Assembly (NCBI RefSeq): GCF_030160075.1 | Contig: NZ_BSNQ01000009.1 | Span: 926,295 to 990,294, forward strand | Origin: Dyella lipolytica | GTDB lineage: Bacteria; Pseudomonadota; Gammaproteobacteria; Xanthomonadales; Rhodanobacteraceae | DNA length: 64,000 bases | Direction: 5' to 3' | In this document: positions 1 through 64,000 of the stretch, in pieces | Position numbering within the stretch: the first letter of the stretch is position 1 | Layout: each line of letters begins with the position of its first letter | Position numbers and translations under genes: made by a program | The notes under the pieces: generated by a model | Databases searched by the model: none | What the model was told of the DNA's origin: nothing | Seen by the model: only the letters and a program-made list of their open reading frames with translations

Positions 1-1
1 C

Positions 2-898
2 GCCGAGCTGGGCCGCAAGCGTCAGAAGTGGTCGCCGAACATCAAGAACCACCGCGAAGCGATCGATGCCGAGCAGGAAAAGCTTGCCGCGATCGAAAAG
101 AAATTGTTCCTGCCGTTGACCGACATCAAGGAAATCAACCGCAGCATGTCGGTGGGCGAAGCCAAGGCACGCCGCGCCAAGAAAGAAATGGTGGAGGCCA
201 ACCTGCGTCTGGTGATCTCCATCGCCAAGAAGTACACCAACCGCGGCCTGCAATTCCTGGATCTCATCCAGGAAGGCAACATCGGTCTGATGAAGGCCGT
301 GGACAAATTCGAATACCGCCGCGGCTACAAGTTCTCCACGTACGCCACGTGGTGGATTCGTCAGGCCATCACGCGTTCGATCGCCGACCAGGCGCGCACC
401 ATCCGTATCCCGGTGCACATGATCGAAACGATCAACAAGCTCAACCGCATCTCGCGTCAGATGCTGCAGCAGTTTGGTCGTGAGCCGACGCCGGAAGAGC
501 TGTCCAAGGAAATGGACATGCCCGAGGACAAGATCCGCAAGGTGCTGAAGATCGCCAAAGAACCGATCTCGATGGAAACGCCGATCGGCGACGACGAAGA
601 TTCGCACCTGGGCGATTTCATCGAAGACACCAACGCCAGCTCGCCGATCGATTCGGCCACCGAAACGGGTCTGGTGGAAACCGTGCGCGACGTGCTCGCC
701 GGCCTCACGCCGCGGGAAGCGAAAGTACTGCGCATGCGCTTCGGTATCGACATGAACACCGATCACACGCTGGAAGAAGTCGGCAAGCAGTTCGACGTCA
801 CGCGCGAGCGCATCCGTCAGATAGAAGCCAAGGCGCTGCGCAAGCTGCGCCATCCGAGCCGCTCCGAACAGCTGCGCTCGTTCCTCGATATCGACTGA
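2..898 (+). CDS. rpoD: RNA polymerase primary sigma factor RpoD (sigma-70), C-terminal part
   Basis: This is the open 5' end of a sigma-70 gene that starts before the window; the frame is open from base 2. Region 2 is intact, with the core-binding and -10 recognition stretch around [17 protein letters not shown] and the melting motif [10 protein letters not shown]. Region 3 follows ([11 protein letters not shown]), then region 4.2 with the helix-turn-helix [20 protein letters not shown], ending in SFLDID as in other primary sigma factors. The protein directs core RNA polymerase to housekeeping promoters. A strong terminator lies just downstream. The N-terminal region 1.1 and most of the non-conserved insert are outside the window. 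Confidence 0.97.
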
Positions 899-920
899 CA
901 CCGGCGCATATCGTCACGAC

Positions 921-951
921 AAAAGCCCCGCACATGCGGGGCTTTTGTTTT
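921..951 (+). terminator. Rho-independent terminator of rpoD
   Basis: A stem of AAAAGCCCCGC pairing with GCGGGGCTTTT around a short ACAT loop, followed by TGTTTT, lies 22 bases after the rpoD stop codon. The A-rich 5' side means it could also end transcription of the convergent gene on the other strand. Confidence 0.9.
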
Positions 952-958
952 AGCGGCA

Positions 959-1330
959 TCAGCCGAGGTCGTAGAAGAACTGCTCCCGCACAATCTTGCC
1001 GTCCTTCACCTGATACACGCAGATCTCCTGCATGTCCATGCGACCGCGGCCTTTCATCGTGATATCCAGCTGCATGGAGATACTGAACCAGTTGCCCGCG
1101 ATCACCGGATCGCTAACGCTTCCACCATGCACCGCCTCGACGGCCGCCTGGAACTGGCGCCCCTTCTCGTAAATCGCTTCCAACCCTTTCACGTTACCTA
1201 GAGCACCCGGCGGCAATCCCTCCGGCTCGATGCTCACCGCATCCTTGGCATACAACTCGGTCTGCGCTTCTTCGTATTTGCCCTCGCGGCATAGCTGGAC
1301 CAGCCGTTTGGCAATCGCTTCGGTGTTCAT
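959..1330 (-). CDS. NTF2-like / SnoaL-fold protein
   Basis: A 123-residue single-domain protein with the layout of the nuclear transport factor 2 / SnoaL superfamily. It has an N-terminal helix pair (AIAKRLVQLCREGKYEEAQ), a middle segment with a YAKDAV turn, and a C-terminal sheet ending in EICVYQVKDGKIVREQFFY. Members are small cone-shaped proteins that act as polyketide cyclases, isomerases or ligand-binding proteins, so the fold does not fix a reaction. The gene converges on rpoD. A GGAGAATCCGT stretch precedes the ATG. No partner gene is adjacent. Confidence 0.75.
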   Translation of the reverse strand: MNTEAIAKRLVQLCREGKYEEAQTELYAKDAVSIEPEGLPPGALGNVKGLEAIYEKGRQFQAAVEAVHGGSVSDPVIAGNWFSISMQLDITMKGRGRMDMQEICVYQVKDGKIVREQFFYDLG

Positions 1331-1487
1331 ACGGATTCTCCGTGGGTGGGGAATCTGAGCCTAATCCCGGCGGCATGACGAAACGATGTGCCATCGCACC
1401 ACACCAACCACCCTCGACGCTGGACGCCCCTGCCCGTTAACATGACGGGCTTACCCGCCGGCCGCGCCATCGCGCCATGCCGCATAT

Positions 1488-1563
<76 letters not shown>

Positions 1564-1600
1564 TCCTGAGCAACCTGGCATTAAAGAATGCGCGGTTAAC

Positions 1601-1629
1601 CATAGTTTGGCCGCAATGGCCAAACTATG
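1601..1629. repeat. Perfect inverted repeat CATAGTTTGGCC-N5-GGCCAAACTATG
   Basis: Twelve-base perfect arms flank a GCAAT spacer, 37 bases after the tRNA 3' end. A further half copy (AGTTTGGCCGC) follows at about 1644. The same 16-base core, GGCCAAACTATGGTTT, recurs at 14252, with one change at 14275, and at 60213, so this is a dispersed intergenic element. Function unknown. Confidence 0.7.
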
Positions 1630-1749
1630 AGAGAAATCTCACAAGTTTGGCCGCGAACTACCGGAAGGGAAACCATGCGTTCCGTCGCGCCTCCGAGTTA
1701 GTGGCCCGATATTGCAAAGAGCAGTAGGTCAGCTTTGGCGAAGCGGACA

Positions 1750-2028
1750 TTACTCCGGCTTGAGCACCAACAGTCCGTTCGACGCAAGCAAGCGCGCAAG
1801 AACGTAGTGGCCGAAAGCTGCGTATTCGTCCTCGGACAGCTCTAAAGCGGAGAGCTCAGATCGCTCGTAGTCCTTGAAGGTCACGAAGATATCGTGCCGC
1901 CACTGTCCAGGATTGCCAGGGGCCTGATTTGTGACGTCATCTAGTACAACCCGTAGCATCCCATCTGTGAGTTCCAATACGCTGCAGACTACCGCTCGCG
2001 CACCCCGTTCCTTATCACTGCTATCCAT
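1750..2028 (-). CDS. Hypothetical 92-aa protein
   Basis: I do not recognise this protein. The ATG at 2028 is chosen because AGGGGTG sits three bases upstream; an upstream start at 2070 has no such site. The protein is acidic and soluble, with a predicted beta-rich N-terminal half (VVCSVLELTDGMLRVVLDDV, HDIFVTFKDY) and a helical C-terminal half (SEDEYAAFGHYVLARLLASNG). It lies downstream of, and in the same direction as, the ubiquitin-like conjugation operon, but a terminator separates them, so it is probably transcribed on its own. Confidence 0.5.
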   Translation of the reverse strand: MDSSDKERGARAVVCSVLELTDGMLRVVLDDVTNQAPGNPGQWRHDIFVTFKDYERSELSALELSEDEYAAFGHYVLARLLASNGLLVLKPE

Positions 2029-2075
2029 AAGCACCCCTAAAAACCTGCTGATCGTCGCACCCGACCCCAAAACAT

Positions 2076-2105
2076 AAAAAGGTCTGCTGTTGGTCGAAAG
2101 CAGAC
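2076..2105 (-). terminator. Rho-independent terminator ending the ubiquitin-like operon
   Basis: On the minus strand GTCTGCT pairs with AGCAGAC across a ten-base loop, followed by CTTTTTATG. It lies 57 bases beyond the stop codon of the membrane-protein gene. Confidence 0.75.
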
Positions 2106-2161
2106 GTCAGCGACCGGCTTACTGCTGCAACAGAGAACATCGGGCGCATTGATCGTCACCT

Positions 2162-2884
2162 TTAATCAACGCCATTGCCCGACTTCGGCATGAATCGGTG
2201 TCCAGTAAGAACTGAATCGGTGCCCATAAATCGCATCGACTTTCGTGACGAAAGCGAAGTGTTCGCTCTTGTGGACTGCGCGAATTGTCCAGACGGGCGA
2301 GGATACACCTCATCAATTCTCAATAATCGATCTGCCATAAGATATTTAAGAGATGCGAACAGTAGTGCTTGCATTGCGACGATGCTTGCTAGCATCCACA
2401 GTGTAATTACTGCGACGGGAACGTGATCTTTGAGGAATGGGCTGACCAAAATCATCAAGAGATAGACGAGCAGCCCGGCTATGACAAAATAATCAAACTT
2501 TCGCCGATAGGTGAGTCGCGGATTCTCACGCCTGTCCTCGATGTCTAAGCCATCCGGCTTAAGTCTTACGAGGCCACGAGTATCCTTAAACGCTTTCAGT
2601 ACCGTGATTGGACTGTCGCGGTCCAGGGAGAAACGTATGACGTCACCTGGTAGCTCGATGCCAATAGCATCCTTTACAGCGACCTGAAGTGCAGCGGATG
2701 AGGCTGTTCGCCACTTCTCCTTGCCGCAGACAAGTGCATAGAAGCGTTTCGTTTTGCTTTGCGAAAGGCGTAGGTTGCCATGCTTGAACTTAGCAAGTGC
2801 CAGCATGGCTCCTAAGGGTGCCGTAATGGAAAGTAAAACCAGGTGGCTTTGTTCAACGAGGCTGGAAAGATTTGCAACATCCAT
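2162..2884 (-). CDS. Membrane protein, fifth gene of the ubiquitin-like operon
   Basis: I do not recognise a family. The chosen ATG at 2884 has AAAAAGGAATCC directly upstream. An in-frame GTG at 2935 overlaps the E1 stop codon (GTGA) and is the alternative. The 240-residue product has one hydrophobic N-terminal segment (LVLLSITAPLGAMLALAKF), about 100 polar residues with a RRENPRLTYRRK basic patch, and two adjacent membrane helices (YFVIAGLLVYLLMILV; VAVITLWMLASIVAMQALLF). A polar tail of about 60 residues follows. It is transcribed with the Ubl-E2-JAB-E1 genes and may be an accessory factor, target or effector; that role is inferred from position only. Confidence 0.65.
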   Translation of the reverse strand: MDVANLSSLVEQSHLVLLSITAPLGAMLALAKFKHGNLRLSQSKTKRFYALVCGKEKWRTASSAALQVAVKDAIGIELPGDVIRFSLDRDSPITVLKAFKDTRGLVRLKPDGLDIEDRRENPRLTYRRKFDYFVIAGLLVYLLMILVSPFLKDHVPVAVITLWMLASIVAMQALLFASLKYLMADRLLRIDEVYPRPSGQFAQSTRANTSLSSRKSMRFMGTDSVLTGHRFMPKSGNGVD

Positions 2885-2931
2885 TGGATTCCTTTTTTTG
2901 AATGGAAGCAAACGTTTATTAGGGACAATTG

Positions 2932-4338
2932 TCACGCCAAATAGCGCTCAGGCCATAGAAGTCTGAGCGCTTTCCCGGTGTGCGGGTCTCCGCAAAACTC
3001 GCAGGTCGGCAAACGACGCCTTCTCCGGCGTAGACTCCGATGCGGCGGTTGCCAAGGTGATGCGAAGAAGTAGTTGTCTCTGGAACTCTGGTTCTTATTT
3101 TTTTCAAATCGAACCAATTCCAGTGCCAGGAACACGCCGGCGAGGTTCGATATAAAGGCAAATGGTGCCGCTGCTTGTTTTCCTGCTTTCGTCAGCAGAG
3201 CACCCTCGCCGCATTGCTTCTTGTAAAACGTATCCAATGAAGTGCCAATGATGGATTCAGCATCAACTCCTGGAAAATTGGCCGCAAGCTTGGTTGCTAT
3301 GCCACGATCGATCAGCGGAGTTCTAATTTCTTCGATCGTCAATCCAAGCTTTTCTGCGAGGTGTTTATCTTGCTGAAGTTCGTCATGCGTATGCGCGTAT
3401 ATGCACGATAGGCAGGCGCCTTCATTGGGTAGGCTGTGAGAGTGAACAACAATTTCACTGATATCCGTGGTGGACGCATCCAGGACCTCCGCGGGAAGCT
3501 CACCCTGAATGGAACGCCGCGCTCGCCGGCTGTCCGTGGTTACAATGACACGAGTGGCTTTCTTTCCTGGCCGATCGGCAAGATGCCGGTGCAGGTCGCA
3601 TTGAACCGGGGTGATGTGAAGCCCAGGAAGGTTCACTCGCTCTGCAAGGAGCTCGGCCTTGCCGCGACCTACATCACCTAAATCAAAATATAGGCATCTA
3701 TTGCTGTTTCCAGCGGAAACTTTTTTCGGGTCGACGATGGCAATTTCGCCATGAAGCTTAAGCTCGTCGGCTGCCCAGAGAAATCCGTTCGCGACGCCCC
3801 CTGCTCCGACCAGGACAGTGTCTGTCAATTGAATGGGACGTTCGAGATCCTCTGCAGTCACCCCTAATGCCGCAAAGTTGAACACGAATGGCTCAGGTAC
3901 GATTGCAAATGGCGAGGACGCGTCCGCTTGTTGACCTACAGAGCAGGCGATGACGTGGCCTGCTATGTAGCAGGCAGCGGCTTTCCGGAATAGGCCGTGT
4001 AAATCGGTGGGGGCATCTACCTCATAACTATGACTTTCAGAACCGGGAATAACATTCCGGATGACGATCCCGTCAATGGATACCTCCACGCTCAAGTGCA
4101 TTGGCGCATTGGTCACAGGATGAGCTTGGATGCAGAGCTCCACATCGCAAGGCTCATTAGGTTCTGCAACAGCGATGGTGCGTTCAAGAAGGCGTTGGAC
4201 GTCTTCCGCTAGCTTGATAGCAGGGACTGAGTTTCCGCATGTGACTCGGACACGAATCGCCAGTTTTTTTGTGGCTTCTTCATGCGACAAGCCCGTGGCG
4301 CTCATCAGTGTGCGAATATTCTCTTCGGTGTCGTACAT
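2932..4338 (-). CDS. bilD: E1-like (ThiF/UBA fold) activating enzyme of a bacterial ubiquitin-like conjugation system
   Basis: Residues from about 170 form a ThiF/E1 adenylation domain. It has the nucleotide loop VGAGGVAN (178-184), the acidic end of the next strand IVDPKKV (D203) and a following NSNRC segment. A CLSC pair at about 309 and CEFC at about 446 make a likely zinc site, as in E1 enzymes. About 165 N-terminal residues have no recognised motif. E1 enzymes adenylate the C-terminus of the ubiquitin-like protein and pass it to the E2. The gene starts six bases after the JAB stop codon. Because the E2 is separate and there is no nucleotidyltransferase, this is not a CBASS Cap2. The order Ubl-E2-JAB-E1 matches BilA-BilB-BilC-BilD. 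Confidence 0.85.
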   Translation of the reverse strand: MYDTEENIRTLMSATGLSHEEATKKLAIRVRVTCGNSVPAIKLAEDVQRLLERTIAVAEPNEPCDVELCIQAHPVTNAPMHLSVEVSIDGIVIRNVIPGSESHSYEVDAPTDLHGLFRKAAACYIAGHVIACSVGQQADASSPFAIVPEPFVFNFAALGVTAEDLERPIQLTDTVLVGAGGVANGFLWAADELKLHGEIAIVDPKKVSAGNSNRCLYFDLGDVGRGKAELLAERVNLPGLHITPVQCDLHRHLADRPGKKATRVIVTTDSRRARRSIQGELPAEVLDASTTDISEIVVHSHSLPNEGACLSCIYAHTHDELQQDKHLAEKLGLTIEEIRTPLIDRGIATKLAANFPGVDAESIIGTSLDTFYKKQCGEGALLTKAGKQAAAPFAFISNLAGVFLALELVRFEKNKNQSSRDNYFFASPWQPPHRSLRRRRRRLPTCEFCGDPHTGKALRLLWPERYLA

Positions 4339-4344
4339 AAGAAT

Positions 4345-4806
4345 TTATTTCACAATCTGGAGAACATGGTCGAACTGGACTTCGCGCCAGTTGTCGGTGG
4401 CGTCCAGCTGATATACAGCCGCCTTCTTGGAAAAATCTGCTACACAGGTGTCGGACGCGAAGCGGGGCAAGACGAGTGACAGCGCGCCAATATGCCTTAC
4501 CACTGCCCATGCATCGTCAGCAGATGAGTGGAACGCCAGGCCCGGATGGGAATGGACTTGTGCAACAATTTTTGTTCGACTACGGCGAAGTTCCGCCATG
4601 AGTAGGCGCATGGATGAAGCAGGGATGCGGAAGTAGTCGATGGAAACTTCCTGTTGCGGTAAGTACACGTCGGTGATTTGAATACTTTCGCCGACGTCTC
4701 GTCCAAGCCATAGCACGACGGTTTCGCAGTTCCTTTTAGCTCCTTCCTGCAGATGGCTAATAGTTTCTGCGACTATGGAGACCGGGCATTGGAATACTGT
4801 GCTCAT
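4345..4806 (-). CDS. bilC: JAB/JAMM metalloprotease, probable deubiquitinase
   Basis: A 153-residue single-domain JAMM protein. The zinc ligands and catalytic residues are all present: Glu28 (CETVVLW) and H85-S-H87-x7-S95-x2-D98, the full HxHx7Sx2D pattern. Such proteins trim the C-terminus of the ubiquitin-like modifier before activation and remove it from targets. The ATG overlaps the E2 stop codon as ATGA, so the two are translationally coupled. The Ubl in this operon ends one residue past a glycine run, consistent with a need for trimming. Confidence 0.88.
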   Translation of the reverse strand: MSTVFQCPVSIVAETISHLQEGAKRNCETVVLWLGRDVGESIQITDVYLPQQEVSIDYFRIPASSMRLLMAELRRSRTKIVAQVHSHPGLAFHSSADDAWAVVRHIGALSLVLPRFASDTCVADFSKKAAVYQLDATDNWREVQFDHVLQIVK

Positions 4807-5228
4807 GGACCTACAGCCTTACGCCATGCACTGGATAGTTGAACGAGTAGACCCGGCAAGTTCATCCCATCCTGGCCCCGGTAATTTTCCCAGCGGTCGC
4901 CAAGATGGCTGCTATGTGTGTGGTATTCCCGAAAACCGCGCATACATATAAATGGCTTGCCGGTGATGGGGTGCGCATCTTGGTGAAAGACGCTGCCGGG
5001 AAGGTTTTTCGGGTCAGAGCCGTCCGCGGACATCAAGATCGCTGACGGTGGGAGTTCTGGCCAGTTGTCGCAGAGGAGCCGTACTCTCAAAGGCCGGCTG
5101 CCCAAAAATGTCACCTCGACGTGTGGATAGTCCTTGGAATGGACTATCCACCGTTTCGCTTCTACAAGCCGCTCCGACAGGAATTCGACATCTTGTTCGA
5201 AGTGGGATTTGGAGAGGGCTTCATGCAC
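4803..5228 (-). CDS. bilB: E2-like ubiquitin-conjugating enzyme
   Basis: A compact 141-residue protein with the bacterial E2 pattern: beta-strands (PHVEVTFLG, LRVRLLCDNW), a WPELPP turn, and a single Cys at about 95 in KPFICMRGF as candidate catalytic residue. It continues with a HTHSSH segment and a DRWENYR helix. E2 proteins accept the modifier from E1 and transfer it to targets. The start is uncertain. The GTG at 5228, overlapping the Ubl stop by eight bases and preceded by GAGGG, is preferred over an in-frame TTG at 5258 that has no ribosome site. It is coupled to the JAB gene by ATGA. Confidence 0.75.
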   Translation of the reverse strand: MHEALSKSHFEQDVEFLSERLVEAKRWIVHSKDYPHVEVTFLGSRPLRVRLLCDNWPELPPSAILMSADGSDPKNLPGSVFHQDAHPITGKPFICMRGFREYHTHSSHLGDRWENYRGQDGMNLPGLLVQLSSAWRKAVGP

Positions 5229-5502
5229 CGCCGCCGCCCTCGGGTTTATGCCACTCAATTTCGACGATGTTGTGGAGGGCGTTGCCCTCGAATGACTTAC
5301 TCACGTCGACCGGGCGGTTGTCGACAAAGGCCTCCCAGTCGGAGGTGTTCGTCAGGCCCAGCTTCTCGGCGGCAGCCTTCAAGATGACACTCAACGGCTC
5401 GGTGCTGTAGGTGCGACGGTAATCCTCTACGTTCGGGAAGGTGCCGCTGGTCGTGATGACCGCGACGGCTATTGGTTTCACATCGTCCTGCTGGTCGTTC
5501 AT
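5221..5502 (-). CDS. bilA: Ubiquitin-like modifier (single beta-grasp domain, glycine-rich C-terminus)
   Basis: A 93-residue protein of the DUF2604-like Ubl type. It has an N-terminal hairpin (IAVAVITTSG), a central helix (LSVILKAAAEKLGL), later strands (DWEAFVDNRPVDVS, NIVEIEWHK) and a C-terminus EGGGGA. The terminal glycines are the likely conjugation point. BilA of the first described systems has two beta-grasp domains; this one has room for only one, like type II systems. The ATG at 5502 has GAAAGG nine bases upstream. It is the first gene of the operon, and its promoter overlaps the palindromic operator at 5562-5600. Confidence 0.78.
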   Translation of the reverse strand: MNDQQDDVKPIAVAVITTSGTFPNVEDYRRTYSTEPLSVILKAAAEKLGLTNTSDWEAFVDNRPVDVSKSFEGNALHNIVEIEWHKPEGGGGA

Positions 5503-5538
5503 GTCGATGGGCCTTTCAAGGAGGGGGGCGTGGCTATG

Positions 5539-5567
5539 TTTATCCCACGAACATTCCCGAGTGTCAA
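5539..5567 (-). promoter_or_regulatory. Promoter of the ubiquitin-like operon
   Basis: Read leftwards, a perfect -35 TTGACA (5567-5562) is followed after exactly 17 bases by GATAAA (5544-5539) as -10, four of six matches to consensus. The -35 box is the outer end of the left arm of the operator palindrome, so bound repressor would block it. Confidence 0.7.
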
Positions 5568-5600
5568 TAGCAATGACATGAAATGTCATTGCTATTGACA
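5562..5600. promoter_or_regulatory. Perfect 18+18 bp palindromic operator between the XRE gene and the Ubl operon
   Basis: The two 18-base arms (TGTCAATAGCAATGACAT and its exact complement) are separated by GAA. Each arm is itself a TGTCA-N7-TGACA site, giving four half-sites. Both outer ends read TTGACA outwards, so the element carries a potential -35 box for each divergent operon. It is the expected binding site of the XRE protein encoded next to it. Confidence 0.8.
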
Positions 5601-5651
5601 TCCCCTTCTGCCTGGCGGAACCTTAGGCTCGCCTACCCACGTAGCCAAATA

Positions 5652-5978
5652 ATGGAAAACAAAGAGTATTACGAACTTCTCGGGTCAAAGCTCCGCGAGG
5701 GGCGTGAAGCTGCTGGCCTAACTCAGGATCAGCTCGCAAAAGCTGTCGGTCTCTCGAGAACTTCGGTGACAAATATTGAGCGAGGCCGTCAACGGCTAAT
5801 GTTGGATCAGTTTGAGTCGCTCTGTTCTGCGGTCGGTAAAACTTCTTCCGAAGTACTCAGCAGCACGGCGTCGCTCAATTACCGTAACGCGCAGCCAGCT
5901 AAACACGATCTTCGCTCTATGCCGGAGGTGGCGCGTTTTGTTAACGAAGTCAAGAAAGGTAGTGGTGGTCTGAAATGA
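5652..5978 (+). CDS. XRE-family HTH repressor
   Basis: A 108-residue regulator. Residues 9-62 form a Cro/C1-type helix-turn-helix (LREGREAAGLTQDQLAKAVGLSRTSVTNIERG, split over helices 1-3), followed by a tail ending in EVKKGSGGLK. The ATG at 5652 is chosen because the HTH begins a few residues later; an upstream start at 5583 would lie inside the operator. It overlaps the next gene by ATGA. XRE proteins paired with an ImmA protease are typically mobile-element repressors removed by proteolysis. Here the likely targets are its own promoter and the divergent ubiquitin-like operon. Confidence 0.85.
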   Translation: MENKEYYELLGSKLREGREAAGLTQDQLAKAVGLSRTSVTNIERGRQRLMLDQFESLCSAVGKTSSEVLSSTASLNYRNAQPAKHDLRSMPEVARFVNEVKKGSGGLK

Positions 5979-6514
5979 CTGCATCGCGACCTCGATACGC
6001 GCGCATCAACAAGATGGTTGAAGGGCTACTGTCGGACAACAACGTACATGCCGCACCAGTTCCGGTCGAGATGATCGCGAAAAGCCTGGGCGCAACGATT
6101 GCTTACCGAGATTTCGATGAAGATGTCTCCGGCCTACTTATACGTCAGGGTGACTCGTCCGTAATTGGAGTTGCGGAAAACCAATCCCAAGAACGACAAC
6201 GGTTCACGATTGCCCATGAGCTGGGCCATCTACTCCTGCATGAAGGGCAGGAAGTCCACGTAGATAAATTATTCAGAATTAATTTCAGGTCGAAAGCCTC
6301 CTCGACAGCGGAGGACGTGCAAGAAATCGAAGCAAATACCTTCGCTGCAAATTTACTCATGCCGCGCGCTTTTTTAATCAAGGATGCGGCAAAACTCGAC
6401 CTTGATTTCGAAGATCAGGGCCATGTGCAATCTCTAGCATCGCGTTACGAGGTTAGTGCCCAGGCAATGACCTTTAGGCTTCTAAATTTATTCGGATACT
6501 CAGAGAGCGCCTGA
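5975..6514 (+). CDS. ImmA/IrrE family zinc metallopeptidase
   Basis: A 179-residue DUF955-type protein with the zinc motif HELGH at 81-85 inside FTIAHELGHLLLH, and a downstream third-ligand region EIEANTFAANLLMP, both typical of ImmA. ImmA of ICEBs1 cleaves its partner repressor, and IrrE/PprI does the same with DdrO. It is translationally coupled to the XRE gene, so it most likely inactivates that repressor in response to a signal. This would open the operator controlling the ubiquitin-like operon. The last inference is from arrangement only. Confidence 0.88.
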   Translation: MTASRPRYARINKMVEGLLSDNNVHAAPVPVEMIAKSLGATIAYRDFDEDVSGLLIRQGDSSVIGVAENQSQERQRFTIAHELGHLLLHEGQEVHVDKLFRINFRSKASSTAEDVQEIEANTFAANLLMPRAFLIKDAAKLDLDFEDQGHVQSLASRYEVSAQAMTFRLLNLFGYSESA

Positions 6515-6516
6515 GA

Positions 6517-6885
6517 ATGTTTGGCTTTGGATTGTTCAAGCAGTTTTTGGTGCGGTGGAAAGGCATTGAGCCAGCACCACAACAGGTGCGAACTTCAGAG
6601 AAAAATGACTCTGGTTCCTTTCGTACCCAGCAAAGTCGTTTCTCTATCGCTCGATTTGAAGGTTTAGGCGATCCTCCGGCAGGGCATTGGAAGCACTGTC
6701 ATCCATCGACGATGAAGCGATTCAAGGCGGAAATGACATGCCCGAATGGACATGGACTCGTCTTGAAGTCTCATGCAATTAAGCCAGATGGCATCGTTTT
6801 TCCGAGCGTCGTATGCCAGGCTCGGGGATGCACCTTTCACGAATTCGTTTTGCTACGAGGTTGGGACAAGGGCGAGCTTCGCTAA
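6517..6885 (+). CDS. Hypothetical zinc-ribbon-like protein
   Basis: Not recognised. It begins two bases after the ImmA stop, so it is probably the third gene of that operon, although no clear ribosome site precedes the ATG. The 122-residue product has a basic, aromatic N-terminus (MFGFGLFKQFLVRWKG). Its C-terminal half contains CPNGH at about 74, then CQARGC about 25 residues later, the spacing of a small zinc ribbon. A nucleic-acid or protein-binding role would fit but is not shown. Confidence 0.55.
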   Translation: MFGFGLFKQFLVRWKGIEPAPQQVRTSEKNDSGSFRTQQSRFSIARFEGLGDPPAGHWKHCHPSTMKRFKAEMTCPNGHGLVLKSHAIKPDGIVFPSVVCQARGCTFHEFVLLRGWDKGELR

Positions 6886-6941
6886 CGTTGTATGGGATCG
6901 TTTTTACACCGTTCACGTAGACGTCTCGTCTGACGAAAAGC

Positions 6942-7031
6942 ATGGTGCGCAAGGTTCTCAATGTCGACAACCGCAGTACCATCATGTTCAGAACACCGAT
7001 GGAGTACGTGAAGGATGGGCCCGGACACTGA
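6942..7031 (+). CDS. Possible 29-aa upstream ORF
   Basis: ATG at 6942 opens a 29-codon frame (MVRKVLNVDNRSTIMF...) whose stop overlaps the start of the HEPN-like gene by 17 bases. No good ribosome site precedes it. It may couple translation to the next gene or be the remnant of a longer gene; it is reported because the HEPN-like gene lacks a well-spaced site of its own. Confidence 0.25.
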   Translation: MVRKVLNVDNRSTIMFRTPMEYVKDGPGH

Positions 7032-7665
7032 GTTCGTTTATGTCGATCCCTATAAGGATGAACGGCCTTCGCCGAACCATTATCTCGCGGAAGAGCACCG
7101 TTATTTCTCCGCGCATCATTTGTTGCTTGAGACGGCACGGGAGGCGGCCGAGAGTCCACGCGAAGATCCTACCGGTCAGCGTCAAGCCGCGCTGACATCA
7201 ATAGCGATGAGCGCGTTGACGGTTGAGGCATTAGCCAACGCGGTCGGCAATCTAGTGATAGAACGTTGGGCTGCTGACTTTGACCGCCTCTCGCCGATAC
7301 CGAAACTGCGCCTGATCTGTCAGGCCATTAGCTTCGACATGCAGCCCGGGCATGAGCCCTGGCAATCGATTGGTTGGCTGGTGAAATTGCGCAATCGTAT
7401 TGCGCATCCCCAGCCAGAACATGTTCAAGCTCGGCGTTGGCTCAACGCCGAGGAAGCGCGCGAGCTATCTCGGAATAGGATGGAGATCGACATCCCTGAC
7501 TCCGAGTTAGAAAAGGAATTAACGCTTGCCAATGCCAAGCGAGCCGTTGCGGCGGTCGATGCATTGATCAAGCTTCTGATGGACGTCATGCCATCCGAGC
7601 ACAAATACGCGTTGGAATCGAATCTATCAATGTCTGGTGCGTATGAAATGCCGCCGGACGTTTAG
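7015..7665 (+). CDS. HEPN-like protein (RxxxxH motif)
   Basis: A 216-residue, mostly helical protein. The segment WLVKLRNRIAHPQP carries R126-x4-H131, the metal-independent RNase signature of HEPN domains. It lies in the expected place near the end of a helix preceded by another long helix (LTSIAMSALTVEALANAVGNLV). HEPN proteins act as toxins in toxin-antitoxin, abortive infection and CRISPR systems, but many RN-x-IAHP members are uncharacterised. An in-frame TGA six bases before the ATG rules out a longer start. No partner antitoxin is evident beside it. Confidence 0.65.
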   Translation: MGPDTEFVYVDPYKDERPSPNHYLAEEHRYFSAHHLLLETAREAAESPREDPTGQRQAALTSIAMSALTVEALANAVGNLVIERWAADFDRLSPIPKLRLICQAISFDMQPGHEPWQSIGWLVKLRNRIAHPQPEHVQARRWLNAEEARELSRNRMEIDIPDSELEKELTLANAKRAVAAVDALIKLLMDVMPSEHKYALESNLSMSGAYEMPPDV

Positions 7666-7702
7666 ACCAACGAGCCGGCTCAGGGATTTATACCCGGGTT
7701 TC

Positions 7703-7810
7703 CTAGAACGAGGAGTTGATATGATCGGGCAGCGGCTGGGTATTGCCGCCGTACCGATCAAGATTGCGCAACTGCGCTATGCCACCCTCATCCAGGGCGA
7801 AATCCCACAT
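7703..7810 (-). pseudogene. Possible gene remnant in the HEPN-channel spacer
   Basis: The minus strand here has a short, strongly protein-like frame (MWDFALDEGGIAQLRNLDR...) that stays open upstream to about 7900 without a usable start codon. The opposite strand has a 42-codon frame from ATG 7721 with a GAGGAG site. The two exclude each other, and neither can be proven. A decayed end of a longer gene is the simplest reading. Confidence 0.25.
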
Positions 7811-7901
7811 GATCAGACTCTCGGCAACCAGCACACACGACAGCAGTAAACACCGGCGCCGATAGCTACCGCCAGTATCGCCAACGAGACCATAATGATG
7901 A

Positions 7902-8720
7902 TTAGAGCTTGGCCCTAATATCCAATGAAAGATTCTTCACTATGTCCTGATAGAGGCCGCCACCCTTATAGGGCAGAATCATGTAACGGGTGTAGGTGAC
8001 GTATTTCGTGTTGAATTCCTCAATCTCATCGCAGAGTTGTTCAACAATCTGTTTAGTGCGCGGCGTATTCCATGGCACGTTGCCAGAAGCAAGGATATTG
8101 ACGTATTTTCGCGTGAAGCCGGTTAACTCCTCAACGTGGTTGGCGGCACGCTCAATACGATTGGATAGCGCGGTTGCGCGACCAATTCCCTCAATATGCG
8201 CCGTGTAGCCATTAATTCCCTGCATTGCTCGCAGCGCCGGATAGAAGGGGTTTGCTAGGTTATAGAAAAACTCAATCGGCAAAACCGGCTGATTCTGCTG
8301 TATCGAGCGACGGCGATCGCCGATGCTCTCTTTGGCATTCACGATGGTAGCGATGCACTCATCGTAAGTTTGCATGAGCCGATCACTAGTCAGGTATTCA
8401 ACGAGAGCTTCCTGCTTAGCAGAAAATATCTGAGATATTGAGTAGCCAACAAAGACAAGCCCAAAGATCACTTCAATACAGGCAACTAAGCGGGCCCATC
8501 CCAGTGGTTGCAGGTCTCCATAGCCAAGTGTCGTAGCAGTTGTGACGCTGAAGTAAATGCAATCTAGAAACGTTGCGGTGCTTTTATCTGGTGTTATGAA
8601 TTCATTCCCTATAGCCTCTCCAAGGACCTGGTAGATAGCACCAAAAATTAAAATCCCAAAGAGGAAAATAGCTAATAGTTTTGCTGCCAGTTTCGCAATT
8701 TGCTTGGATGAAGGTGGCAT
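7902..8720 (-). CDS. Two-TM potassium channel protein with soluble C-terminal domain
   Basis: A 272-residue protein. An N-terminal membrane helix (LLAIFLFGILIFGAIY) is followed by a pore loop with the potassium selectivity filter TLGYGD (64-69) and a second membrane helix (LVACIEVIFGLVFVGYSI). A helical cytoplasmic region of about 170 residues then has no recognised RCK/TrkA-N motif. Ion_trans_2 family members form tetrameric K+ pores. The gene is downstream of the SDH-family protease gene on the same strand with an 85-base gap. Membrane channels occur as effectors in some defence systems, but that role is speculative here. Confidence 0.8.
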   Translation of the reverse strand: MPPSSKQIAKLAAKLLAIFLFGILIFGAIYQVLGEAIGNEFITPDKSTATFLDCIYFSVTTATTLGYGDLQPLGWARLVACIEVIFGLVFVGYSISQIFSAKQEALVEYLTSDRLMQTYDECIATIVNAKESIGDRRRSIQQNQPVLPIEFFYNLANPFYPALRAMQGINGYTAHIEGIGRATALSNRIERAANHVEELTGFTRKYVNILASGNVPWNTPRTKQIVEQLCDEIEEFNTKYVTYTRYMILPYKGGGLYQDIVKNLSLDIRAKL

Positions 8721-8805
8721 TTATGAAGCTCGCAATAATATTGGGCAGCTATTCGATCCAGGCTCATGTCGACGCCAGTCCACCTGGTCACCGTGAGCAT
8801 TCCCT

Positions 8806-9645
8806 TCACGGCTTGGGTTTTGCTGTCACTGCGCTGCTAACGAGTTCACCCTCGAATAATTTTGAGTACCCATGAGCATTACAGTCATAGGCGTACATAG
8901 TTCGGAGTAACCAGAGCTTTTGCCAGAGTTCGTCCTTACTATCTAGGAGTAGGACATTGAGGCCAAGCGAAGCTGCTTCGCTCGCATCGATCACTGAGCC
9001 ATGGGAATGATAGTGATCGCGGCTCGCTAACTTCTTCACCACCGCATCAACTTCTTCTGGGGTCTTGCCGCTCATCATTCCTGATTTAAGAAGAACAGTT
9101 GCTAATTTAGTAGTTTGAGCCTGGAAAGTTTGCGCGATCTGTAAAGTGAGGGGATCAATGGCGCCTGCTGGCGCATTGAGCAGAAAGTGAATTGGGGTCG
9201 GGCCGAGATTAGGATCTATAGGTCCAAGCTCAGAGCTTGCAGACATAACAATCTGCTTTGCGCAAAGCGCAATGACGGTGCCGTTACTCTTCGCTCGCCG
9301 CGGAACAATGACACGTAAGTCAGGGGCTAGCTGACGAAGCAGCGCGCATATCTTCTCTGTTGCGTCGGTAAAACCGCCATGCGTTTCAAGCAACAAATCG
9401 ACACCTTCTTTCTTACGAGCATTTAGTAGCTCGAGAAAGAATTGATCATCACCTGGATCTATTTGCGCTTCGGTGCGATCGATATCAGTGAAATAGACAA
9501 TAAGATCACGGCCCGTAGACTCCTGAATGTCTTTGATCAAGAGTTGCCGTAGATATCGATCTTTGTGAGTCACCCAAAAAAGGGGCGACTGTGCAGGTAT
9601 GGTCTTACCCCGCGGAAAGCACTCCGTCACTATCGACATCCTCAT
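8806..9645 (-). CDS. SDH_sah-family Clp-fold serine protease-like protein
   Basis: The 279-residue product matches the serine dehydrogenase proteinase family (SppA/ClpP fold). Its features are LLLETHGGFTDA at 85-96, where the strand-turn of the oxyanion region sits; RRAKSNGTVIAL with Ser120 as candidate nucleophile; and SSELGPIDPNLGP, which is very characteristic. These proteins are membrane-linked or soluble Clp-fold hydrolases of uncertain substrate. The N-terminus overlaps the preceding small gene by 41 bases if the ATG at 9645 is used; GTG at 9630 is an alternative. It is followed by the potassium channel gene. Confidence 0.78.
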   Translation of the reverse strand: MRMSIVTECFPRGKTIPAQSPLFWVTHKDRYLRQLLIKDIQESTGRDLIVYFTDIDRTEAQIDPGDDQFFLELLNARKKEGVDLLLETHGGFTDATEKICALLRQLAPDLRVIVPRRAKSNGTVIALCAKQIVMSASSELGPIDPNLGPTPIHFLLNAPAGAIDPLTLQIAQTFQAQTTKLATVLLKSGMMSGKTPEEVDAVVKKLASRDHYHSHGSVIDASEAASLGLNVLLLDSKDELWQKLWLLRTMYAYDCNAHGYSKLFEGELVSSAVTAKPKP

Positions 9646-9844
9646 CGACGATTACTTCGCGACCTGGACGCGCTTCACGGAGGCGTTGAATATCCGCCAA
9701 CAACCCTTGAAGTGGGTCCACTCCCGGGGCGAACGCAACATCGTCACGCACCAACTCCTGCCGAGAACGCATACCGAATGCATCTATGTCAGTGGCACTG
9801 ACAACGGATGCTCCATGAACTGAACTCGACAAGTATTTGTACAT
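9605..9844 (-). CDS. Small hypothetical protein upstream of the SDH protease
   Basis: A 79-residue protein of unknown family. The ATG at 9844 is chosen because AAGGGGGA lies six to seven bases upstream. It has a short serine-rich start, an acidic C-terminal half (LLADIQRLREARPG, EVIVDEDVDSDG) and no membrane segment. Its end overlaps the start of the protease gene, suggesting coupled translation and perhaps a partner or inhibitor of that enzyme. That link is an inference. Confidence 0.55.
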   Translation of the reverse strand: MYKYLSSSVHGASVVSATDIDAFGMRSRQELVRDDVAFAPGVDPLQGLLADIQRLREARPGREVIVDEDVDSDGVLSAG

Positions 9845-10149
9845 GATGTCCCCCTTGGGGAAGTTTCCACTATTGGCGGGGAATTTTAAATGCCACCCTA
9901 GCTCAGGCGATGAGATTAGAGTCGCACGGTAGGCCACCTGTGCCTTGAGATTACTTTAGCAAAAAAACGTTAAATTTCAATGAAATATTGGAAATATTTG
10001 AGCTTAAACCACACATTTAGGAGAAATTCTGACTTTCCCGAACGAACGAACGTGCAGCAATCCGAAGCTCCTAGCGAAGCACTCAGGCTCCGGTGATTGG
10101 ACACCCTACCTACTGATGGGTTCACATGGTGGGGTAACCTTTTCTCGCC

Positions 10150-10713
10150 ATGCCAGCTCATCCTAAAACCACCGATGCGCAAATCGTCAAGGCCGCGCGC
10201 CGCTTAGTTGAGCGCGAAGGGCGAGACGGATTTTCCATGAATGATGTCGCCGAAGCGGTGGGTATCCGCGCGCCGTCGCTCTACGGCCGTTTCAAAGATC
10301 GCGCCAGTCTCCTGGGTGCAATAGAGCTTCATCTGTGCGCCGAACTTACCCGAAAGCTCAGTAAATTGATGATCGATGACGATCCCGAGGCAACGTTGAC
10401 GGGTCAGGCAAAAGCCATTCGACGCTTTGCGAAGAGCAACCCCAACGGCTATTCGCTGCTCTTCGATATCCGCTCCGTTCCCACCGAAGAGGGCACGTTG
10501 GCTCGAGCCGCAGCCGTGGCTCCGTTGCTGCCATCGCTCGCAGCGTTGGCCGGCAAGGATGATGCGTTCGCCGCAGCGCGGGTGCTTGTGCCGTTCGTGA
10601 ATGGGTTCATTGCGATGGAAAACGCCAATGCGTTTCGCCTCGGTGGCGGACTGGACGCTGCGTTCGAGAACGGCGTGTCGGTCATATTGCGCGGTGTGAC
10701 CCGGTCTTCTTAG
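10150..10713 (+). CDS. TetR-family transcriptional regulator
   Basis: A 187-residue regulator. The N-terminal HTH is clear (IVKAARRLVEREGRDGFS, then VAEAVGIRAPSLYGRFKDR), followed by a helical ligand domain with a TetR_C-type end (VPFVNGFIAMENANAF). It lies 64 bases upstream of a small-membrane-protein operon on the same strand and may regulate it. Codon use and GC return to the chromosomal norm here, marking the right side of the low-GC block. Confidence 0.88.
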   Translation: MPAHPKTTDAQIVKAARRLVEREGRDGFSMNDVAEAVGIRAPSLYGRFKDRASLLGAIELHLCAELTRKLSKLMIDDDPEATLTGQAKAIRRFAKSNPNGYSLLFDIRSVPTEEGTLARAAAVAPLLPSLAALAGKDDAFAAARVLVPFVNGFIAMENANAFRLGGGLDAAFENGVSVILRGVTRSS

Positions 10714-10777
10714 GTTTGACGCCGAAGGCTAACGCTATTAGGCTTCAAGCACATTGATGCGGCATGAGGAGACCGAC

Positions 10778-10879
10778 ATGCAGTTCATCCTGGGCGTACT
10801 GTTGTTCGTGGTCGTCGTTGGTTTGGTCGATGCGCGTGTGCCGTGGCCGAAGCCGCGGAAACGCGGAGGTCGGTCATGA
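10778..10879 (+). CDS. 33-aa membrane small protein, coupled to the next gene
   Basis: ATG at 10778 is preceded by GAGGAGACC and encodes 33 residues: a single hydrophobic helix (FILGVLLFVVVVGLVDA) then a basic tail (PKPRKRGGRS). Its TGA overlaps the ATG of the next gene as ATGA. The good ribosome site, one clean membrane helix with positive-inside tail, and tight coupling support a real small protein. Confidence 0.6.
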   Translation: MQFILGVLLFVVVVGLVDARVPWPKPRKRGGRS

Positions 10880-11457
10880 TCGCCGGTCATTTTGGCTTTG
10901 CTGCCGCCGTCAAAAGTCGCGAGACCACAACACCTCTTTGGGCGCTGATGCTGGCGACCGTTTGGCTAGATATCGTGTTCGTGCCGCTCTTTATGGCAGG
11001 CATCGAGACGGCGCAAAAAGTCGGCGACGCACATGGCGGATACGGAGCGTTGATCATCCACGCCGACTACACCCATTCGTTCGTCGGCATGGCGGTATTG
11101 TCGATCGTGCTGGGTTGCCTCTGCGGCCTATTCTGGGGACGACGCTCGGGCATCGTCATTGGACTCGTCGCTGCATCGCATTGGTTCTTGGACTTGTTCG
11201 TTCACCGCGCAGACCTTCCTATCCTGCCCGGCAACATCGGCAACCTTCCGACGTTTGGCTTTGGGTTGTGGCAATACCCATGGGTATCGGCCGTTATAGA
11301 ACTCGCGTTGGTTCTTGGGGGAGCTTGGCTGTATTGGCGTGCAGCGAATCGCGCAGCGGCAGCAGCAGGAAAAGGGCAGCGTGCGGCCGCGATATCTGCC
11401 GTTCTCATTGCCATTTTCGGCGTGCTAATCCTATGGATGGATTTCACTGCAGCTTAG
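10876..11457 (+). CDS. Multi-pass membrane protein, YdjM/metal-dependent-hydrolase-like
   Basis: A 193-residue protein starting MIAGHFGFAAAVK. The early HFG...K and the later ASHWFLDLFVHR, ADYTHSF histidines are spread among four to five membrane helices (LWALMLATVWLDIVFVPLF; FVGMAVLSIVLGCLCGLFW; VIELALVLGGAWLYW; AAISAVLIAIFGVLILW). This resembles membrane-bound DUF457/YdjM proteins whose histidines may bind metal. The reaction is unknown. The ATG at 10876 is preferred because it overlaps the small-protein stop codon. Confidence 0.65.
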   Translation: MIAGHFGFAAAVKSRETTTPLWALMLATVWLDIVFVPLFMAGIETAQKVGDAHGGYGALIIHADYTHSFVGMAVLSIVLGCLCGLFWGRRSGIVIGLVAASHWFLDLFVHRADLPILPGNIGNLPTFGFGLWQYPWVSAVIELALVLGGAWLYWRAANRAAAAAGKGQRAAAISAVLIAIFGVLILWMDFTAA

Positions 11458-11466
11458 CGAGCGCTC

Positions 11467-11889
11467 ATGAACTCCACGACTCAGACATTGAATGCGATTA
11501 CACCGCTTCGCGTCGGCGCAACCATAGGCAAAGTCAAAACCCTTTTGCGATGGGAAGCACTTCTCATCATGATCGGCGCGATCATTGTTTACGCGAAGCT
11601 TTCTGGCCACTGGGGAATGTTCGCGTTGCTGTTCTTAGTTCCGGATCTCAGCATGCTGGGCTACCTGATTAATCGTTCGGTAGGTGCTGCCGTCTATAAC
11701 GTCGGGCACAGTTACGTTTCACCGGGTGTTTTGGCGCTATTTGGATTAGCACTAGCGTCGCCGCCGCTTTATAGCTTCACGCTTATCTGGGTCGCTCATA
11801 TTGGGTTTGACCGAATGCTTGGCTTTGGTCTGAAGTATGCGTCGGGTTTCGGCGATACACATTTGGGTTTTAAAGAGCAGCTGTCGTGA
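11467..11889 (+). CDS. DUF4260 family membrane protein
   Basis: A 140-residue protein with the DUF4260 layout: LLIMIGAIIVYAKL, then a WGMFALLFLVPDLSMLGYL helix with a conserved PD, YNVGHSYVSP, and a C-terminal WVAHIGFDRMLGFGLKY segment. Four membrane helices are expected. Function unknown. It starts ten bases after the previous gene, so it belongs to the same operon under the TetR regulator upstream. Confidence 0.82.
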   Translation: MNSTTQTLNAITPLRVGATIGKVKTLLRWEALLIMIGAIIVYAKLSGHWGMFALLFLVPDLSMLGYLINRSVGAAVYNVGHSYVSPGVLALFGLALASPPLYSFTLIWVAHIGFDRMLGFGLKYASGFGDTHLGFKEQLS

Positions 11890-12014
11890 CCTCATTCCTC
11901 TCCATTCGCTTGCGAGTTTGTCCGTCCAGCGAGGGCGTCACGGCATGACCCACAGCCGGTTACTCGGCTGAGGTGTCTTGTATCTCGGTACACGCACGGC
12001 CCTGGAAGGTTCCT

Positions 12015-12431
12015 CTAGCGTTCGGCAATACGCGGCTCACTGATAGGCGCGCCGGCCGGTGATGCTTGTTTTGCCGGGAAGAGTGCAAGCAGCGTGACTC
12101 CAATCACGACAAACATCACGATGTCCTGGGGACTATCCTTCCTGTGCATCCCATGCGCCAAGGCCTCCGCCGATTGGATGGTCATCGTGAACGCGTGGGC
12201 AAGGCTTGACCAAGCCCCATAGGCGATCATGGAGCGATGCTTCGCCGGGTGCTTGACGGCCAGCAACAGAAAAATCCCAAGCACCGTGTTAAGGCTCAGG
12301 AACATCGGCATGACATCGCTATGCCCCAGCCATTTGGAGTGCCACAGTTCGTCAAAGAGCAAGTAGCCCCAAAAGGAATAAAGCAAGCCCACCACCACCA
12401 ACACGACCTGCAAGGCGCGTTCACGCTTCAT
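12015..12431 (-). CDS. Four-TM membrane protein, DUF6632-like
   Basis: A 138-residue protein with membrane helices at ALQVVLVVVGLLYSFWGYLLF, FLSLNTVLGIFLLLAV, a central YGAWSSLAHAFTMTIQS and IVMFVVIGVTLLALFP. The start RERALQVVL and overall plan are those of small DUF6632-type proteins. GGAGGATGGT precedes the ATG. It stands alone, downstream of the first ECF sigma operon and in the same direction. No function is known. Confidence 0.6.
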   Translation of the reverse strand: MKRERALQVVLVVVGLLYSFWGYLLFDELWHSKWLGHSDVMPMFLSLNTVLGIFLLLAVKHPAKHRSMIAYGAWSSLAHAFTMTIQSAEALAHGMHRKDSPQDIVMFVVIGVTLLALFPAKQASPAGAPISEPRIAER

Positions 12432-12479
12432 ACCATCCTCCGTTTTGTGCGATGAATGGATACGACAACGCGTGCAAAA

Positions 12480-12998
12480 TTAGGCTTCATGCCCCTTTTC
12501 GCGAGTGTCAGCTGCAATGCGTCCGATGCTGGAGCCCTGCGAGCACCCGCAGTGCGAACAGAATGCTTCTCCTCCTCGAATAGGCTTGCCACAGGAACTG
12601 CAAGGCTTAAGGAGCGGTCCTCGGAACAGAAAATAAAGGACGAATCCAATCAAATTGGGTATGAGGAAAGCGGCAATCACCCAGGCCCAAGCAGGCAGCT
12701 GACGCCTTTTTGCGTCTCCATAGATGTATCCGAGGGCAAGGAAAAAAGCTGCGGTGAAGACGCCAAACGTCAAGCCAAACCAAAGCGCGTCCGGCAGGCT
12801 ACTGAGAAATCCTTTGAAAGCCAGGAAGGAACGGCCCTGGCTGGAAGCAAAATAGGCTACCCACATCGGGATGGCCAATGCTGCGATGACCATTGCAGAC
12901 CTGGGTAGAATCTTTCTTGTTGCGGCTCTCAACAAGATAGCCGCAACGACAAGCCCGACCAAGAACGCTATCAAAAGCACCGCTGATTGCTGTGTCAT
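12480..12998 (-). CDS. Membrane protein with C-terminal zinc ribbon, third gene of ECF operon 1
   Basis: A 172-residue protein with four membrane helices (VLLIAFLVGLVVAAILL; AMVIAALAIPMWVAYF; LTFGVFTAAFFLALGYIYG; WVIAAFLIPNLIGFVLYFLF) and then a CSSCGKPI...FCSHCG zinc ribbon facing the cytoplasm. The ATG overlaps the anti-sigma stop codon (ATGA). Co-transcription with a sigma/anti-sigma pair suggests a role in sensing or in the envelope response it controls. No family name is certain. Confidence 0.65.
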   Translation of the reverse strand: MTQQSAVLLIAFLVGLVVAAILLRAATRKILPRSAMVIAALAIPMWVAYFASSQGRSFLAFKGFLSSLPDALWFGLTFGVFTAAFFLALGYIYGDAKRRQLPAWAWVIAAFLIPNLIGFVLYFLFRGPLLKPCSSCGKPIRGGEAFCSHCGCSQGSSIGRIAADTREKGHEA

Positions 12999-13492
12999 GC
13001 AACACCTCTCTTCTCACCAGGCGCCGCGAACATCCATAAGGCCGAGCAAAAAGATGGCAGCAGCCAAAAGACGAGAACGCCTACCTGGAGTTGAGCATTG
13101 TCGAAATACATAGGGGTCGCCAGGAGCTTGGCCACCTGATACACGAGTGCCGATCCCACAATGGACATCGAGAGCGCAACAGCGAATGCAGCCCAGATCT
13201 TGAATCGCATGTTGTGCTGTCGCATTGCGTCGGGATGGTGCGCAAGAACCTCATGGACCTGTTCCGCCTGCGGCCTCAGGGCTGCCAGAATCCTGGCATT
13301 GAGAGTTGGATTTACCTCGAAGGAAAAACCGCTGAGGCCCGCGATAACCCGTTTGCTGGCGCTGAGATACTCCTTGCATGGAGTGCAAGTGGAGAGATGC
13401 TCTCGAAGAGATTGTTCTTTCTCCGCGGAGATGGCGCCCACCAGACTCTCGTCGATCATGCGTTGGAAACTTTCGTGGTGGTCGATATTCAT
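12995..13492 (-). CDS. Zinc-finger anti-sigma factor
   Basis: A 165-residue protein. The N-terminal zinc-binding anti-sigma domain has the H-x3-C-x2-C pattern in LREHLSTCTPCKEYL. Two membrane helices follow (IWAAFAVALSMSIVGSALVYQV; LQVGVLVFWLLPSFCSALWMFA). Such proteins hold an ECF sigma factor at the inner membrane until a signal releases it. It is coupled to the sigma gene upstream by ATGA. Confidence 0.85.
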   Translation of the reverse strand: MNIDHHESFQRMIDESLVGAISAEKEQSLREHLSTCTPCKEYLSASKRVIAGLSGFSFEVNPTLNARILAALRPQAEQVHEVLAHHPDAMRQHNMRFKIWAAFAVALSMSIVGSALVYQVAKLLATPMYFDNAQLQVGVLVFWLLPSFCSALWMFAAPGEKRGVA

Positions 13493-14043
13493 GCTGTTTC
13501 TCCCTCGAACTGCGGCCGCAGCGTTGCCAATCCTCGATAAATTCGGGAAGCCACGGTAGAGACCGGCGCTCCTACGATCACAGATATCTCCTGTAGAGAT
13601 AAATCTTCTTGAAAACGCAATACGAGGGCTTCGCGATAGACGGGCTCTAGAGTTTGCAGCGAGTGAGCAAGCCGCTCGGCATCTTGTGTCCGTGCTGCAA
13701 GCATGTATGGCGAAGGCTCACCGGAAGCAGACGATGAGCGAATACCATCCCCCTCATTTGAGTCCAGACTGAACATCGGTCGCTTACGCATGGCATCGAA
13801 AGCAATATTGCGTGCCACCCTGAAGAGCCATGGTTCAAAGCGGGAGTGCCCGTCGTAGGATGCACCTCGCTCCAGAACTCGGAGCCACGTCTCTTGCACG
13901 AAGTCGTCAACTCCATCGCGTCTGCCCAACAGGGAGACGAGATAACGAACAAGCCGGAATTGGTATTGCTCGATCAGCGTTTTAAGGACAACGACATCTC
14001 TCTGGCGCAACCCAAGCGCGATTCGTTGCGTATCGCTTTCCAT
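13489..14043 (-). CDS. ECF sigma factor (operon 1)
   Basis: A 184-residue sigma-70 family protein with region 2 (LIEQYQFRLVRYLVSLLGRRDGVDDFVQETWLRV, then FEPWLFRVARNIAFDAMRKR) and region 4 (YREALVLRFQEDLSLQEISVIVGAPVSTVASRIYRGLATLR), and no regions 1 or 3. The ATG at 14043 is preferred because CGAGGG is six bases upstream; one at 14076 has none. It heads a three-gene operon with its anti-sigma factor and a zinc-ribbon membrane protein. Confidence 0.9.
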   Translation of the reverse strand: MESDTQRIALGLRQRDVVVLKTLIEQYQFRLVRYLVSLLGRRDGVDDFVQETWLRVLERGASYDGHSRFEPWLFRVARNIAFDAMRKRPMFSLDSNEGDGIRSSSASGEPSPYMLAARTQDAERLAHSLQTLEPVYREALVLRFQEDLSLQEISVIVGAPVSTVASRIYRGLATLRPQFEGETA

Positions 14044-14978
14044 GAACGCCCTCGAAGTCAGCTCATAATCGAACATACGACGGGTATACGGACCATGGAC
14101 CCGAAATTACGAAAAGTAGAACTAGCGGCTATTGGAAACCCGAAACTCGCTTCTGGACTAGTGGTTATCGATTGATTTCGCGTAACTCTATTGACTCAAC
14201 ACCTCGTTAACCACCCGCCGGAAAGGTGGCCTACTGGCCGCGCCGTGGGCCGGCCAAACTATGGTTTAAGGCGTGGCCAATCTATGGTTTCATTAAAAAG
14301 GGATCAGAGCACTTTTCTAGCTCACACGTCCCGTACTGCGAGAACAATGCAAGGTGACGTGACGGTCGTGCATCAGCTCAGGCATCCACGCCATCACGCC
14401 AGACGAATCACTGCTACACGTCCACCATTTCGCTCCTGGTAATCCAGCCATCGCCGATTTTTATAAAGCGCATATGCGCTGCTTCGGTGGAGCCTGCACT
14501 TATTCCGCTATTCGGTTTGCCGCAGGCACGCGATCATGGTTCGTCGGCCTTCACGGCATTTCTACATAGTTGCGTGATAGCTTCAAACGGCTATCGGGGA
14601 ATTCGGGAATTCATTTGGGTCGGCCAGGAACGGCCAATTCGCTGCACGTCATGGCCGTCGGTGTTGGCGGCGTCCCTTGGGTGTTTCTATTGGTTGGCAA
14701 ACTCTCTGGCTTCGTGCTGGTGCGTTTCATCGTGCTGTTTATCAGCAATCGAACGCGAGTTCGATAGACGGTGAGTTGCGCACCCATGTTGTCGCCCGCA
14801 TGGCCGATTGGCTTTTTTTTGTGAGTCGCATGGGTGAAGCACCATCGATGATTCGGTGAGGGTGCGAACCTTAGTTAATAGGATGAAAGAGATAGCCAGT
14901 GTGCTGTGCTTTTGATTACTCGAATGTCATCGAAATAAAGGCCTTCAGCTGTATCACTTCAACAAGGAAGGAATCCAT
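14044..14978. other. Long intergenic region with GGCCAAACTATGGTTT repeats
   Basis: About 935 bases without a convincing gene. It contains two direct copies of the dispersed repeat (14252-14267 GGCCAAACTATGGTTT, and 14275-14290 with one change) spaced 23 bases apart. The rest shows short frames on both strands without ribosome sites. A 38-codon frame from ATG 14651 would encode a hydrophobic peptide but has no support. It precedes a secreted-protein gene with AAGGAAGGA before its ATG. Confidence 0.5.
14252..14290. repeat. Two direct copies of the GGCCAAACTATGGTTT element
   Basis: GGCCAAACTATGGTTT at 14252-14267 and GGCCAATCTATGGTTT at 14275-14290. The first copy is identical to that at 60213-60228, and its first 15 bases match the inverted copy at 1598-1612. 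Confidence 0.7.
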
Positions 14979-15536
14979 ATGCGCTTTAAAAATCATCGTT
15001 TAGGTTACCTGCTGGCGTGCAGTGCGTTGTCGCTGACCGCCATGTCTTATACGTGCACTGCATTCGCGACACCGGTCACTGGAACGGCAAAGGTCCACCT
15101 GACCCACGTGTTCGCGACGCTGCAGACCGGGCAGCCTGACCAGAAGCCGGAGGATATCGCCGCCTGCCGCAAGCAGGTATCGTCCGTGAACTCTCGGTAC
15201 CTGGGTATTCCCGTCAACACGCGCTATTCGATCGATGTACAAGCGTTGATGATGAGCGCATCGTCGATGCTGCCGTCTCCGCACGCTACAAAGCCGGTAA
15301 TGCTCACGATCAAACTCGCACCACTGGGCATTGCGGGGCAGTACGCGTTCGGCGCGTTCCGTCCTAGTGCGCTGCCGAACAATTATGTGTTGTTCTCGAT
15401 CGGCACCGATTTCAAGGGCGCCAAATCCTCGATCCTGGTTCTCAATGAGGGTAAGGCTTTCAACTGCCTGGTCAGCAGTGATGCATCGCCGTTCAACGGT
15501 GGCTTGAGCGAAAAGCTCGGGGTTGATCAGAAATAA
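14979..15536 (+). CDS. Secreted hypothetical protein
   Basis: Not recognised. The 185-residue product has a clear signal peptide (basic start MRFKNHR, hydrophobic LGYLLACSALSLTAMSYTC, cleavage near TAFAT). The mature part of about 155 residues is beta-rich with two cysteines (IAACRKQV; FNCLVSS) that could form a disulfide. It is expected in the periplasm or outside. The gene stands alone: a long spacer precedes it and a terminator follows it. Confidence 0.6.
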   Translation: MRFKNHRLGYLLACSALSLTAMSYTCTAFATPVTGTAKVHLTHVFATLQTGQPDQKPEDIAACRKQVSSVNSRYLGIPVNTRYSIDVQALMMSASSMLPSPHATKPVMLTIKLAPLGIAGQYAFGAFRPSALPNNYVLFSIGTDFKGAKSSILVLNEGKAFNCLVSSDASPFNGGLSEKLGVDQK

Positions 15537-15570
15537 GGCACAGGCACGCAGGTATGCTTCAATGGTACCC

Positions 15571-15627
15571 GTGAGGACTTGGCGCGCTGTGCTTTTGCAT
15601 AGCGCACCATCTCCTCACAGCTTTTTT
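15571..15627 (+). terminator. Rho-independent terminator
   Basis: An outer stem GTGAGGA/TCCTCAC encloses an inner stem GCGCTGTGC-TTTT-GCATAGCGC, followed by AGCTTTTTT. It lies 34 bases after the secreted-protein gene. Confidence 0.75.
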
Positions 15628-15777
15628 GTGATCGCGCTAATGTGAGGAGCGCGTCGTTGGCTAGCGGCCACCGCACACCGAGGCGTCAACCCACATCGAC
15701 CTTCGGACTTATCCGAAAAAGCCGGCACACTGTTCTCACTCAATGTGCCGGAAGGCCATCACACGGACACGCGCGGT

Positions 15778-16110
15778 TTATCCACCCAGCTCAGGGGTCA
15801 GCGTGTCGACGTAGTGATGCAGGAAGTAGATGGCGGCGTTTAGGCCGTTGAGCTGTACTGGATTGAGCGGCAAAAAACCGCCGCTTTCGCCGCTTTTCTG
15901 CTCTCGCTTGAAGGCGCTGTGCTTCTCCAAGATGCCTTCAATCACCGCCACGGCAAGTGCGGTGCCGGCCATGCGTGAAGCGTTGGTCAACCGCCTTTCC
16001 CGCTCCAAACTCAGTGGAAAGAGCGTGCCGTCGACCGATGAAGTGGATTTCGATTTCGGTTCGTTGCGAACCAAAAGGCGAGCGTGTGCCGTATGATCCC
16101 TGAAGGCCAT
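15778..16110 (-). CDS. Hypothetical 110-aa protein
   Basis: Not recognised. ATG at 16110 follows AGAGAG at good spacing; a TTG two codons upstream is less likely. The product is basic at its N-terminus (RDHTAHARLLVRNEPKSKS) with a later helix (MAGTALAVAVIEGILEKHSAF) and a C-terminal helix (LNGLNAAIYFLHHYVDTL). No membrane helix or signal peptide is clear. It stands alone between two spacers. Confidence 0.5.
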   Translation of the reverse strand: MAFRDHTAHARLLVRNEPKSKSTSSVDGTLFPLSLERERRLTNASRMAGTALAVAVIEGILEKHSAFKREQKSGESGGFLPLNPVQLNGLNAAIYFLHHYVDTLTPELGG

Positions 16111-16433
16111 GATCAACTCTCTATTAGTTGGTTGTGGTTTAGCGGGTCGTGGGAGTTACCGCTCTCGCGACCCGCGCTTCTCCAAGCATTGCTGCATGGG
16201 TCATCGGCGATTACACATTTACAAAGCGCGCCGGTGACTGTGTGACGCTAACAAGCCGCGTCACGGCTGTATGTAGGATTTGTATAGCGCGTGTTGTGCG
16301 TGTGGTTTAGTGTCGTCCGCTGGTGTACGTACGACAACAAACGGGCATCTTCACCCCGTTAAAGCCACGACGTCAGTGCTCGGCACCATGGCAAGTCTTC
16401 ACCTGCGTGCTGTCGCTAGCGAAGCCACCGCAA
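16111..16433. other. Intergenic region with a long stem-loop
   Basis: No gene is evident. A hairpin with arms GCGGGTCGTGGGAG and CTCTCGCGACCCGC (16142-16176, one pair mismatched and one a wobble) lies about 30 bases upstream of the hypothetical gene at 16110. It could sit in that gene's leader. The remainder shows no motif I can name. Confidence 0.4.
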
Positions 16434-17420
16434 TCAAGACTTCCATTCCTCGGTGTAGGCAAAGCGCGTGGGTCGCAGCGACATGTATTGCACGACGCGT
16501 GGTCGTTGTGCGCGGTTCGGACTGCTGCCATGCGGCAGCAGGTGATGCCAGATGATCATGTCGCCGCGCTTTGCGGCAACCGGCTTCATCGTCAAGGTGT
16601 GCCTCGCATGATTTTGCATAGTGACACCTGCGGGAACGCTTTTTAGCCACTGCTTCACCGTGCGATGAAAGCCCGGCACGCAGCTGAATGCCCCCTGGTC
16701 TTCAGCAACGTCGGCGAGATACAGGATGCCCTGCAAGTCAAAGCAGTGCGGCTCGGCGAGCGTAGCGTCCCAGTGCAAATGCGGTCCGGGAAACCGCCAG
16801 TTGTCGCGCTCCGGCGGATTGAATCCGCCTTGGTCGATGGTTACCCAAAGATCTTCGCGCCCCCACAGTTGGGCATGGGCTTTATGAATACGTGGCGCGC
16901 GACGATTGGCTACTAGCGCTGGATGTCGCAGTAGCGGCACCCAGATGGAATGGCCCAGCGCTTCGCGATACCAGGATTTCGGGTCGTCGCGGTCCATTCC
17001 TAAAAAATCGTAGACGGCCATCTCTGCGATTTCCGCCGCTTCCGCGCTGATCGCGTTGCGCAGGATGACGTAGCCATGCTCGTGCCAGTGTGCAAGGTCG
17101 TCCGCACTCAGGCCTTCGACGTGGTCGAGATTGCCGACTTCGGCGCCAACGGTCTCGCCTGCGAGTGCACGCCGCAAGCGATTGAGCGAGGCTTCGTTCA
17201 GTTCGCCGCCATTGCGCTCCCATATCCAGGCTTCGAATTGCGCATAGCTGGGTTGCTGGTGGTGCAAATAACGCAGGGTTTCCAGCACATTAAGACGCAA
17301 GCCAGCCAGCAACGTCTTCACGACGTCCTGCGGTAGTGGCGCAACAGATCCCGGCGCGCACTCGCAAGCCCAGTAAGTATGCAACTCCTCGATACCAAGA
17401 CTTGTCCCCGTCTCGATCAT
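16434..17420 (-). CDS. Phytanoyl-CoA dioxygenase (PhyH) family protein
   Basis: A 328-residue Fe(II)/2-oxoglutarate oxygenase of the PhyH family. The iron ligands are visible as HWD in GPHLHWDATLAEP and the distal His in LLPHGSSPNRAQRPRVVQY, whose Arg would hold 2-oxoglutarate. The N-terminal 90 residues are helical and carry no catalytic motif. GAGGAG precedes the ATG at 17420. Substrates in this family range from fatty acyl-CoA to small natural products, so the substrate cannot be assigned. No pathway neighbours are present. Confidence 0.85.
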   Translation of the reverse strand: MIETGTSLGIEELHTYWACECAPGSVAPLPQDVVKTLLAGLRLNVLETLRYLHHQQPSYAQFEAWIWERNGGELNEASLNRLRRALAGETVGAEVGNLDHVEGLSADDLAHWHEHGYVILRNAISAEAAEIAEMAVYDFLGMDRDDPKSWYREALGHSIWVPLLRHPALVANRRAPRIHKAHAQLWGREDLWVTIDQGGFNPPERDNWRFPGPHLHWDATLAEPHCFDLQGILYLADVAEDQGAFSCVPGFHRTVKQWLKSVPAGVTMQNHARHTLTMKPVAAKRGDMIIWHHLLPHGSSPNRAQRPRVVQYMSLRPTRFAYTEEWKS

Positions 17421-17785
17421 CCGTGCTCCTCACACCTTCAAAAATAATGGCAACGTCCGCTTCGCGTCGAAAGCGGGCCTTAAACGCCTGGGCTGATCGC
17501 GGACACTCGCGCCATTACTGATGCCCCCTGCAATCATCTTACGCCAACATCTGTTCTCGAAAACGAACGCCGCAGCGTTTCCCACGACAGGGTTGTGTTT
17601 ACGTTCTTGCAGTAAGCGGCTGCTTTACTGCAGCAAGCGGTGTGTGTAGGCCTCGCCCGCGCACATACACTGTCTGTGCCACATCACCACAGACCATCCA
17701 TGACGTTGATCTGCCTGCTTAGTTCGCATCCTGCACAGCACCCGTCCTGTGCATTTCATCATCCAAACGTAGCTAGGAGTTACCC
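17421..17785. other. Intergenic region
   Basis: Between two divergent genes. It holds one copy of the GTCCGCTT-N7-AAAGCGGGC type palindromic repeat (17455-17478), and otherwise promoter-sized sequence in which I see no clear operator. TAGGAG precedes the ATG at 17786. Confidence 0.4.
17455..17478. repeat. GTCCGCTT-type palindromic repeat
   Basis: GTCCGCTT-CGCGTCGA-AAGCGGGC, one mismatch from a perfect palindrome. Confidence 0.45.
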
Positions 17786-18343
17786 ATGAAAAACGTCAAT
17801 TCCGTTGTGCTTGCCCTGTGTCTGGTTCTCGGTGCCGACGGCGTCTTTGCGCAAGACAGCGGGATGGCCAAGGACACGATGCACAACGTAAGCGCCAGTG
17901 ATCACGCCATGGTGCCGAAGGAACTGATTGGCGCCTGGACGCTTGTCCGCTGCGACAATGTTTACCCCGACGGCCACCGCGTAGAGCTATACGGCCCTAA
18001 CCCGGAAGGTATGTGGCTTATCGATGCCCAAGGTGATTACATGATGCAGATTGTGCGGGCGAAGCGAATGCCATTCGCGGCGAACGACAAGTCCAAGGGA
18101 ACGGCAGACGAATACCGCGCTGCGTCCATGGATAGCAATGCCCACTACGGTCACATCAGCGCCGACGCGAATGCTATACACAGTCAGATCGTGCACGCAT
18201 CGTTCCCAAACTGGGATGGCAGGAACGGAGACTCGGGTTACACCATTAACGGCGATGAATTGACCTATCGCGTGGCCAAGCCGTCGAGCGGTGCGGCCGA
18301 AGGTGCCCATGGCGAAGTCGTGTGGCGACGCGTTCACTCCTAA
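17786..18343 (+). CDS. Secreted lipocalin-like protein (Lipocalin_5 type)
   Basis: A 185-residue protein with signal peptide (MKNVNSVVLALCLVLGADGVFAQ). The mature part begins LIGAWTLVRCDNVYPDG..VELYGPNPEGMWLIDAQGDYMMQIVR, the lipocalin-like DUF4242/Lipocalin_5 pattern in which a GxW strand opens an eight-stranded barrel. The end is GEVVWRRV. Such proteins bind small hydrophobic ligands, though most bacterial ones have no known ligand. It is monocistronic, followed by a strong terminator. Confidence 0.75.
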   Translation: MKNVNSVVLALCLVLGADGVFAQDSGMAKDTMHNVSASDHAMVPKELIGAWTLVRCDNVYPDGHRVELYGPNPEGMWLIDAQGDYMMQIVRAKRMPFAANDKSKGTADEYRAASMDSNAHYGHISADANAIHSQIVHASFPNWDGRNGDSGYTINGDELTYRVAKPSSGAAEGAHGEVVWRRVHS

Positions 18344-18373
18344 GAGCGTGCATCGAAGTCGCATAGGCTCAAT

Positions 18374-18416
18374 CGGGGTCAGGTTGGCTTCAAAAGTCCA
18401 ACCCGACCCCGGTTTT
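18374..18416 (+). terminator. Rho-independent terminator
   Basis: Arms CGGGGTCAGGTTGG and CCAACCCGACCCCG (one mismatch) with a ten-base loop are followed by GTTTT, 31 bases after the lipocalin-like gene. Confidence 0.75.
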
Positions 18417-18515
18417 GACGATCAACCCGAGAAGGAAAATCCCGTTACGTTCACTTCCATGTTGTGTGCGCAAGGTGCGCTGACTTCCCCTCTCGATAGA
18501 GCACACCATTCTTGA

Positions 18516-19685
18516 TCAGGTGCCCGGTACGGCGACCCAAGCTGAGCAACCATCCGCGTTACATGCCCTCACCGCCGCTGGATATGTCAGCTCTTTGATG
18601 CCACCCGGATAATGAATTTCATAAGCGAAGTACTGCAGGGCAGTACCACTGTAATTTATCTGCCCGGTTCCGCGGTTTTCGACTTGATAGTAGGCTGCCC
18701 CGGCGACGGCATTCCATTCGGCATATACATACGTCCATGCCGCGGATTGTGGTACCGCCACCGTTCTTACATTGGTCGGTACAGTCGGCGTCAATGGCAA
18801 CGTGCCATCTTTAATTTGCAAGCCTATAGACGTGTACGCCTGCAGCAGCGTCGGCAGCCCACTCACTCCTGTCGTGCTTGGATTCGCCCAAAGGAAGGGC
18901 ATAAGCAGAATGACGGATTGGTCGAACTCGGCAGCAGAAAACATCACCGACGGCGTATCTGGCGTGTTATCGACGATGCCCCCCTCCGCGGCCTGAGGTA
19001 CCAGGATGGTCCGCTGTGTACTGAGGTTTACATAGCCTTCAAACTGGTCAAAAGCAGAAATATAAGCACTGTCCTTGAGGGAGTATTCATCCATGCCGAC
19101 CCAGTTGAACAGTTGGATGCCATGGGCGGCGCGTGCGTAGCCGCTGCTGAAAATCGCCGCAATCGGGAAGTTGGTGGTATTGGCGTTGTTGTGAATGGTG
19201 TTTATCGCATTGACCAGGGCCGGGTTAGCGGCACCGTTTACGTCGCCGAGACCGCAGCCATCGGGTTCGTCCACCGGATAGAACGCCGCCACTGTGCTGG
19301 CGCTTGGATTATTGGGAACCAGGTAACCGTTAGCGATAAGCTGATTAACGAATGTCGCAAACGTCGACGAGGACGTCGACAAGGTTCCATAGGGACAGCC
19401 CACGCCTGGCGCTGTATTTGTAAATAGAAACGGACCTACTCCAACGATCGCTTTAATGCCGTATTGCTTGTCCGTAGCAAGCTCCGCCAAGATGTCCGAT
19501 GTTGCTTGGTTAACATCACTGACATAAACGCCAACAAACGTGATGTTTGTGTGGTTGTAGTTCGCGCTTACATAACCATTGTTTGCGAAGTAACCAAAGT
19601 ATTGGAGATGTTGCTGGGCGGCGGCGGGCAGAGCCGCTGTCATGGTCGCAAGGGCACATGCTGTCAGTGCCGTAAGTTTTCTCAT
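18516..19685 (-). CDS. Secreted TIM-barrel-like protein with C-terminal FN3-like domain
   Basis: A 389-residue exported protein (signal peptide MRKLTALTACALATMTAALPAAAQ). The main domain has repeated strand-turn units typical of glycoside-hydrolase-like barrels: YFGYFAN at the start, GIKAIVGVGPF, VAAFYPVDEPDG (acidic pair at a strand end), FNWVGMDEYS and RTILVPQAAEGG. The last 90 residues (VYAEWNAVAGAAYYQVENRG ... VRACNADGCSAW) look like a fibronectin type III module. A hydrolase acting on extracellular glycan is plausible but no family is certain. It lies alone. Confidence 0.6.
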   Translation of the reverse strand: MRKLTALTACALATMTAALPAAAQQHLQYFGYFANNGYVSANYNHTNITFVGVYVSDVNQATSDILAELATDKQYGIKAIVGVGPFLFTNTAPGVGCPYGTLSTSSSTFATFVNQLIANGYLVPNNPSASTVAAFYPVDEPDGCGLGDVNGAANPALVNAINTIHNNANTTNFPIAAIFSSGYARAAHGIQLFNWVGMDEYSLKDSAYISAFDQFEGYVNLSTQRTILVPQAAEGGIVDNTPDTPSVMFSAAEFDQSVILLMPFLWANPSTTGVSGLPTLLQAYTSIGLQIKDGTLPLTPTVPTNVRTVAVPQSAAWTYVYAEWNAVAGAAYYQVENRGTGQINYSGTALQYFAYEIHYPGGIKELTYPAAVRACNADGCSAWVAVPGT

Positions 19686-20257
19686 CACCATATCATTTCC
19701 TTTTGAGTACAGTCAGAGTGAAGGTTCGTTCTTTCGATATCCTGGCGAATCAGCGGGGTTCTTTGCTGACTGCCTAGACCTGGTTGTCATCAGTGATTTT
19801 TAAGTTCGCAGCGCACCTCTGGCTGCAAGCGTGCTGAGCCGATGCACTTTTAAGTGCGGCAAAGAGAAACGTGCGATCCCCTGATCCCATCGACACCGAG
19901 ACGTACCGTATAGCAACTTACATGATTAGAAATGACGATCAGGTACCGATTTGTGGCATTTAGCAGAGCACTTTGATGCAAAACGTATAGCCGTCCAGCG
20001 TAAAGAGATCGCATTCATTCTTTACCCATGATCGCAGTCAGCAATTCGCGGATACATCGCCTTGATGGCGCTGAATTTGAATAATGCGATCCAAGCTGTG
20101 CACGCAGCTCCCTACTCTGCGCACCGCACATCTTACGAAATCCATTCCCTTCCCCTGTGACACAATTTTTACGGCGACAGGATCATTGGTAGCGTCCGAG
20201 AGCGTCCCTATTCCTGCAATTTATCCCAAGCATGTTGTACGTATGTAGCGAATTTTC

Positions 20258-20277
20258 TTGTAGGCCTTTCCCTACAA
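20258..20277. promoter_or_regulatory. Perfect TTGTAGG-N6-CCTACAA palindrome
   Basis: Seven-base perfect arms around CCTTTC, about 290 bases upstream of the DUF4124 gene. The shape suits a dimeric regulator such as a LuxR/NarL-type protein, but none is encoded nearby. Confidence 0.35.
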
Positions 20278-20421
20278 ATCAATAGACGCTATCGGGTGTC
20301 AACGGAATCGGCGGCGCATCAATGGGAGCAATTGGCTCTTATGAAGTTGCGTTGGAAATGGATTTTCTAGAGAGACCCTCCCTGACAAGGTAGCGCCGCC
20401 GCTTTAACTCCCGCGTCGAAT

Positions 20422-20445
20422 GTCCGCTTTCGATCCAAAACGGAC
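20422..20445. repeat. GTCCGCTTT-type palindromic repeat
   Basis: GTCCGCTTT-CGATCC-AAAACGGAC, one base off a perfect palindrome; the same element is perfect at 21372-21395. Confidence 0.6.
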
Positions 20446-20567
20446 CTTCGCATTCACAGATCCAACATTGGCTTTTACGTAGTCACCTTCGCGCCTTTTA
20501 GGTGGCACATTGCCAGCAAGGTATTTTCATCTGTAGAGTTGCGTGACGCAGAACTCAGGGGGAGCAG

Positions 20568-21305
20568 ATGCGCCGGTATCTATTTGTGATGCTGAGCTTG
20601 TTGACGATCACAGCTCACGGGCAAGCGATTTATAAATGCGCTCAGAAGGATGGGACCACGGCCTTTCAGGACAGCCCATGTCCTGGCGCGCCTAATGCGC
20701 CGCCCATGTCGCTGTCCAATCCAGACGCCGCCGCGCCGCCGGCCCGTTCATACGGAAGCACGCCAACGGCTGGCACAGCCACTGGCCGGCTAAGTCCGCA
20801 ACAGGCCCGGGCGTTAATCGATCAATTTATGCATGCGCATCAAGTCGACTCCGCGATGGCGGTAGCTAGACGATATGGGCAGATGGACTATTTTTCGCAA
20901 CGCAATGTCCAAGGCTCGCAATCGCCAACGTTGCCATCCCAACCACCGGGCGCATTGCAGCCACAAGGCGACCTATCGCCGCAGCAACGAGCGCAGTTGA
21001 AACAAGAGTTGGATGCTCTACAGACATCTCTGCAAACGCTTTCTGCGAAGAACGCTGCACCTGCACCACCAGGCCTACCGTCCGATGCTCACCAGTTGCC
21101 ATGGACATTGGTGTTTATGACCAATGCGGATGGATCAGTCTCGCCGCGTGGCCCCGTTCGCTATAACGGTGTCTCGTTCAGCGGACCTACTGAGAAGTTC
21201 ACGCATCAAGCGCTGTTCGCAGGCGTCGATCTCACTTCGATGCAGGGCCGTGGCTTGTGGGCCCATTTTGAAGGTCGCGTTCTCGTTATCGACAAGTTTC
21301 AATAA
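20568..21305 (+). CDS. DUF4124 domain secreted protein
   Basis: A 245-residue exported protein. After the signal peptide (MRRYLFVMLSLLTITAHG) comes a DUF4124 module (AIYKCAQKDGTTAFQDSPCPG), then a low-complexity Pro/Ala/Ser linker and a glutamine-rich helical stretch (LSPQQRAQLKQELDALQTSLQTL). The C-terminal part ends in WAHFEGRVLVIDKFQ. DUF4124 proteins are common periplasmic proteins of unknown function in this class. GGGGGAGCAG precedes the ATG. It is monocistronic with a terminator. Confidence 0.8.
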   Translation: MRRYLFVMLSLLTITAHGQAIYKCAQKDGTTAFQDSPCPGAPNAPPMSLSNPDAAAPPARSYGSTPTAGTATGRLSPQQARALIDQFMHAHQVDSAMAVARRYGQMDYFSQRNVQGSQSPTLPSQPPGALQPQGDLSPQQRAQLKQELDALQTSLQTLSAKNAAPAPPGLPSDAHQLPWTLVFMTNADGSVSPRGPVRYNGVSFSGPTEKFTHQALFAGVDLTSMQGRGLWAHFEGRVLVIDKFQ

Positions 21306-21327
21306 CGACTGCGCTTGAATGTGCATG

Positions 21328-21356
21328 AAGGCCTCGAATGAACTCGGGGCCTTTTT
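21328..21356 (+). terminator. Rho-independent terminator
   Basis: AAGGCCTCGA pairs with TCGGGGCCTT across ATGAAC, followed by TTTC, 22 bases after the DUF4124 gene. Confidence 0.8.
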
Positions 21357-21371
21357 CATTCTGCATTTAAG

Positions 21372-21395
21372 GTCCGCTTTCGACCCAAAGCGGAC
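21372..21395. repeat. Perfect GTCCGCTTT-CGACCC-AAAGCGGAC palindrome
   Basis: Nine-base perfect arms. Related copies occur at 17455, 20422, 24572, 32121 and 60257, all in spacers between genes. The 314-base spacer it lies in shows nothing else I can name. Confidence 0.65.
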
Positions 21396-21620
21396 GCTTT
21401 CGAACCGCGACAAAATTTCCTAATCGCGATTAGGGGTCGCTGTCGAAGCTAAGGACGAGAGATTCGTTCCAAGCGTCGCCCTGCTTGATGATGGCACTCG
21501 GACGCTGACCTGCTGCAGGGCCGCCTCGGAAAGATGAAAGGGCTAACGCGCCTTTTCTCTAAAACCAACTCAGCTGAATCCAATCAGTGGGGTTGCTGCA
21601 TCTAAGGGATTAAGACCGCC

Positions 21621-23177
21621 ATGTCGGCCGGTAACCCACAGAGAGCATCTTCCGTGATTAACCGCATCTCCGTCGTTCGAGCCACCACTCACGCGCTCCG
21701 ACTCGCCCCCTTATGCGCATCCCTTTCCCTGTTTTGCGCCGCGACTCCTTGCATGGCCACTGCGCCTGCAAACACACATCTGCCCGATACACCGGTTGGC
21801 CACCTCGCCGGCGAGCTGATCCAACATGCCAATAACGACAGCCCTGCGCAGATCACGCAATGGGTGCCTCATGTTCTATCGGCATCCATGGCTTCCGACG
21901 ACAAAGGGGCATTTGTCACGGACCTGGCTTCGGCGGCACGCGACAGCGGCGGCCTGGACGTGTTCGATGTACGCACCGACCCGCACCAGCCGGGGCTGCT
22001 CGAAGTTGCCGTCAAGGGACGTCGCAACGCACAGGCCGCGCTGTTCTGGCTGACCGCTGAGCCAGCGCATCCGGATCGGCTTGCGCAAGCGATGCTAGTC
22101 CCGATGGACAATCCGCTTTATGACGGCTGGCCCAAGAGTTCGGTATCGCATGCGGAGATGGGAAAACAGATACACGCCGTGCTGGATCGACTGGTAAGCG
22201 TGTCGGACTTCTCCGGTTGCGTGACCGTTTTCGATGGCGGCGAGACCGTGTTCGACGAATGCCGTGGCCTAGCCGATCGCAACTTCAACGTGCCGATCGA
22301 TCACCAGACGAAGTTCCACGTCGGCTCGATCGGCAAAATGTTCACCGCGGTCGCCATCGCGCAACTGGTCGAGGCCGGTAAGCTGTCGTGGAACGACACG
22401 CTGGCGAAGCTTGTTCCGGAATATCCCGATCAGGTGGCAGCGAAGAAGATCACCGTGTGGGAACTCCTGCACCATACGTCGGGCTTGGGCGATTTCATGG
22501 TGCCGGACTATTTCGAGCATTCCGAACGCTACGTCAACCCGGTGGACTATCTGGGGCTGATCGCCCGTCAGCCCAGGGTGGGCGAGCCGGGCAACGGGTT
22601 GAGTTACAGCAACGCCGGTTACGTGCTGCTCGGTCGCATCGTCGAAAACGTCTCCGGCGAAAGTTACTTCGACTATATCCAGCACCACGTCTTCGAACCC
22701 GCGCAGATGATATCCAGCGGCTTCGACAGCGAGGACGAGATCGTGCCTGGGCTTGCGGTCGGCTACTACCATGACGATGGGGTGTTCTCCCGTACGTGGA
22801 AGGCAAACTGGGTGCTGGGCGTCTACAAGGGCAGTCCTGCAGGCGGCGGTTATTCCACCAATGCCGACCTGTTGCGGTTCGCCGAAGCCTTGCACGGAGG
22901 CAAGCTGGTCAAGCCCACAACGCTGGCGAAGATGTTCGACGGCGAAGTGCCGAACGACGGCCCCGGTGCCATTGGAGCCGGAATCGACGAACGGCTCTCG
23001 CACGGTCGCCACATCCGTGGTCATCAGGGCGGCATCGAAGGCACGACGGCAAACCTGGAGATGGTTTGGGAAACCGGTGCGGTCGTGGCTCTGACCAGCA
23101 ACGAAGGGCCGTCGCAACACTGGTTGCTGGCCGAGGAGATTGCCGACTTGCTCGCCGCCGAAGGCACAAAAAACTGA
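21621..23177 (+). CDS. Serine hydrolase, class C beta-lactamase / D-aminopeptidase fold
   Basis: A 518-residue exported protein whose signal region follows a 35-residue N-terminal extension (APLCASLSLFCAATPCMA). After about 160 residues of unassigned sequence comes the beta-lactamase-related domain. Its marks are SxxK in HVGSIGKMFTAVAIAQL, YxN in LSYSNAGYVLLGRIV and HxG near the end (HIRGHQGGIEG). Family members hydrolyse peptides, esters or beta-lactams in the periplasm. Antibiotic resistance should not be inferred. The real start may be an internal Met nearer the signal region. Confidence 0.85.
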   Translation: MSAGNPQRASSVINRISVVRATTHALRLAPLCASLSLFCAATPCMATAPANTHLPDTPVGHLAGELIQHANNDSPAQITQWVPHVLSASMASDDKGAFVTDLASAARDSGGLDVFDVRTDPHQPGLLEVAVKGRRNAQAALFWLTAEPAHPDRLAQAMLVPMDNPLYDGWPKSSVSHAEMGKQIHAVLDRLVSVSDFSGCVTVFDGGETVFDECRGLADRNFNVPIDHQTKFHVGSIGKMFTAVAIAQLVEAGKLSWNDTLAKLVPEYPDQVAAKKITVWELLHHTSGLGDFMVPDYFEHSERYVNPVDYLGLIARQPRVGEPGNGLSYSNAGYVLLGRIVENVSGESYFDYIQHHVFEPAQMISSGFDSEDEIVPGLAVGYYHDDGVFSRTWKANWVLGVYKGSPAGGGYSTNADLLRFAEALHGGKLVKPTTLAKMFDGEVPNDGPGAIGAGIDERLSHGRHIRGHQGGIEGTTANLEMVWETGAVVALTSNEGPSQHWLLAEEIADLLAAEGTKN

Positions 23178-23256
23178 GTTCCGGAAACGGAAGGCGCGTC
23201 ACTCCATCATCTGTTACTAAAGCCGTCCGGCTCGATACACCCTCTGGAGCAAGACC

Positions 23257-23625
23257 ATGGATTACTTTTTGATTCCCCTCGTCGTGATGTCGGCCCCTGT
23301 GTTCATCATCTTGATCGTGCTGCGCTACAGCTACCGGCGGACACAGGCGCGTTACAACACGTTGCTGCAGCTGGCCGACAAGGGCGTAGCACTGACGCCG
23401 GAAGTGTTGCTTGAACCGCGCGTGGTCTATTGCGAGCGGCGCAGGGCGTTGGTGCTGATCGGTGGCGGTCTGGGACTGATAGCGATGTTTCTGGCATTGC
23501 CAGGCCAGCTTGATAACGGGCTGGGCATCGATCGGTTATGGGGTATCGGCCTGTTGCCGTTAATGACGGGTTTGGGTTACCTCGCCAGCTGGTGGTTGAA
23601 CCGACGCGGAGATGTGCGTGGCTGA
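23257..23625 (+). CDS. DUF6249-like membrane protein, ECF operon 2
   Basis: A 122-residue protein with an N-terminal membrane helix (FLIPLVVMSAPVFIILIVLRY), a cytoplasmic stretch YNTLLQLADKGVALTPEVL typical of DUF6249, and two more helices (ALVLIGGGLGLIAMFLAL; IGLLPLMTGLGYLASWWL). Function unknown. The gene overlaps the ECF sigma gene by 14 bases, so the three genes 23257-24507 form one unit. Confidence 0.75.
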   Translation: MDYFLIPLVVMSAPVFIILIVLRYSYRRTQARYNTLLQLADKGVALTPEVLLEPRVVYCERRRALVLIGGGLGLIAMFLALPGQLDNGLGIDRLWGIGLLPLMTGLGYLASWWLNRRGDVRG

Positions 23626-24187
23626 TAGCGCCGCCGAGGCGCGCATCGATCAGGCCCTGGTAGCACGCGTGCAACTGGACGGTGACCGTCGTGCATTCGA
23701 GCAACTGGTACGCCGGCACCAAGGCTTGGTGCGAGCACAACTGCGTCGGCTGCTACACGGCGATGACGCCGCGGCGGACGATATGGCGCAGGAAACCTTT
23801 ATGCTGGCCTGGCGAAACCTAGATCAGTTCCGCGGTGAGGCGCGGTTTTCCAGCTGGCTCTATCGCATTGCCTATACCTGTTTCCTGCAGGCGCGCCGAT
23901 CTCCCGTGCGGCACGACGGTGTCGACGATGGGGTGCTGGAACAGTTACAGGGTCCAATACACGCGATTGACCTACAACTCGACCTGGAGCACGCCATGCA
24001 GCGGTTGTCCGTAGCCGAGCAGGTAGTGCTGCTGCATTGTGTGCAGATGGGCGTCAGCCACGAAGAGGCTGCGTATGTGCTGGCGATGCCGCTCGGCACA
24101 GTGAAGACTCACGCGATGCGCGGCAAGGCAAAGTTGAAGACGTGGCTGGCGGATTGGCGCGATACGAGCACCGAGGAAATATCATGA
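23612..24187 (+). CDS. ECF sigma factor (operon 2)
   Basis: A 191-residue protein with sigma region 2 (FEQLVRRHQGLVRAQLRRLLHGDDAAADDMAQETFMLAWRNL, then FSSWLYRIAYTCFLQARR) and region 4 (AEQVVLLHCVQMGVSHEEAAYVLAMPLGTVKTHAMRGKAKL). The start is either ATG 23612 or GTG 23618. It sits between a DUF6249-like gene and a DUF5056-like gene, a grouping often seen for this ECF type. The downstream membrane protein probably holds the sigma factor inactive. Confidence 0.88.
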   Translation: MCVADSAAEARIDQALVARVQLDGDRRAFEQLVRRHQGLVRAQLRRLLHGDDAAADDMAQETFMLAWRNLDQFRGEARFSSWLYRIAYTCFLQARRSPVRHDGVDDGVLEQLQGPIHAIDLQLDLEHAMQRLSVAEQVVLLHCVQMGVSHEEAAYVLAMPLGTVKTHAMRGKAKLKTWLADWRDTSTEEIS

Positions 24188-24507
24188 ACGAATCGCACGA
24201 CGACACCATCGAAGCGCTGTTGCGCCAGCAATTCGACGGACCCGTTGCCGACGACGGTTTCAGCGATCGCGTCATGCAGCATCTGCCAACGCGTCGCCGC
24301 CGAGCCTCATGGCCATTGTGGATGGGTACGCTGTTGGGGATAGCGGCATGCTGGATCTGCATAGACAGTGTGCCGCTGCTTCATGCCGGCTGGCGTGATT
24401 GGTTGGCCGGAGAACCATCCATGTCTGCCATTGGCATGTGGGTGATGATGGCTGCCATGTCGTTGCTGGCATTGATGTGGAGCATGGCGGAAAGCAGCAA
24501 TCGCTGA
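24184..24507 (+). CDS. DUF5056-like membrane protein, probable anti-sigma partner
   Basis: A 107-residue protein starting MNESHDDTIEALLRQQFDGPV, whose ATG overlaps the sigma stop codon. The N-terminal half is cytoplasmic with DDGFSDRVMQHLPTRRRR. Two membrane helices follow (WMGTLLGIAACWICIDS; SAIGMWVMMAAMSLLALMW). Short proteins of this layout directly after ECF sigma genes commonly act as anti-sigma factors, without a zinc finger. That role is inferred from place and layout. Confidence 0.7.
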   Translation: MNESHDDTIEALLRQQFDGPVADDGFSDRVMQHLPTRRRRASWPLWMGTLLGIAACWICIDSVPLLHAGWRDWLAGEPSMSAIGMWVMMAAMSLLALMWSMAESSNR

Positions 24508-24571
24508 CATCCAGAACGTGGAGTAGCACGATGGGAAGGAGTTATCGCGATGGGCGGCACACTCCCGCACA

Positions 24572-24596
24572 TGTCCGCTATCGAGCCAAAGCAGGC
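24572..24596. repeat. Degenerate GTCCGCTTT-type repeat
   Basis: TGTCCGCTATCGAGCCAAAGCAGGC keeps the outer arms of the element at 21372 with several changes, in the spacer after ECF operon 2. Confidence 0.4.
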
Positions 24597-24754
24597 CTTC
24601 ACGGGGTTTGCGCGTCAAGCTCAACAACGGGAAGCAAAATTTTTCTGGGCAGCTCGTCGAGTTCCGGTTTCGCCATTCGTCGTCGTAGTGAATAGACAGG
24701 TTCTAAGGCACTCGCACCACGACTATCCTGAAGACTCACGAGTGGAGATTTGCC

Positions 24755-25288
24755 ATGGCGAAGCTTGTGTTCGGATTGATGCAGTCCCTGGATGGCTATG
24801 TCGACCACCAGGCATTAGGGCCTCCTGATCCGTCGGCCTTTCACCACTTCATAGAGCACGTGCGCAACCTGACGGGCATGGTGTACGGACGCCGCACGTA
24901 CGAGATCATGCGTTATTGGGACGGGGATCAACCTGGTTGGGACACGGGGGATCACGACTTCGCGGCGGTGTGGCGAAGCAAACCGAAATGGGTCGTGTCG
25001 CGCTCGCTGACATCAGTCGGCCCCAACGCCATCCTTGTAGCCGGTGACATCGAGGCGGCGATACGGGGACTGAAGGCCGAGCGCTCCGGGGAGATCGATG
25101 TCGCCGGCCCAGATCTGGCGCGAAGCCTGACCGACCTTGGCCTCATCGATGAGTATCGGCTCTACCTCCGCCCTGTCGTGCTGGGTCACGGCACGCCATT
25201 CTTCGCGGGTCCTCGCCCGCCGCTCCGCCTGGTGGCCAGCGATCTGATCGGCGAGGACATGATTAGGTTGACGTACGTTCCTGCTTAA
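24755..25288 (+). CDS. Dihydrofolate reductase-like (RibD C-terminal domain) protein
   Basis: A 177-residue protein of the RibD_C/DHFR-fold family: LVFGLMQSLDGYVDH at the start, GMVYGRRTYEIMRYW, a VSRSL strand, a DVAGPDLARSLTDLGLIDEYRLYLRPVVLGHGTPFF block and LIGEDMIRLTY. Proteins of this short stand-alone type are NADPH-binding reductases of unknown substrate, usually found as accessory genes. GTGGAGATTTGCC precedes the ATG. It converges on the hydrolase gene on the other strand. Confidence 0.85.
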   Translation: MAKLVFGLMQSLDGYVDHQALGPPDPSAFHHFIEHVRNLTGMVYGRRTYEIMRYWDGDQPGWDTGDHDFAAVWRSKPKWVVSRSLTSVGPNAILVAGDIEAAIRGLKAERSGEIDVAGPDLARSLTDLGLIDEYRLYLRPVVLGHGTPFFAGPRPPLRLVASDLIGEDMIRLTYVPA

Positions 25289-25381
25289 TGGCGCGACGCG
25301 CCCGACGGACGACGTCGATGCAATACCCGTAGGCTGCGTGAGCGGAAGGCCCACGGGTACCGGCTACTCGAACGAACCCGT

Positions 25382-26368
25382 CTACACCGCCCAAAGCTTG
25401 CGCACTTCTTCCGTGATAACGTCCGGAAACTCCTCCGGGAAAAACAGCTTTGCTCCTTCAATGCGACGCACGCCATGTGAACGCGGCAGTGCATTGTCGA
25501 GGTAAGCAGCATCGTTCTGCGAAAAAATGGTGTCGCCGGTGCCCCAGACAATGCGCGCAGGTACTTGGATCTGCTTGAGCAACGCTTCTGTGCCGGCCAG
25601 CGGATTCGGGGCGAGGCCAATAGCGTAAGCGTTGGTCAACGCCTTGCGCTGCGGCGATTCGACCAGAGGACCGAGATACATGTCGATGGTTTCGTCGGCA
25701 AGCCGCTCCGGATAAGTAAAGGTCATGCCGCCGAGGCCTTTGTCCGAACGCGCCAGGTTCTTGTCGGCGACCCATGGGGCGAGCCATTCGTCCGCAAATC
25801 GACCCTTCTTTGCCAATTCGATGACCGGAACCACGGCCGGTGGCGGACAGTTATTTTCCACGTCGCAGTTGGTGAGGAGCACCGTGCGAACGCGATCAGG
25901 ATGACGCGTAAGGAAGAGCTGCGCGACCGCACCGCCACTGTCATTGGCGACGAGATCGACGTCGCGTATAGAAAGCTCGTCCAATAGTGCCGCGAGCATC
26001 TGAACCTGAGTGGCAGGCGTTATGTTCACACCTGCGGCTACTTGGGTGTAACCCAGACCGAGTGAATCGGGTGCGATACAACGACGATAAGGTGACAGGC
26101 GATCCAGCGCGCCACGCCACTGAAAGCTGTTGAGCGGAAAGCCGTGGAGGAATAGCGCCGCCTGCCCGCTGCCGCGATCCGCATAGGCGATATTGCCAAA
26201 GCGCGTGCCGGCAAAACGCCGTGATGCGTTCCAAGCGTTGGCTTCCTCGCGCAAACCGGTCGATCCAGAGGCCATCGTGTTACGCGTGCCAACACGGGAT
26301 GTACAGCTGGCAACCGCGCCAGCGGCCAATGCACTTACGCTCAAACCGAGAAATTGTCTGCGCAGCAT
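25382..26368 (-). CDS. Alpha/beta hydrolase, haloalkane dehalogenase / epoxide hydrolase type
   Basis: A 328-residue protein with an exported N-terminus (MLRRQFLGLSVSALAAGAVASC, Tat- or lipoprotein-like). The fold shows LFLHGFPLNSFQWRGAL (oxyanion loop HGFP) and the nucleophile elbow LVANDSGGAVAQLFL. There Asp, not Ser, is the likely nucleophile, as in dehalogenases and epoxide hydrolases. A late VWGTGDTIF strand carries the acid. The substrate is unknown. It lies downstream of the saccharopine-dehydrogenase-like gene but with a 248-base gap. Confidence 0.8.
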   Translation of the reverse strand: MLRRQFLGLSVSALAAGAVASCTSRVGTRNTMASGSTGLREEANAWNASRRFAGTRFGNIAYADRGSGQAALFLHGFPLNSFQWRGALDRLSPYRRCIAPDSLGLGYTQVAAGVNITPATQVQMLAALLDELSIRDVDLVANDSGGAVAQLFLTRHPDRVRTVLLTNCDVENNCPPPAVVPVIELAKKGRFADEWLAPWVADKNLARSDKGLGGMTFTYPERLADETIDMYLGPLVESPQRKALTNAYAIGLAPNPLAGTEALLKQIQVPARIVWGTGDTIFSQNDAAYLDNALPRSHGVRRIEGAKLFFPEEFPDVITEEVRKLWAV

Positions 26369-26616
26369 CTAAATGTCCTTGTAGGGCGGTGCTCAAAAAA
26401 CGGTAATGATTAACTGCAAGCGGGGTCCCCAGCAATAATATTCTAAGCCGTGCATTCACGGCGCTGGATGCGTTACTCCACAATTTTTGCGCCAGTCCAT
26501 CTCGCGGTCCTCGAAAATTTCATGCGCAAAAATTGTGTACGGCCTGCATCGCCAGCAAGTAGGCACCGGGTCCGTAGTTGATGCGAGCGACGAATGATTG
26601 GACTGGGCGTTGTGCA

Positions 26617-27621
26617 TCAAGTCGCACTCAGCTCGAACATCAAATGTTCGGACCCGACGGAGCGAAGGAAGTCTGCGGCATCGAATGCCTCCCCAAGGCT
26701 GAGTGCACCGCTTCGAGCGAAAGAGGGTTCGAGCATGCGTGCGGCCGCCTCGACAACAAGCGGTGCCGTAACGGCGTAGATGTCTTGCCCCTGCGCCGCA
26801 GCGCGACGTATGCCCGCACTATCGTGCGCGATCACCTCGATGGCGAATGTCTGAGCAGATCGCCCATGCGCATCGACAGCCACCGGCTGGGGTGTCGCCT
26901 CGGCACGCACTTCATTGAGCGACGAGGTATTGAGATATGCGCGCAGATTTCGCACGTGCAGGTGGCGCGAGATCGTAATGATCTCGCTGAAGGGCATTTC
27001 TTCCATTTCCTGCACACCGTGCGCCGAATCGAAAGTCCATTCCGTCTTCGTTGTAGGAACCGTCATTGGCACCAAACTGCCGTTTTTGACAACTACGCGC
27101 GGTACGTGATTGCGCTCGCCGGTTTTTCGAGTTCCCTTGGTCGGCCACCAATGATCGAGTGCGATAGCGACCGTCATGTCGTCGACAGAGTGTTGGCCGA
27201 CCAATGTGCTGGCGAGAAGATCGGCTAGACCGCCATAAAACCCAGCCGCAGGGATGATGGTCACTCCCCTTGCGCGCGCACGCTCGTGGTAGAGCTCAAA
27301 TGTCGAAAGTGCGCTGGCTTGTTCAGCCGTCACATCCACATAGGCACTCCCCACTCGCAAAGCGGCCTCGATGATGGGGGACGCCGTATCCAGGAATGGG
27401 CCGGCGCAGTTGATCACCACGGCGCAGTCAGCGAACGCCTCATCCAGGGCCGCCGCATCATCAAGGGCCGCGATGCGCGCCGTCACGCCCGCTGGGACGC
27501 GTGGCATGTCGCGCCCCACGGCAATCACGGGCAGGCGGCGACGCAAAAGTTCAGCGATGACGAAGGCTCCGGTGTGACCCGTCGCACCATAGACAGCTAC
27601 AAACTCTTTGTTTTTGCTCAT
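26617..27621 (-). CDS. Saccharopine dehydrogenase-like NADP-binding protein
   Basis: A 334-residue protein with an N-terminal Rossmann fold (VAVYGATGHTGAFVIAELLRR, IAVGRDMPRV) and the family stretch AVVINCAGPFLDTASPIIEAALRVGSAYVDVTAEQ. This type includes trans-acting enoyl reductase-like and uncharacterised oxidoreductases. AAGGATACTAAG precedes the ATG. It is divergent from a TetR gene with two matched operator palindromes between them, so it is very likely that regulator's target. Confidence 0.82.
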   Translation of the reverse strand: MSKNKEFVAVYGATGHTGAFVIAELLRRRLPVIAVGRDMPRVPAGVTARIAALDDAAALDEAFADCAVVINCAGPFLDTASPIIEAALRVGSAYVDVTAEQASALSTFELYHERARARGVTIIPAAGFYGGLADLLASTLVGQHSVDDMTVAIALDHWWPTKGTRKTGERNHVPRVVVKNGSLVPMTVPTTKTEWTFDSAHGVQEMEEMPFSEIITISRHLHVRNLRAYLNTSSLNEVRAEATPQPVAVDAHGRSAQTFAIEVIAHDSAGIRRAAAQGQDIYAVTAPLVVEAAARMLEPSFARSGALSLGEAFDAADFLRSVGSEHLMFELSAT

Positions 27622-27641
27622 CTTAGTATCCTTGTCTTGAC

Positions 27642-27687
27642 GATACAGACCTGTCTGTTCTTCAAACGCTACAGAAAGGTCTGTATC
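27642..27687. promoter_or_regulatory. Pair of TetR operator palindromes
   Basis: ACAGAC-CT-GTCTGT (27645-27658) and ACAGA-AAGG-TCTGT (27671-27684) lie between the divergent dehydrogenase-like and TetR genes. They also share the outer 11-base complement GATACAGACCT / AGGTCTGTATC. Two equal sites 26 bases apart fit two bound TetR dimers. Confidence 0.7.
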
Positions 27688-27719
27688 ATGTCAACAACAA
27701 GGTTAATCAGGTGCCCGCG

Positions 27720-28325
27720 ATGACTGTCCGTTCGCCGACGCAAAACTTAGACACCCGGACTACCGAATCGGTGGCAGTGCGCGAACGGATTCTGGAATGC
27801 GCATCGAACCTTTTTTACCGGCAAGGCGTGCGCGCTGTTGGTGTTGACCTAGTGGTTGCACAGGCAGGCGTCGCAAAAACTAGCCTGTATCGACACTTCC
27901 GCACGAAAGACGATCTCATCGTTGCGTTCTTGGAGCGCGAGGACGTCGACTTCTGGGCGACATGGGATGCTGTCGCGGCTCAACACACGAATGACCCAGC
28001 CGGCGAACTAGACGCACATATGCGCTGGATCGGGGAGCGTCTGTCGCGTTCGAACTATCGGGGTTGTCCGCAGATCAACGTCGCTGCCGAATTCCCCGAA
28101 CAGGACCATCCGGCGAGACATGTGGCTCGCGCGCATATGCACGGGCTCCGATCACGCTTGGGTGCAATCGCAGAGCGACTCGATGTGGCACAACCCGATG
28201 TTCTGGCGGCGCAACTGGCGTTGTTGGTGAATGGCGCATTCGTCAGTTCAGAACTTCTTACAACTGACGATGCGACGCAGATTCTGCTGACAGCCGCTCA
28301 TGCGCTTGTCGAGGCTGCGCAATAA
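27720..28325 (+). CDS. TetR-family regulator
   Basis: A 201-residue regulator. The HTH is AVRERILECASNLFYRQGVRAVGVDLVVAQAGVAKTSLYRHFRTKDDL. The C-terminal half (CPQINVAAEFPEQDHPAR, ALLVNGAFVSSELL) is typical of the YxaF/AcrR-like group. The ATG at 27720 is used; an ATG at 27711 is also possible. It very probably represses the divergent dehydrogenase-like gene and itself through the paired operators upstream. Confidence 0.88.
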   Translation: MTVRSPTQNLDTRTTESVAVRERILECASNLFYRQGVRAVGVDLVVAQAGVAKTSLYRHFRTKDDLIVAFLEREDVDFWATWDAVAAQHTNDPAGELDAHMRWIGERLSRSNYRGCPQINVAAEFPEQDHPARHVARAHMHGLRSRLGAIAERLDVAQPDVLAAQLALLVNGAFVSSELLTTDDATQILLTAAHALVEAAQ

Positions 28326-28437
28326 GCGAAGTACGTGTCTTTTTGTTAGCAGCACGATCATGTAATAGATCAACCCGCGACCCGGAACTCCCCAATCCGG
28401 GACAACAAGATGCTGCGTGCTTCCTTCAGCGGCAGTG

Positions 28438-28803
28438 TCATGCCGGGTTTGAATCAAGGAACACGTAGAGCGCCGCGATCTTCTCGTCGCGAACGATGAT
28501 CACATCCCAACCTGTGTAGTCGGGCGACTCGCCGCGCGGGCCAGAACCCCACGCCAGGCGGCCGGCGTTGTGAAGAGCCTGCGGTTTGCTGTGCGGTGTG
28601 TAGACGAAGTGCGGGTGCGTCGCGCGAAGGTCGCCGGCAAATTTGTCGAGAGCCTCGTGCCCGATCAGCACACCCATGGGGGTGTAAACCGCACTGTCTT
28701 CGGTATAGAGCTCCTTGATCGACGCACGACGACGCGTCGCGTCACCTTCGCCAAAAACTTCTTGAAGATTGCGATGAAGCAGTTCATCGATGCGACTACT
28801 CAT
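28438..28803 (-). CDS. NTF2-like / SnoaL-fold protein
   Basis: A 121-residue single-domain protein: N-terminal helices (IDELLHRNLQEVFGEGDATRRRASIKELYTEDSAV), YTPMGVLIGHEAL, then the sheet (FVYTPHSKPQALHNAGRLAWGSG, DYTGWDVIIVRDEKIAALYVFLD). This is the DUF4440/SnoaL layout. AGGAGAAGTGTC precedes the ATG. Its reaction is not predictable; it lies downstream of a GST gene on the same strand with a gap of about 120 bases. Confidence 0.75.
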   Translation of the reverse strand: MSSRIDELLHRNLQEVFGEGDATRRRASIKELYTEDSAVYTPMGVLIGHEALDKFAGDLRATHPHFVYTPHSKPQALHNAGRLAWGSGPRGESPDYTGWDVIIVRDEKIAALYVFLDSNPA

Positions 28804-28922
28804 GACACTTCTCCTAAATCATTGACTGTGGACCGGATGGCGGTCATTGGGTGTGGAAAACTTTTTCGCACTTCCGCTTCGTATTGAAGCTACGTCAGGA
28901 AGCTGGTTCGTGTGACGTTGCG

Positions 28923-29555
28923 CTATTGAGCGAGCGCCATGGTCTTTGCGATGGCTGTAACGACTGCAGGTCGTGCGGAGATGTCGTCATACCAACGCCT
29001 AACGGACGGAAACTTTTCTAGCGACGCACCGATCGCCTGGTGTCGCCAGATCCAACCGAAATGGGCGATGTCCGCGATGCTGTATGTGTCTCCCGCAACG
29101 TATAGGCGATGCTCAAGGTTGTGATTGATCACACTCAGCACCCGATCAACCTCTGCTGAAGCGCGTGCCTGGGCCTCGGGTTGTGGCGAAGACTGCATCG
29201 CGACTTGAAATGCTTGTAGAAATGCTGGACTCAACCCGGATGCGTGAAAGAAGAGTTGTTCGAAAACCTTCCCTCGGTGGGCAGCATCCTTCGGCAAGAG
29301 TTGTCCGGTCTTCTCTGCGAGGTAGACAAGAATCGCGGAGGATTCGCTGAGTACCACGTCGCCTTCTGCGAGCGCGGGAGAACGGTCGATAAGAACGGGC
29401 ACTTTTGCGTTGGGATTCATCGCCCGGAAGGCTTCGGTCTTCTGCTCACCTTGACGCAGATTGACCGGAACGAGTCGATAATCCAGCTTCATCTCTTCCA
29501 GCGCGATCGGAACTTTGACGCTGTTGGGCGTAGCGAATGCGAGAACTTCTAACAT
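28923..29555 (-). CDS. Glutathione S-transferase
   Basis: A 210-residue GST. The thioredoxin-fold N-terminal domain begins LEVLAFATPNSVKVPIALEEMKLDYRLVPVNLRQGEQ and has the glutathione-binding NAKVPVLID and SESSAILVYLAEK segments. The helical C-terminal domain includes YSIADIAHFGWIWRH. The ATG at 29555 is preferred because AAGGA lies six bases before it; one at 29561 abuts that site. It follows the DoxX gene on the same strand, so it probably belongs with the LysR-controlled SDR/DoxX group. Confidence 0.88.
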   Translation of the reverse strand: MLEVLAFATPNSVKVPIALEEMKLDYRLVPVNLRQGEQKTEAFRAMNPNAKVPVLIDRSPALAEGDVVLSESSAILVYLAEKTGQLLPKDAAHRGKVFEQLFFHASGLSPAFLQAFQVAMQSSPQPEAQARASAEVDRVLSVINHNLEHRLYVAGDTYSIADIAHFGWIWRHQAIGASLEKFPSVRRWYDDISARPAVVTAIAKTMALAQ

Positions 29556-29611
29556 GATCATTCCTTATTTTGATCGCGGCTGGAGCGACCTTCGCCGCTC
29601 CAGCCGATATG

Positions 29612-30049
29612 TCAGGACCGACGGCCATCGAGACTCACGCGGCCGCCACCGAAAGCGATCACGTGCAGCAGACCGCCCGCTATCGCAACGTTCTTGAAGA
29701 AATGGATGAACTGGTTCTGGTCGCCGAAGTGGTTGTGGAAGAACGCGGCGGTTGCCAGCGTGAACACGAACATCACGCTCGCGACGATGCGAGTGCGGTA
29801 GCCGAGCAGCAGCGTGATGCCACCGACGATCTCGGTAAACGCGGCAAGACCGAACGCGATCGACGGCAACGGCAATCCGACGGACTGGATGTAACCAATC
29901 GTCATCGCCGGTGCGGCGAGTTTCGAAAACCCGGCAAGGAGGAAGAGTGTGCTGATCAGCACGCGGCCTACGGCCGGAACGATCGTGGTGACAGCGCTGG
30001 GAATGGTCGAGGGGGCGACCGTGGTTTGTGCATACGTCTGGTTGTTCAT
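29612..30049 (-). CDS. DoxX family membrane protein
   Basis: A 145-residue protein with four membrane helices and the DoxX pattern: GRVLISTLFLLAGFSKLAAP, PLPSIAFGLAAFTEIVGGITLLLGYRTR, ASVMFVFTLATAAFFHNHF, and FFKNVAIAGGLLHVIAFG. The DoxX group includes membrane partners of redox enzymes, but their function is poorly known. The ATG at 30049 has AAGGACATTCCC upstream. It lies 97 bases after the SDR gene. Confidence 0.88.
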   Translation of the reverse strand: MNNQTYAQTTVAPSTIPSAVTTIVPAVGRVLISTLFLLAGFSKLAAPAMTIGYIQSVGLPLPSIAFGLAAFTEIVGGITLLLGYRTRIVASVMFVFTLATAAFFHNHFGDQNQFIHFFKNVAIAGGLLHVIAFGGGRVSLDGRRS

Positions 30050-30146
30050 GGGAATGTCCTTGGTGGTTGATCGCCTATGGCGACGTTTGAGGTGTGTCGA
30101 ACTGCGTGGCCGGTTCGAATGCTCCCGGCCACTCCATGCGTTTTCG

Positions 30147-30902
30147 TTAGATCTGAGCCTGTCCGCCGTCGACGAAGAGTTCGGTACCGGCGACGAAGCT
30201 CGAGTCGGAGGAAGCGAGGAAGACGGCGGCGCCTGCCACTTCGTCGGGATCACCCACCCGCCCGAGCGGAATCGTTGAAGCCATGTAGTCGAGCAGGCCC
30301 TGCTGTTGCGCGGCGTCGGGGCCGGCAAGATCGACGAGGCCAGGTGTCTTGATCGGGCCCGGGCTGATGACGTTGACGCGGATGCCGCGAGCTTTGAGGT
30401 CGAGCGTCCAGCTTCGTGCAAAGTTGCGCACGGCCGCCTTCGAGGCGCTGTAGACGCTGAAGGCGGGTGTGCCTTTGATGCTGACGTTGGAAGCCGTGAG
30501 GATCACCGACGCACCATCGACCAGCAGCGGCAGTGCTTTCTGCACGGTGAAGATCACGCCCTTCACGTTGCGGCCGAACGTGTCGTCAAACTGTTCTTCC
30601 GTGATGGATCCCAAAGGCAGCATCGAGCCGCCGCCAGCATTGACGAACAGCACGTCGATGCGACCCGCCTCGGTCTTCACACGCTCGTAGAGGCGATTGA
30701 GATCGCTGAGGTTGGCGGAGTCGGCCTTGATCCCCGTGGCCTTCGGACCGATCGCCGTAACGGCGGCATCGAGTTCGGCCTGGCGGCGGCCGGTGACAAA
30801 GACCTGCGCACCTTCGATGGCAAAACGCTTGGCGGTGGCGAGGCCGATGCCGGCAGTGCCACCGGTCACGACGGCGATTTTTCCTTCCAGTTTGCGAACC
30901 AT
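30147..30902 (-). CDS. SDR family oxidoreductase
   Basis: A 251-residue short-chain dehydrogenase. Cofactor motif TGGTAGIG near residue 13; VTGRRQAELDAAV for NADP preference; NAGGG in LFVNAGGGSMLP; catalytic Ser (LTASNVS) and YSASKAA; C-terminal P-G region (SPGPIKTPGL). The start MVRKLEGK at 30902 follows GGAGACACATC; an upstream start is unnecessary. It is divergent from a LysR gene and leads an SDR-DoxX-GST group. The substrate is unknown. Confidence 0.9.
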   Translation of the reverse strand: MVRKLEGKIAVVTGGTAGIGLATAKRFAIEGAQVFVTGRRQAELDAAVTAIGPKATGIKADSANLSDLNRLYERVKTEAGRIDVLFVNAGGGSMLPLGSITEEQFDDTFGRNVKGVIFTVQKALPLLVDGASVILTASNVSIKGTPAFSVYSASKAAVRNFARSWTLDLKARGIRVNVISPGPIKTPGLVDLAGPDAAQQQGLLDYMASTIPLGRVGDPDEVAGAAVFLASSDSSFVAGTELFVDGGQAQI

Positions 30903-31006
30903 GATGTGTCTCCGGGATGAGGTGGTGTGGTGCGACGAGACAAATCTATGGCGTCGTGCTACTTTTCGAAATAGCAATGAATGAAAACTACCGTTGCAGG
31001 ATTGTT
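30903..31006. promoter_or_regulatory. Divergent promoter region of SDR operon and LysR gene
   Basis: A 104-base spacer containing a TTTCGAAA palindrome (30964-30971) and several T-N11-A arrangements, the form expected for LysR binding. No single site can be picked with certainty. Confidence 0.35.
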
Positions 31007-31960
31007 ATGTCGAAGCTACCGGATTTCGAAGGGCTCGCGATGTTCGGCAAGGTCGCCGAAGAAGGTTCGTTCGCTGCGGCGGCAACCGCCATGGGCGTCT
31101 CGGTCGCGACGGTTTCCCGCGCCGTTACCCGTCTTGAAGAGCGACTGGGAGGCCGATTGTTCAATCGCACCTCCCGACGACTTGCGCTCACGGACTATGG
31201 CCGCTCGCTCGCCGAGCGCGCTGCAAAAATTTATGCCGATGCCGAGGAGGCAGAGGATGTCGCACGCGAGACTTCAAGCCGTCCGCGTGGTCTCGTAAAG
31301 CTCGCGGCACCGCTTTCGTTTGGCACTCGCTGGGTCGCGCCATTGTTGCCCGAGTTTTTTCGGACCTATCCGGATATCTCCGTCGATCTTCATCTCGCGG
31401 ACGCGCAAGCCGATCTGATTGGCGAAGGCTTTGACGCCGCTCTTCGCATCGCCATCATGGAAGACTCGTCACTCGTCGCACGTCTCATTGCACCCGTGCG
31501 TCGGTTTGTCGTCGCATCGCCGGCCTATCTGTCTCGCTATGGTCGCCCCCAGCACCCACATGATCTTGGCGCCCATCAATGCCTGACCTACGTCAACAGG
31601 AACAAGCGCGACGTATGGCGCTTTACTCACAAAAACGGTGAGGAATGCACCGTCACACCCACCGGCGTGTTGCGAGCAACGAGTTTGGAAGGATTACTTC
31701 CCACCGTGCTTGCCGGACTTGCCATCACTGAACTTCCCGAGTTTGCCGCTACGCCGTATTTCCGAGACCAGCAGCTGGAACCCGTTTTGATCGATTGGCG
31801 CTTGCCCGAAGGCGGTCTGTATTTCGTAACACCCACGGCCCGTGCACGGCCGGCGAAGGTCAGTGCGTTGGCCGATTTCTTCATTTCAAAGCTAGCCGCG
31901 GCAGAGTGGAGAGCAGAGACGGTTACGAACCAGAAATCACCTAACCGCCGCAGAACGTGA
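31007..31960 (+). CDS. LysR-family transcriptional regulator
   Basis: A 317-residue regulator. The HTH is at the start (FEGLAMFGKVAEEGSFAAAATAMGVSVATVSRAVTRLEERLGGRLFNRTSRRLALTDYG). The effector domain (PRGLVKLAAPLSFGTRWVAPLLPEFFRTYPDISVDLHL, ADAQADLIGEGFDAALRI) is of the CrgA-like group. The start at 31007 is chosen because the HTH begins a few residues on. It is divergent from the SDR gene and most likely controls the SDR-DoxX-GST group. Confidence 0.9.
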   Translation: MSKLPDFEGLAMFGKVAEEGSFAAAATAMGVSVATVSRAVTRLEERLGGRLFNRTSRRLALTDYGRSLAERAAKIYADAEEAEDVARETSSRPRGLVKLAAPLSFGTRWVAPLLPEFFRTYPDISVDLHLADAQADLIGEGFDAALRIAIMEDSSLVARLIAPVRRFVVASPAYLSRYGRPQHPHDLGAHQCLTYVNRNKRDVWRFTHKNGEECTVTPTGVLRATSLEGLLPTVLAGLAITELPEFAATPYFRDQQLEPVLIDWRLPEGGLYFVTPTARARPAKVSALADFFISKLAAAEWRAETVTNQKSPNRRRT

Positions 31961-32287
31961 TGTTGAGCTTCTTCAAAATCTGTAGCGCGCGAAGTCTCAT
32001 CGCGTCCATCCGAAGCAGACCTTAGTAGCGGTCATTTGCGGGCGCCAGTAATAACTAAACAACGTTTCGGTCGGGTCTGAACACGGCGCGGGTGCTGACG
32101 CTCGCAGATTGCGGCAATTGCCGCTATGGGTTAATAGCGGACACTCGCAAAGGAAGCTGCCCAACTCTACAAACTGGACGTGACTGTGGCTGGGCATGCG
32201 CAGTTTAGGTTCGGAACAGCAGAGGAGCTACGCGCGATTTGCGCCCGCGGGGTCATCCGCTTGCAAATCACCCATGTGCGCTTTACA
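31961..32287. other. Intergenic region with a palindromic repeat
   Basis: No gene supported. CCGCTAT-GGGTTA-ATAGCGG (32121-32140) is a perfect palindrome resembling the GTCCGCTTT-type repeats elsewhere in the window. Confidence 0.4.
32121..32140. repeat. CCGCTAT-GGGTTA-ATAGCGG palindrome
   Basis: Seven-base perfect arms; related in plan (CCGCT..AGCGG, six-base centre) to the GTCCGCTTT-type repeats. Confidence 0.5.
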
Positions 32288-32305
32288 GTGAACCATATGG
32301 TTCAC
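32288..32305. promoter_or_regulatory. Perfect 18-bp palindrome over the ArsR start codon
   Basis: GTGAACCATATGGTTCAC is fully self-complementary, and its central ATG is the start codon of the ArsR gene. A repressor bound here would block both transcription elongation and, through the RNA hairpin, possibly initiation of translation. Confidence 0.65.
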
Positions 32306-32659
32306 TATCAAACCCGCCTCGACACAACGTTCGCCGCGCTCTCCGATGTCACCCGACGCGGCGTGCTGGAGCAGCTTGGGGGTTCAGACGCCTCAATTAC
32401 CGACCTTGCCCAAAGGTTTCACATGACCCTCACGGGCATGAAGAAGCACGTCAGCGTCTTGGAGCAAGCGGGGCTCGTGATCACGGAGAAGGTCGGGCGC
32501 GTACGAACCTGCAAGCTCGGACTGCGCCTGCTGGAAGAAGAGGCCGCTTGGATCGAGCAGCACCGCCAACTCTGGAGCGCGCGTTTCGACGCGCTGGACA
32601 AGATTGTTGAGGACTTGAACCGCAAGGAGAAGGCAAATGCCAGAAGTAAAAGAAGGTAG
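32297..32659 (+). CDS. ArsR-family regulator
   Basis: A 120-residue winged-helix regulator: LDTTFAALSDVTRRGVLEQLGGSDASITDLAQRFHMTLTGMKKHVSVLEQAGLVITEKVGRVRTCKL. The end is the WIEQHRQLWSARFDALDKIVEDL tail common to ArsR proteins paired with SRPBCC genes. There is no cysteine cluster, so metal sensing is unlikely. The start at 32297 sits inside a perfect palindrome. It overlaps the SRPBCC gene by 23 bases, forming one transcription unit with it. Confidence 0.9.
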   Translation: MVHYQTRLDTTFAALSDVTRRGVLEQLGGSDASITDLAQRFHMTLTGMKKHVSVLEQAGLVITEKVGRVRTCKLGLRLLEEEAAWIEQHRQLWSARFDALDKIVEDLNRKEKANARSKRR

Positions 32660-33137
32660 TTCCGCCGCCATGAATCGCACCGTTGTGCAGCGCAAGTCCG
32701 ACCGCGAACTCGTCGTGACGCGAACATTCAATGCCCCGGCGCACATCGTCTTCGAAGCATGGAGCAAACCCGAATTGTTCAAGCAGTGGTGGGTTCCGAA
32801 GTCGGTAGGCATGTCGCTGCTCTCGTGCGATATGGATATTCGCACCGGGGGCAAGTATCGCCTCGTGTTCAGCCATCCGGCCTTCGATCAACCGATGGCG
32901 TTCTTCGGCACGTACAGAGAAGTAACGCCGCACAAGCGTCTCGTATGGACGAACGAAGATAGCGATCAGGGCGCCGTGACCACGGTGACCTTCGAAGAAA
33001 ATGCCGGCAAGACGCTGGTCACCTTTCACGAACTCTACCCCACAGAGGCGGCCCTCGAGGAAGCCCTCGCCGGTTCGGCGGAAGGCCTGCCCGAACAGTT
33101 CGCGCAACTGGATGAGTTGCTCGCACGCAGATCGTGA
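32637..33137 (+). CDS. SRPBCC / AHSA1-domain protein
   Basis: A 166-residue START-like protein. The AHSA1 pattern is clear: LVVTRTFNAPAHIVFEAWSKPELFKQWWVP, CDMDIRTGGKYRLVF, GTYREVTPHKRLVWTNED, VTFEENAGKTLVTFHELYP, and a final EGLPEQFAQLDELLA helix. These proteins bind hydrophobic ligands in a deep pocket and are usually paired with an ArsR regulator, as here. Ligand unknown. Confidence 0.9.
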   Translation: MPEVKEGSSAAMNRTVVQRKSDRELVVTRTFNAPAHIVFEAWSKPELFKQWWVPKSVGMSLLSCDMDIRTGGKYRLVFSHPAFDQPMAFFGTYREVTPHKRLVWTNEDSDQGAVTTVTFEENAGKTLVTFHELYPTEAALEEALAGSAEGLPEQFAQLDELLARRS

Positions 33138-33228
33138 CCGCACCGTGGCGACCGGCGCATGGAAAGGATGGCGATGAAACACACGATCACTGGCCGCGCT
33201 GGCCAATTCGGCGCCGCGTGAGGACGAT

Positions 33229-34113
33229 ATGCTCAGACGCGATTTCCTGAAGACTGCCATGGCGACCGCAGTGCTGACTGCGGTCCTTCCTGTTCAAGCC
33301 AAGGAGACTCTCGCCATATCGAATGAGCATTTTGCCGACGTCAATGGCCAGCATTTCTTTTACAGCGTGCATGGCGCCGGCAAGCCGCTCATTCTTCTCC
33401 ACGGTGGCATCGACCCAGACAGCTTCGGAAACAATCTGGCCGAACTGGCCAAGGGCAGGCAGGTGATCGCCGTCCATCTCCAGGCACATGGGCGCACGCC
33501 AGACACCAACAGGCCACTGCGCAGTGAAACGATGGGCGACGACATTGCCGCGCTGATCGGCCATCTGAACCTCCGCAAGGCCGACGTCATGGGCTACTCG
33601 CTGGGCTCCACCGTCGCGCTGCAGACCACTATCCGCCATCCGGACGTGGTCGACCGGCTCGTGCTCGTGTCCGCGGCAATGAGGCAGGACGGCTTTTATC
33701 CGGAGGGGGTGGCGGCCTTCAAACAGTTGGAGGCTAACGCTGCCACGTTCGGCCCTGGCGTCAAGGCATCGCCGTTAGGGAAGGCCTATCCCGATGTCGA
33801 TTGGACCAACCTCTTCAGGAAGGTCGGTGACCTGACCAAACGCCCCTTCGACTGGAGCACCGACGTCGCCAAGCTTCAGGCACGCACACTGCTGGTCTAT
33901 GCCGACGCTGACGCTATTCGGCCCGAACACATGGTCGAGTTCTGGAAGGCGCTGGGAGGCGGCCAGCGCGATGCCGGAATCGATGGCTCCCTGCGGCCCG
34001 CAAACGAGCTCGCCATCTTGCCGAACACCACCCACTACACGATCCCCGTTGAGCCGATGCTGCCGGAGATCGTCGAACGCTTCCTCGGCGCTGCATCGAA
34101 GGCAGTAGGTTAG
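33229..34113 (+). CDS. Alpha/beta hydrolase, exported
   Basis: A 294-residue serine hydrolase with an export signal (MLRRDFLKTAMATAVLTAVLPVQA, Tat-like RRDFLK). LILLHGGIDPDSFG forms the oxyanion loop, VMGYSLGSTVALQ the nucleophile elbow (GYSLGS), YADADAIRPEH the acid region and NTTHYT the late His. GAGGACGAT precedes the ATG. It follows the ArsR-SRPBCC pair by 91 bases and may be controlled with it. Substrate unknown. Confidence 0.85.
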   Translation: MLRRDFLKTAMATAVLTAVLPVQAKETLAISNEHFADVNGQHFFYSVHGAGKPLILLHGGIDPDSFGNNLAELAKGRQVIAVHLQAHGRTPDTNRPLRSETMGDDIAALIGHLNLRKADVMGYSLGSTVALQTTIRHPDVVDRLVLVSAAMRQDGFYPEGVAAFKQLEANAATFGPGVKASPLGKAYPDVDWTNLFRKVGDLTKRPFDWSTDVAKLQARTLLVYADADAIRPEHMVEFWKALGGGQRDAGIDGSLRPANELAILPNTTHYTIPVEPMLPEIVERFLGAASKAVG

Positions 34114-34240
34114 GGACCTGCGAAGCGCTCGCGGAGCTATCAGGGCGCGGGTCTGCAGTCATTCGCTCGACAGCCTTCCCTCAAGTCCCCTGCACTTCCC
34201 GCCGATAGCTTCCAGGGCTCAACCGGAGGCATGGAGGGAT

Positions 34241-34651
34241 ATGAATATCGAACACTTCAAACGCGAACACGTGGAATTGCTGGCCTCGGTCACTAAGCTG
34301 CGTGAACTCGTGCAATCCGGCGTACAGGAGCATGCACAGGCCATCCTTGGCCAACTCATCGCCATGAGTGCAGTCATCAAATTGCACCTGGCTGCCGAAG
34401 ACCGCGTGTTATATCCGGCACTTCTACAGGCCACAGACCCGCAGATTGCGCAGACCGGCAAACGGTTTCAGGACGAAATGGGCGATTTGGCGCAGGTCTA
34501 CGCCGCCTTCGCCTCGCGCTGGAACCTGGCAACAAAAATCGGCCAGGATCCGGACGGTTTTCGCCGCGATGCGAATGACGTGTTCAAGGCGCTGCATTTG
34601 CGCGTGCAGCGCGAGAACCGGGAGCTGTACCCGTTGGCTGAGCAGATCTAG
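34241..34651 (+). CDS. Hemerythrin-like HHE domain protein
   Basis: A 136-residue four-helix protein with iron-ligand residues in hemerythrin positions: FKREHVELL, IKLHLAAEDRVLYPAL (H-x3-E), and RVQRENRELYPLAEQI. The first ligand His is in REHVELL. Such proteins bind a di-iron centre and sense or store oxygen, NO or redox signals. GGAGGGAT precedes the ATG. The usual later His (HxxxE) reads QRENRE here, so one ligand may differ. Confidence 0.75.
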   Translation: MNIEHFKREHVELLASVTKLRELVQSGVQEHAQAILGQLIAMSAVIKLHLAAEDRVLYPALLQATDPQIAQTGKRFQDEMGDLAQVYAAFASRWNLATKIGQDPDGFRRDANDVFKALHLRVQRENRELYPLAEQI

Positions 34652-34805
34652 GCTGCTTTCGGCTGGGTCAGCCTCCATCGCTCTTCCGATCGAACCATAG
34701 GTCGTTCACGGTAGCGGTGACAAAATGTTCCAGCGATGAGTGCACCCTGAGTGCATGCTATTCGATGTCGACGATGGGCCGGAAGCGGACACACCGGTAC
34801 ACCTA

Positions 34806-35735
34806 CTAAGGTTGCAAGTGCATACCGTCTTCGGCGAACACTACCGGTCCCTTGTAGTGCTCACGAATAGATGCCTCGACGCTGACCCGCTGTTGATCAA
34901 TCGAAGGCGACAAATGACTGAGCAGCAGCTTTTTCGTTTCGCTGTCGGCAGCCACCACGCCAATCGTCTTGGGCGGCGTGTGCAAGGTGTAGAGCACGGG
35001 CCGAGATCCAGGTGGATCAAGCACGACGCAATTGAAGACCAGCAGGCTGGTGTGTCGTGCAATGCGACGCAGGTTGTCGATTCCGTTGGCATCGATGTCA
35101 CCGCTGAAGGTGATGCTTTGACCGCGATAGTCGATGCGATAGATCACTGCGGGTGCATCGCCGTGATGACCAGCTATCGCGCTAATATCCAGGCCGCTTT
35201 CTGAATAAATCACCTTCGGTGTCTTGGGGGCATGCGTGGACGCATCGATATCCGTTGCATTGATCGTCATGGGGGCTGCGAAGTCGCGCAGATAACTGTA
35301 TGCGCCATCGGGACCGAACAGCAGATCGATAAAGTGGCTGGTCGATGGGAACGTGGCCTCCTCGCCTTCGCCACGATGCCCTGTGGGACCAAAGACCCGG
35401 ACATTGACTGGGCCATCACCTGAAACCGCACGCGCTTTGAATAGCCCAGGCAATTCGCCGGTGTGATCGATATGCAAGTGCGTTAGCAGGACGATATCGA
35501 TCTTCGCTAATGACAGCTTTGCCTCGCCCAGGCGTACAAATGTCCCAGGCCCCGCGTCGACCATGATGCGTGGTTCTCCGTCGACTAACACGACATATCC
35601 TGCTCCAGCCCGGCCTGTCGCTCCGGGGCCACCGGACCCCAGCACCAGCAGCTCCAAAGGCGACGCAACCGGCGCGGCGATGCTGCTGCCAGCGGCGAAC
35701 ATCAAAAGCGCGACATAGAGTGAGAACTTAAACAT
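34806..35735 (-). CDS. Exported MBL-fold metallo-hydrolase
   Basis: A 309-residue metallo-beta-lactamase-fold protein with signal peptide (MFKFSLYVALLMFAAGSSIAAP). The metal motif is LLTHLHIDHTGELPGLF (HxHxDH), with later SFSGDI (Asp) and a LLLSHLSP His. The opening LELLVLGSGGPGATGRAGAGYVVLVDGEPRIMVDAGPGT is of the RNase Z/arylsulfatase-like group. The ATG at 35735 follows GGAGGTATCT. The substrate is not evident; exported members hydrolyse esters or sulfates. Confidence 0.85.
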   Translation of the reverse strand: MFKFSLYVALLMFAAGSSIAAPVASPLELLVLGSGGPGATGRAGAGYVVLVDGEPRIMVDAGPGTFVRLGEAKLSLAKIDIVLLTHLHIDHTGELPGLFKARAVSGDGPVNVRVFGPTGHRGEGEEATFPSTSHFIDLLFGPDGAYSYLRDFAAPMTINATDIDASTHAPKTPKVIYSESGLDISAIAGHHGDAPAVIYRIDYRGQSITFSGDIDANGIDNLRRIARHTSLLVFNCVVLDPPGSRPVLYTLHTPPKTIGVVAADSETKKLLLSHLSPSIDQQRVSVEASIREHYKGPVVFAEDGMHLQP

Positions 35736-35823
35736 AGATACCTCCACTAGCGTGTATGCACTCGGCAAATTGACTCTATGGACGGTTACGGCGAGGGCTG
35801 GATCGGTATGACGTCAATGCAAT

Positions 35824-37587
35824 CTATGGCCCCGCCGCGGTCAAGCCAAACTTGGTGGCACGTGCATCGATTTCCGGATCGAGCGCGCGCGCAGCGACCA
35901 GATCGGCCTTGCCGGCGTCCGTCTGGCCGTTGCGGATTTTCGCTAAGCCTAGGCCATAGCGCGACCACGCGGAACGCGGGTTTCTTGCGACGGCCTGCTG
36001 ATAGGCCTTAATCGATTCGGAATAATGTCCCAGCCGCAGCTGCACCATGCCGAGACTGTCGATGTAGGCCGGATTTTCGCCATCGCGCTTGATCGCCTTG
36101 CGGCAATCGCTCAAGGCATCGTCGAGCATCTGATTGTTCAAGCCACGCGCCCAGCAGCGCTCGTTGAGCGCGGAGCCGAGCATGGCGTCATTGTTGCTAT
36201 GCAAGCGAATCCAGTCGTCGAGTATGGGTAGCGCCGCAGCGGGTTGATCCAGTTGAATGTACAGGGTAGCAATCGAACGCGCCTGCGACGATCCCGCAGG
36301 TGCCAAGGCGCTTGCCGCCGTCACGTCGGCTGCCGCACCCGTGCGATCCTTGTGCGCGATGCGAAATTGGGCACGCAGCAGCAAGGCATCGACGTTCTTC
36401 GGATCCAGGCTCAAGGATTTGTCCAGATCGGCGAGCGCCGCGTCGGGCTGTTTGTCCGCCGCATGCGCCCTTGCACGGGCAAAATAGTAGGCAGCTTGAT
36501 CGGGCGCCATGCGGATCGCGTCGTCCAGATCGGCTACCGCAGCGTTCGGCTCACCGCGAGACAAGTGAGCTTCGCCAAGCAGAGCGTAATCACTCGCGGT
36601 CTTAGGCGTATCCGCCGCCGCAGTGCCGGCATCGGATTTGTCGCTGTCGCTCGGCGCTTCGGCGAAGGCAAACACACGCCCTCCGTTGTAGGTGAAATAA
36701 GCTTTCTTCTTGCTGTTGGCAATGAACATGCGATGGGCGAGGAGAAAATCCATGCCAAGCAGCATGTCGGTTTTGTCGTCGCCAAGTCGTCCGTCTATCA
36801 CCAGCATCTGACTGTGCTGGATCGTTTCCGTGCCGACCGAGAACGAATCGATAGGTACCGTCCATGTCTTGATCAACTTGGCGCCAAAGCCGTAGGTGCT
36901 GTTGCCCGCTTTGACATCGGGCGCATTGAGATCGATGCCAATCCGCTCGGCGGCACTTCGACTTAGCATGGTGGCGTACGCCCCCGAGTCGAGTACCGCT
37001 TGCACCTTCTTGCCATTTATCGTCACGCTGAGCAACGTGCGTCGGTCGATTCCGTTGGCGGCCGGCTCGATATCGACGACGTTGTACTTGCCATCCTTGG
37101 ACCAATACGCCAGCGACACTTTATCGCAGTGTTCCGCCTTGAACAGAGTCAATTTGCCATGTGCCAGATCGATTTCCAGATCGGCGAAATCGAGCAAGTT
37201 GGCGCCAAGCAATGCATAGCCCGAATCTGTACCGCCGACGATGAAATCAATATTCTTGAGCGTCGTATCGAGGATGCCGAATTCCTTGACGCGCGTGATC
37301 TGGGCATCCGCAAGGCCTCCAATACCGCTGATGCGAAAACCCATCGGCGCTTGTCGCAGCTTGAGTCCCAGCGACGCCGCGTTGGCACTCGACATGATGT
37401 TGAAGAACGCCCCAGTGTCGAGGGCGAAGCGCGTATTGTTCCCGTTGATTTTCACCATGGTCGTGGCCCGCCCACCGACCATTTCCACCGGCAACGTGCC
37501 GTAATCCTTCAATTGGCAGCTGTCAGCCCAAGCTTGGCTTGCGAGCAAAACGCCGATGCACAGGCAACAAAAACGCGACACCCTCAT
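35824..37587 (-). CDS. Exported protein with two retropepsin-like domains and TPR repeats
   Basis: A 587-residue protein with signal peptide (MRVSRFCCLCIGVLLASQAWA). Two aspartic protease-like domains follow each other: TRFALDTGAFFNIMS near residue 45 and VQAVLDSGAYATMLS near residue 195, each with the D-(T/S)-G triad. The C-terminal half holds TPR units (ALLGEAHLSRGEPNAAVADLDDAI; YYFARARAHAADKQPDAALADLDKSL; SLGMVQLRLGHYSESIKAYQQAV). The ATG at 37587 has AAGGGG six bases upstream. A periplasmic protease or peptide-binding role is likely; whether both active sites work is unknown. Confidence 0.8.
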   Translation of the reverse strand: MRVSRFCCLCIGVLLASQAWADSCQLKDYGTLPVEMVGGRATTMVKINGNNTRFALDTGAFFNIMSSANAASLGLKLRQAPMGFRISGIGGLADAQITRVKEFGILDTTLKNIDFIVGGTDSGYALLGANLLDFADLEIDLAHGKLTLFKAEHCDKVSLAYWSKDGKYNVVDIEPAANGIDRRTLLSVTINGKKVQAVLDSGAYATMLSRSAAERIGIDLNAPDVKAGNSTYGFGAKLIKTWTVPIDSFSVGTETIQHSQMLVIDGRLGDDKTDMLLGMDFLLAHRMFIANSKKKAYFTYNGGRVFAFAEAPSDSDKSDAGTAAADTPKTASDYALLGEAHLSRGEPNAAVADLDDAIRMAPDQAAYYFARARAHAADKQPDAALADLDKSLSLDPKNVDALLLRAQFRIAHKDRTGAAADVTAASALAPAGSSQARSIATLYIQLDQPAAALPILDDWIRLHSNNDAMLGSALNERCWARGLNNQMLDDALSDCRKAIKRDGENPAYIDSLGMVQLRLGHYSESIKAYQQAVARNPRSAWSRYGLGLAKIRNGQTDAGKADLVAARALDPEIDARATKFGLTAAGP

Positions 37588-37641
37588 TACCATCCCCTTA
37601 GCAGAGCGCAGGCCTAGCGGCTGCATGTCATTCGCCGCCAG

Positions 37642-39519
37642 TTATTTCATAAACTTTTCGATCGTATATTGCGATGCTTGTTCAAAGGACTGGGCGATTC
37701 GATCGATGTACTCGCCCAGCTCCGGTGGCTCCTGCGTTTCCAAGAGATGCGGAAGAAGCACGGCGATGATGATGGCGTCCGCGAATCGCTTTCGTACTTC
37801 CCTGGCTACCGCGTCGCTGGATTCCCACCCGCTTGCACCGAAAGCATTGACGACGTGAATCATGGAAACGGCGTTCGGTGTCGCTTCCGGATGGATCTCC
37901 GCTTCAAAGTCTTCTACATCTCTTAGAGAGGCGTGCCGTGCATCGACATGGAGATCGCGAAGGATGCGCACGAGTATCTCCGTCGCCAAGTCGTCATAGG
38001 GGTTGCCACCCCCCATACAGAGCACGATCGATCCAGGCGCTACGGCAAGCGGCCCCTGCCAGCGTCCTGCAACATGCTCGCGTTGCTGCCGAAGGTAATG
38101 CACCAGGTCTTCATCGAGAACGGAAGTACGACGGCGCCACCGCGGTTGCGAAGGCGTTTCCCTTCCAAGCGACTCGATGACTTTGACGACCGCTGTTCTC
38201 GCCTTGAGCAGTTGTTCCGGACCGATCGCTTTCTGCGCAAGATCCATCTGCGCAAGCTGTAGCGCCGGCAACAATACGACATCGCAATATCTGGCTATCG
38301 ACCGTTGCCTTAAGAAGGTGCGCGCGGCCGCAATGATTTCATCGGCGTCCCCAGAAAGCGCACGCTGATAGAACCGCTGCGGCAACGTCAATGCAGGCGT
38401 GTCTCCAAGCAGAATTCCCAACAACGTGAACCCCCTGACATGTCGTCCCATCACCACCAGGCAAAGTGTCAGAGGCGTAGACAGCACCAACCCCATGGGC
38501 CCCCAAAGCCAACTCCAGAAGATGGCCGAAACGACGACGGCTAGGGGCGACAAACCCGTCGCATGGCCATACAGCTGCGGCTCCAGCAGCTGACTCACGA
38601 TCGCTTCGACAACGACGAACAGGCCCAGGGTCATGAGTAGAAGCGACCACCCCGGGGTAACGGCCGCAGCGAGCAACGCGGCAAGCAGTGCCGCCAGCCA
38701 CACGCCCACGTAAGGCACGAAGCGCAGCACAGCGGTAAGCGCACCCCAAAGCAATGCATTGGGAAGTCCGATGGCGGCCAGTCCCAGCCATATCGCGAGA
38801 CCCACGCCGAAATTCACCGAAAACTGCGAGACGAAAAAACGGGAAAGACGCTCGCCGGCGTCATTGATCCCTGCTGTCGTTGCGCGTAGATCGGCGCCGC
38901 CGATGGCGCGGATAAAGCGATCACGCAAAGATTCATATTCGAGCAAAACAAACACGAGAACGACCAGCACGATCCCGGCGGTCTCCAAGGGGCTCCATAG
39001 CGAGGACAGGACACTCCTTATCGCGTTCCACGGGCTGGCCAGAACCGGGACCTCCATCGCATTCGTATATGAAGGTGCGACAGGTGCTGCTTGGCCCTGC
39101 CCCGCAACACTGCTGGCGCCAAATGCGTTGATGACCTTGCCGGCTTCGCCCTGCATCGCCCCCAGGCGAGCTATCGTCAGGTCATGCAGTATTTGCAGTT
39201 TGGCCTGAACGGTCCTTTCGTATTGGGGAAGACTTTCTGCCAGATGCACGATCTGGGAGCCGATGACTGTCATAAGTCCGGTTGCAACCGTGGCCAGCAA
39301 CAGCACGGCGATGAGCACAGCGTACGCATGGCCCAACCTCATCTTCAGCAGCAGGCGCACGAAAGGCGCCATCAACAAGGCCAATATCAAGGCCAGGATG
39401 ATGGGAACCATCACCTCTCTACCGAAATACAGCAATGCAAGCACCACCCCCGTGGCGATGACGATCAATGATCGTTGGCTTGCAGATGCGATAGGCTGCG
39501 GATCTGACGTGAAGGGCAT
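37642..39519 (-). CDS. AI-2E family (PerM) transporter with large cytoplasmic C-terminal domain
   Basis: A 625-residue protein. The first 360 residues are the AI-2E/PerM permease: helices at SLIVIATGVVLALLYFG, VMVPIILALILALLMAPFV, YAVLIAVLLLATVATGL, then the pore region FSVNFGVGLAIWLGLAAIGLPNALLWGALTAVLRFVPYVGVW. The family ends soon after LSTPLTLCLVVMGRH, but here about 260 soluble residues follow. They include GSIVLCMGGGNPYDDLATEILVRILRDLHVDARHA, which looks like a Rossmann-type fold related to B12-binding domains but without DxHxxG. Substrate unknown. Confidence 0.8.
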   Translation of the reverse strand: MPFTSDPQPIASASQRSLIVIATGVVLALLYFGREVMVPIILALILALLMAPFVRLLLKMRLGHAYAVLIAVLLLATVATGLMTVIGSQIVHLAESLPQYERTVQAKLQILHDLTIARLGAMQGEAGKVINAFGASSVAGQGQAAPVAPSYTNAMEVPVLASPWNAIRSVLSSLWSPLETAGIVLVVLVFVLLEYESLRDRFIRAIGGADLRATTAGINDAGERLSRFFVSQFSVNFGVGLAIWLGLAAIGLPNALLWGALTAVLRFVPYVGVWLAALLAALLAAAVTPGWSLLLMTLGLFVVVEAIVSQLLEPQLYGHATGLSPLAVVVSAIFWSWLWGPMGLVLSTPLTLCLVVMGRHVRGFTLLGILLGDTPALTLPQRFYQRALSGDADEIIAAARTFLRQRSIARYCDVVLLPALQLAQMDLAQKAIGPEQLLKARTAVVKVIESLGRETPSQPRWRRRTSVLDEDLVHYLRQQREHVAGRWQGPLAVAPGSIVLCMGGGNPYDDLATEILVRILRDLHVDARHASLRDVEDFEAEIHPEATPNAVSMIHVVNAFGASGWESSDAVAREVRKRFADAIIIAVLLPHLLETQEPPELGEYIDRIAQSFEQASQYTIEKFMK

Positions 39520-39640
39520 GATGGAAATGTCCGTTGAAGTGGCTGTTCCGCAAGGGTTGGTCGCGCAAGTGGCGTTTAGACTACACGGACTTCATCCCCG
39601 GGCGCGGCTCATGCGCCCGGTATATAGCAGAGCCTTGGTG

Positions 39641-40801
39641 CTATTTCTCTGCCATCCCTTCAGCCTGATCCATCCGCATGATGAAACCCCAGCCGTAACG
39701 TCCTCTCATGTCGGGCGTATTGCCATCGATGGCGACGACAATGTCGTTCGCGCCTTCGTGCAGAGGGAGATCGAAGCGGTCGTTCTCCAGTGATAGGCGG
39801 CCATCGGGGGCTTTGCGGCCCCCTTTTACGTTGTAGAGATTCTTACCGGAAAATACGGGTTTGCCATCTGCGTATACCCAAATCTCGCGCAGCCAGCCGA
39901 CGGCCACGTGCCGAACCTGTTCGCGATCGGACTGCACGGTGGTGCGAAGCCAGATCACTTGCGGAGGCGACGGTTTGGGTGTCGGGGCGTGAAATCGGCT
40001 CAAGTTGATAAGGCCGCCGTAGTCGGCCGTGACCGGCGACCAACGCGAGCCCGATGAAGGCATGTTCGACAGACTGAGGCGGTCCGTGGTGTCCATCGAT
40101 ACGGGATCGGTGCCTTTCCATCGAACGAGATAGCGGTGATCACCCGCGGCAGGGTCCGCGGAAGCGTTGGGCTCGAGGCCATCGGTCACACCGGGCGCAA
40201 GCGTAAGGTTGGCGTAGTAAGCAGTGCCCTCGAACGCGATGGTTCCGGTGCTCGCCTCGCCTTCCAGATGCGCGACGCGTAGCGATGGTTCCGCTCGTCC
40301 ATTCACGTATACGTTCATACGCTTGCCTGACATGACGAGCCGAAGGTGATTCCATTCGTTTTCGCGAAAGGGCGCCGACGCTTGATACTGCGGATAGACA
40401 TCCCACAGTACGCGGCCTTTGATGATGGGGACGTACTGCAGACAGTCCTGAGATGCCGGGCAGTCGGGACTGACCCGGATGTAAAGCATGTCGGCGGTGT
40501 CGCCGTCTTTTTGGTGAAAACGAATGCCTGGCATTTCCTCGCCAACGGGCTTGATGTCGAACTCGATGGTGCCGCTGTCGAAGTGCTTGTCTTTCAGTGC
40601 AACAAAGCCTTGCTCACTCTCGGACGTCACCTGAAGAATGCCGTGCGGGAAGGCTTCCCTGGCAATGAACGTCGCTTGGCCGCTCACCTGCCAGTTGTCG
40701 GCGACCAATGGAATCGGCAAGGGAGTGACCGTCGAGGCGAAGGCCGACGCGGCGCCCAAAACACCGAGCGCACAGACCGCACGAATAAATCGCTTTTGCA
40801 T
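39641..40801 (-). CDS. Exported LamG/concanavalin A-like protein
   Basis: A 386-residue protein with signal peptide (MQKRFIRAVCALGVLGAASAFAS). The N-terminal 170 residues form a jelly-roll of the laminin G/DUF1080 type: GTIEFDIKPVGEEMPGIRFHQKDG, WNHLRLVMSGKRMNVYVNGR, STGTIAFEGTAYYANLTL. The rest is a second beta domain (EIWVYADGKPVFSGKNLYNVKGGRKAPDG, GANDIVVAIDGN). It may bind sugars outside the cell. It is probably monocistronic. Confidence 0.7.
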   Translation of the reverse strand: MQKRFIRAVCALGVLGAASAFASTVTPLPIPLVADNWQVSGQATFIAREAFPHGILQVTSESEQGFVALKDKHFDSGTIEFDIKPVGEEMPGIRFHQKDGDTADMLYIRVSPDCPASQDCLQYVPIIKGRVLWDVYPQYQASAPFRENEWNHLRLVMSGKRMNVYVNGRAEPSLRVAHLEGEASTGTIAFEGTAYYANLTLAPGVTDGLEPNASADPAAGDHRYLVRWKGTDPVSMDTTDRLSLSNMPSSGSRWSPVTADYGGLINLSRFHAPTPKPSPPQVIWLRTTVQSDREQVRHVAVGWLREIWVYADGKPVFSGKNLYNVKGGRKAPDGRLSLENDRFDLPLHEGANDIVVAIDGNTPDMRGRYGWGFIMRMDQAEGMAEK

Positions 40802-41103
40802 GGGTATCTACCGCAGCTTGAGTGCGTGCACCCTAGCGGCGTGTTCCGCTGGCGTCTCGCCGGATGATACGAAGTGGATCGACAGCGCATCCATACGGCA
40901 AATCTATGTACCTATTGGATTTTTCAGCCGCCGTAATGATCGGCACTCATCAAAATGAAGGGTGCCATTCATCGTCCGCTTGGTGCCGACGCTTGACCGT
41001 TTGAGGACCGGCTTAGGCCAATTCGTAACATATACGCCCACGTAACCCTTGGGAAAACCTATTTTTGCCTCGTTGCCATGCGCATCTATCCAACGAGGCA
41101 TTT
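40802..41103. other. Intergenic region between divergent genes
   Basis: About 300 bases holding the promoters of two divergent genes. I see no operator palindrome or RNA gene. Confidence 0.4.
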
Positions 41104-41616
41104 ATGAAAAAGATTGTTTTCATCGGGAGCATCCTTCTGCTACTCGGCACCAACGTCACTGCCATGGATCAACCCGAAGGTACCGCCACTACGGCATCGC
41201 AAGATGTGGCAGATATCCAGCACGTTATGGAAACGTTTCACCATGCCGTAGTCACGCATGACGGAAAAGGTGTTTCCGAACTCTTTCTCGACCACGGCAG
41301 TACGTGGGTGACCGTACTGTCTGACAAAGCGTTCGCCACCATGCGGGCGAAGAAGGCCTCGACGCAGAAAGTTCGCGTCAGCAGCTATCAGGATTTCGCC
41401 ACCTTCGTATCGAGCACAACATCGGATCTCGATCCTCGTCATACCGACATTCGTATTTCGAGCGACGGTGCAGTGGCCTCGGTCTATTTTCACTTCGACT
41501 TTATGATCAATGGCAAAGTCGAGAACCGCGGCGACGAAACGTGGCAACTGGTCAAGACGGGGGATGGCTGGCGCATCGTTGCCATCACTTATTCGTCGAA
41601 TCCCGCCACGGCGTGA
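41104..41616 (+). CDS. Exported NTF2-like protein
   Basis: A 170-residue protein with signal peptide (MKKIVFIGSILLLLGTNVTAM) and an NTF2/DUF4440 domain: DVADIQHVMETFHHAVVTHDGKGVSELFLDHGSTWVTVL, then a sheet ending VENRGDETWQLVKTGDGWRIVAITYSSNP. The ATG at 41104 follows GAGGCATTT; the upstream in-frame ATG at 41065 would add a non-signal stretch. A periplasmic small-molecule-binding or enzymatic role is possible. It lies 91 bases before the LytS-like kinase gene. Confidence 0.78.
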   Translation: MKKIVFIGSILLLLGTNVTAMDQPEGTATTASQDVADIQHVMETFHHAVVTHDGKGVSELFLDHGSTWVTVLSDKAFATMRAKKASTQKVRVSSYQDFATFVSSTTSDLDPRHTDIRISSDGAVASVYFHFDFMINGKVENRGDETWQLVKTGDGWRIVAITYSSNPATA

Positions 41617-41707
41617 TCGATCAAGCGTTCGCCGAACCAGGTGGAGTGGGCTCGATTGACGCACCCATGTAGGATGACATGAGCGTTCGGCGAGATTTGC
41701 GAGGACG

Positions 41708-42832
41708 ATGGCGCGCCCGATTTGGAACTATGCTCGTCGTATGGAAAACGGCTCCTATTCCAGGTTACGTCTGGCGTTTGTCTCACTGTTAGCCTGGACG
41801 GCCGTCGGTGTCGTTTTCGCGATGCCGCGTTTTGCGTCGAGCGCAGCGTGGTGGCACCTGTTGCGCGCCTCGCTGGCGGATTGGTGGGCATGGGGATTGC
41901 TGGTCCCGGCGATCATTGCGGTGGATCGACGCTTGCCCATCGCCGTGAACAGCCTCGGAACGCGGCTTGCCGCGCACATTGTCATCGGCGTTCCGATCAC
42001 CTTGGTTTACAGCTACGTCAGTGCGCTGCTTCAGGTGATCCTGGGTGCGATGGCATGGACAGACGCGATGAGCCTCGGTCCTTTACATGAGACCCTGAAG
42101 GGTGGATTCCTGTGGAGCCTCCTTGTCTACCTGCTCGTGGTCGGCAGTTGGCAAGCGGTGCAATACAGCCAGCACTATCTTGCTGCGCAGCTAAGGCTCG
42201 AACGGCTGGAGCGCAATTTTTCCGAGGCGCGCTTGAATGTCCTGCGCATGCAGCTCGATCCGCACTTTCTTTTCAACGCGCTCAATACCATCTCCTCCCT
42301 CGTCGTCAATCAGCCCAAGCTTGCGCGTGGAATGATCGAGCAACTGGGCGATCTGCTGCGTCTTTCGCTGGAGTCCGGACGTCGTCAGCAAGTACGCCTC
42401 AGCGAAGAGCTGGAATTCCTCGGCCATTACCTCGCCATCCAGAAGACCCGCTTTGGCGATGCGTTGCATGTCGTCGTCGAGGTTCCCGATGCCGCTCGCG
42501 ACATCATGGTGCCAAGCCTGATCCTGCAACCGCTGGTCGAGAACGCAGTTCGCCACGGATTGTCGCCGCGACCGGGCGGCGGTACCGTTTGGGTACGGGC
42601 GACGATCGACGACGCCATGTTATGCATCCTCGTCGAAGACGATGGCGTCGGCCTCGGCGCTGACTGGATGGACGATCGCGTTGGCTTGGGGCTAGGCGTC
42701 ACCCGCGAGCGTATCGTCACACTCCATCCTGCGCAGGATGCAGGTCTCCAGATTGGTCCACGCGAAGGTGGCGGCACGCGTGTCCGTGTCTCGATACCCA
42801 CGCGCGTGGTGGAGGCGCATGGCAATGAGTGA
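41708..42832 (+). CDS. LytS/AlgZ-type sensor histidine kinase
   Basis: A 374-residue membrane kinase. Four helices at the N-terminus (LRLAFVSLLAWTAVGVVFAM; WWAWGLLVPAIIAV; LAAHIVIGVPITLVYSYV; LLVYLLVVGSWQAVQ). Then comes the His_kinase motif MQLDPHFLFNALNTISSLV with the phosphate-accepting His, and the ATP-binding domain (LILQPLVENAVRHGL, VEDDGVGLG, GGGTRVRVSIP). The GCGAGGACG site precedes the ATG. The stop overlaps the start of the LytTR regulator, so the two form a two-component pair. Confidence 0.9.
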   Translation: MARPIWNYARRMENGSYSRLRLAFVSLLAWTAVGVVFAMPRFASSAAWWHLLRASLADWWAWGLLVPAIIAVDRRLPIAVNSLGTRLAAHIVIGVPITLVYSYVSALLQVILGAMAWTDAMSLGPLHETLKGGFLWSLLVYLLVVGSWQAVQYSQHYLAAQLRLERLERNFSEARLNVLRMQLDPHFLFNALNTISSLVVNQPKLARGMIEQLGDLLRLSLESGRRQQVRLSEELEFLGHYLAIQKTRFGDALHVVVEVPDAARDIMVPSLILQPLVENAVRHGLSPRPGGGTVWVRATIDDAMLCILVEDDGVGLGADWMDDRVGLGLGVTRERIVTLHPAQDAGLQIGPREGGGTRVRVSIPTRVVEAHGNE

Positions 42833-43604
42833 GAAACGTACTTATCGGATTCTTATCGTCGACGACGAGCAGCCGGCGCGCCAGCGTCTGCGCGAATTGA
42901 TGGACAACGACCCCGACGTCGGCGAAACGATGGAGTCCGAGAATGGGCTCGACGCCGTCGAAGCGATCCTGCACAAGCAGCCCGACGTTGTTTTTCTGGA
43001 CGTTCAAATGCCGGGCCTCGATGGCCTTGGTGTGATCGATGCGATCGGCATCGAGCGCATGCCCGTGACGGTCTTTGTGACGGCCTTCGATCAGCATGCC
43101 GTGCGCGCCTTCGAATCGGCCGCCATCGACTATGTGCTCAAGCCATACGGCGATGAGCGCATGGAGGCCGCCTTCTCACGCGCAAAAGCGCGCCTGGACG
43201 ATAAGTATGTGCGCGAATTCGGCCAGAGTGTGCTCAAACTGCTCGATGACCGTCGGCTGGACAAGCCGTTTCTCGATCGCGTCGTCATCCGGGAACGCGA
43301 CAAGACCGATCTGATCCGCGTCGAATCGATCGACTGCATCGAAAGCGCGGGCATCTACGTAGCATTGCATGTGGGGCGCGAACGCATCATCCATCGCGCC
43401 GCCCTGGGCGAACTCGTCGGACAGCTCGATCCGCGCCGCTTCGTTCGCGTGCATCGCTCGACCGTCGTCAACATCGACAGCATTCTGCATTTGGAGCCAG
43501 CCACGCACGGGGAATTCGATCTCGTCTTGCGCGGCGGTCATCGTGTCCATGTCAGCCGCACGTTTCGACCGTTGCTCGAAGCCCGGCTCGGTCAACCGTT
43601 GTAA
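42819..43604 (+). CDS. LytTR-family response regulator
   Basis: A 261-residue regulator. The receiver domain has DDEQPARQRL and the phosphoacceptor Asp in VVFLDVQMPGLDG, with FVTAFDQHAVRAFE and KPYGDERM later. The C-terminal LytTR DNA-binding domain has RVESIDCIESAGIYVALHVGRERIIHRAALGELVGQL and FVRVHRSTVVNIDSI. The ATG at 42819 (GGAGG just upstream) or 42825 may start it; both overlap the kinase gene. It is the partner of the LytS-like kinase. Confidence 0.92.
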   Translation: MAMSEKRTYRILIVDDEQPARQRLRELMDNDPDVGETMESENGLDAVEAILHKQPDVVFLDVQMPGLDGLGVIDAIGIERMPVTVFVTAFDQHAVRAFESAAIDYVLKPYGDERMEAAFSRAKARLDDKYVREFGQSVLKLLDDRRLDKPFLDRVVIRERDKTDLIRVESIDCIESAGIYVALHVGRERIIHRAALGELVGQLDPRRFVRVHRSTVVNIDSILHLEPATHGEFDLVLRGGHRVHVSRTFRPLLEARLGQPL

Positions 43605-43628
43605 CTTTCCCTCACTGTCGGAGGGACA

Positions 43629-44027
43629 TCAGTGATCGAGCTCTTCCATCGCCTCGACGCGATCCGGATAGAACGCAACGTGGTCCTTGATCAGCGCGAC
43701 GGCGTCGTAGGGTTGCTCATACGTCCACACCGCATTCACAGTGCGCTCGCCACCGACCGGCACGCTGTAGTAAGCGCACTCGCCTTTGTAGGGGCAGTAG
43801 GTGGCGTGGTCTGTACGCTCCAGCAATGTCATGTCCACGTTTTGGCGAGGGATGTATTGGACCGGCGGGTAACTCGCTTCTTTCAGCGTGAGCGCATGGC
43901 GTGTGTCGGCGATAACGCGGCCCGCGACTTTCACGACGACGCGCCGAGCATTGCGTTCGACCGTAATGGGATGATCCGGTCCAGGGACTTTGATCGTTCT
44001 GGCGGTGGACGATGTGGACTGCGTCAT
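43629..44027 (-). CDS. DUF427 domain protein
   Basis: A 132-residue DUF427 protein: HPITVERNARRVVVKVAGRVIADTRHALTLKEASYPPVQYIPRQNVDMTLLERTDHATYCPYKGECAYYSV, ending AVWTYEQPYDAVALIKDHVAFYPDRVE. The beta-tent fold is known but its function is not. It converges on the LytTR gene and stands alone, about 225 bases from its other neighbour. Confidence 0.92.
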   Translation of the reverse strand: MTQSTSSTARTIKVPGPDHPITVERNARRVVVKVAGRVIADTRHALTLKEASYPPVQYIPRQNVDMTLLERTDHATYCPYKGECAYYSVPVGGERTVNAVWTYEQPYDAVALIKDHVAFYPDRVEAMEELDH

Positions 44028-44253
44028 AGTCGTATCCCCTCAAAGGATGATGGTGGGAGAGTCGTTTCGCGTTGTAGAAGACGATGATCAAGCGAGAAAC
44101 CTTTTGAGCATCGTCTTCGATCCGGGTTCCTGCCGTTACCGTGAGAAATGTATACCTCTGCAGCGCGTCTTAAAAAAGACTTTGTAGGCTGGGGGCATAC
44201 CTTTCAAGCATGGAATAACGATGGCGCCGGGGCGCCTCCGTTATTTCGCAGGC

Positions 44254-45012
44254 TTAGCCACCGCCGAAGATCGCAAGCGCCTCGTCGTTAAAACCATTGA
44301 CGAAGCCATGCTCGTCCGGACCGACATTGGAGCGGAACTGCTTGGCGGCATCGACCACGATCTCGTCCGCATCCGTGCCCAGGATCGCCATCGTTTGCTC
44401 GATGAACTGATCTAGCGGCATGGCTTGTTCGGCCTCTTGGCTGTTCATGAGTTCGGTGCGCACCCACGGTGGCGCGATCTCAAGTACGCGAACTCCGGTA
44501 TTCCGCAGCATGAAACGTTGCGACAGGATGTACGAATGAAGCGCCGCCTTGGTCGACGAATAGATGGCGGTAACGGCCAACGGTACGAAGGCAAGAACGG
44601 AACTCGTGTAGGCCACGACAGCGTTGTTCTTGCTTTTTAGATGCTCGATCAGCGCCGACGTCATGCGGATCGGCCCGATAAGGTTCGTCGTGATGGTCGA
44701 GGTCAACAACGCGTCGTCGATCTTTCCGGCAGCGGTATCGGGTTGCATGATGCCGGCATTGTTGATGAGCACGTTTAGTTCGGGATGATCGACGATCAAC
44801 TTTGCTGCCACGCGATCGATGCTAGCCGGATCGTTGATATCGAGCTCGATCGCTTCCATGCCAGGATTGGCTGCAATCACTGCATTGAGATGACTACGCC
44901 GCCGACCGGCGATGATGACCTTGTTACCCAGCTTGTGCAGCGCTTCGGCGAGCCCGCGGCCGATGCCTGAGCCACCGCCGGTGATAAAGATCGTGTTGCC
45001 AGTGAGTTTCAT
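44254..45012 (-). CDS. SDR family oxidoreductase
   Basis: A 252-residue short-chain dehydrogenase of the DltE-like group. It has TGGGSGIGRGLAEALHKLG, VIIAGRRRSHLNAV, NVLINNAGIMQPD, a catalytic YTSSVLAFVPLAVTAIYSSTKAALHSY (Tyr-x3-Lys) and IAPPWVRTELMN. AAGGAGAACTCCC precedes the ATG. It follows an NTF2-like gene by 21 bases, so the two are one operon, divergent from a TetR gene with two operator palindromes. Confidence 0.9.
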   Translation of the reverse strand: MKLTGNTIFITGGGSGIGRGLAEALHKLGNKVIIAGRRRSHLNAVIAANPGMEAIELDINDPASIDRVAAKLIVDHPELNVLINNAGIMQPDTAAGKIDDALLTSTITTNLIGPIRMTSALIEHLKSKNNAVVAYTSSVLAFVPLAVTAIYSSTKAALHSYILSQRFMLRNTGVRVLEIAPPWVRTELMNSQEAEQAMPLDQFIEQTMAILGTDADEIVVDAAKQFRSNVGPDEHGFVNGFNDEALAIFGGG

Positions 45013-45033
45013 GGGAGTTCTCCTTGGAAGGGT

Positions 45034-45435
45034 TCAAGCGGGAAAGCGATTGCCGAACATGGGCAATCCGCTCTTGGATTCGGTTTGCGTTGCTTCGTCT
45101 TGCAAGACGTCCCAGTGTTCGGCGAGCTTGCCGTCTTCGATCCGGACGACATCCGCAGCGATCCATGCCGCTGGACGGCCCATACCGGAGAAACGTCCGT
45201 GCACGATGACGTAATCGCCCTCGGCGAGAATCAAGCCGCGCTCGTAACGCAAGGTGTCGGGAATATGGCGGATCAGGTTGAACAGGCCGTCGCGGCCCGG
45301 TTCGATATGCGCGCTGTGCTGGATGTAGTTGTCTGACCAAAAGCGCGCAGCGGCTTCGTAGTCGCGCTTGTTGAACAGCGTGTCGAATGCCTTGATGACA
45401 AGGGCCTTGTTCTGTTCGGGCGACGTCTTTGACAT
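45034..45435 (-). CDS. NTF2-like / SnoaL-fold protein, first gene of SDR operon
   Basis: A 133-residue SnoaL-like protein: ALVIKAFDTLFNKRDYEAAARFWSDNYIQHSAHIEPGRDGLFNLI and ERGLILAEGDYVIVHGRFSG...DVVRIEDGKLAEHWDVLQDEA. This is the common predicted-hydrolase/aldol-type group with an HSAHI segment. The ATG at 45435 follows GAGGAAACGACC. Together with the SDR it is controlled, by position, by the divergent TetR protein. Confidence 0.85.
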   Translation of the reverse strand: MSKTSPEQNKALVIKAFDTLFNKRDYEAAARFWSDNYIQHSAHIEPGRDGLFNLIRHIPDTLRYERGLILAEGDYVIVHGRFSGMGRPAAWIAADVVRIEDGKLAEHWDVLQDEATQTESKSGLPMFGNRFPA

Positions 45436-45546
45436 GGTCGTTTCCTCTGCGATGGCTGAGCTCAAGTGACGATGCGTTCCAGCGGTGGTTGGTCGGTGCG
45501 CTCTCAGCACTGGACGTTTGCCCGCCTTGCGCTAGAATGAAATCAC

Positions 45547-45617
45547 GATGGTGATCACCATCGACATGAGATAGAATGGCACCGTCTTGGGCGATTGTCA
45601 ATGGTGATCGCCATTGT
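45547..45617. promoter_or_regulatory. Two TetR operator palindromes
   Basis: CGATGGTGATCACCATCG (45547-45564, perfect, 18 bp) and CAATGGTGATCGCCATTG (45600-45617, one wobble in the centre) share the core ATGGTGATC-R-CCAT. They lie between the NTF2-SDR operon and the TetR gene with centres 53 bases apart. Confidence 0.75.
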
Positions 45618-45661
45618 GTTTTGGGCGGACCACGAACGGGGCGTCGGAGAGGAGTAGGAAT

Positions 45662-46255
45662 ATGGGTGTTTCGAAGCAGCAAGCTATTGAAAATAAACGC
45701 GCTATCGTCGCCGCTGCGGAAAAGCTTTTCCGCGAGCGCGGGGTGGCCGCGGTGGGGTTGGCAGAGCTGACCAAGGCCGCGGGTTTCACCCAGGGCGGCT
45801 TCTACAACCACTTCACATCGAAAGACGCCTTGGTCGCCGCCGTGATGGTCAAGGCGATGGAGGATGGCGCAGCCCAGCTCGTTGCCAGCATCCAAGCGTC
45901 GAAGGCGAAGTCGATCGACCCCATGAAGCAGCACATCAATGGGTACCTGTCGCCGGACCACCTAACCGATATCGAGACGGGTTGTCCGTTGACCGGATTC
46001 GCCGGCGATGTGCGGCGACTCGGCAAGGAAGCGCGGCAATCCTATGCGCACGGACTGGCTTGGAATTTCGATCAGCTGGCGAGTGTGATCGACGGCGAAA
46101 ATCCGCAAGAGAAGAAAAAGAAGGCGATCGCACTTTTCAGTCAGATGGTCGGATCGCTGCTACTTTCGCGCGCTGTCGTGGAGGCGGATCCTGCCCTCGC
46201 CAAGGAAATACTGGAGGACGGGCGTCAACAGTTGCTGCAGGCCATCGGCGCTTGA
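45662..46255 (+). CDS. TetR-family regulator
   Basis: A 197-residue regulator starting at ATG 45662 (GGAGAGGAGTAGGAAT upstream). HTH: ENKRAIVAAAEKLFRERGVAAVGLAELTKAAGFTQGGFYNHFTSKDALVAAVM. The C-terminal domain has DIETGCPLTGFAGDVRRLGKEARQSYAHGL, as in YxaF-like regulators of SDR genes. It should bind the two palindromes upstream and control the divergent NTF2-SDR operon. Confidence 0.9.
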   Translation: MGVSKQQAIENKRAIVAAAEKLFRERGVAAVGLAELTKAAGFTQGGFYNHFTSKDALVAAVMVKAMEDGAAQLVASIQASKAKSIDPMKQHINGYLSPDHLTDIETGCPLTGFAGDVRRLGKEARQSYAHGLAWNFDQLASVIDGENPQEKKKKAIALFSQMVGSLLLSRAVVEADPALAKEILEDGRQQLLQAIGA

Positions 46256-46286
46256 ATCGGGTCAGCGTGACACGTGAATGAGTGTA

Positions 46287-46316
46287 GCGACCGGCCGGAC
46301 GTTACCGGCCGGTCGC
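46287..46316. terminator. Stem-loop between convergent genes
   Basis: GCGACCGGCCGG pairs perfectly with CCGGCCGGTCGC across ACGTTA. No T-run follows on either side, so termination strength is unsure, but it lies exactly between the ends of the TetR and MFS genes. Confidence 0.55.
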
Positions 46317-46336
46317 CGAAGAAACATCGCCGAAAT

Positions 46337-47725
46337 TTATTGCCCGATGTCGCGTAGCCGATGGCCGCTCATCAGGTTGCGTTCGATGTGCTCGAGCGTC
46401 ACACCCTTCGTCTCCGGCACTAACCAGAAGGTCAACCCGATGAAGACCAGGTTGAGTGCTGCATACAGCCAGAATGTCTCGGTATGACCGACGCTGTTGA
46501 GCAAGGTGAGGAATGTAGCGCCCACGATCATGTTAGCGACCCAATTCGTAAATGTGGAGCAACCGATACCGAAATCGCGACCCTTGAGCGGCTGCACTTC
46601 CGAACATAGCGTCCAGATCAGCGGGCCGGCGGACATCGCAAAACCGACGATAAAGACCAGCAGCATGCCAACGGTGAACAGCTGCATCGCATGCGAAACT
46701 GCGCCCACACCCATCATTGCGCCGACCACGCCGAGCCCGATCGCCATCACGGCGAAGCCGGTGTACAGGATCGGCTTGCGACCCCACTTGTCGATCAAGC
46801 CGATGGCGATAAAGGTTGCCAGCACATTGGTCAGACCGACGATGGCCGTAAACCACATCTGCGACGTGGTGTCGTAGCCCATGTCCTTGAAGATCCGCGG
46901 CGCGTAGTACATCACCACGTTCATGCCGGTGAATTGCTGCATCAGCTGCAACAACACGCCTAACCCCACCGAACGGCGGAAATTGCTGTTCTCCAGAAAC
47001 AGGTGCCAGCCGCGTTGCGGTGTGCGCAGCTGTTCTTTGATCTCATCGGCCTCGCGCGTCACGACATCCGGATCACCGCGTAGTTGCTGCAGCACGTCGA
47101 GTGCTTCGGCATCACGGTTGCGCATCATCAACCAACGGGGACTGTCGGGAAGGAAGAAAACGCCAAACAAGAACAGCGCCCCGGGGATGGCGATCACGCC
47201 AAGCATCAGGCGCCAGTTTCCGCTGTAGCTGAAGGCGGTATCCGAGAGAAATGCAACCAGGATGCCGATGGTAATCATCAGCTGATACAGGGAAACCATC
47301 GCGCCACGGATGAATTCCGGTGCGACTTCCGCCAAATAAAGCGGTGCGGTAAACGTCGATATGCCGATCGCCAGACCCAGCACCACGCGTGCGGCGATCA
47401 GCGTGTAAGGCGACCAGGCGAATCCGCAGAGTAGTGAGCCCACGACGAAGAGTATCGCGCCGAGAATCAGTGAGCGCTTTCTGCCTAGCGCGGCCGACAT
47501 CCAGCCGGCCAACAATGCACCGATCGCGGCGCCGAACATCATGCCGCTGACGATCCATTCCACCATGTGGTCGGAGATTGCGAAGTCGCGTTGGATGAAC
47601 TGCGTCGCACCCGATATCACGCCGATATCGAGACCGAACATAAGCCCGGCGAGCGCAGCGAGCACGCAGGTAAATACCGCGGTGGTTTTCGCGTGCGTCG
47701 CAACGGGTGTGGCAATGGCATTCAT
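46337..47725 (-). CDS. MFS sugar porter (GalP/XylE type)
   Basis: A 462-residue sugar porter. Helix 1 with [23 protein letters not shown], the [21 protein letters not shown] signature, R-x-x-x-G-x-x-x-G in [24 protein letters not shown] and the repeat [11 protein letters not shown], ending [14 protein letters not shown]. Such proteins are proton-sugar symporters for galactose, glucose, arabinose or xylose. The ATG at 47725 follows GGGGAGTCATCC. It ends the galactose catabolic operon, so galactose is the likely substrate. Confidence 0.9.
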
Positions 47726-47774
47726 GGATGACTCCCCGGTCGGATAAACGGTATGGACGCCTGGACTGGCATCT

Positions 47775-48701
47775 TCATGTCGGTGTCGTGGAATACATGG
47801 CGTGACCGGTTCGCACGGGGCGGCCGGAAAAACGCGGTTCGGGTAGGCCGGTGAACGGCACATCGACGGCAAACAGGCCTCCGGCATGCGGATCGTTGGC
47901 CAGCGCTTCGGCGCCAAGGCCGTCGCGCGCGCTGGTGATGTAAAGCGTATTCAGATGCTCGCCGCCAAAGGCGACGCGGGTCGGTTGCCGGGTCGGCACG
48001 GCGATGACGAGATCTTCCTTTCCGTCGCGGTCGTAGCGCACCACGCGCCCCAATCCCCACTGTGCGTTCCACAGGCCGCCTTCGGTGTCGATGGCGGAGC
48101 CGTCGGGGTCGCCGTCGAGATGCGACACATCGACATGGACGCGTATATCGGCAACGTGGTCGCCATAGGCACAGCGACGCACCAAGCCGGTCATCGAATC
48201 GCAGTAATACATCGTCGCGCCATCGGGACTGAAGGCGATGCTGTTGCTGATGGCCACTGGCCCAAGTGCCAGTTGTTCGAGGTCGAGGTTGATATGCAAC
48301 CGGTAAAAGCTACCCGCTGCGCGACGTATTTCACCGGCAGCCGGCTCGTGCAGCGTTCCGAATACGAATCGACCCTGACGATCGCATGCGCCGTCGTTGA
48401 TGCGCGTCGGTAACCCCGGCTCCACGTCGGCGATCCTGATCAGTTCGCCGGTTTCCTGGTGAAAGAAGGCGAGACCGCTGGCCAGGCCTAGCAAGAACCA
48501 ACCGTCCTCTTCGCATAACGCGAACGATGCCAGTCGTTCGGGCATAGGCCATTGGCGCGTACTGTTGTCTGCGGGCCGAAACCGCCAAAGCGAGGATTGG
48601 TGGATGTCGGTCCAATACAGCGCTTGTTGGCGCGCGCACCACGTCACGCCTTCACCCAGCGTATTGCGTGCGTCCAGCACCAGCGTGGCGCTTGGCGTCA
48701 T
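47775..48701 (-). CDS. SMP-30/gluconolactonase family sugar lactonase
   Basis: A 308-residue six-bladed propeller lactonase. It has the metal-binding Glu in [35 protein letters not shown] (Asn), and [23 protein letters not shown] (Asn and Asp). The ATG overlaps the preceding SDR stop as ATGA. In this operon the expected substrate is the lactone of galactonate formed by the SDR, giving galactonate for DgoD. Confidence 0.9.
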
Positions 48702-49462
48702 GCCCATCCGCCGTCGACGATGAAGTCGTGACCGGTGCACATACGGCTGTCGTCTGCACCGAGGAACAGTGCTGCACGCGCGAGATCGTCCGCGGCGAGG
48801 TAGCCGGGCATGCACTGTTTTTGCTGTATTTCGCGTTCGCCGGCTTCATCCAGCCACAGCTCGCGTTGCTTGTCGGTGATAACCCAGCCAGGCACGAGCG
48901 CATTGATGCGAATGCGATCCTTGCCCAACTCACGCGCGAGGCCGTTGACCAGACCATGCACCGCCGATTTGGCCATCGCATACATCGGATAGCCGGCGTT
49001 CTTGATCATCCACCCGGTGGACCCCAGGCAGATCACCGAGCCGCCGCCGAGTTCGCGCATGCCAGGCACCACGGCTTGCGTCGCAAAGTATTGATGGCGC
49101 AGATTGACGGCGATGCTTTGTTCGAATTCCCCGGGCGTGGTGTCTTCCAGGCGATGGCGCCGATCGTTCGCAGCATTGTTGATGAGCACGCCGATCGTGC
49201 CGATGTGCGAACTCGCCGTTGCGATCGACGTGCGCAATGCCTCTATATCCGTCACATCGCATGGCAGGAATACCGGCGAATGACGCACGTCGGGCAGCGC
49301 AGCGCGCAAGGCCACCGCGCCCTTCTCGTCGATATCGAGGAATGCGACGCGTGCGCCCTGTTGCGCGAAGTGGGTAACGAACGCCGCGCCTATACCCGTG
49401 GCGCCGCCGGTAACCAAGACGGCGCGATCGACGAGACTTGGATAAGTGGCAAACGAAGACAT
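48698..49462 (-). CDS. SDR family dehydrogenase, probable galactose dehydrogenase
   Basis: A 254-residue SDR with TGGATGIGAAFVTHF, AFLDIDEKGAVAL (an Asp after strand 2, suggesting NAD preference), LINNAANDRRHRLEDT, catalytic Ser and MYAMAKSAVHGLVNGLA, and VPGWVITDKQREL. The ATG at 49462 is chosen by homology to the SDR start. It lies 26 bases after dgoD and overlaps the lactonase gene. Oxidation of D-galactose to galactonolactone would complete the pathway; a related sugar cannot be excluded. Confidence 0.8.
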   Translation of the reverse strand: MSSFATYPSLVDRAVLVTGGATGIGAAFVTHFAQQGARVAFLDIDEKGAVALRAALPDVRHSPVFLPCDVTDIEALRTSIATASSHIGTIGVLINNAANDRRHRLEDTTPGEFEQSIAVNLRHQYFATQAVVPGMRELGGGSVICLGSTGWMIKNAGYPMYAMAKSAVHGLVNGLARELGKDRIRINALVPGWVITDKQRELWLDEAGEREIQQKQCMPGYLAADDLARAALFLGADDSRMCTGHDFIVDGGWA

Positions 49463-49488
49463 GTCGAATCTCGCAGGAAAAGAAGTGC

Positions 49489-50637
49489 TTACCACTCGGC
49501 CACGCTGCCGTCGGTATGACGCCAGATTGGATTGCGCCAACGATGGCCGATCGCGGCGCGTTCCGCGACATACGCCTCATTAACCTCGATACCCAAGCCC
49601 GGTCCGCCGGGGATCGATACAAAGCCATCTTCGTAGGCGAAGACGCTGCGATCGGTGACGTAGTCGAGCAAGTCGTTGGCGGCGTTGTAGTGGATGCCGA
49701 GACTCTGCTCCTGGATGAATGCGTTGTGGCAGATCGCATCGAGTTGCAGGTTCGCGGCCAGCGCAATGGGGCCGAGTGGGCAATGCAAGGCCAACGCCAC
49801 ATCGTAGGCTTCCGCCATTGCGGCGATCTTGTGCGTCTCAGTGATGCCGCCTGCATGCGACGGGTCGGGCTGAATGATGTCCACGCCACCGGTGGTGAAT
49901 ACCCGCTTGAAGTCGTAGCGCGAATACAACCGCTCGCCCAATGCGATCGGCGCGGGAGAAATGGCCGCGAGCTCCGGAATGGCTTCAAGATGATCGGAAA
50001 GCACCGGCTCTTCGATAAACATCAGCTTGAACGGCGCGAGTTCGCGCATCAGCACCTTGGCCATGGGCTTGTGCACACGTCCGTGGAAATCCAATCCAAG
50101 CCCGATATCCGGACCGACGGCATCGCGCACGGCCTGCACGTTTTCGAGGACGCGTTGCACCTTGGCATGGGTGTCGACGAAGTGCATTTCTTCCGTGGCA
50201 TTCATCTTGACGGCGGTGAAGCCACGCGCGACGGCATCCTTCGCCGCCTTGGCCGTATCGGCTGGGCGATCACCGCCAATCCACGAATACACGCGGATGC
50301 GCTCGCGCACTGGACCACCCAGTAACGTATGCACGGGCACGCCGAGATGCTTGCCTTTGATATCCCACAACGCCTGATCGATGCCTGCAATGGCGCTCAT
50401 CAGCACCGGGCCGCCACGATAGAAACCACCGCGGTATAAAACACTCCAGTGATCTTCGATATGGCGCGGGTCCTTGCCGACCAGGTAATCGGCCAGTTCT
50501 TCGACGGCGGCAGCGACCGTATGCGCGCGGCCCTCCACGACCGGTTCGCCCCAGCCGCTGATTCCCTCATCGGTATCGATGCGTACGAACAACCAGCGCG
50601 GCGGAACGAGAAAGGTCGTGAGACGAGTGATCTTCAT
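49489..50637 (-). CDS. dgoD: D-galactonate dehydratase DgoD
   Basis: A 382-residue enolase-superfamily enzyme, the same length as E. coli DgoD. N-terminal cap ([41 protein letters not shown]). Barrel metal ligands in [10 protein letters not shown] (Asp), MFIEEPVL (Glu) and ALGERLYSR (Glu); catalytic [25 protein letters not shown] and [13 protein letters not shown] (His). It converts galactonate to 2-keto-3-deoxygalactonate. ATGA overlap with dgoA. Confidence 0.95.
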
Positions 50638-51275
50638 GCATGGGTTCCTTGAGATGCGATGCCTGCCTTCCAGGCCTGGGCAAAAGCGTGGGCGCGGCGG
50701 CGTATGTCGTCCGTATCGCGACCTGGGACGTAAAGCGCCGAGCCGAGACCGAAACCGCTGGCGCCTGCTGCGATGTAGGGCGCCATGGTTTCGGGTGTAA
50801 TGCCGCCCACCGGCAATATGGCGAGATCGCGCGGTATCACTGCGCGCCATGCCTTGAGCACGACGGGCGTAATCTGCTCGGCGGGAAATAACTTGATCGC
50901 ATCGGCGCCAGCGTGGATTGCCGCAAACGCCTCCGTAGGTGTCGCAACGCCGGGGACGCAATACATCCCCGCGCGCTTGGCGGCGGTGATGATGGCGACG
51001 TCCGCATGCGGCATGACGATCAGACGACCGCCCGCGGCAGCGATCTGCGCCACATGTTCGCTACGCAGCACGGTGCCGGCGCCGATAAGACAGCGCTCGC
51101 CTAAGGACGACGACAGTTGTCGGATGCTATCGAGCGGTTCCGGCGAATTCATCGGTACTTCGATGACGCGAAATCCAGCGTCGTAAAGCGTATGGCCCAC
51201 ATCGAGCACCTCCTCGGGGCGTATGCCACGAAGAATCGCCACCAAGGGGAGGTCATCCAGCCAAACGCGAATCAT
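50634..51275 (-). CDS. dgoA: 2-keto-3-deoxy-6-phosphogalactonate aldolase DgoA
   Basis: A 213-residue KDPG/KDPGal aldolase: [39 protein letters not shown], the catalytic Glu region, [43 protein letters not shown] (Schiff-base Lys), [12 protein letters not shown]. It splits KDPGal to pyruvate and glyceraldehyde-3-phosphate. Start at 51275; stops and starts overlap by ATGA on both sides. Confidence 0.95.
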
Positions 51276-52231
51276 GCGTCTACTCCAGAAAATGCGTACG
51301 AGGCTGACTGGGTCAGCAAACCGCTCACCGATGCTAGTTGCCACAGTCCTTGCGCCGCCGCATCGCCTACGACTATCGGTGGCGCATAACCGAAATATGT
51401 GGCAGCTACGGCATAGCGATCGCAAAGCGAAGCCTCGCCGATCAGGCACAGCGGCACGCGGTTGTCGCCGCCGTCGCGTACCAATGCAATGCGAAACTCT
51501 TCACCGATCAAGAGTCCGGAGAGAAATTCCGGCACGTCGTCCTGATGAAGCTGATTCGCCAATAGCAGGGCTCGCGAGGAGAACAAACGGCTGAATGCGC
51601 CGGCCGCTGCACTTTCTTTGGCGCTACGTAGTCCGCACAGGAATGCGTCGTTCGGGACGGGTTGTTCCTTTTCGACCGATACACCTGCGCCGAGTATGGA
51701 GTGCTTCATGAGCAGCGCGTAAATCTCGCCGGTCATGATCGTATCGAACGCAGTAATGCGACCGTCGCTGACGGTCGCCCATTTACTATGAGTGCCCGGG
51801 AGTACGAAACGGGCATTCGCCCGATGTTCCGACTGCTGCGCCAGCGCGCCAATAATTTGGGTTTCCTCACCGCGCATGACATTTGCAGGCGGGTCTTGAC
51901 GCAATCCAGGTGCGATCCACATGTTGCGGTCGGTGCACGCGTCGATGTGGAACATGCCTTTAGCGATGGCGGCGACATCCGCGGGCACGTTGATGTAAGG
52001 CACCTCATGCCAGCCTTGTCGGCTGCCCACCATGCCGGCAGCCACGATGGTGCAAAGCGGCCATCCGGCTGTGATGGCACGCAACGCCGCGGGAAACCCG
52101 CCCTCCGGTAAATGACGTATGCCCCATGCGTGCTGGCGCGTCGCCACGACCTTGCCATCTACACCGTATAGATAAGCACGCAGGCTGGTGGTGCCCCAAT
52201 CAAGGCCGATGAGTTGCACTGCTACGCTCAT
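51272..52231 (-). CDS. dgoK: 2-dehydro-3-deoxygalactonokinase DgoK
   Basis: A 319-residue ASKHA-fold sugar-acid kinase: LIGLDWGTTSLRAYLYGVDGKVV (phosphate 1 loop), VAAGMVGSRQGWHEVPYINVPAD, LPGTHSKWATVSDGRI (adenosine region), and GLLIGEEFRIAL. It phosphorylates 2-keto-3-deoxygalactonate at O-6. It is the first gene of the leftward operon dgoK-dgoA-dgoD-SDR-lactonase-MFS. GGAAGCTGGT precedes the ATG at 52231. Confidence 0.92.
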   Translation of the reverse strand: MSVAVQLIGLDWGTTSLRAYLYGVDGKVVATRQHAWGIRHLPEGGFPAALRAITAGWPLCTIVAAGMVGSRQGWHEVPYINVPADVAAIAKGMFHIDACTDRNMWIAPGLRQDPPANVMRGEETQIIGALAQQSEHRANARFVLPGTHSKWATVSDGRITAFDTIMTGEIYALLMKHSILGAGVSVEKEQPVPNDAFLCGLRSAKESAAAGAFSRLFSSRALLLANQLHQDDVPEFLSGLLIGEEFRIALVRDGGDNRVPLCLIGEASLCDRYAVAATYFGYAPPIVVGDAAAQGLWQLASVSGLLTQSASYAFSGVDA

Positions 52232-52470
52232 ACCAGCTTCCGGACGCGACGGATGTTCACGGCTCTCATAGGTGCTCTTTGGGGGTGCCAGTGCGATCAA
52301 GACCAGGTCGTGTTGCAAAAACTTATCTTTACCAGTGATGCCACGCGCGTGCCGCGTCGATTTCCATCGGTGTCGACGCGCTGGCATCGATGATCCAACG
52401 CGCTCAATACAGCGGGAATGTAGGTTTAATGGCTATGTTGCGGCGCGCAACGTCTGCGACCCCCTCCTTT

Positions 52471-52490
52471 TAGTATAATAATACAATATG
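52471..52490. promoter_or_regulatory. AT-rich candidate operator upstream of dgoK
   Basis: TAGTATAATAATACAATATG contains GTAT-AATA-ATAC dyad symmetry; its complement reads TTGTATTATTATACT. It is reminiscent of the TTGTA-TACAA form described for E. coli DgoR sites, but the match is only partial. Confidence 0.4.
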
Positions 52491-52792
52491 TTTAGAGGCG
52501 ACAGGTGTCGATTTAGCCTGAAACGGCGGTGGGATGTGCTTGGCGAAACGCGCGGTTTTTGCGTGGCGTTGTTTGCACGACCATGGTGACGTCGCTGTCG
52601 CGACCACCGATGGCCGCCCAGGTAACGCGTTCGTCATTCGGCCGGATGGTCAGTAGTCGATGGCCACCACGCAAATATCGTGGCGTCGACCCATAGGCAT
52701 GAAACGAAAGGGCCAAGGTGACCGATATTGAGCACGGTCCGCGTGCCGCTACGGCAACTCGATGACGCCGCCTGGGCGATCTTCTATCGAGC

Positions 52793-52860
52793 TTATTATA
52801 TTATAATTTATGCATCTCACCGGGCGAGTCGACTCGCCCCAGATCGTGTTGTAGATGCAT
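52793..52860. promoter_or_regulatory. AT-rich dyad plus nested palindrome in the leader of the GntR gene
   Basis: TTATTATATTATAATTTA (52793-52810) is followed by ATGCATCT (52810-52817), a perfect palindrome GGGCGAGTCGACTCGCCC (52822-52839) and AGATGCAT (52853-52860), the complement of the first. RNA from here could fold into a long stem ending 22 bases before the ATG. Confidence 0.5.
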
Positions 52861-52882
52861 CTAGTCTTAGGAGTTCAATGCC

Positions 52883-53608
52883 ATGATGAAACCCATCGCC
52901 GTGCGCAACCTGCACAACCAGGTGGTGCATGAGTTGGGACGGCTTATCGTCAGTGGCGAGCTGAAGGCCGGCGAAAGCTTTCCGCGGGAAGAGCTGCTGG
53001 CCGAGCAGATGAACGTAAGTCGCACTGCATTGCGCGAGGCGATGAAGGTACTTTCCGCCAAGGGCCTGATTGAATCGCGGCAGAAGACAGGTACTCGCGT
53101 ACGCGATCCCATGCACTGGAACCAACTCGACGCCGAGGTGTTGGGTTGGCGCTGCGCGTCGATGCCAACAGATAGCTTCGTCGAAAAGCTGGTAGAGATG
53201 CGCGAGATCATCGAGCCGGCAGCAGCCGCGGCGGCCGCACGTCGCCGCACGCCGCAACAGTTGGCTGCATTGAAGGATGCGTATGCGGCCATGGCGGCCG
53301 CGGCCGATCTCGATGCATGGGCCAAGGCCGATCTGGCATTTCACGAGTGCTTGCTGCAAGCCGCAAACAACGAGCTGATCTCGTCGCTATTCTCGGTGAT
53401 CGAAACCGCCCTGGACACCTACTTCCGTATGTCTGCACGCAACGCTTCCAACTTCAATGTCGCCCTGCCACAACACCTGAAAGTCTACGAAGCGGTACGG
53501 GGCAAGCAGCCGGAAGCGGCCCGGCAAGCGATGATGAAGTTGGTCAGTGATTCGCAGGACAATATTCGCCGCGGTGCCGCTAGCAAGTCGCCTGGCAAAC
53601 GAAAGTAA
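52883..53608 (+). CDS. dgoR: GntR/FCD-family regulator of the galactonate locus
   Basis: A 241-residue FadR-type regulator. The winged HTH is VRNLHNQVVHELGRLIVSGELKAGESFPREELLAEQMNVSRTALREAMKVLSAKGLIESRQKTGTRVR. The FCD domain (FVEKLVEMREIIEPAAAAAAARR, DLAFHECLLQAANN) has the metal-binding His pattern. AGGAG precedes the tandem ATGs. Its place between the dgo operon and the galactosidase operon, and its likeness to DgoR, suggest galactonate as inducer. Confidence 0.85.
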   Translation: MMKPIAVRNLHNQVVHELGRLIVSGELKAGESFPREELLAEQMNVSRTALREAMKVLSAKGLIESRQKTGTRVRDPMHWNQLDAEVLGWRCASMPTDSFVEKLVEMREIIEPAAAAAAARRRTPQQLAALKDAYAAMAAAADLDAWAKADLAFHECLLQAANNELISSLFSVIETALDTYFRMSARNASNFNVALPQHLKVYEAVRGKQPEAARQAMMKLVSDSQDNIRRGAASKSPGKRK

Positions 53609-53610
53609 CC

Positions 53611-53642
53611 TGCCCCACTCGCCGTATCGTGCGAGCGGGGCA
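53611..53642. terminator. Bidirectional stem-loop between convergent genes
   Basis: TGCCCCACTCGC pairs with GCGAGCGGGGCA (one wobble) across an eight-base loop, between the ends of the GntR and alpha-galactosidase genes. Confidence 0.6.
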
Positions 53643-53662
53643 AGTCGCCGGCATCTCAAAGA

Positions 53663-54868
53663 TCAAAGACGGCTGATGCGATACATCACGATGCCGTGCG
53701 CCGGCAGGTGGGCCTTGATGGAGCCGTCGCCCTCCGTTTGCGTGTGTTCCCAAAGATCCCGCAAGCGATAGCGCGCAGCTTTCTTCAAACCTATCTCGCT
53801 GGCGTCGACGCTAACGTCGCGTGCGGCATCGGTTTCGTTGAATACCGCCACGGCCTGGCTGCCATCCTTGAGCGGCTTGACGATCACATGGATGCCATCG
53901 GTGTCGCGCGCTTGTTTACCTTGCACACCCAGCGGATCCTGATCCACCGCAATAACCTCCTTGTTGAGCAGGATCTGCAGCGCATCCGGCTTAATCGTGC
54001 GCAAGTCGGTACCGATCAGCAGCGGCGCAGCCATGATCGACCACAAGCTGAAGTGGCTTCGGTATTCGATGTCGGTCATGCCGCCATTGCCCACTTCGAG
54101 CATGTCCGGATCGTTCCAATGGCCTGGACTGGCATAGCGATCAAGCACCACGTTCTGCTTGAAGATCTTCAGCATCGAAGCATATTCGTCGCGAATGTCG
54201 TCGGTGGTGCGCCACGAATTGGCGTCGACCGGCGGCTTGCCGGCCCACAACCAGGGCTTGTTCTCGCCCCATTCGCAGACGCTGTAGAACATCGGCCGGC
54301 CGCTTGCACGCAAGGCTTCGGCCATGGCGGTGTAGCGCTGATGTGCGTCGACCTTCTGGTTGTTGCAGTTGTCATACTTCAGGTAGTCCACGTGCCAGGA
54401 CGCGAACGTCGCGGCATCCTGCTTCTCGTGGCCGAGGCCACCGGGAAAGCCGCGGTTTTCCTGCAGCGGCTCGCAGGTGGATGTGCCGGCGCTGGAATAC
54501 AGGCCGAATTTCAGGCCGCGCTGGTGGATGTAGTCGGCGAGCGCCTTGATGCCGCTTGGAAAGCGCTTGGGATTGGCTTGCAGCTGGCCGTCCTTATCGC
54601 GCTGCCAGTTGGCCCAGCAGTCATCGATGTTGACGTAGCGATAGCCGGCGTCGCGCAGCCCCAGGCTGATGAACTTGTCGGCGATGCCGCGGATCATCGC
54701 TTCGTTGTACTCGTCGCGGCAGTGCGTGGAATTCCAGTTGTTGAAGCCCATCTGCGGCAGCGTGGGTATCGTCTGGTCCGCGCGAACTGGCCCGGGATTG
54801 GCCGAGATAGCAACAACGAACGCGAATGGCGCTGCGATACGCAGCAAACCTCCAAGGGAACGGCTCAT
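53663..54868 (-). CDS. GH27 alpha-galactosidase, exported
   Basis: A 401-residue enzyme with signal peptide (LLRIAAPFAFVVAISANPGPVRA). GH27 marks: PQMGFNNWNSTHC at the barrel start, YVNIDDCWA, LKFGLYSSAGTSTC, nucleophile Asp in DYLKYDNCNN, acid/base Asp in SWRTTDDIRDEY. A C-terminal beta domain follows. It releases terminal alpha-galactose from oligosaccharides. Third gene of the TonB receptor-GH35-GH27 operon; the galactose feeds the dgo pathway. Confidence 0.93.
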   Translation of the reverse strand: MSRSLGGLLRIAAPFAFVVAISANPGPVRADQTIPTLPQMGFNNWNSTHCRDEYNEAMIRGIADKFISLGLRDAGYRYVNIDDCWANWQRDKDGQLQANPKRFPSGIKALADYIHQRGLKFGLYSSAGTSTCEPLQENRGFPGGLGHEKQDAATFASWHVDYLKYDNCNNQKVDAHQRYTAMAEALRASGRPMFYSVCEWGENKPWLWAGKPPVDANSWRTTDDIRDEYASMLKIFKQNVVLDRYASPGHWNDPDMLEVGNGGMTDIEYRSHFSLWSIMAAPLLIGTDLRTIKPDALQILLNKEVIAVDQDPLGVQGKQARDTDGIHVIVKPLKDGSQAVAVFNETDAARDVSVDASEIGLKKAARYRLRDLWEHTQTEGDGSIKAHLPAHGIVMYRISRL

Positions 54869-54957
54869 CGATTTCTCTCCACTAGGGGTGAAACAGGAAC
54901 GGGTAGGTGTCGGAGCTGGTTGCGCAACGCGCTAAAGCAATCGCAGCTGACCATGCC

Positions 54958-56817
54958 TCAAGGTGCCGGCACGGTGGTCGTGCCCAGCACGGGATGCTTC
55001 AGCGTATTCAGCACAGGCCGTCCTTCTACCAGCAAGTCCAAGACAACCAGCTGATTGCCGTGGGGCTTTAGCCAAGCTCCTGGCATGTATAAGGTTCGCT
55101 GCGGACCGATGCTCCAGGTGCGGCCCAGCGGATGTCCGTTGAGCCAGACAAAACCTTTGCCCAGGCCAGCCGTGTCCAGGAATGTGTCTGCCGAGGCATC
55201 ACCCGAGACAGGTGCGTCGAACGTACCGCGAAAGAAACAAGGCGCATGTCGGCACGCGGCCCCGGCGTAGTGCAAGGCGTTGCTATCGTTGAACGGCAAC
55301 GAATAGATTTGCCAATCCAGCAACGGACGGCCGTGCAAAGTGACACTGCCCAGGATGCCCTTGCGCTCGGTGATCATCTTCTCGCTGAAGTTGATGCGTC
55401 CGTCGTTTTGCACCAGCAGATCCAGCGTATCGCCTTTAGCTAGTTTCAGCGTCAGGCTGTCCTGTTTCAGCCGACGATCGAGCGTACCGATTCGCTTGCC
55501 GTCAACGTAAACCTGGGCATAGTCGTGCAAACCGTCGATGCGTAACTCGCCGGCGAAATCGGCGGTCATGCGCTTGCGATAGAGGATGTCGCCGTAGGCC
55601 TGCCCCAGCGCTTCCATGGTTTTGAGTTCATGTGATGTCGTCGGTGCCGGCAGCACATTCCACAGCGACACCGATTCATCCAGCTTGATACCGCTGATGG
55701 CCTGGGTCGCCGGAGTCGCCGGCACCGGCGGCGGAGTTGCTCCGGTCGCCTCGATGATCACTTTACGCAGCGCGTCGTATTTCGGCGTGGGACGTCCGCT
55801 TTCGTCCAGCGGGCTGTCGTAGTCGTAGCTGGTTACGTCCGGCTGATAGCTGTCGTCGTCCCAGTTGGCACCGTTCATCCAACCGAACGACGTACCGCCA
55901 TGGAACATGTAGAAATTGACCGAATAGCCTTGCTGCAGCATCCAGGCCAGCTCCACGGCGACTCGCTTGGCGTCGATCACATGGTGTGGCGCACCCCAGT
56001 GATCGAACCAGCCCACCCAATATTCGCCCGCCATATACGGACCGCCAGGCTGCCATGTGTGCAATTGCGCGAATTTTTCGTGCGCGTGGCCGACGCCGAA
56101 GTTGATCACCTTGAGCAGGTCCGGCAGAGAGCCTGGTTGCTCGGCACTGTCGGACGTGTAGAGCAGCGATGCATTGAAACCGCTGTCGATCAGTCCCTGG
56201 CGGATCTGCTCCAAGTAAGGTTTGTCGTGGCCAAAACTGCCGTACTCGTTTTCCACCTGCACGGCGATGATGTTGCCGCCGCGGTTCAACTGCAACGGTG
56301 CGAGTTCCTGGCCCAAGCGATGCAGCCAACGCTGGGCCGGCTGCATGAACTTTGGATCGGTGCTGCGCACCTGGGTGTCCTTATCCTTCAACAACCATGC
56401 CGGCAAGCCGCCGAATTCCCATTCGGAGCATACGTAGGGGCCGGGGCGAAGGATCACGTACAGACCTTCTTGCTGCGCCTCGCGAATGAACTCGGCGACA
56501 TCATTCTGTCCAGTGAAATCGTAATGACCCGGCGCCGCTTCATGCGCGTTCCAGAACACGTAGGTGGTGATGGTGTTCAAGCCCATCGCCTTGGCCATTT
56601 TCAGACGCGCGCGCCAGTACTCGCGTGGAATGCGCGGATAGTGCATTTCGCCGGCGATGATGCGGAATGGTTTGCCGTCGAGCACGAAGTGCCCTTGCTC
56701 GACGGTAAGACCACGCGTTGTGGCGGTTGGCGCAGCAAAGACGTTGCCAGCCAAAAGGACGCCGAGCCCGACGCCCATCGACACGCTTTTCAATATATTC
56801 ATCGAAATCCCTTGCAT
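54958..56817 (-). CDS. GH35 beta-galactosidase, exported
   Basis: A 619-residue enzyme if the first of two duplicated starts (56817) is used, 614 from 56802. Signal peptide (SVSMGVGLGVLLAGNVFAA), then the GH35 barrel: RIIAGEMHYPRIPREYWRARLKMAKAMGLNTITTYVFWNAHE, acid/base Glu in NIIAVQVENEYGSFG and nucleophile Glu in YMAGEYWVGWFDHWG. C-terminal jelly-rolls follow, with a GKGFVWLNGHPLGRTWSIGPQRTLYMPGAWL block. It cleaves terminal beta-galactose. It lies between the TonB receptor gene and the GH27 gene. Confidence 0.93.
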   Translation of the reverse strand: MQGISMNILKSVSMGVGLGVLLAGNVFAAPTATTRGLTVEQGHFVLDGKPFRIIAGEMHYPRIPREYWRARLKMAKAMGLNTITTYVFWNAHEAAPGHYDFTGQNDVAEFIREAQQEGLYVILRPGPYVCSEWEFGGLPAWLLKDKDTQVRSTDPKFMQPAQRWLHRLGQELAPLQLNRGGNIIAVQVENEYGSFGHDKPYLEQIRQGLIDSGFNASLLYTSDSAEQPGSLPDLLKVINFGVGHAHEKFAQLHTWQPGGPYMAGEYWVGWFDHWGAPHHVIDAKRVAVELAWMLQQGYSVNFYMFHGGTSFGWMNGANWDDDSYQPDVTSYDYDSPLDESGRPTPKYDALRKVIIEATGATPPPVPATPATQAISGIKLDESVSLWNVLPAPTTSHELKTMEALGQAYGDILYRKRMTADFAGELRIDGLHDYAQVYVDGKRIGTLDRRLKQDSLTLKLAKGDTLDLLVQNDGRINFSEKMITERKGILGSVTLHGRPLLDWQIYSLPFNDSNALHYAGAACRHAPCFFRGTFDAPVSGDASADTFLDTAGLGKGFVWLNGHPLGRTWSIGPQRTLYMPGAWLKPHGNQLVVLDLLVEGRPVLNTLKHPVLGTTTVPAP

Positions 56818-56829
56818 CGAAATCCCTTG
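56800..56829 (-). repeat. Tandem 15-bp duplication of ribosome site and start codon
   Basis: On the minus strand CAAGGGATTTCGATG occurs twice in a row. Each copy supplies AAGGGA, a six-base spacer and ATG. The two ATGs are in frame, five codons apart, at 56817 and 56802. Confidence 0.85.
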
Positions 56830-56914
56830 CCTCAAACTGCCGACGTGCCTGCTTTCAGCCAACACGTCGGGCAATACGCCAAAAACCTACTGAAGTCGTG
56901 ACATAGACGTCCGT

Positions 56915-59779
56915 TCAGAAGGTGCCGCGAACACCCACGGTATAGACGGTGCCATCCGCCTCGGCGTAGAGGAACCGATTGGGATAAACGGAATAATCGT
57001 AGAGATGCGACTGCGTCAAATTGGTGCCGGACACGAACAGCGAAACGTGGCTATTGAGTTTGTAGCTAGCACTCAGATCCAGCTCGCCATACGACGTGCG
57101 AGTGACAGGCTGAGCACCTGCCCCGTACGAAAGACTCTCCAGATACTTTCCACGCCAGTTATAAGCCAGGCGCACCTGCCAGCGACCTTTTTCGTAATAG
57201 CCGCTGAGGTTGGCCGAATCGCCGATGCCAGGGACGGCAAATGCGCCAGAGGTGCTGATCGTCCCCGGACTAAGCGTGGCGCTGCTCTTGACGTGGGTGT
57301 AGTTGAAGGCCATGCCCAGGCCGTCAAACGGCGCAGGCAAGAGATGGGCGAACTGATAGTTAAAGGTCAGTTCCTCTCCGTAAATATTCGCCGAGTTTAA
57401 ATTGATCGGTTCGCTCAGCGACCAGGTCTGGCCGAGGAACTGCACCGGCGTGCTCACGATCGTGCTGAAATTGCTGACCTTTTTATAAAAGCCTTCGAGA
57501 GCGAAATAGCTGACATCGTTCATATACCACTCGATGCCGGTGTCGTAATTCCTCGACGTGTATGGTTGAAGTTCGGGATTGCCCTGACTGATCGTCAACG
57601 ATTCGGGCCGCGTTCCGAAGCTCTGGTTGTAATACAGATTGTTCAGCTCAGGCGGGGTCAGGGTTTTGGAAACGGCAAAACGGTAAATCAGATTGTCGAG
57701 CAGATTCACCTTCAAATTAAGCGACGGCAACCATTTGTGGTATCCGCCCGTAGCGGACTGTGGTTGCAGCGGCCCGTATGTCACCTGGCTAGCACTGGTA
57801 TCGCTTGGGCTCACGTAGTAGCTCACCGGCGCCTGAAAAATAGCATCGGACTGCGAACTCACGTGGAGATAGCGCACGCCGACATCGAGGGTCCAGGGCT
57901 TATCCCATACCGTGCCGTCGAAAACAGCTTTGGCGAACGCCGCCTTGTTTTGTTCCTGCACCTCGTTGAAGCTGCCAGGATTGGGCTGCGGCCCAAAGCT
58001 GCCGTACTGCGCAAGCGCGGCGAGCAGGGCGGTGCGCTTGGCGGGCGTCAATTGATTGTAGGCGGCCGGCGTGGTCAGCCAATTGATATACGCAAGAGGG
58101 TTGTATTGAATCCATTGCGACGGCAGCCCAGGTTGCGAAACGCCGCTGATCGGAGCAGGTGGCGTGTACACGTAGGCACCAACAGCACTGGCGGGCACGG
58201 ACACCGCATAGCCGCAGTACGCATTGCAGAGGATGCCATCCGGCGTGGTCACGTCCACCGATTTGTTGTATTCCCTCTTCTCCTGCAGGCCGAACTCAAG
58301 GCTGGATAAAACGCCGCTATCGAAACTCTTGCTTAGATTCAGCTGATACTCGGTGATGCCATCGGTGACATTGTTGGACTGGCCACCCGCGTTGCAGCAG
58401 TGTGCATACAGGTCGTTGAGGTTGGTGGTGGAAATGATGTTGGTGTAGCTGGGCGGCTGATTATCGCCATTGTTGGTCCAGGTCGGATTGACACCGACAT
58501 TTCGCGCACCGATCACGGTGAAATAGCCGTCCGGGCTTTCCTTGTTCCACGCCTTGGAGTTGGATACGTCCAAGGTGATGGTGGTTGATGGGTCGACGTT
58601 GAAAGCGAAATTCAACCCGTTTTGCATCATTATTTCGTTGCTTGGATTGTACGAGACGACGTAGTCATTCGACATGACGCCGGTATTCTTTCGCACATAG
58701 TTCAATACGGTGTTGTTGGCATCGGTGGTAAGCGATTGGAAATCGCTGCTGTTCCCATACTCGCCAAATTCGTGCGTCAGCGGGTCGATTCTGTAGCCCG
58801 CATACAGCGTATCGAACTTGATAGTCAGTTGATCGATGGGGCGCCAATCCACGGCACCGCTAAAGCTCTTGCGCGTGCGCTCCTCGACGACGACGTTGTT
58901 GGCGAGCGTCTGAGGTATGGCGACGTTCGTGTAATTGGGATTACTTAATCCGGAAAGCTGGGAAATGTTTTGATTGACGTACCAGGAATCTGCCTGCGTA
59001 TTTATCTGGGTATCGTCGCGCTTGTAGTACTGCACGGAAGCCAGGAAGCCGAAGGTGTGGTCTGAATTGGTCCAGCCGGTCAGGCCCGATACCTTGGGAG
59101 TGGTCTTGCCGGCCCAACTGCCGGTCAGATTGCTGTTGACCCCTGCTGCACTACCCGTCGCGTGGAACCCATGAAAGTCCAGCGGGCGCGCCGTCTGAAT
59201 ATCCACGACGCCACCGATGTCGACTTCAGGGATGTCGGCCGATGACGTTTTGTTGACCTGAGCGACGCTGATGATATCCGCCGGAAGTACGTCGAAATCG
59301 AAAGCGCGCGTGCCGGACGCGGTGGCCATCTGGCGGCCGTTGACCGTCACGGCAACGAAATCGGGACCAAAGCCGCGTATGGCGATCTGGTCGGATTCGC
59401 CGCCGCTTCGATTCACCGATACGCCGGGCACACGCTGCAAGGCATCGGCAACATTCGGATCGGGGAATTTCCCCGCCTCTTCTGCGGAAATCGAATCGAC
59501 GACGTTGACTGCGTCCTGTTTGATCGCCTGAGCACGGCGGATCGCATCAAGCTGACCGCTGACGTTGACCACACTCAGGTCAGTCACTTTCTTGTCGCTG
59601 GCTTTTTTCTTGTCATCGGCAGCGCTGCCTTGGGCCGATGGCGCAGACGTGGGTGTGTCGGCGGCTATCGCGGGCGCGCTTGTTTGTGCGTGCGCTTGCG
59701 TGCTGTAACCGACCACACAAGCGCCACTCATTATCGCCAGCGCCTGACACACCGAGAACGCTAATTTGGTTCGTTGCAT
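56915..59779 (-). CDS. TonB-dependent receptor, likely for galactosides
   Basis: A 954-residue outer-membrane receptor. Signal peptide (LAFSVCQALAIMSGACVVGYSTQAHA), then a low-complexity Ala/Ser/Lys stretch and the plug: AIRRAQAIKQDAVNVVDSISAEEAGKFPDPNVADALQRVPGVSVNRSGGESDQIAIRGFGPDFVAVTVNGRQM, typical of the carbohydrate-linked TBDR type in this order. The barrel ends YTVGVRGTF with a terminal Phe. The ATG at 59779 has AAGGGGAAATCC upstream. First gene of the operon with GH35 and GH27; substrate inferred from these. Confidence 0.9.
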   Translation of the reverse strand: MQRTKLAFSVCQALAIMSGACVVGYSTQAHAQTSAPAIAADTPTSAPSAQGSAADDKKKASDKKVTDLSVVNVSGQLDAIRRAQAIKQDAVNVVDSISAEEAGKFPDPNVADALQRVPGVSVNRSGGESDQIAIRGFGPDFVAVTVNGRQMATASGTRAFDFDVLPADIISVAQVNKTSSADIPEVDIGGVVDIQTARPLDFHGFHATGSAAGVNSNLTGSWAGKTTPKVSGLTGWTNSDHTFGFLASVQYYKRDDTQINTQADSWYVNQNISQLSGLSNPNYTNVAIPQTLANNVVVEERTRKSFSGAVDWRPIDQLTIKFDTLYAGYRIDPLTHEFGEYGNSSDFQSLTTDANNTVLNYVRKNTGVMSNDYVVSYNPSNEIMMQNGLNFAFNVDPSTTITLDVSNSKAWNKESPDGYFTVIGARNVGVNPTWTNNGDNQPPSYTNIISTTNLNDLYAHCCNAGGQSNNVTDGITEYQLNLSKSFDSGVLSSLEFGLQEKREYNKSVDVTTPDGILCNAYCGYAVSVPASAVGAYVYTPPAPISGVSQPGLPSQWIQYNPLAYINWLTTPAAYNQLTPAKRTALLAALAQYGSFGPQPNPGSFNEVQEQNKAAFAKAVFDGTVWDKPWTLDVGVRYLHVSSQSDAIFQAPVSYYVSPSDTSASQVTYGPLQPQSATGGYHKWLPSLNLKVNLLDNLIYRFAVSKTLTPPELNNLYYNQSFGTRPESLTISQGNPELQPYTSRNYDTGIEWYMNDVSYFALEGFYKKVSNFSTIVSTPVQFLGQTWSLSEPINLNSANIYGEELTFNYQFAHLLPAPFDGLGMAFNYTHVKSSATLSPGTISTSGAFAVPGIGDSANLSGYYEKGRWQVRLAYNWRGKYLESLSYGAGAQPVTRTSYGELDLSASYKLNSHVSLFVSGTNLTQSHLYDYSVYPNRFLYAEADGTVYTVGVRGTF

Positions 59780-60019
59780 GGATTTCCCCTTAAATGCGTA
59801 ATTCACGTAGACATGTGCGCAGCGGCGGACATGACGTCATGCCCCGCTATGCCTGTCTGCTCTGATTGGTGTCGCACCTGCCCCATCGACCACGCCATGC
59901 AAGCGCCGCCCCCGCCCGTTGGCGATTCGATAACCATGTCGTGAAGCAATCCGAAGGGTCAGCCGGATGACCGGTCCGCTCGTTTCGGATTGTTTGCTGC
60001 CGCCGCCAGCGTGTCTCCA

Positions 60020-60046
60020 ATAGTATTATTTAATAATAATAATATT
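60020..60046. promoter_or_regulatory. AT-rich palindrome, candidate operator of the galactosidase operon
   Basis: TATTATT-T-AATAATA with extra TAA units. It resembles the AT-rich dyads flanking the GntR gene at 52471 and 52793, so the same regulator may bind all three. Confidence 0.4.
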
Positions 60047-60212
60047 CTCGCATTGAGTGACAAGCTGCAGCGCAGCATCGCGGGAACAGGACATCACCTG
60101 CCGCGTTAACGGGATCGAGCTACGGGAGTTGGACTAGGAAGGCTCGCGGTCGACGAGAATGAGCTGCGGGCGGCCAGGAAAACCCGGAACCATAACTATG
60201 CTTTATATCAGT

Positions 60213-60228
60213 GGCCAAACTATGGTTT
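60213..60228. repeat. GGCCAAACTATGGTTT element
   Basis: Identical to the copy at 14252-14267. Confidence 0.7.
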
Positions 60229-60256
60229 GCCGCACTCCTGTGCGCTTACCCATAAA

Positions 60257-60284
60257 ATGCCTGCTCTCGATCGACAGCGGGCAT
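60257..60284. repeat. ATGCCTGCT-N10-AGCGGGCAT palindrome
   Basis: Nine-base arms with one wobble, 46 bases before the OmpR-type regulator gene; a variant of the ATGTCCGCT..AGCGGACAT family. Confidence 0.45.
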
Positions 60285-60329
60285 CCGCTTTAACGAATCA
60301 CTGAGCTGTTCTCGAATCAAAAGAAGCAT

Positions 60330-60995
60330 ATGCGCATCCTTCTGATCGAAGACGACGAAATGGTAGGCGTCGATTTGGCCAAAGCCATCGGCGATGCAGG
60401 ATATTCCGTGGACTGGGTGCAAGACGGAATTGCCGGGCAAATCGCTCTCGCCGACGACAACTACGTGGCGGTGTTACTGGATCTCGGATTGCCAAGGCGC
60501 TCTGGTTTGGAAGTTCTGCGAACGGCGCGTACTCGTGGCAATCGCACACCCATCCTGGTGTTGACCGCACGAGACAGTTTGGACGATCGGGTTGCGGGGC
60601 TTGATGTAGGTGCCGACGATTACATCGTCAAACCATTCCAAACGCGGGAATTGCTGGCTCGCCTGCGCGCGGCTATCAGACGTCGCGATGGGCACGCGCA
60701 ATCGTTGCTTGGCACCGAGGCATTGCAGATCGATCTGTCTACCCGCGAGGCTTCCTGTCGCGGCGTTCGCCAATCGCTTTCAGCCCGCGAGTTCGCCTTG
60801 CTGCATGCTTTGCTGGAACAACCTGGTGCCATCCTATCGCGCGAACAACTGGAACAACGGATCTATGGGTGGAACGAGGTCGTCTGCAGCAATACCGTGG
60901 AAGTGATCATTCACGGACTGCGGAAGCGTCTGGGCGCCGACATCATCCGCAACGTGCGGGGACTGGGATGGAGAGTGCCGAAGGTGGGCGAGTGA
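60330..60995 (+). CDS. OmpR-family response regulator
   Basis: A 221-residue regulator of the QseB/PmrA type. Receiver: MRILLIEDDEMVGVDLAKAIGDAGYSVDWVQDG, phosphoacceptor Asp in VLLDLGLPRRSGLEVL, TARDSLDDRVAGLDVGADDYIVKPFQTRELLARLRA. Winged-helix output: LSAREFALLHALLEQPGAILSREQLEQRIYG and NTVEVIIHGLRKRLGADIIRNVRGLGWRV. AAAGAAGC precedes the ATG. The stop overlaps the kinase GTG. Confidence 0.93.
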   Translation: MRILLIEDDEMVGVDLAKAIGDAGYSVDWVQDGIAGQIALADDNYVAVLLDLGLPRRSGLEVLRTARTRGNRTPILVLTARDSLDDRVAGLDVGADDYIVKPFQTRELLARLRAAIRRRDGHAQSLLGTEALQIDLSTREASCRGVRQSLSAREFALLHALLEQPGAILSREQLEQRIYGWNEVVCSNTVEVIIHGLRKRLGADIIRNVRGLGWRVPKVGE

Positions 60996-62329
60996 CTTCG
61001 CTGCGGCGGCAACTTCTGGCCTGGCTGATTCCAGCCTATCTCCTGGTCGCGGCGGTCTGGATGGGAGTCAGTTACCGCCAATACGAAACCAATATCAGCG
61101 CGTTTATGGATGGCCAGATGCACGCGCTGGCGAACACTTATGCCCACTCATCGGCCACCGTCGCCGGGCAACCTGGGGTGCGAGCGCTCGACGAGCAACA
61201 TGTTCAGCACGACGGCACCCCGATCGTGCAGCTCTGGGAAGATGGCGGTCGGCTCCTGGCTACTTCTTGGCCGATACCTTCGTTGGGGCTGCAGCCGAGC
61301 GAAGGTTTTCATACCGTTGACGCGGATGGTCAGAGCTGGCGCATTTATACCGTGCTGTCGTCCCAGACCCGGGTGCAGATCGTACAGAGCAATGATTTTC
61401 GCCAGCGAGTCATACTCGATTCGGCCCGGAAATCGGTAGAGCCGATGGCACTCCTTATCCCGCTTTCCGTCCTGCTGGTTTGGGTTGCGACACTTCTTGC
61501 GCTGCGCCCGGTCGACCGGCTGGTGCACGCTATCGCGCAGCAGGACGAGCGCAGCCTGGAGGAACTGCCGCTGAGCAAAGTCCCGCGGGAGCTCATGCCG
61601 CTGGTCGTCTCCATCAACGGGTTGTTGAAGCGGCTGCGGAATGCATTCGCCGTCAGGCAGCGCTTCGTGCAGGATGCGGCGCACGAACTCCGTACTCCAC
61701 TGACCGCGCTTACGTTGCAGGTAGAAGCCTTGCATCACAAGCTGGGTGGTTCGGCGGTGGACGCAGAACTCGTGCGGCTCGATGCCGGCATCGAACGCAT
61801 GCACAGGTTAGTCGCCCAACTGCTGAAGCTCGCGCGACAAGAAGCCGCGCAGCCGATCGATGGAAGCACCCTGGTCGACTTGCAGCAACTGGTTAAAGAG
61901 TCCATCGGCAGTTTGATTCCGCTGGCCGAGAAGCGCGCTATCGATCTTGGCCTCGAGGCCACGGAGAGAGCAGTTGTGCGGGGTGATGCAAACGATTTGC
62001 GCAGCGTGCTCGAAAATCTGCTGGACAACGCGCTGCGCTACACACCCGCAGGCGGAAGCGTTGACGTCACACTGCGCCGCGACGGCGGTGAGGTGGCGAT
62101 CGAGTTCGCCGACACCGGACCCGGCATTCCTCCCGAGTTGCTCGAACAGGTGTTCGAACGTTTTTACCGGGTGCTTGGCACCGGTGCTCAGGGCAGCGGT
62201 CTCGGACTGGCCATCGCTCAGTCTGCTGCCGAACGTGGTGGTTTCCACATTGAACTTCAGAATCGCCATGATCAAACTGGCCTAGTTGCTCGCGTGCGCT
62301 TTCCGCAGGCCATCTTAAGTCTCACTTAA
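60992..62329 (+). CDS. QseC-type sensor histidine kinase
   Basis: A 445-residue kinase with two membrane helices (LLAWLIPAYLLVAAVWMGVSY; ALLIPLSVLLVWVATLLAL) around a periplasmic domain of about 130 residues. Then HAMP-like linker, HisKA (QDAAHELRTPLTALTLQVE) and ATPase (VLENLLDNALRYTPAGG; IEFADTGPGIP; GSGLGLAIAQSAAERG). The GTG at 60992 gives a GTGA overlap with the regulator and follows GAAGGTGGGCGA; ATG 60968 is an alternative. Confidence 0.9.
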   Translation: MTSLRRQLLAWLIPAYLLVAAVWMGVSYRQYETNISAFMDGQMHALANTYAHSSATVAGQPGVRALDEQHVQHDGTPIVQLWEDGGRLLATSWPIPSLGLQPSEGFHTVDADGQSWRIYTVLSSQTRVQIVQSNDFRQRVILDSARKSVEPMALLIPLSVLLVWVATLLALRPVDRLVHAIAQQDERSLEELPLSKVPRELMPLVVSINGLLKRLRNAFAVRQRFVQDAAHELRTPLTALTLQVEALHHKLGGSAVDAELVRLDAGIERMHRLVAQLLKLARQEAAQPIDGSTLVDLQQLVKESIGSLIPLAEKRAIDLGLEATERAVVRGDANDLRSVLENLLDNALRYTPAGGSVDVTLRRDGGEVAIEFADTGPGIPPELLEQVFERFYRVLGTGAQGSGLGLAIAQSAAERGGFHIELQNRHDQTGLVARVRFPQAILSLT

Positions 62330-62382
62330 GTATCGTTGGTTAGCGTCTATCCGGTGAACCCCAGATAGAAGAGGCTGCGTCG

Positions 62383-63294
62383 ATGAACGTTTCATGGCTC
62401 GCAATGGTTCTGTCAGTGAGTCTCGCCGCAGCGATGCCGGTCGCAACGGAAACAGACCAAGGATTCGTCGCTGGAGCAGACCACGTGCGCATCCACTATC
62501 TGCAATCGGGTCGGGCAGACGCGCCACATACGCTGCTACTCATCCCTGGCTGGCGGATCAGTGCTTCCATCTGGTCAAAGCAGCTCAGCTATTTTTCCGA
62601 ACATCAATACCATGTCATCGCGATCGATTCGCGCTCACAGGGCTCCTCGGACGTGGTGCAGACGGGTAACGCACCGGAAAACCGTGCCGCGGATATTCAG
62701 CAAGTTATTTCCGAATTGCATTTGACTCATGTGATATTGATTGGCTGGTCACAGGGTGCGCAGGATGTAGCCGCCTACGTGAATCGATTCGGCACGAGCG
62801 CAGTAGAGGGTTTGGCGTTGATCGATAGCCCGGTCAGTGCGGGTCCGAACGACGTCACCGAGAATCCGGAATTCGTCAAGATCATTTTGCAAGGCATCGC
62901 GTCTTACGCCAAAGATCCTCGTGGTTATTCCGACCGCATGATGCACGCCATCATCAGCACTCCCACCGCCCGGGAAACCTATGCGCAACTGGATGACGCG
63001 TCCTTAAAGACACCGACCGATATCGGTATCTCGATGCTGGTCCAGGATTTGTTCACCACCGATCGTCGACCGACCCTAAAGAAATTCGACAAACCGACAC
63101 TGGTCGTCGCGTCTGGCAAGAGCCCATTGCTGGATGCGCAACGGCGCATGGCTGTCGCGCTGCCCGAAGGGCAATTCGTCGCCGTCGACAACGCTGCTCA
63201 TGCGGTGTTTTTCGATCAACCTGACGAGTTCAATCACCGGCTCGCGGCATTTGTCGCATCTATCGCTGCCAGCAAAGACGCGCGAACTCCCTAG
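62383..63294 (+). CDS. Alpha/beta hydrolase, exported
   Basis: A 303-residue serine hydrolase with signal peptide (MNVSWLAMVLSVSLAAAMPVA). LLLIPGWRISASIWSKQL, DSRSQGSSDV, nucleophile elbow LIGWSQGAQDVAAYV (GWSQGA), acid region LVVASGKSPLLD and late His in VDNAAHAVFFDQPDEFN. It lies 53 bases after the kinase gene and eight bases before a cytochrome b561-like gene; all four may form one operon. Substrate unknown. Confidence 0.85.
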   Translation: MNVSWLAMVLSVSLAAAMPVATETDQGFVAGADHVRIHYLQSGRADAPHTLLLIPGWRISASIWSKQLSYFSEHQYHVIAIDSRSQGSSDVVQTGNAPENRAADIQQVISELHLTHVILIGWSQGAQDVAAYVNRFGTSAVEGLALIDSPVSAGPNDVTENPEFVKIILQGIASYAKDPRGYSDRMMHAIISTPTARETYAQLDDASLKTPTDIGISMLVQDLFTTDRRPTLKKFDKPTLVVASGKSPLLDAQRRMAVALPEGQFVAVDNAAHAVFFDQPDEFNHRLAAFVASIAASKDARTP

Positions 63295-63302
63295 GAACAT
63301 GC

Positions 63303-63893
63303 ATGATCCGCGTAGTTCCATCAAAATACGATCCGATTACTCTGTGGCTGCATGGCGCACTCGCCATCGGTATCGTTACTCAATTGTCGTTGAGTTCGGT
63401 GATGCATATCCCGGCGGGTCCAGGGCTGGGTGTACGCGATTGGCACCGCGAAGCGTTCGAGATTCACGCGCGCGTGGGACTCGCGGTCGCGGTCATCTGT
63501 GTCCTGCATTGGTTGTGGCTTTGCTCTCCGTTTTCGCGTCCGGGGGTAAGCTCTCTTTTTCCTTGGACTCGACGTGACAAGCGAACGCTGCTGTATCAGG
63601 AATTTAAGAATCTTCTGCGACTGCAATCTCCGTCGACGCGTCGAGTAAGCCCCTTGGCGGGCACGGTGCATGGGCTCGGCCTACTCGCGGTGAGCGGTAG
63701 CGTGACGGGTGGAATCATCAATTACTTCGGTTACTTCGTGGGAGCACCCATTCCGCGCTGGGTGCTTCATTGGGTATCTGTCAGCCATATCGTCTTCGGT
63801 TACCTGTTATGGGTTTTCGTGACCGGACACGTGCTCATGGCTTTGCAGCACTGGATTACTGATAGCTTCGATCGAACACAGGCTGCGCCGTGA
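63303..63893 (+). CDS. Cytochrome b561-like membrane protein
   Basis: A 196-residue protein with four membrane helices and paired histidines in b561/Ni-hydrogenase cytochrome b positions: ITLWLHGALAIGIVTQL, EIHARVGLAVAVICVLHWLWL, VHGLGLLAVSGSVTGGIINYFG, SVSHIVFGYLLWVFVTGHVLMALQHW. It probably binds two hemes b in the inner membrane and passes electrons. AGGAACATGC precedes the ATG. Possible co-transcription with the hydrolase. Confidence 0.85.
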   Translation: MIRVVPSKYDPITLWLHGALAIGIVTQLSLSSVMHIPAGPGLGVRDWHREAFEIHARVGLAVAVICVLHWLWLCSPFSRPGVSSLFPWTRRDKRTLLYQEFKNLLRLQSPSTRRVSPLAGTVHGLGLLAVSGSVTGGIINYFGYFVGAPIPRWVLHWVSVSHIVFGYLLWVFVTGHVLMALQHWITDSFDRTQAAP

Positions 63894-63940
63894 TCCTGAA
63901 AATAAAAAGTCGCTGATCCCTACTCTTTTGGAGTAAAGAA

Positions 63941-64000
63941 ATGGGGATCGCGCTCGCGGACCTATCGCCCGAGTTGTCAGCAATACGACAGCTTCTTCGA
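63941..64000 (+). CDS. Start of a further gene, cut by the window end
   Basis: ATG at 63941 follows TTGGAGTAAAGAA at good spacing and the frame stays open for 20 codons (MGIALADLSPEL...) to the window end. Too short to identify. Confidence 0.45.
   Translation, partial: MGIALADLSPELSAIRQLLR

Follow-up and report, generated by a model that had tools for sequence, protein, structure and literature searches.

A Bil-related ubiquitin-like conjugation operon and its linked regulatory and putative accessory genes on a tRNA-associated insertion of Dyella lipolytica

Does the ubiquitin-like (Ubl) conjugation operon of Dyella lipolytica encode the Bil antiphage system, a five-gene variant of it, or a relative with a different set of partners? 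The original prediction for the 64,000-nt stretch of DNA analysed here (the window) equated the first four genes with BilA-BilB-BilC-BilD and added a fifth, membrane-protein gene to the system. The operon is probably part of a mobile, DNA-damage-gated Ubl conjugation system that would form a sister branch of Bil and attach its Ubl most likely to a phage structural target, with the small protein X as an accessory and the membrane gene as a neighbour.

Organization and catalytic features of the operon

Five open reading frames lie on the minus strand at 2162-5502 in the order Ubl, E2, JAB, E1, and membrane protein (Table 1), and both the frames and their junctions agree with the predicted run of overlapping or nearly overlapping genes. 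Ubl and E2 overlap by 38 nt with the TTG start of E2 and by 8 nt with a GTG at 5228, which is the probable start. E2 and JAB overlap by 4 nt, JAB and E1 are separated by 6 nt, and E1 and the membrane gene overlap by 4 nt, with an ATG at 2884 as an alternative start candidate for the latter. Above the Pfam cut-off, the operon matched Metal_CEHH, Prok-JAB, ThiF, and E1-N.

Table 1. Features of the gene cluster and its surroundings, in window coordinates.
Feature	Position	Strand	Basis or remark
tRNA (CAT anticodon), left edge of insertion	1488..1563	+	
8.57-kb insertion carrying the cluster, behind the tRNA gene	1564..10134	.	
Membrane protein	2162..2935	-	ORF; 3 hydrophobic segments by crude hydropathy count
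E1 (BilD-like), E1-N + ThiF adenylation domain	2932..4338	-	Pfam ThiF + E1-N; BilD 8tyz_A 3.5e-20
JAMM/JAB protease (BilC-like)	4345..4806	-	Pfam Prok-JAB; PADLOC BilC 48.4 bits; BilC 8tyx_B 1.1e-19
E2 (BilB-like, CEHH)	4803..5258	-	Pfam Metal_CEHH; BilB 8tyz_C 8.2e-6; CEHH spacing
Ubl (BilA-like)	5221..5502	-	ORF, 93 aa counted from the ATG; one beta-grasp domain; ends in ...EGGGGA
Inverted repeat, predicted CapH operator	5562..5600	.	Perfect 18-nt arms, 3-nt centre; two TGTCA-N7-TGACA sites
HTH repressor, CapH-like	5652..5978	+	PADLOC capH 47.3 bits; Pfam HTH_31 + HTH_3
M78/ImmA-type peptidase, CapP-like	5975..6514	+	PADLOC capP 127.2 bits; Pfam Peptidase_M78
X, small Cys/His protein, zinc-ribbon-like, 122 aa	6517..6885	+	Associated with operons of this type; no named family

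The predicted JAMM residues, E1 nucleotide loop, and CxxC motif were all recovered by alignment. The JAMM residues of the protease (E28, H85, H87, and D98) were invariant across seven aligned sequences, the nucleotide loop of E1 aligned as G178-x-G180, and two CxxC pairs (309/312 and 446/449) were invariant among the eight E1s aligned. The E2 residues C105, E111, H113, and H118 are spaced (+6, +8, and +13) like C138/E144/H146/H151 of BilB. E1 C376 aligns to position 417 of the BilD chain by a hand count in the E1-BilD alignment, Cys417 is named as the catalytic cysteine of BilD, and C376 is the putative catalytic cysteine of the window E1. A sulfur-carrier or cofactor pathway of the ThiF/MoeB kind was rejected, as conjugation is indicated by the E2, the JAB protease, and the cysteine of E1.

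The Ubl gave no convincing match in Pfam or in a comparison with PDB sequences. Structure prediction, a check proposed together with the original prediction, yielded a beta-grasp Ubl fold, which in structure comparison resembled SUMO, ISG15, and the Bil Ubl chains 8tyx_A and 8tyz_B. Homologues of this Ubl carry annotation as multiubiquitin proteins, and Pfam Multi_ubiq was matched by two of the seven members of the Ubl set (A4), both other than the window Ubl. The Ubl of one relative (L064) comprises 186 aa, as against the one-domain Ubl of the window.

Relation to Bil and other ubiquitin-like operons

The window system shares with Bil the gene order Ubl-E2-JAB-E1, homologous E1, E2, and JAB proteins, a CEHH-type E2, the Cys417-aligned cysteine, and the Ubl fold, and the best PDB matches of its E1, E2, and JAB were BilD, BilB, and BilC, respectively (Table 1). 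On the other hand, its Ubl is single-domain, whereas BilA has two Ubl domains according to a review; gene X is linked to it; and its E1 belongs to a separate branch, with a profile identity of 25%. In the E1 tree, the window E1 fell outside the branch that holds the solved BilD (8tyz_A). Against 8tyz_A, the profile built from eight window-type E1s (A1) scored 126 bits, and the one built from five members of the other branch (A9) scored 811 bits. The four-gene core is thus called a diverged sister branch of Bil, as judged from sequence, rather than canonical Bil, because of the one-domain Ubl and the position of E1 in the tree; the equation with BilA-BilB-BilC-BilD stands for a homologous four-gene system but not for Bil itself. 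PADLOC found no BilA match in the window and scored BilB and BilD weakly (for BilC, see Table 1), and the branch may therefore be under-counted by its Bil models. The literature search found no experiment on the window-type branch.

Among the operon types of Iyer et al. (2006), type 6c (prototype NGR234) resembles the window in that JAB adjoins E1 together with a predicted metal-binding protein (PMC1779556); the NGR234 E1 (L009) fell in the BilD branch of the E1 tree. A table of that paper lists two genomes in which a distinct domain, rather than E2, is fused to E1. The zinc finger of type 6e has the pattern C-x3-C-x35-38-H-x2-C (PMC1779556), whereas the Cys/His signature of X is C-x3-H-x20-C-x4-C.

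The membrane gene

The membrane gene shares the strand of E1 and overlaps it by 4 nt, and it is therefore probably co-transcribed with E1. This would suit a five-gene Bil variant with the membrane protein as effector or anchor, as originally proposed. Furthermore, the E1 of D. psychrodurans is followed after 131 nt by an unrelated six-segment membrane gene, and in two Bradyrhizobium loci a gene for a Tle1-like phospholipase follows E1 at distances of 66 and 101 nt, so that a variable membrane-acting slot is conceivable. However, among the 33 loci of the window branch, a few of whose contigs end soon behind E1 (L081 extends only 152 bases past it), the profile of the membrane gene matched the window alone, and a profile search found no homologue in the DNA around the 53% relative, Dyella sp. 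S184. The search for the five-gene order recovered the four-gene order in relatives, but the membrane gene with none of the other operons scanned. Its homologues adjoin unrelated genes in other genomes where the context was read (3.3-3.6 kb for each of the four order-sample homologues), and none was found in plasmids. Crude hydropathy and mechanical ORF calls placed a same-strand ORF with at least two hydrophobic segments no more than 400 nt downstream of E1 in 3 of the 33 loci (the window, L064, and L067). On its distribution across loci, genomes, and plasmids, the membrane gene was rejected as a system component, and the five-gene variant is decidedly improbable; the gene is probably a neighbour within the tRNA-linked insertion.

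Insertion and distribution

The insertion that carries the cluster follows a tRNA gene (Table 1). In a relative (G005), 114 bp separate the tRNA end from the sequence matching window position 10135. No second copy of the tRNA end, as an att-type repeat, was found within the window. The same four-gene order occurs in four plasmid relatives; some relatives are on conjugative plasmids, and some adjoin Tn7-like genes. One locus (L007) yielded neither Ubl nor E2 and has an IS110 gene upstream.

In genome contigs, a single-E1 query found no relative and an E1 profile found 44 loci. E1 was matched in 33 of 233 family genomes, in full length in three (E <= 6e-85) and partially, no better than 1e-9, in the rest. 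Among 398 genomes sampled evenly across the phylum, E1 (E <= 1e-20) occurred in its own genome only, and the system is therefore rare. The counts exclude four loci whose contig is short or breaks off at the operon (L059, L060, L061, and L090), L077 (which repeats the match of L076), and L004, L006, L044, and L045 (the places of L083, L079, L058, and L064, respectively); L068 and L073 are nearly identical, and each was counted.

Regulation and proposed mechanism

A 39-bp twin palindrome occupies the divergent intergenic region between the operon and a CapH-CapP-like pair. The pair, the palindrome, and gene X lie beyond the region of the original prediction and were missed there. As in CapH-CapP, an HTH protein and an M78 peptidase are divergent to and upstream of an immune-type operon; ssDNA-activated cleavage of CapH is described for the known pair, whereas the window pair and its operator are predicted from sequence alone. 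The window contains three TGTCA-N7-TGACA sites (0.04 expected). Dyella sp. S184 has a single site of this kind in the corresponding interval and five other CapH-CapP loci have none, so that it was seen in one of six other loci.

In the proposed mechanism, ssDNA from phage replication or DNA damage would activate CapP, which would cut CapH and free the promoter. The JAMM protease would trim the Ubl tail after a glycine, which E1 would adenylate before taking the Ubl on C376, and E2 would then accept it on C105. As in Bil, the target to which the Ubl is finally joined would most likely be a structural protein of a phage, and the JAMM protease may also reverse this step. We infer phage defence and phage targets for this system; Bil itself is described as an antiphage system that couples its Ubl to the central tail fibre of the phage and confers protection.

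Alternatively, the system may serve a stress response, as suggested for Bub, with the Ubl marking host proteins after DNA damage and no role against phages. Bub operons are ubiquitin-like operons that often carry CapW or CapH+CapP (219 of 544 cases), and they are not known to protect against phages, so that architecture alone gives no claim of defence. Among the PDB matches of the window proteins, the best are Bil proteins and no chain is named Bub. The CapH-CapP-type control of the window and the Xre-RES toxin-antitoxin pair beside the operon in eight relatives are consistent with such a response. However, the enzymes are homologous to those of the antiphage Bil, and the cluster lies on an insertion, with some relatives on conjugative plasmids or beside Tn7-like genes. 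A stress response is therefore considered unlikely, and conjugation to phage targets is preferred.

Gene X

Gene X was present at 22 of the 33 operons of the window branch. It was missing in the other 11, of which L076 (which extends only about 620 bases past CapP), L085, and L086 have CapH-CapP-like genes, and in all 11 rows outside the branch. Among 230 family genomes, three contained X, all with the operon; CapP (E <= 1e-15) was found in four, two of which had neither operon nor X, and D. psychrodurans had the operon and X but no CapP at this threshold. X thus tracks the operon, not CapP, since it occurs in operon genomes only and CapP also occurs without it.

X had no named family in Pfam (20 members), NCBIfam (window protein), or PHROGs (five members), its profile matched no PDB sequence, and Foldseek returned no named fold at E <= 0.001 in PDB or BFVD. 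PADLOC gave no named family either; its single weak match, to Csm3 (0.018) in one of 20 members, was judged noise.

X ends the divergent regulatory arm in 18 of its 22 loci, and zinc ribbons commonly bind nucleic acids. Both points would fit a gene of that arm, e.g., a third regulator, and a separate small toxin or antitoxin, rather than an enzyme partner, would be a further version of this reading. Nevertheless, X is retained while three different regulator modules alternate beside it, i.e., CapH-CapP in seven loci, an Xre-RES pair in eight, and a set of RHH, unknown, HTH, and M78-like genes in six (another HTH gene adjoins it in one, L087). In L087 it also lies directly behind E1, in operon direction, and two family genomes carry CapP without it. 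A regulatory-arm role therefore appears unlikely, and X most likely assists the conjugation machinery, as a substrate or as an adaptor of E2, and not any one regulator.

As a small protein that is retained beside the operon while regulators change, X is a direct, testable candidate for target selection in bacterial ubiquitin-like systems. X might even be the missing fifth component, a zinc-ribbon-like, E3-like adaptor bringing E2~Ubl to phage proteins, with the X homologues of tailed phages as decoys or as the originals that X imitates; this is speculative and rather improbable. The parts of the Bil literature consulted name no E3. In one locus (L072), the X frame is only 50 aa long. X homologues were found on three phage contigs, none of which yielded an E1; no X was found in INPHARED phages with two queries, and no E1 in IMG/VR. 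Homologues carried by phages would make X a point of phage-host conflict.

Conjugation genes and their relation to Bil

The operon contained five minus-strand reading frames at the places given in the original prediction. The nearest solved proteins to E1, E2, and JAB (the JAMM protease) were BilD (3.5e-20), BilB (8.2e-6), and BilC (1.1e-19), respectively, and the proposed E1 and E2 folds rest on these sequence matches to BilD and BilB. PADLOC scored BilC at 48.4 bits, BilD at 17.5, and BilB at 13.8, with no BilA match for the operon. Alignments of seven to eight relatives placed the JAMM residues of JAB at E28, H85, H87, and D98, the CEHH residues of E2 at C105, E111, H113, and H118, and showed in E1 G178-x-G180, R214, K227, and D269, with CxxC pairs at 309/312 and 446/449; the claimed JAMM residues, E1 nucleotide loop, and CxxC pair were all present. 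The CEHH glutamate was replaced by Q in the E2 of plasmid locus L008. The CEHH spacing equals that given for BilB (C138, E144, H146, H151) in parts of PMC11354881. By hand count in an alignment with solved BilD, E1 C376 corresponded to position 417 of the BilD chain, and Cys417 is the cysteine that takes BilA according to an excerpt of the same paper.

A sequence search with Ubl returned no convincing relative. Its predicted model (mean pLDDT 81.5, from 19 sequences) matched SUMO, ISG15, and the Bil Ubl chains 8tyx_A and 8tyz_B (probability 1.00, E ~1e-5 to 1e-4), in agreement with the fold that had been proposed. Ubl ends in ...EGGGGA and the tails of its relatives in GGGG, GGGGA, GGGGASGAR, and similar; these variants would fit a precursor trimmed by the JAMM protease.

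The four-gene system is homologous to Bil, as originally predicted, but its E1 does not fall in the branch of solved BilD. A profile of five E1s of the NGR234 type and kin scored 811 bits against solved BilD, whereas that of eight window-type E1s scored 126 bits, with the best eukaryotic E1 well below at 57 bits. Profile-to-profile comparison gave a probability of 100 for E1 (25% identity, 388 columns) and 98.3 for E2. A tree of 48 E1s grouped the window with Dyella sp. S184 (support 100/99) and set the eight BilD-type rows apart in a fully supported branch of their own. Because profile scores and tree separate the two groups, the operon is, as judged from E1 sequences, a sister branch of Bil. 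To our knowledge, the E3 question is still open for Bil. Core conjugation chemistry is very probable for the operon, and an antiphage role is favored with modest confidence. Excerpts from a set of papers (PMC13373217, PMC11354881, PMC11364771, PMC12948488, PMC1779556) include the attachment of the Ubl of Bil to the central tail fiber.

Features of the window and of related loci (bare coordinates are window positions)
Feature	Location	Strand	Remarks
Ubl	5502-5221	-	ORF; nothing above Pfam cut-off
E2	5258-4803	-	ORF; Pfam Metal_CEHH above cut-off
JAB	4806-4345	-	ORF; Pfam Prok-JAB above cut-off
E1	4338-2932	-	ORF; Pfam ThiF and E1-N above cut-off
Membrane protein	2935-2162	-	ORF; nothing above Pfam cut-off
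Inverted repeat	5562-5600		between divergent arms; perfect 18-nt arms; two TGTCA-N7-TGACA sites
CapH-like repressor	5652-5978		divergent to operon; Pfam, PADLOC
CapP-like M78 peptidase	5975-6514		divergent to operon; Pfam, PADLOC
X	6517-6885	+	122-aa frame, starts two bases past capP
216-aa gene	7015-7665	+	R-x4-H stretch (RNRIAH)
Ion_trans_2 ion-channel-domain gene	7902-8720	-	in same insertion
ClpP-like SDH-type serine protease gene	8806-9645	-	in same insertion
Third TGTCA-N7-TGACA site	9787-9803		far from operon, within insertion
Tle1-like phospholipase gene	L067:10425-11936		101 nt behind E1
Tle1-like phospholipase gene	L072:10429-11778		66 nt behind E1
Xre-RES divergent arm	L068, L070, L071, L073, L074, L075, L080, L083
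X homologues in phage contigs	L102:3829-4323, L103:5842-6201, L104:5866-6174
Group I intron in tRNA (CAT)	L108:2367-2616 (G005)		Rfam RF00028, 73.2 bits
Group I intron in tRNA (CAT)	L109:2278-2526 (D. psychrodurans)		Rfam RF00028, 69 bits

The membrane gene behind E1

The membrane gene overlaps E1 by 4 nt, which makes co-transcription of the two likely. A place for it as a conserved fifth gene was not supported: among the scanned operon loci its profile matched the window only, plasmids gave no match, and homologues (23-28% identical, some matches weak) lay elsewhere, in five other genomes of the 233 in the family and four further ones in a 398-genome sample of the order. No Ubl operon was seen beside these homologues where context was read, and among the five family genomes only G050 had any E1 match, which was of ThiF type and spanned 99 residues. 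The membrane gene is thus improbable as a system component. In D. psychrodurans, E1 was followed after 131 nt by a membrane gene of another kind, with 6 segments; behind E1 in two Bradyrhizobium loci, whose E1s belong to different sub-branches, lay a Tle1-like phospholipase gene (PF09994). A variable slot behind E1 is possible and, from the phospholipase genes, possibly an effector slot.

Gene X and the divergent arm

A single-sequence search found X in 3/233 family genomes and a profile search in 3/230, and the same three carry full-length E1; the chance of this coincidence among 230 genomes is ~1 in 2 million, a figure that ignores kinship. Three of 72,556 plasmid records contained X, all among the six with E1 at at least 80% coverage; the gene tables (incomplete) of two of the three bear no gene on that stretch. 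This branch comprised 33 loci, namely the window, plasmid loci L005, L007, and L008, and 29 of the 34 genome-contig loci L058-L091 (four short contigs and one duplicate removed). X was present in 22, beside CapH-CapP (7), an RHH/unknown/HTH/M78-like set (6), an Xre-RES pair (8), or other genes (1); the Pfam names of the RHH and Xre-RES sets come from one example each, and the M78-like member of the RHH set scored below the Pfam cut-off. X was reversed in L071, L075, and L080, and lay 78 nt after E1 in L087. Two family genomes had CapP but neither X nor the operon; in D. psychrodurans, both operon and X were present, but no CapP was matched at E <= 1e-15. Because the regulator neighbors vary and CapP and X each occur without the other, X goes with the conjugation genes and not with any single regulator. 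A counterargument is that X was absent from 11/33 loci, of which nine lie outside Alphaproteobacteria and three have CapH-CapP-like genes, and that none of the 11 rows outside this branch had it. On balance, we lean toward X as a partner of the conjugation enzymes. Literature outside the primary Bil/Bub papers (Chambers 2024, Hor 2024, Ye 2026, Gong 2025) yielded no paper tied to X or this arrangement.

The conserved part of X reads W..CHPST..RFKA...C..GH...L..H.....G...PSVVC....C.FH..V.L; all 20 sequences share C75, H79, and C105, and nearly all share C100, which is serine in L065. This zinc-ribbon-like set may bind metal. The predicted model was all-beta, with pLDDT averaging 86-97 in each ten-residue block starting at residue 41 and low values ahead of it, and matched nothing in PDB and BFVD at E 0.001; X could be assigned to no named family. 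Among the ORFs of three IMG/VR contigs, the profile picked out X homologues at E 8e-23 to 2e-18. Their phage-gene neighbors are exonuclease VIII and a DnaC-like loader on one contig, portal and head morphogenesis genes on another, and a portal gene on the third. E1 was not found in these contigs by a search that lacked a positive control and so shows little, and two queries for X had no match in INPHARED.

Parts of PMC13373217 describe CapH with CapP as a switch, activated by ssDNA, that controls immune operons, and report CapW or CapH with CapP for 219/544 Bub operons. TGTCA-N7-TGACA occurred three times in the window vs. 0.04 expected, and once between the divergent arms in Dyella sp. S184; five further CapH-CapP loci had no such site. 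In eight loci, an Xre/MbcA/ParS-type antitoxin and a RES-type toxin replace CapH-CapP (Pfam checked for L068).

Insertion and mobility

In G005, of the same genus, the tRNA end was followed by 114 bp and then by sequence matching the window from 10135 onward, which indicates that 1564-10134 is an insertion. Operon and X of D. psychrodurans (E1 40% identical) lay ~10-16 kb behind the same tRNA and sigma-factor gene, the latter labeled from its sequence. Tn7-like genes (TnsA, TniB, TniQ) occurred near the operons of two Dyella relatives and L063. Four plasmid loci were on plasmids typed conjugative, and L008 was on one typed non-mobilizable. The 216-aa gene had no family match; from its motif, we take it to be perhaps a HEPN-type protein. 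A group I intron interrupts the tRNA (CAT) at the insertion border in G005 and D. psychrodurans, but not in the window. A nearly palindromic 27-nt dispersed repeat was present at window positions 2079, 17452, 20419, 21369, and 24570, with 70-100% identity to the reference copy.
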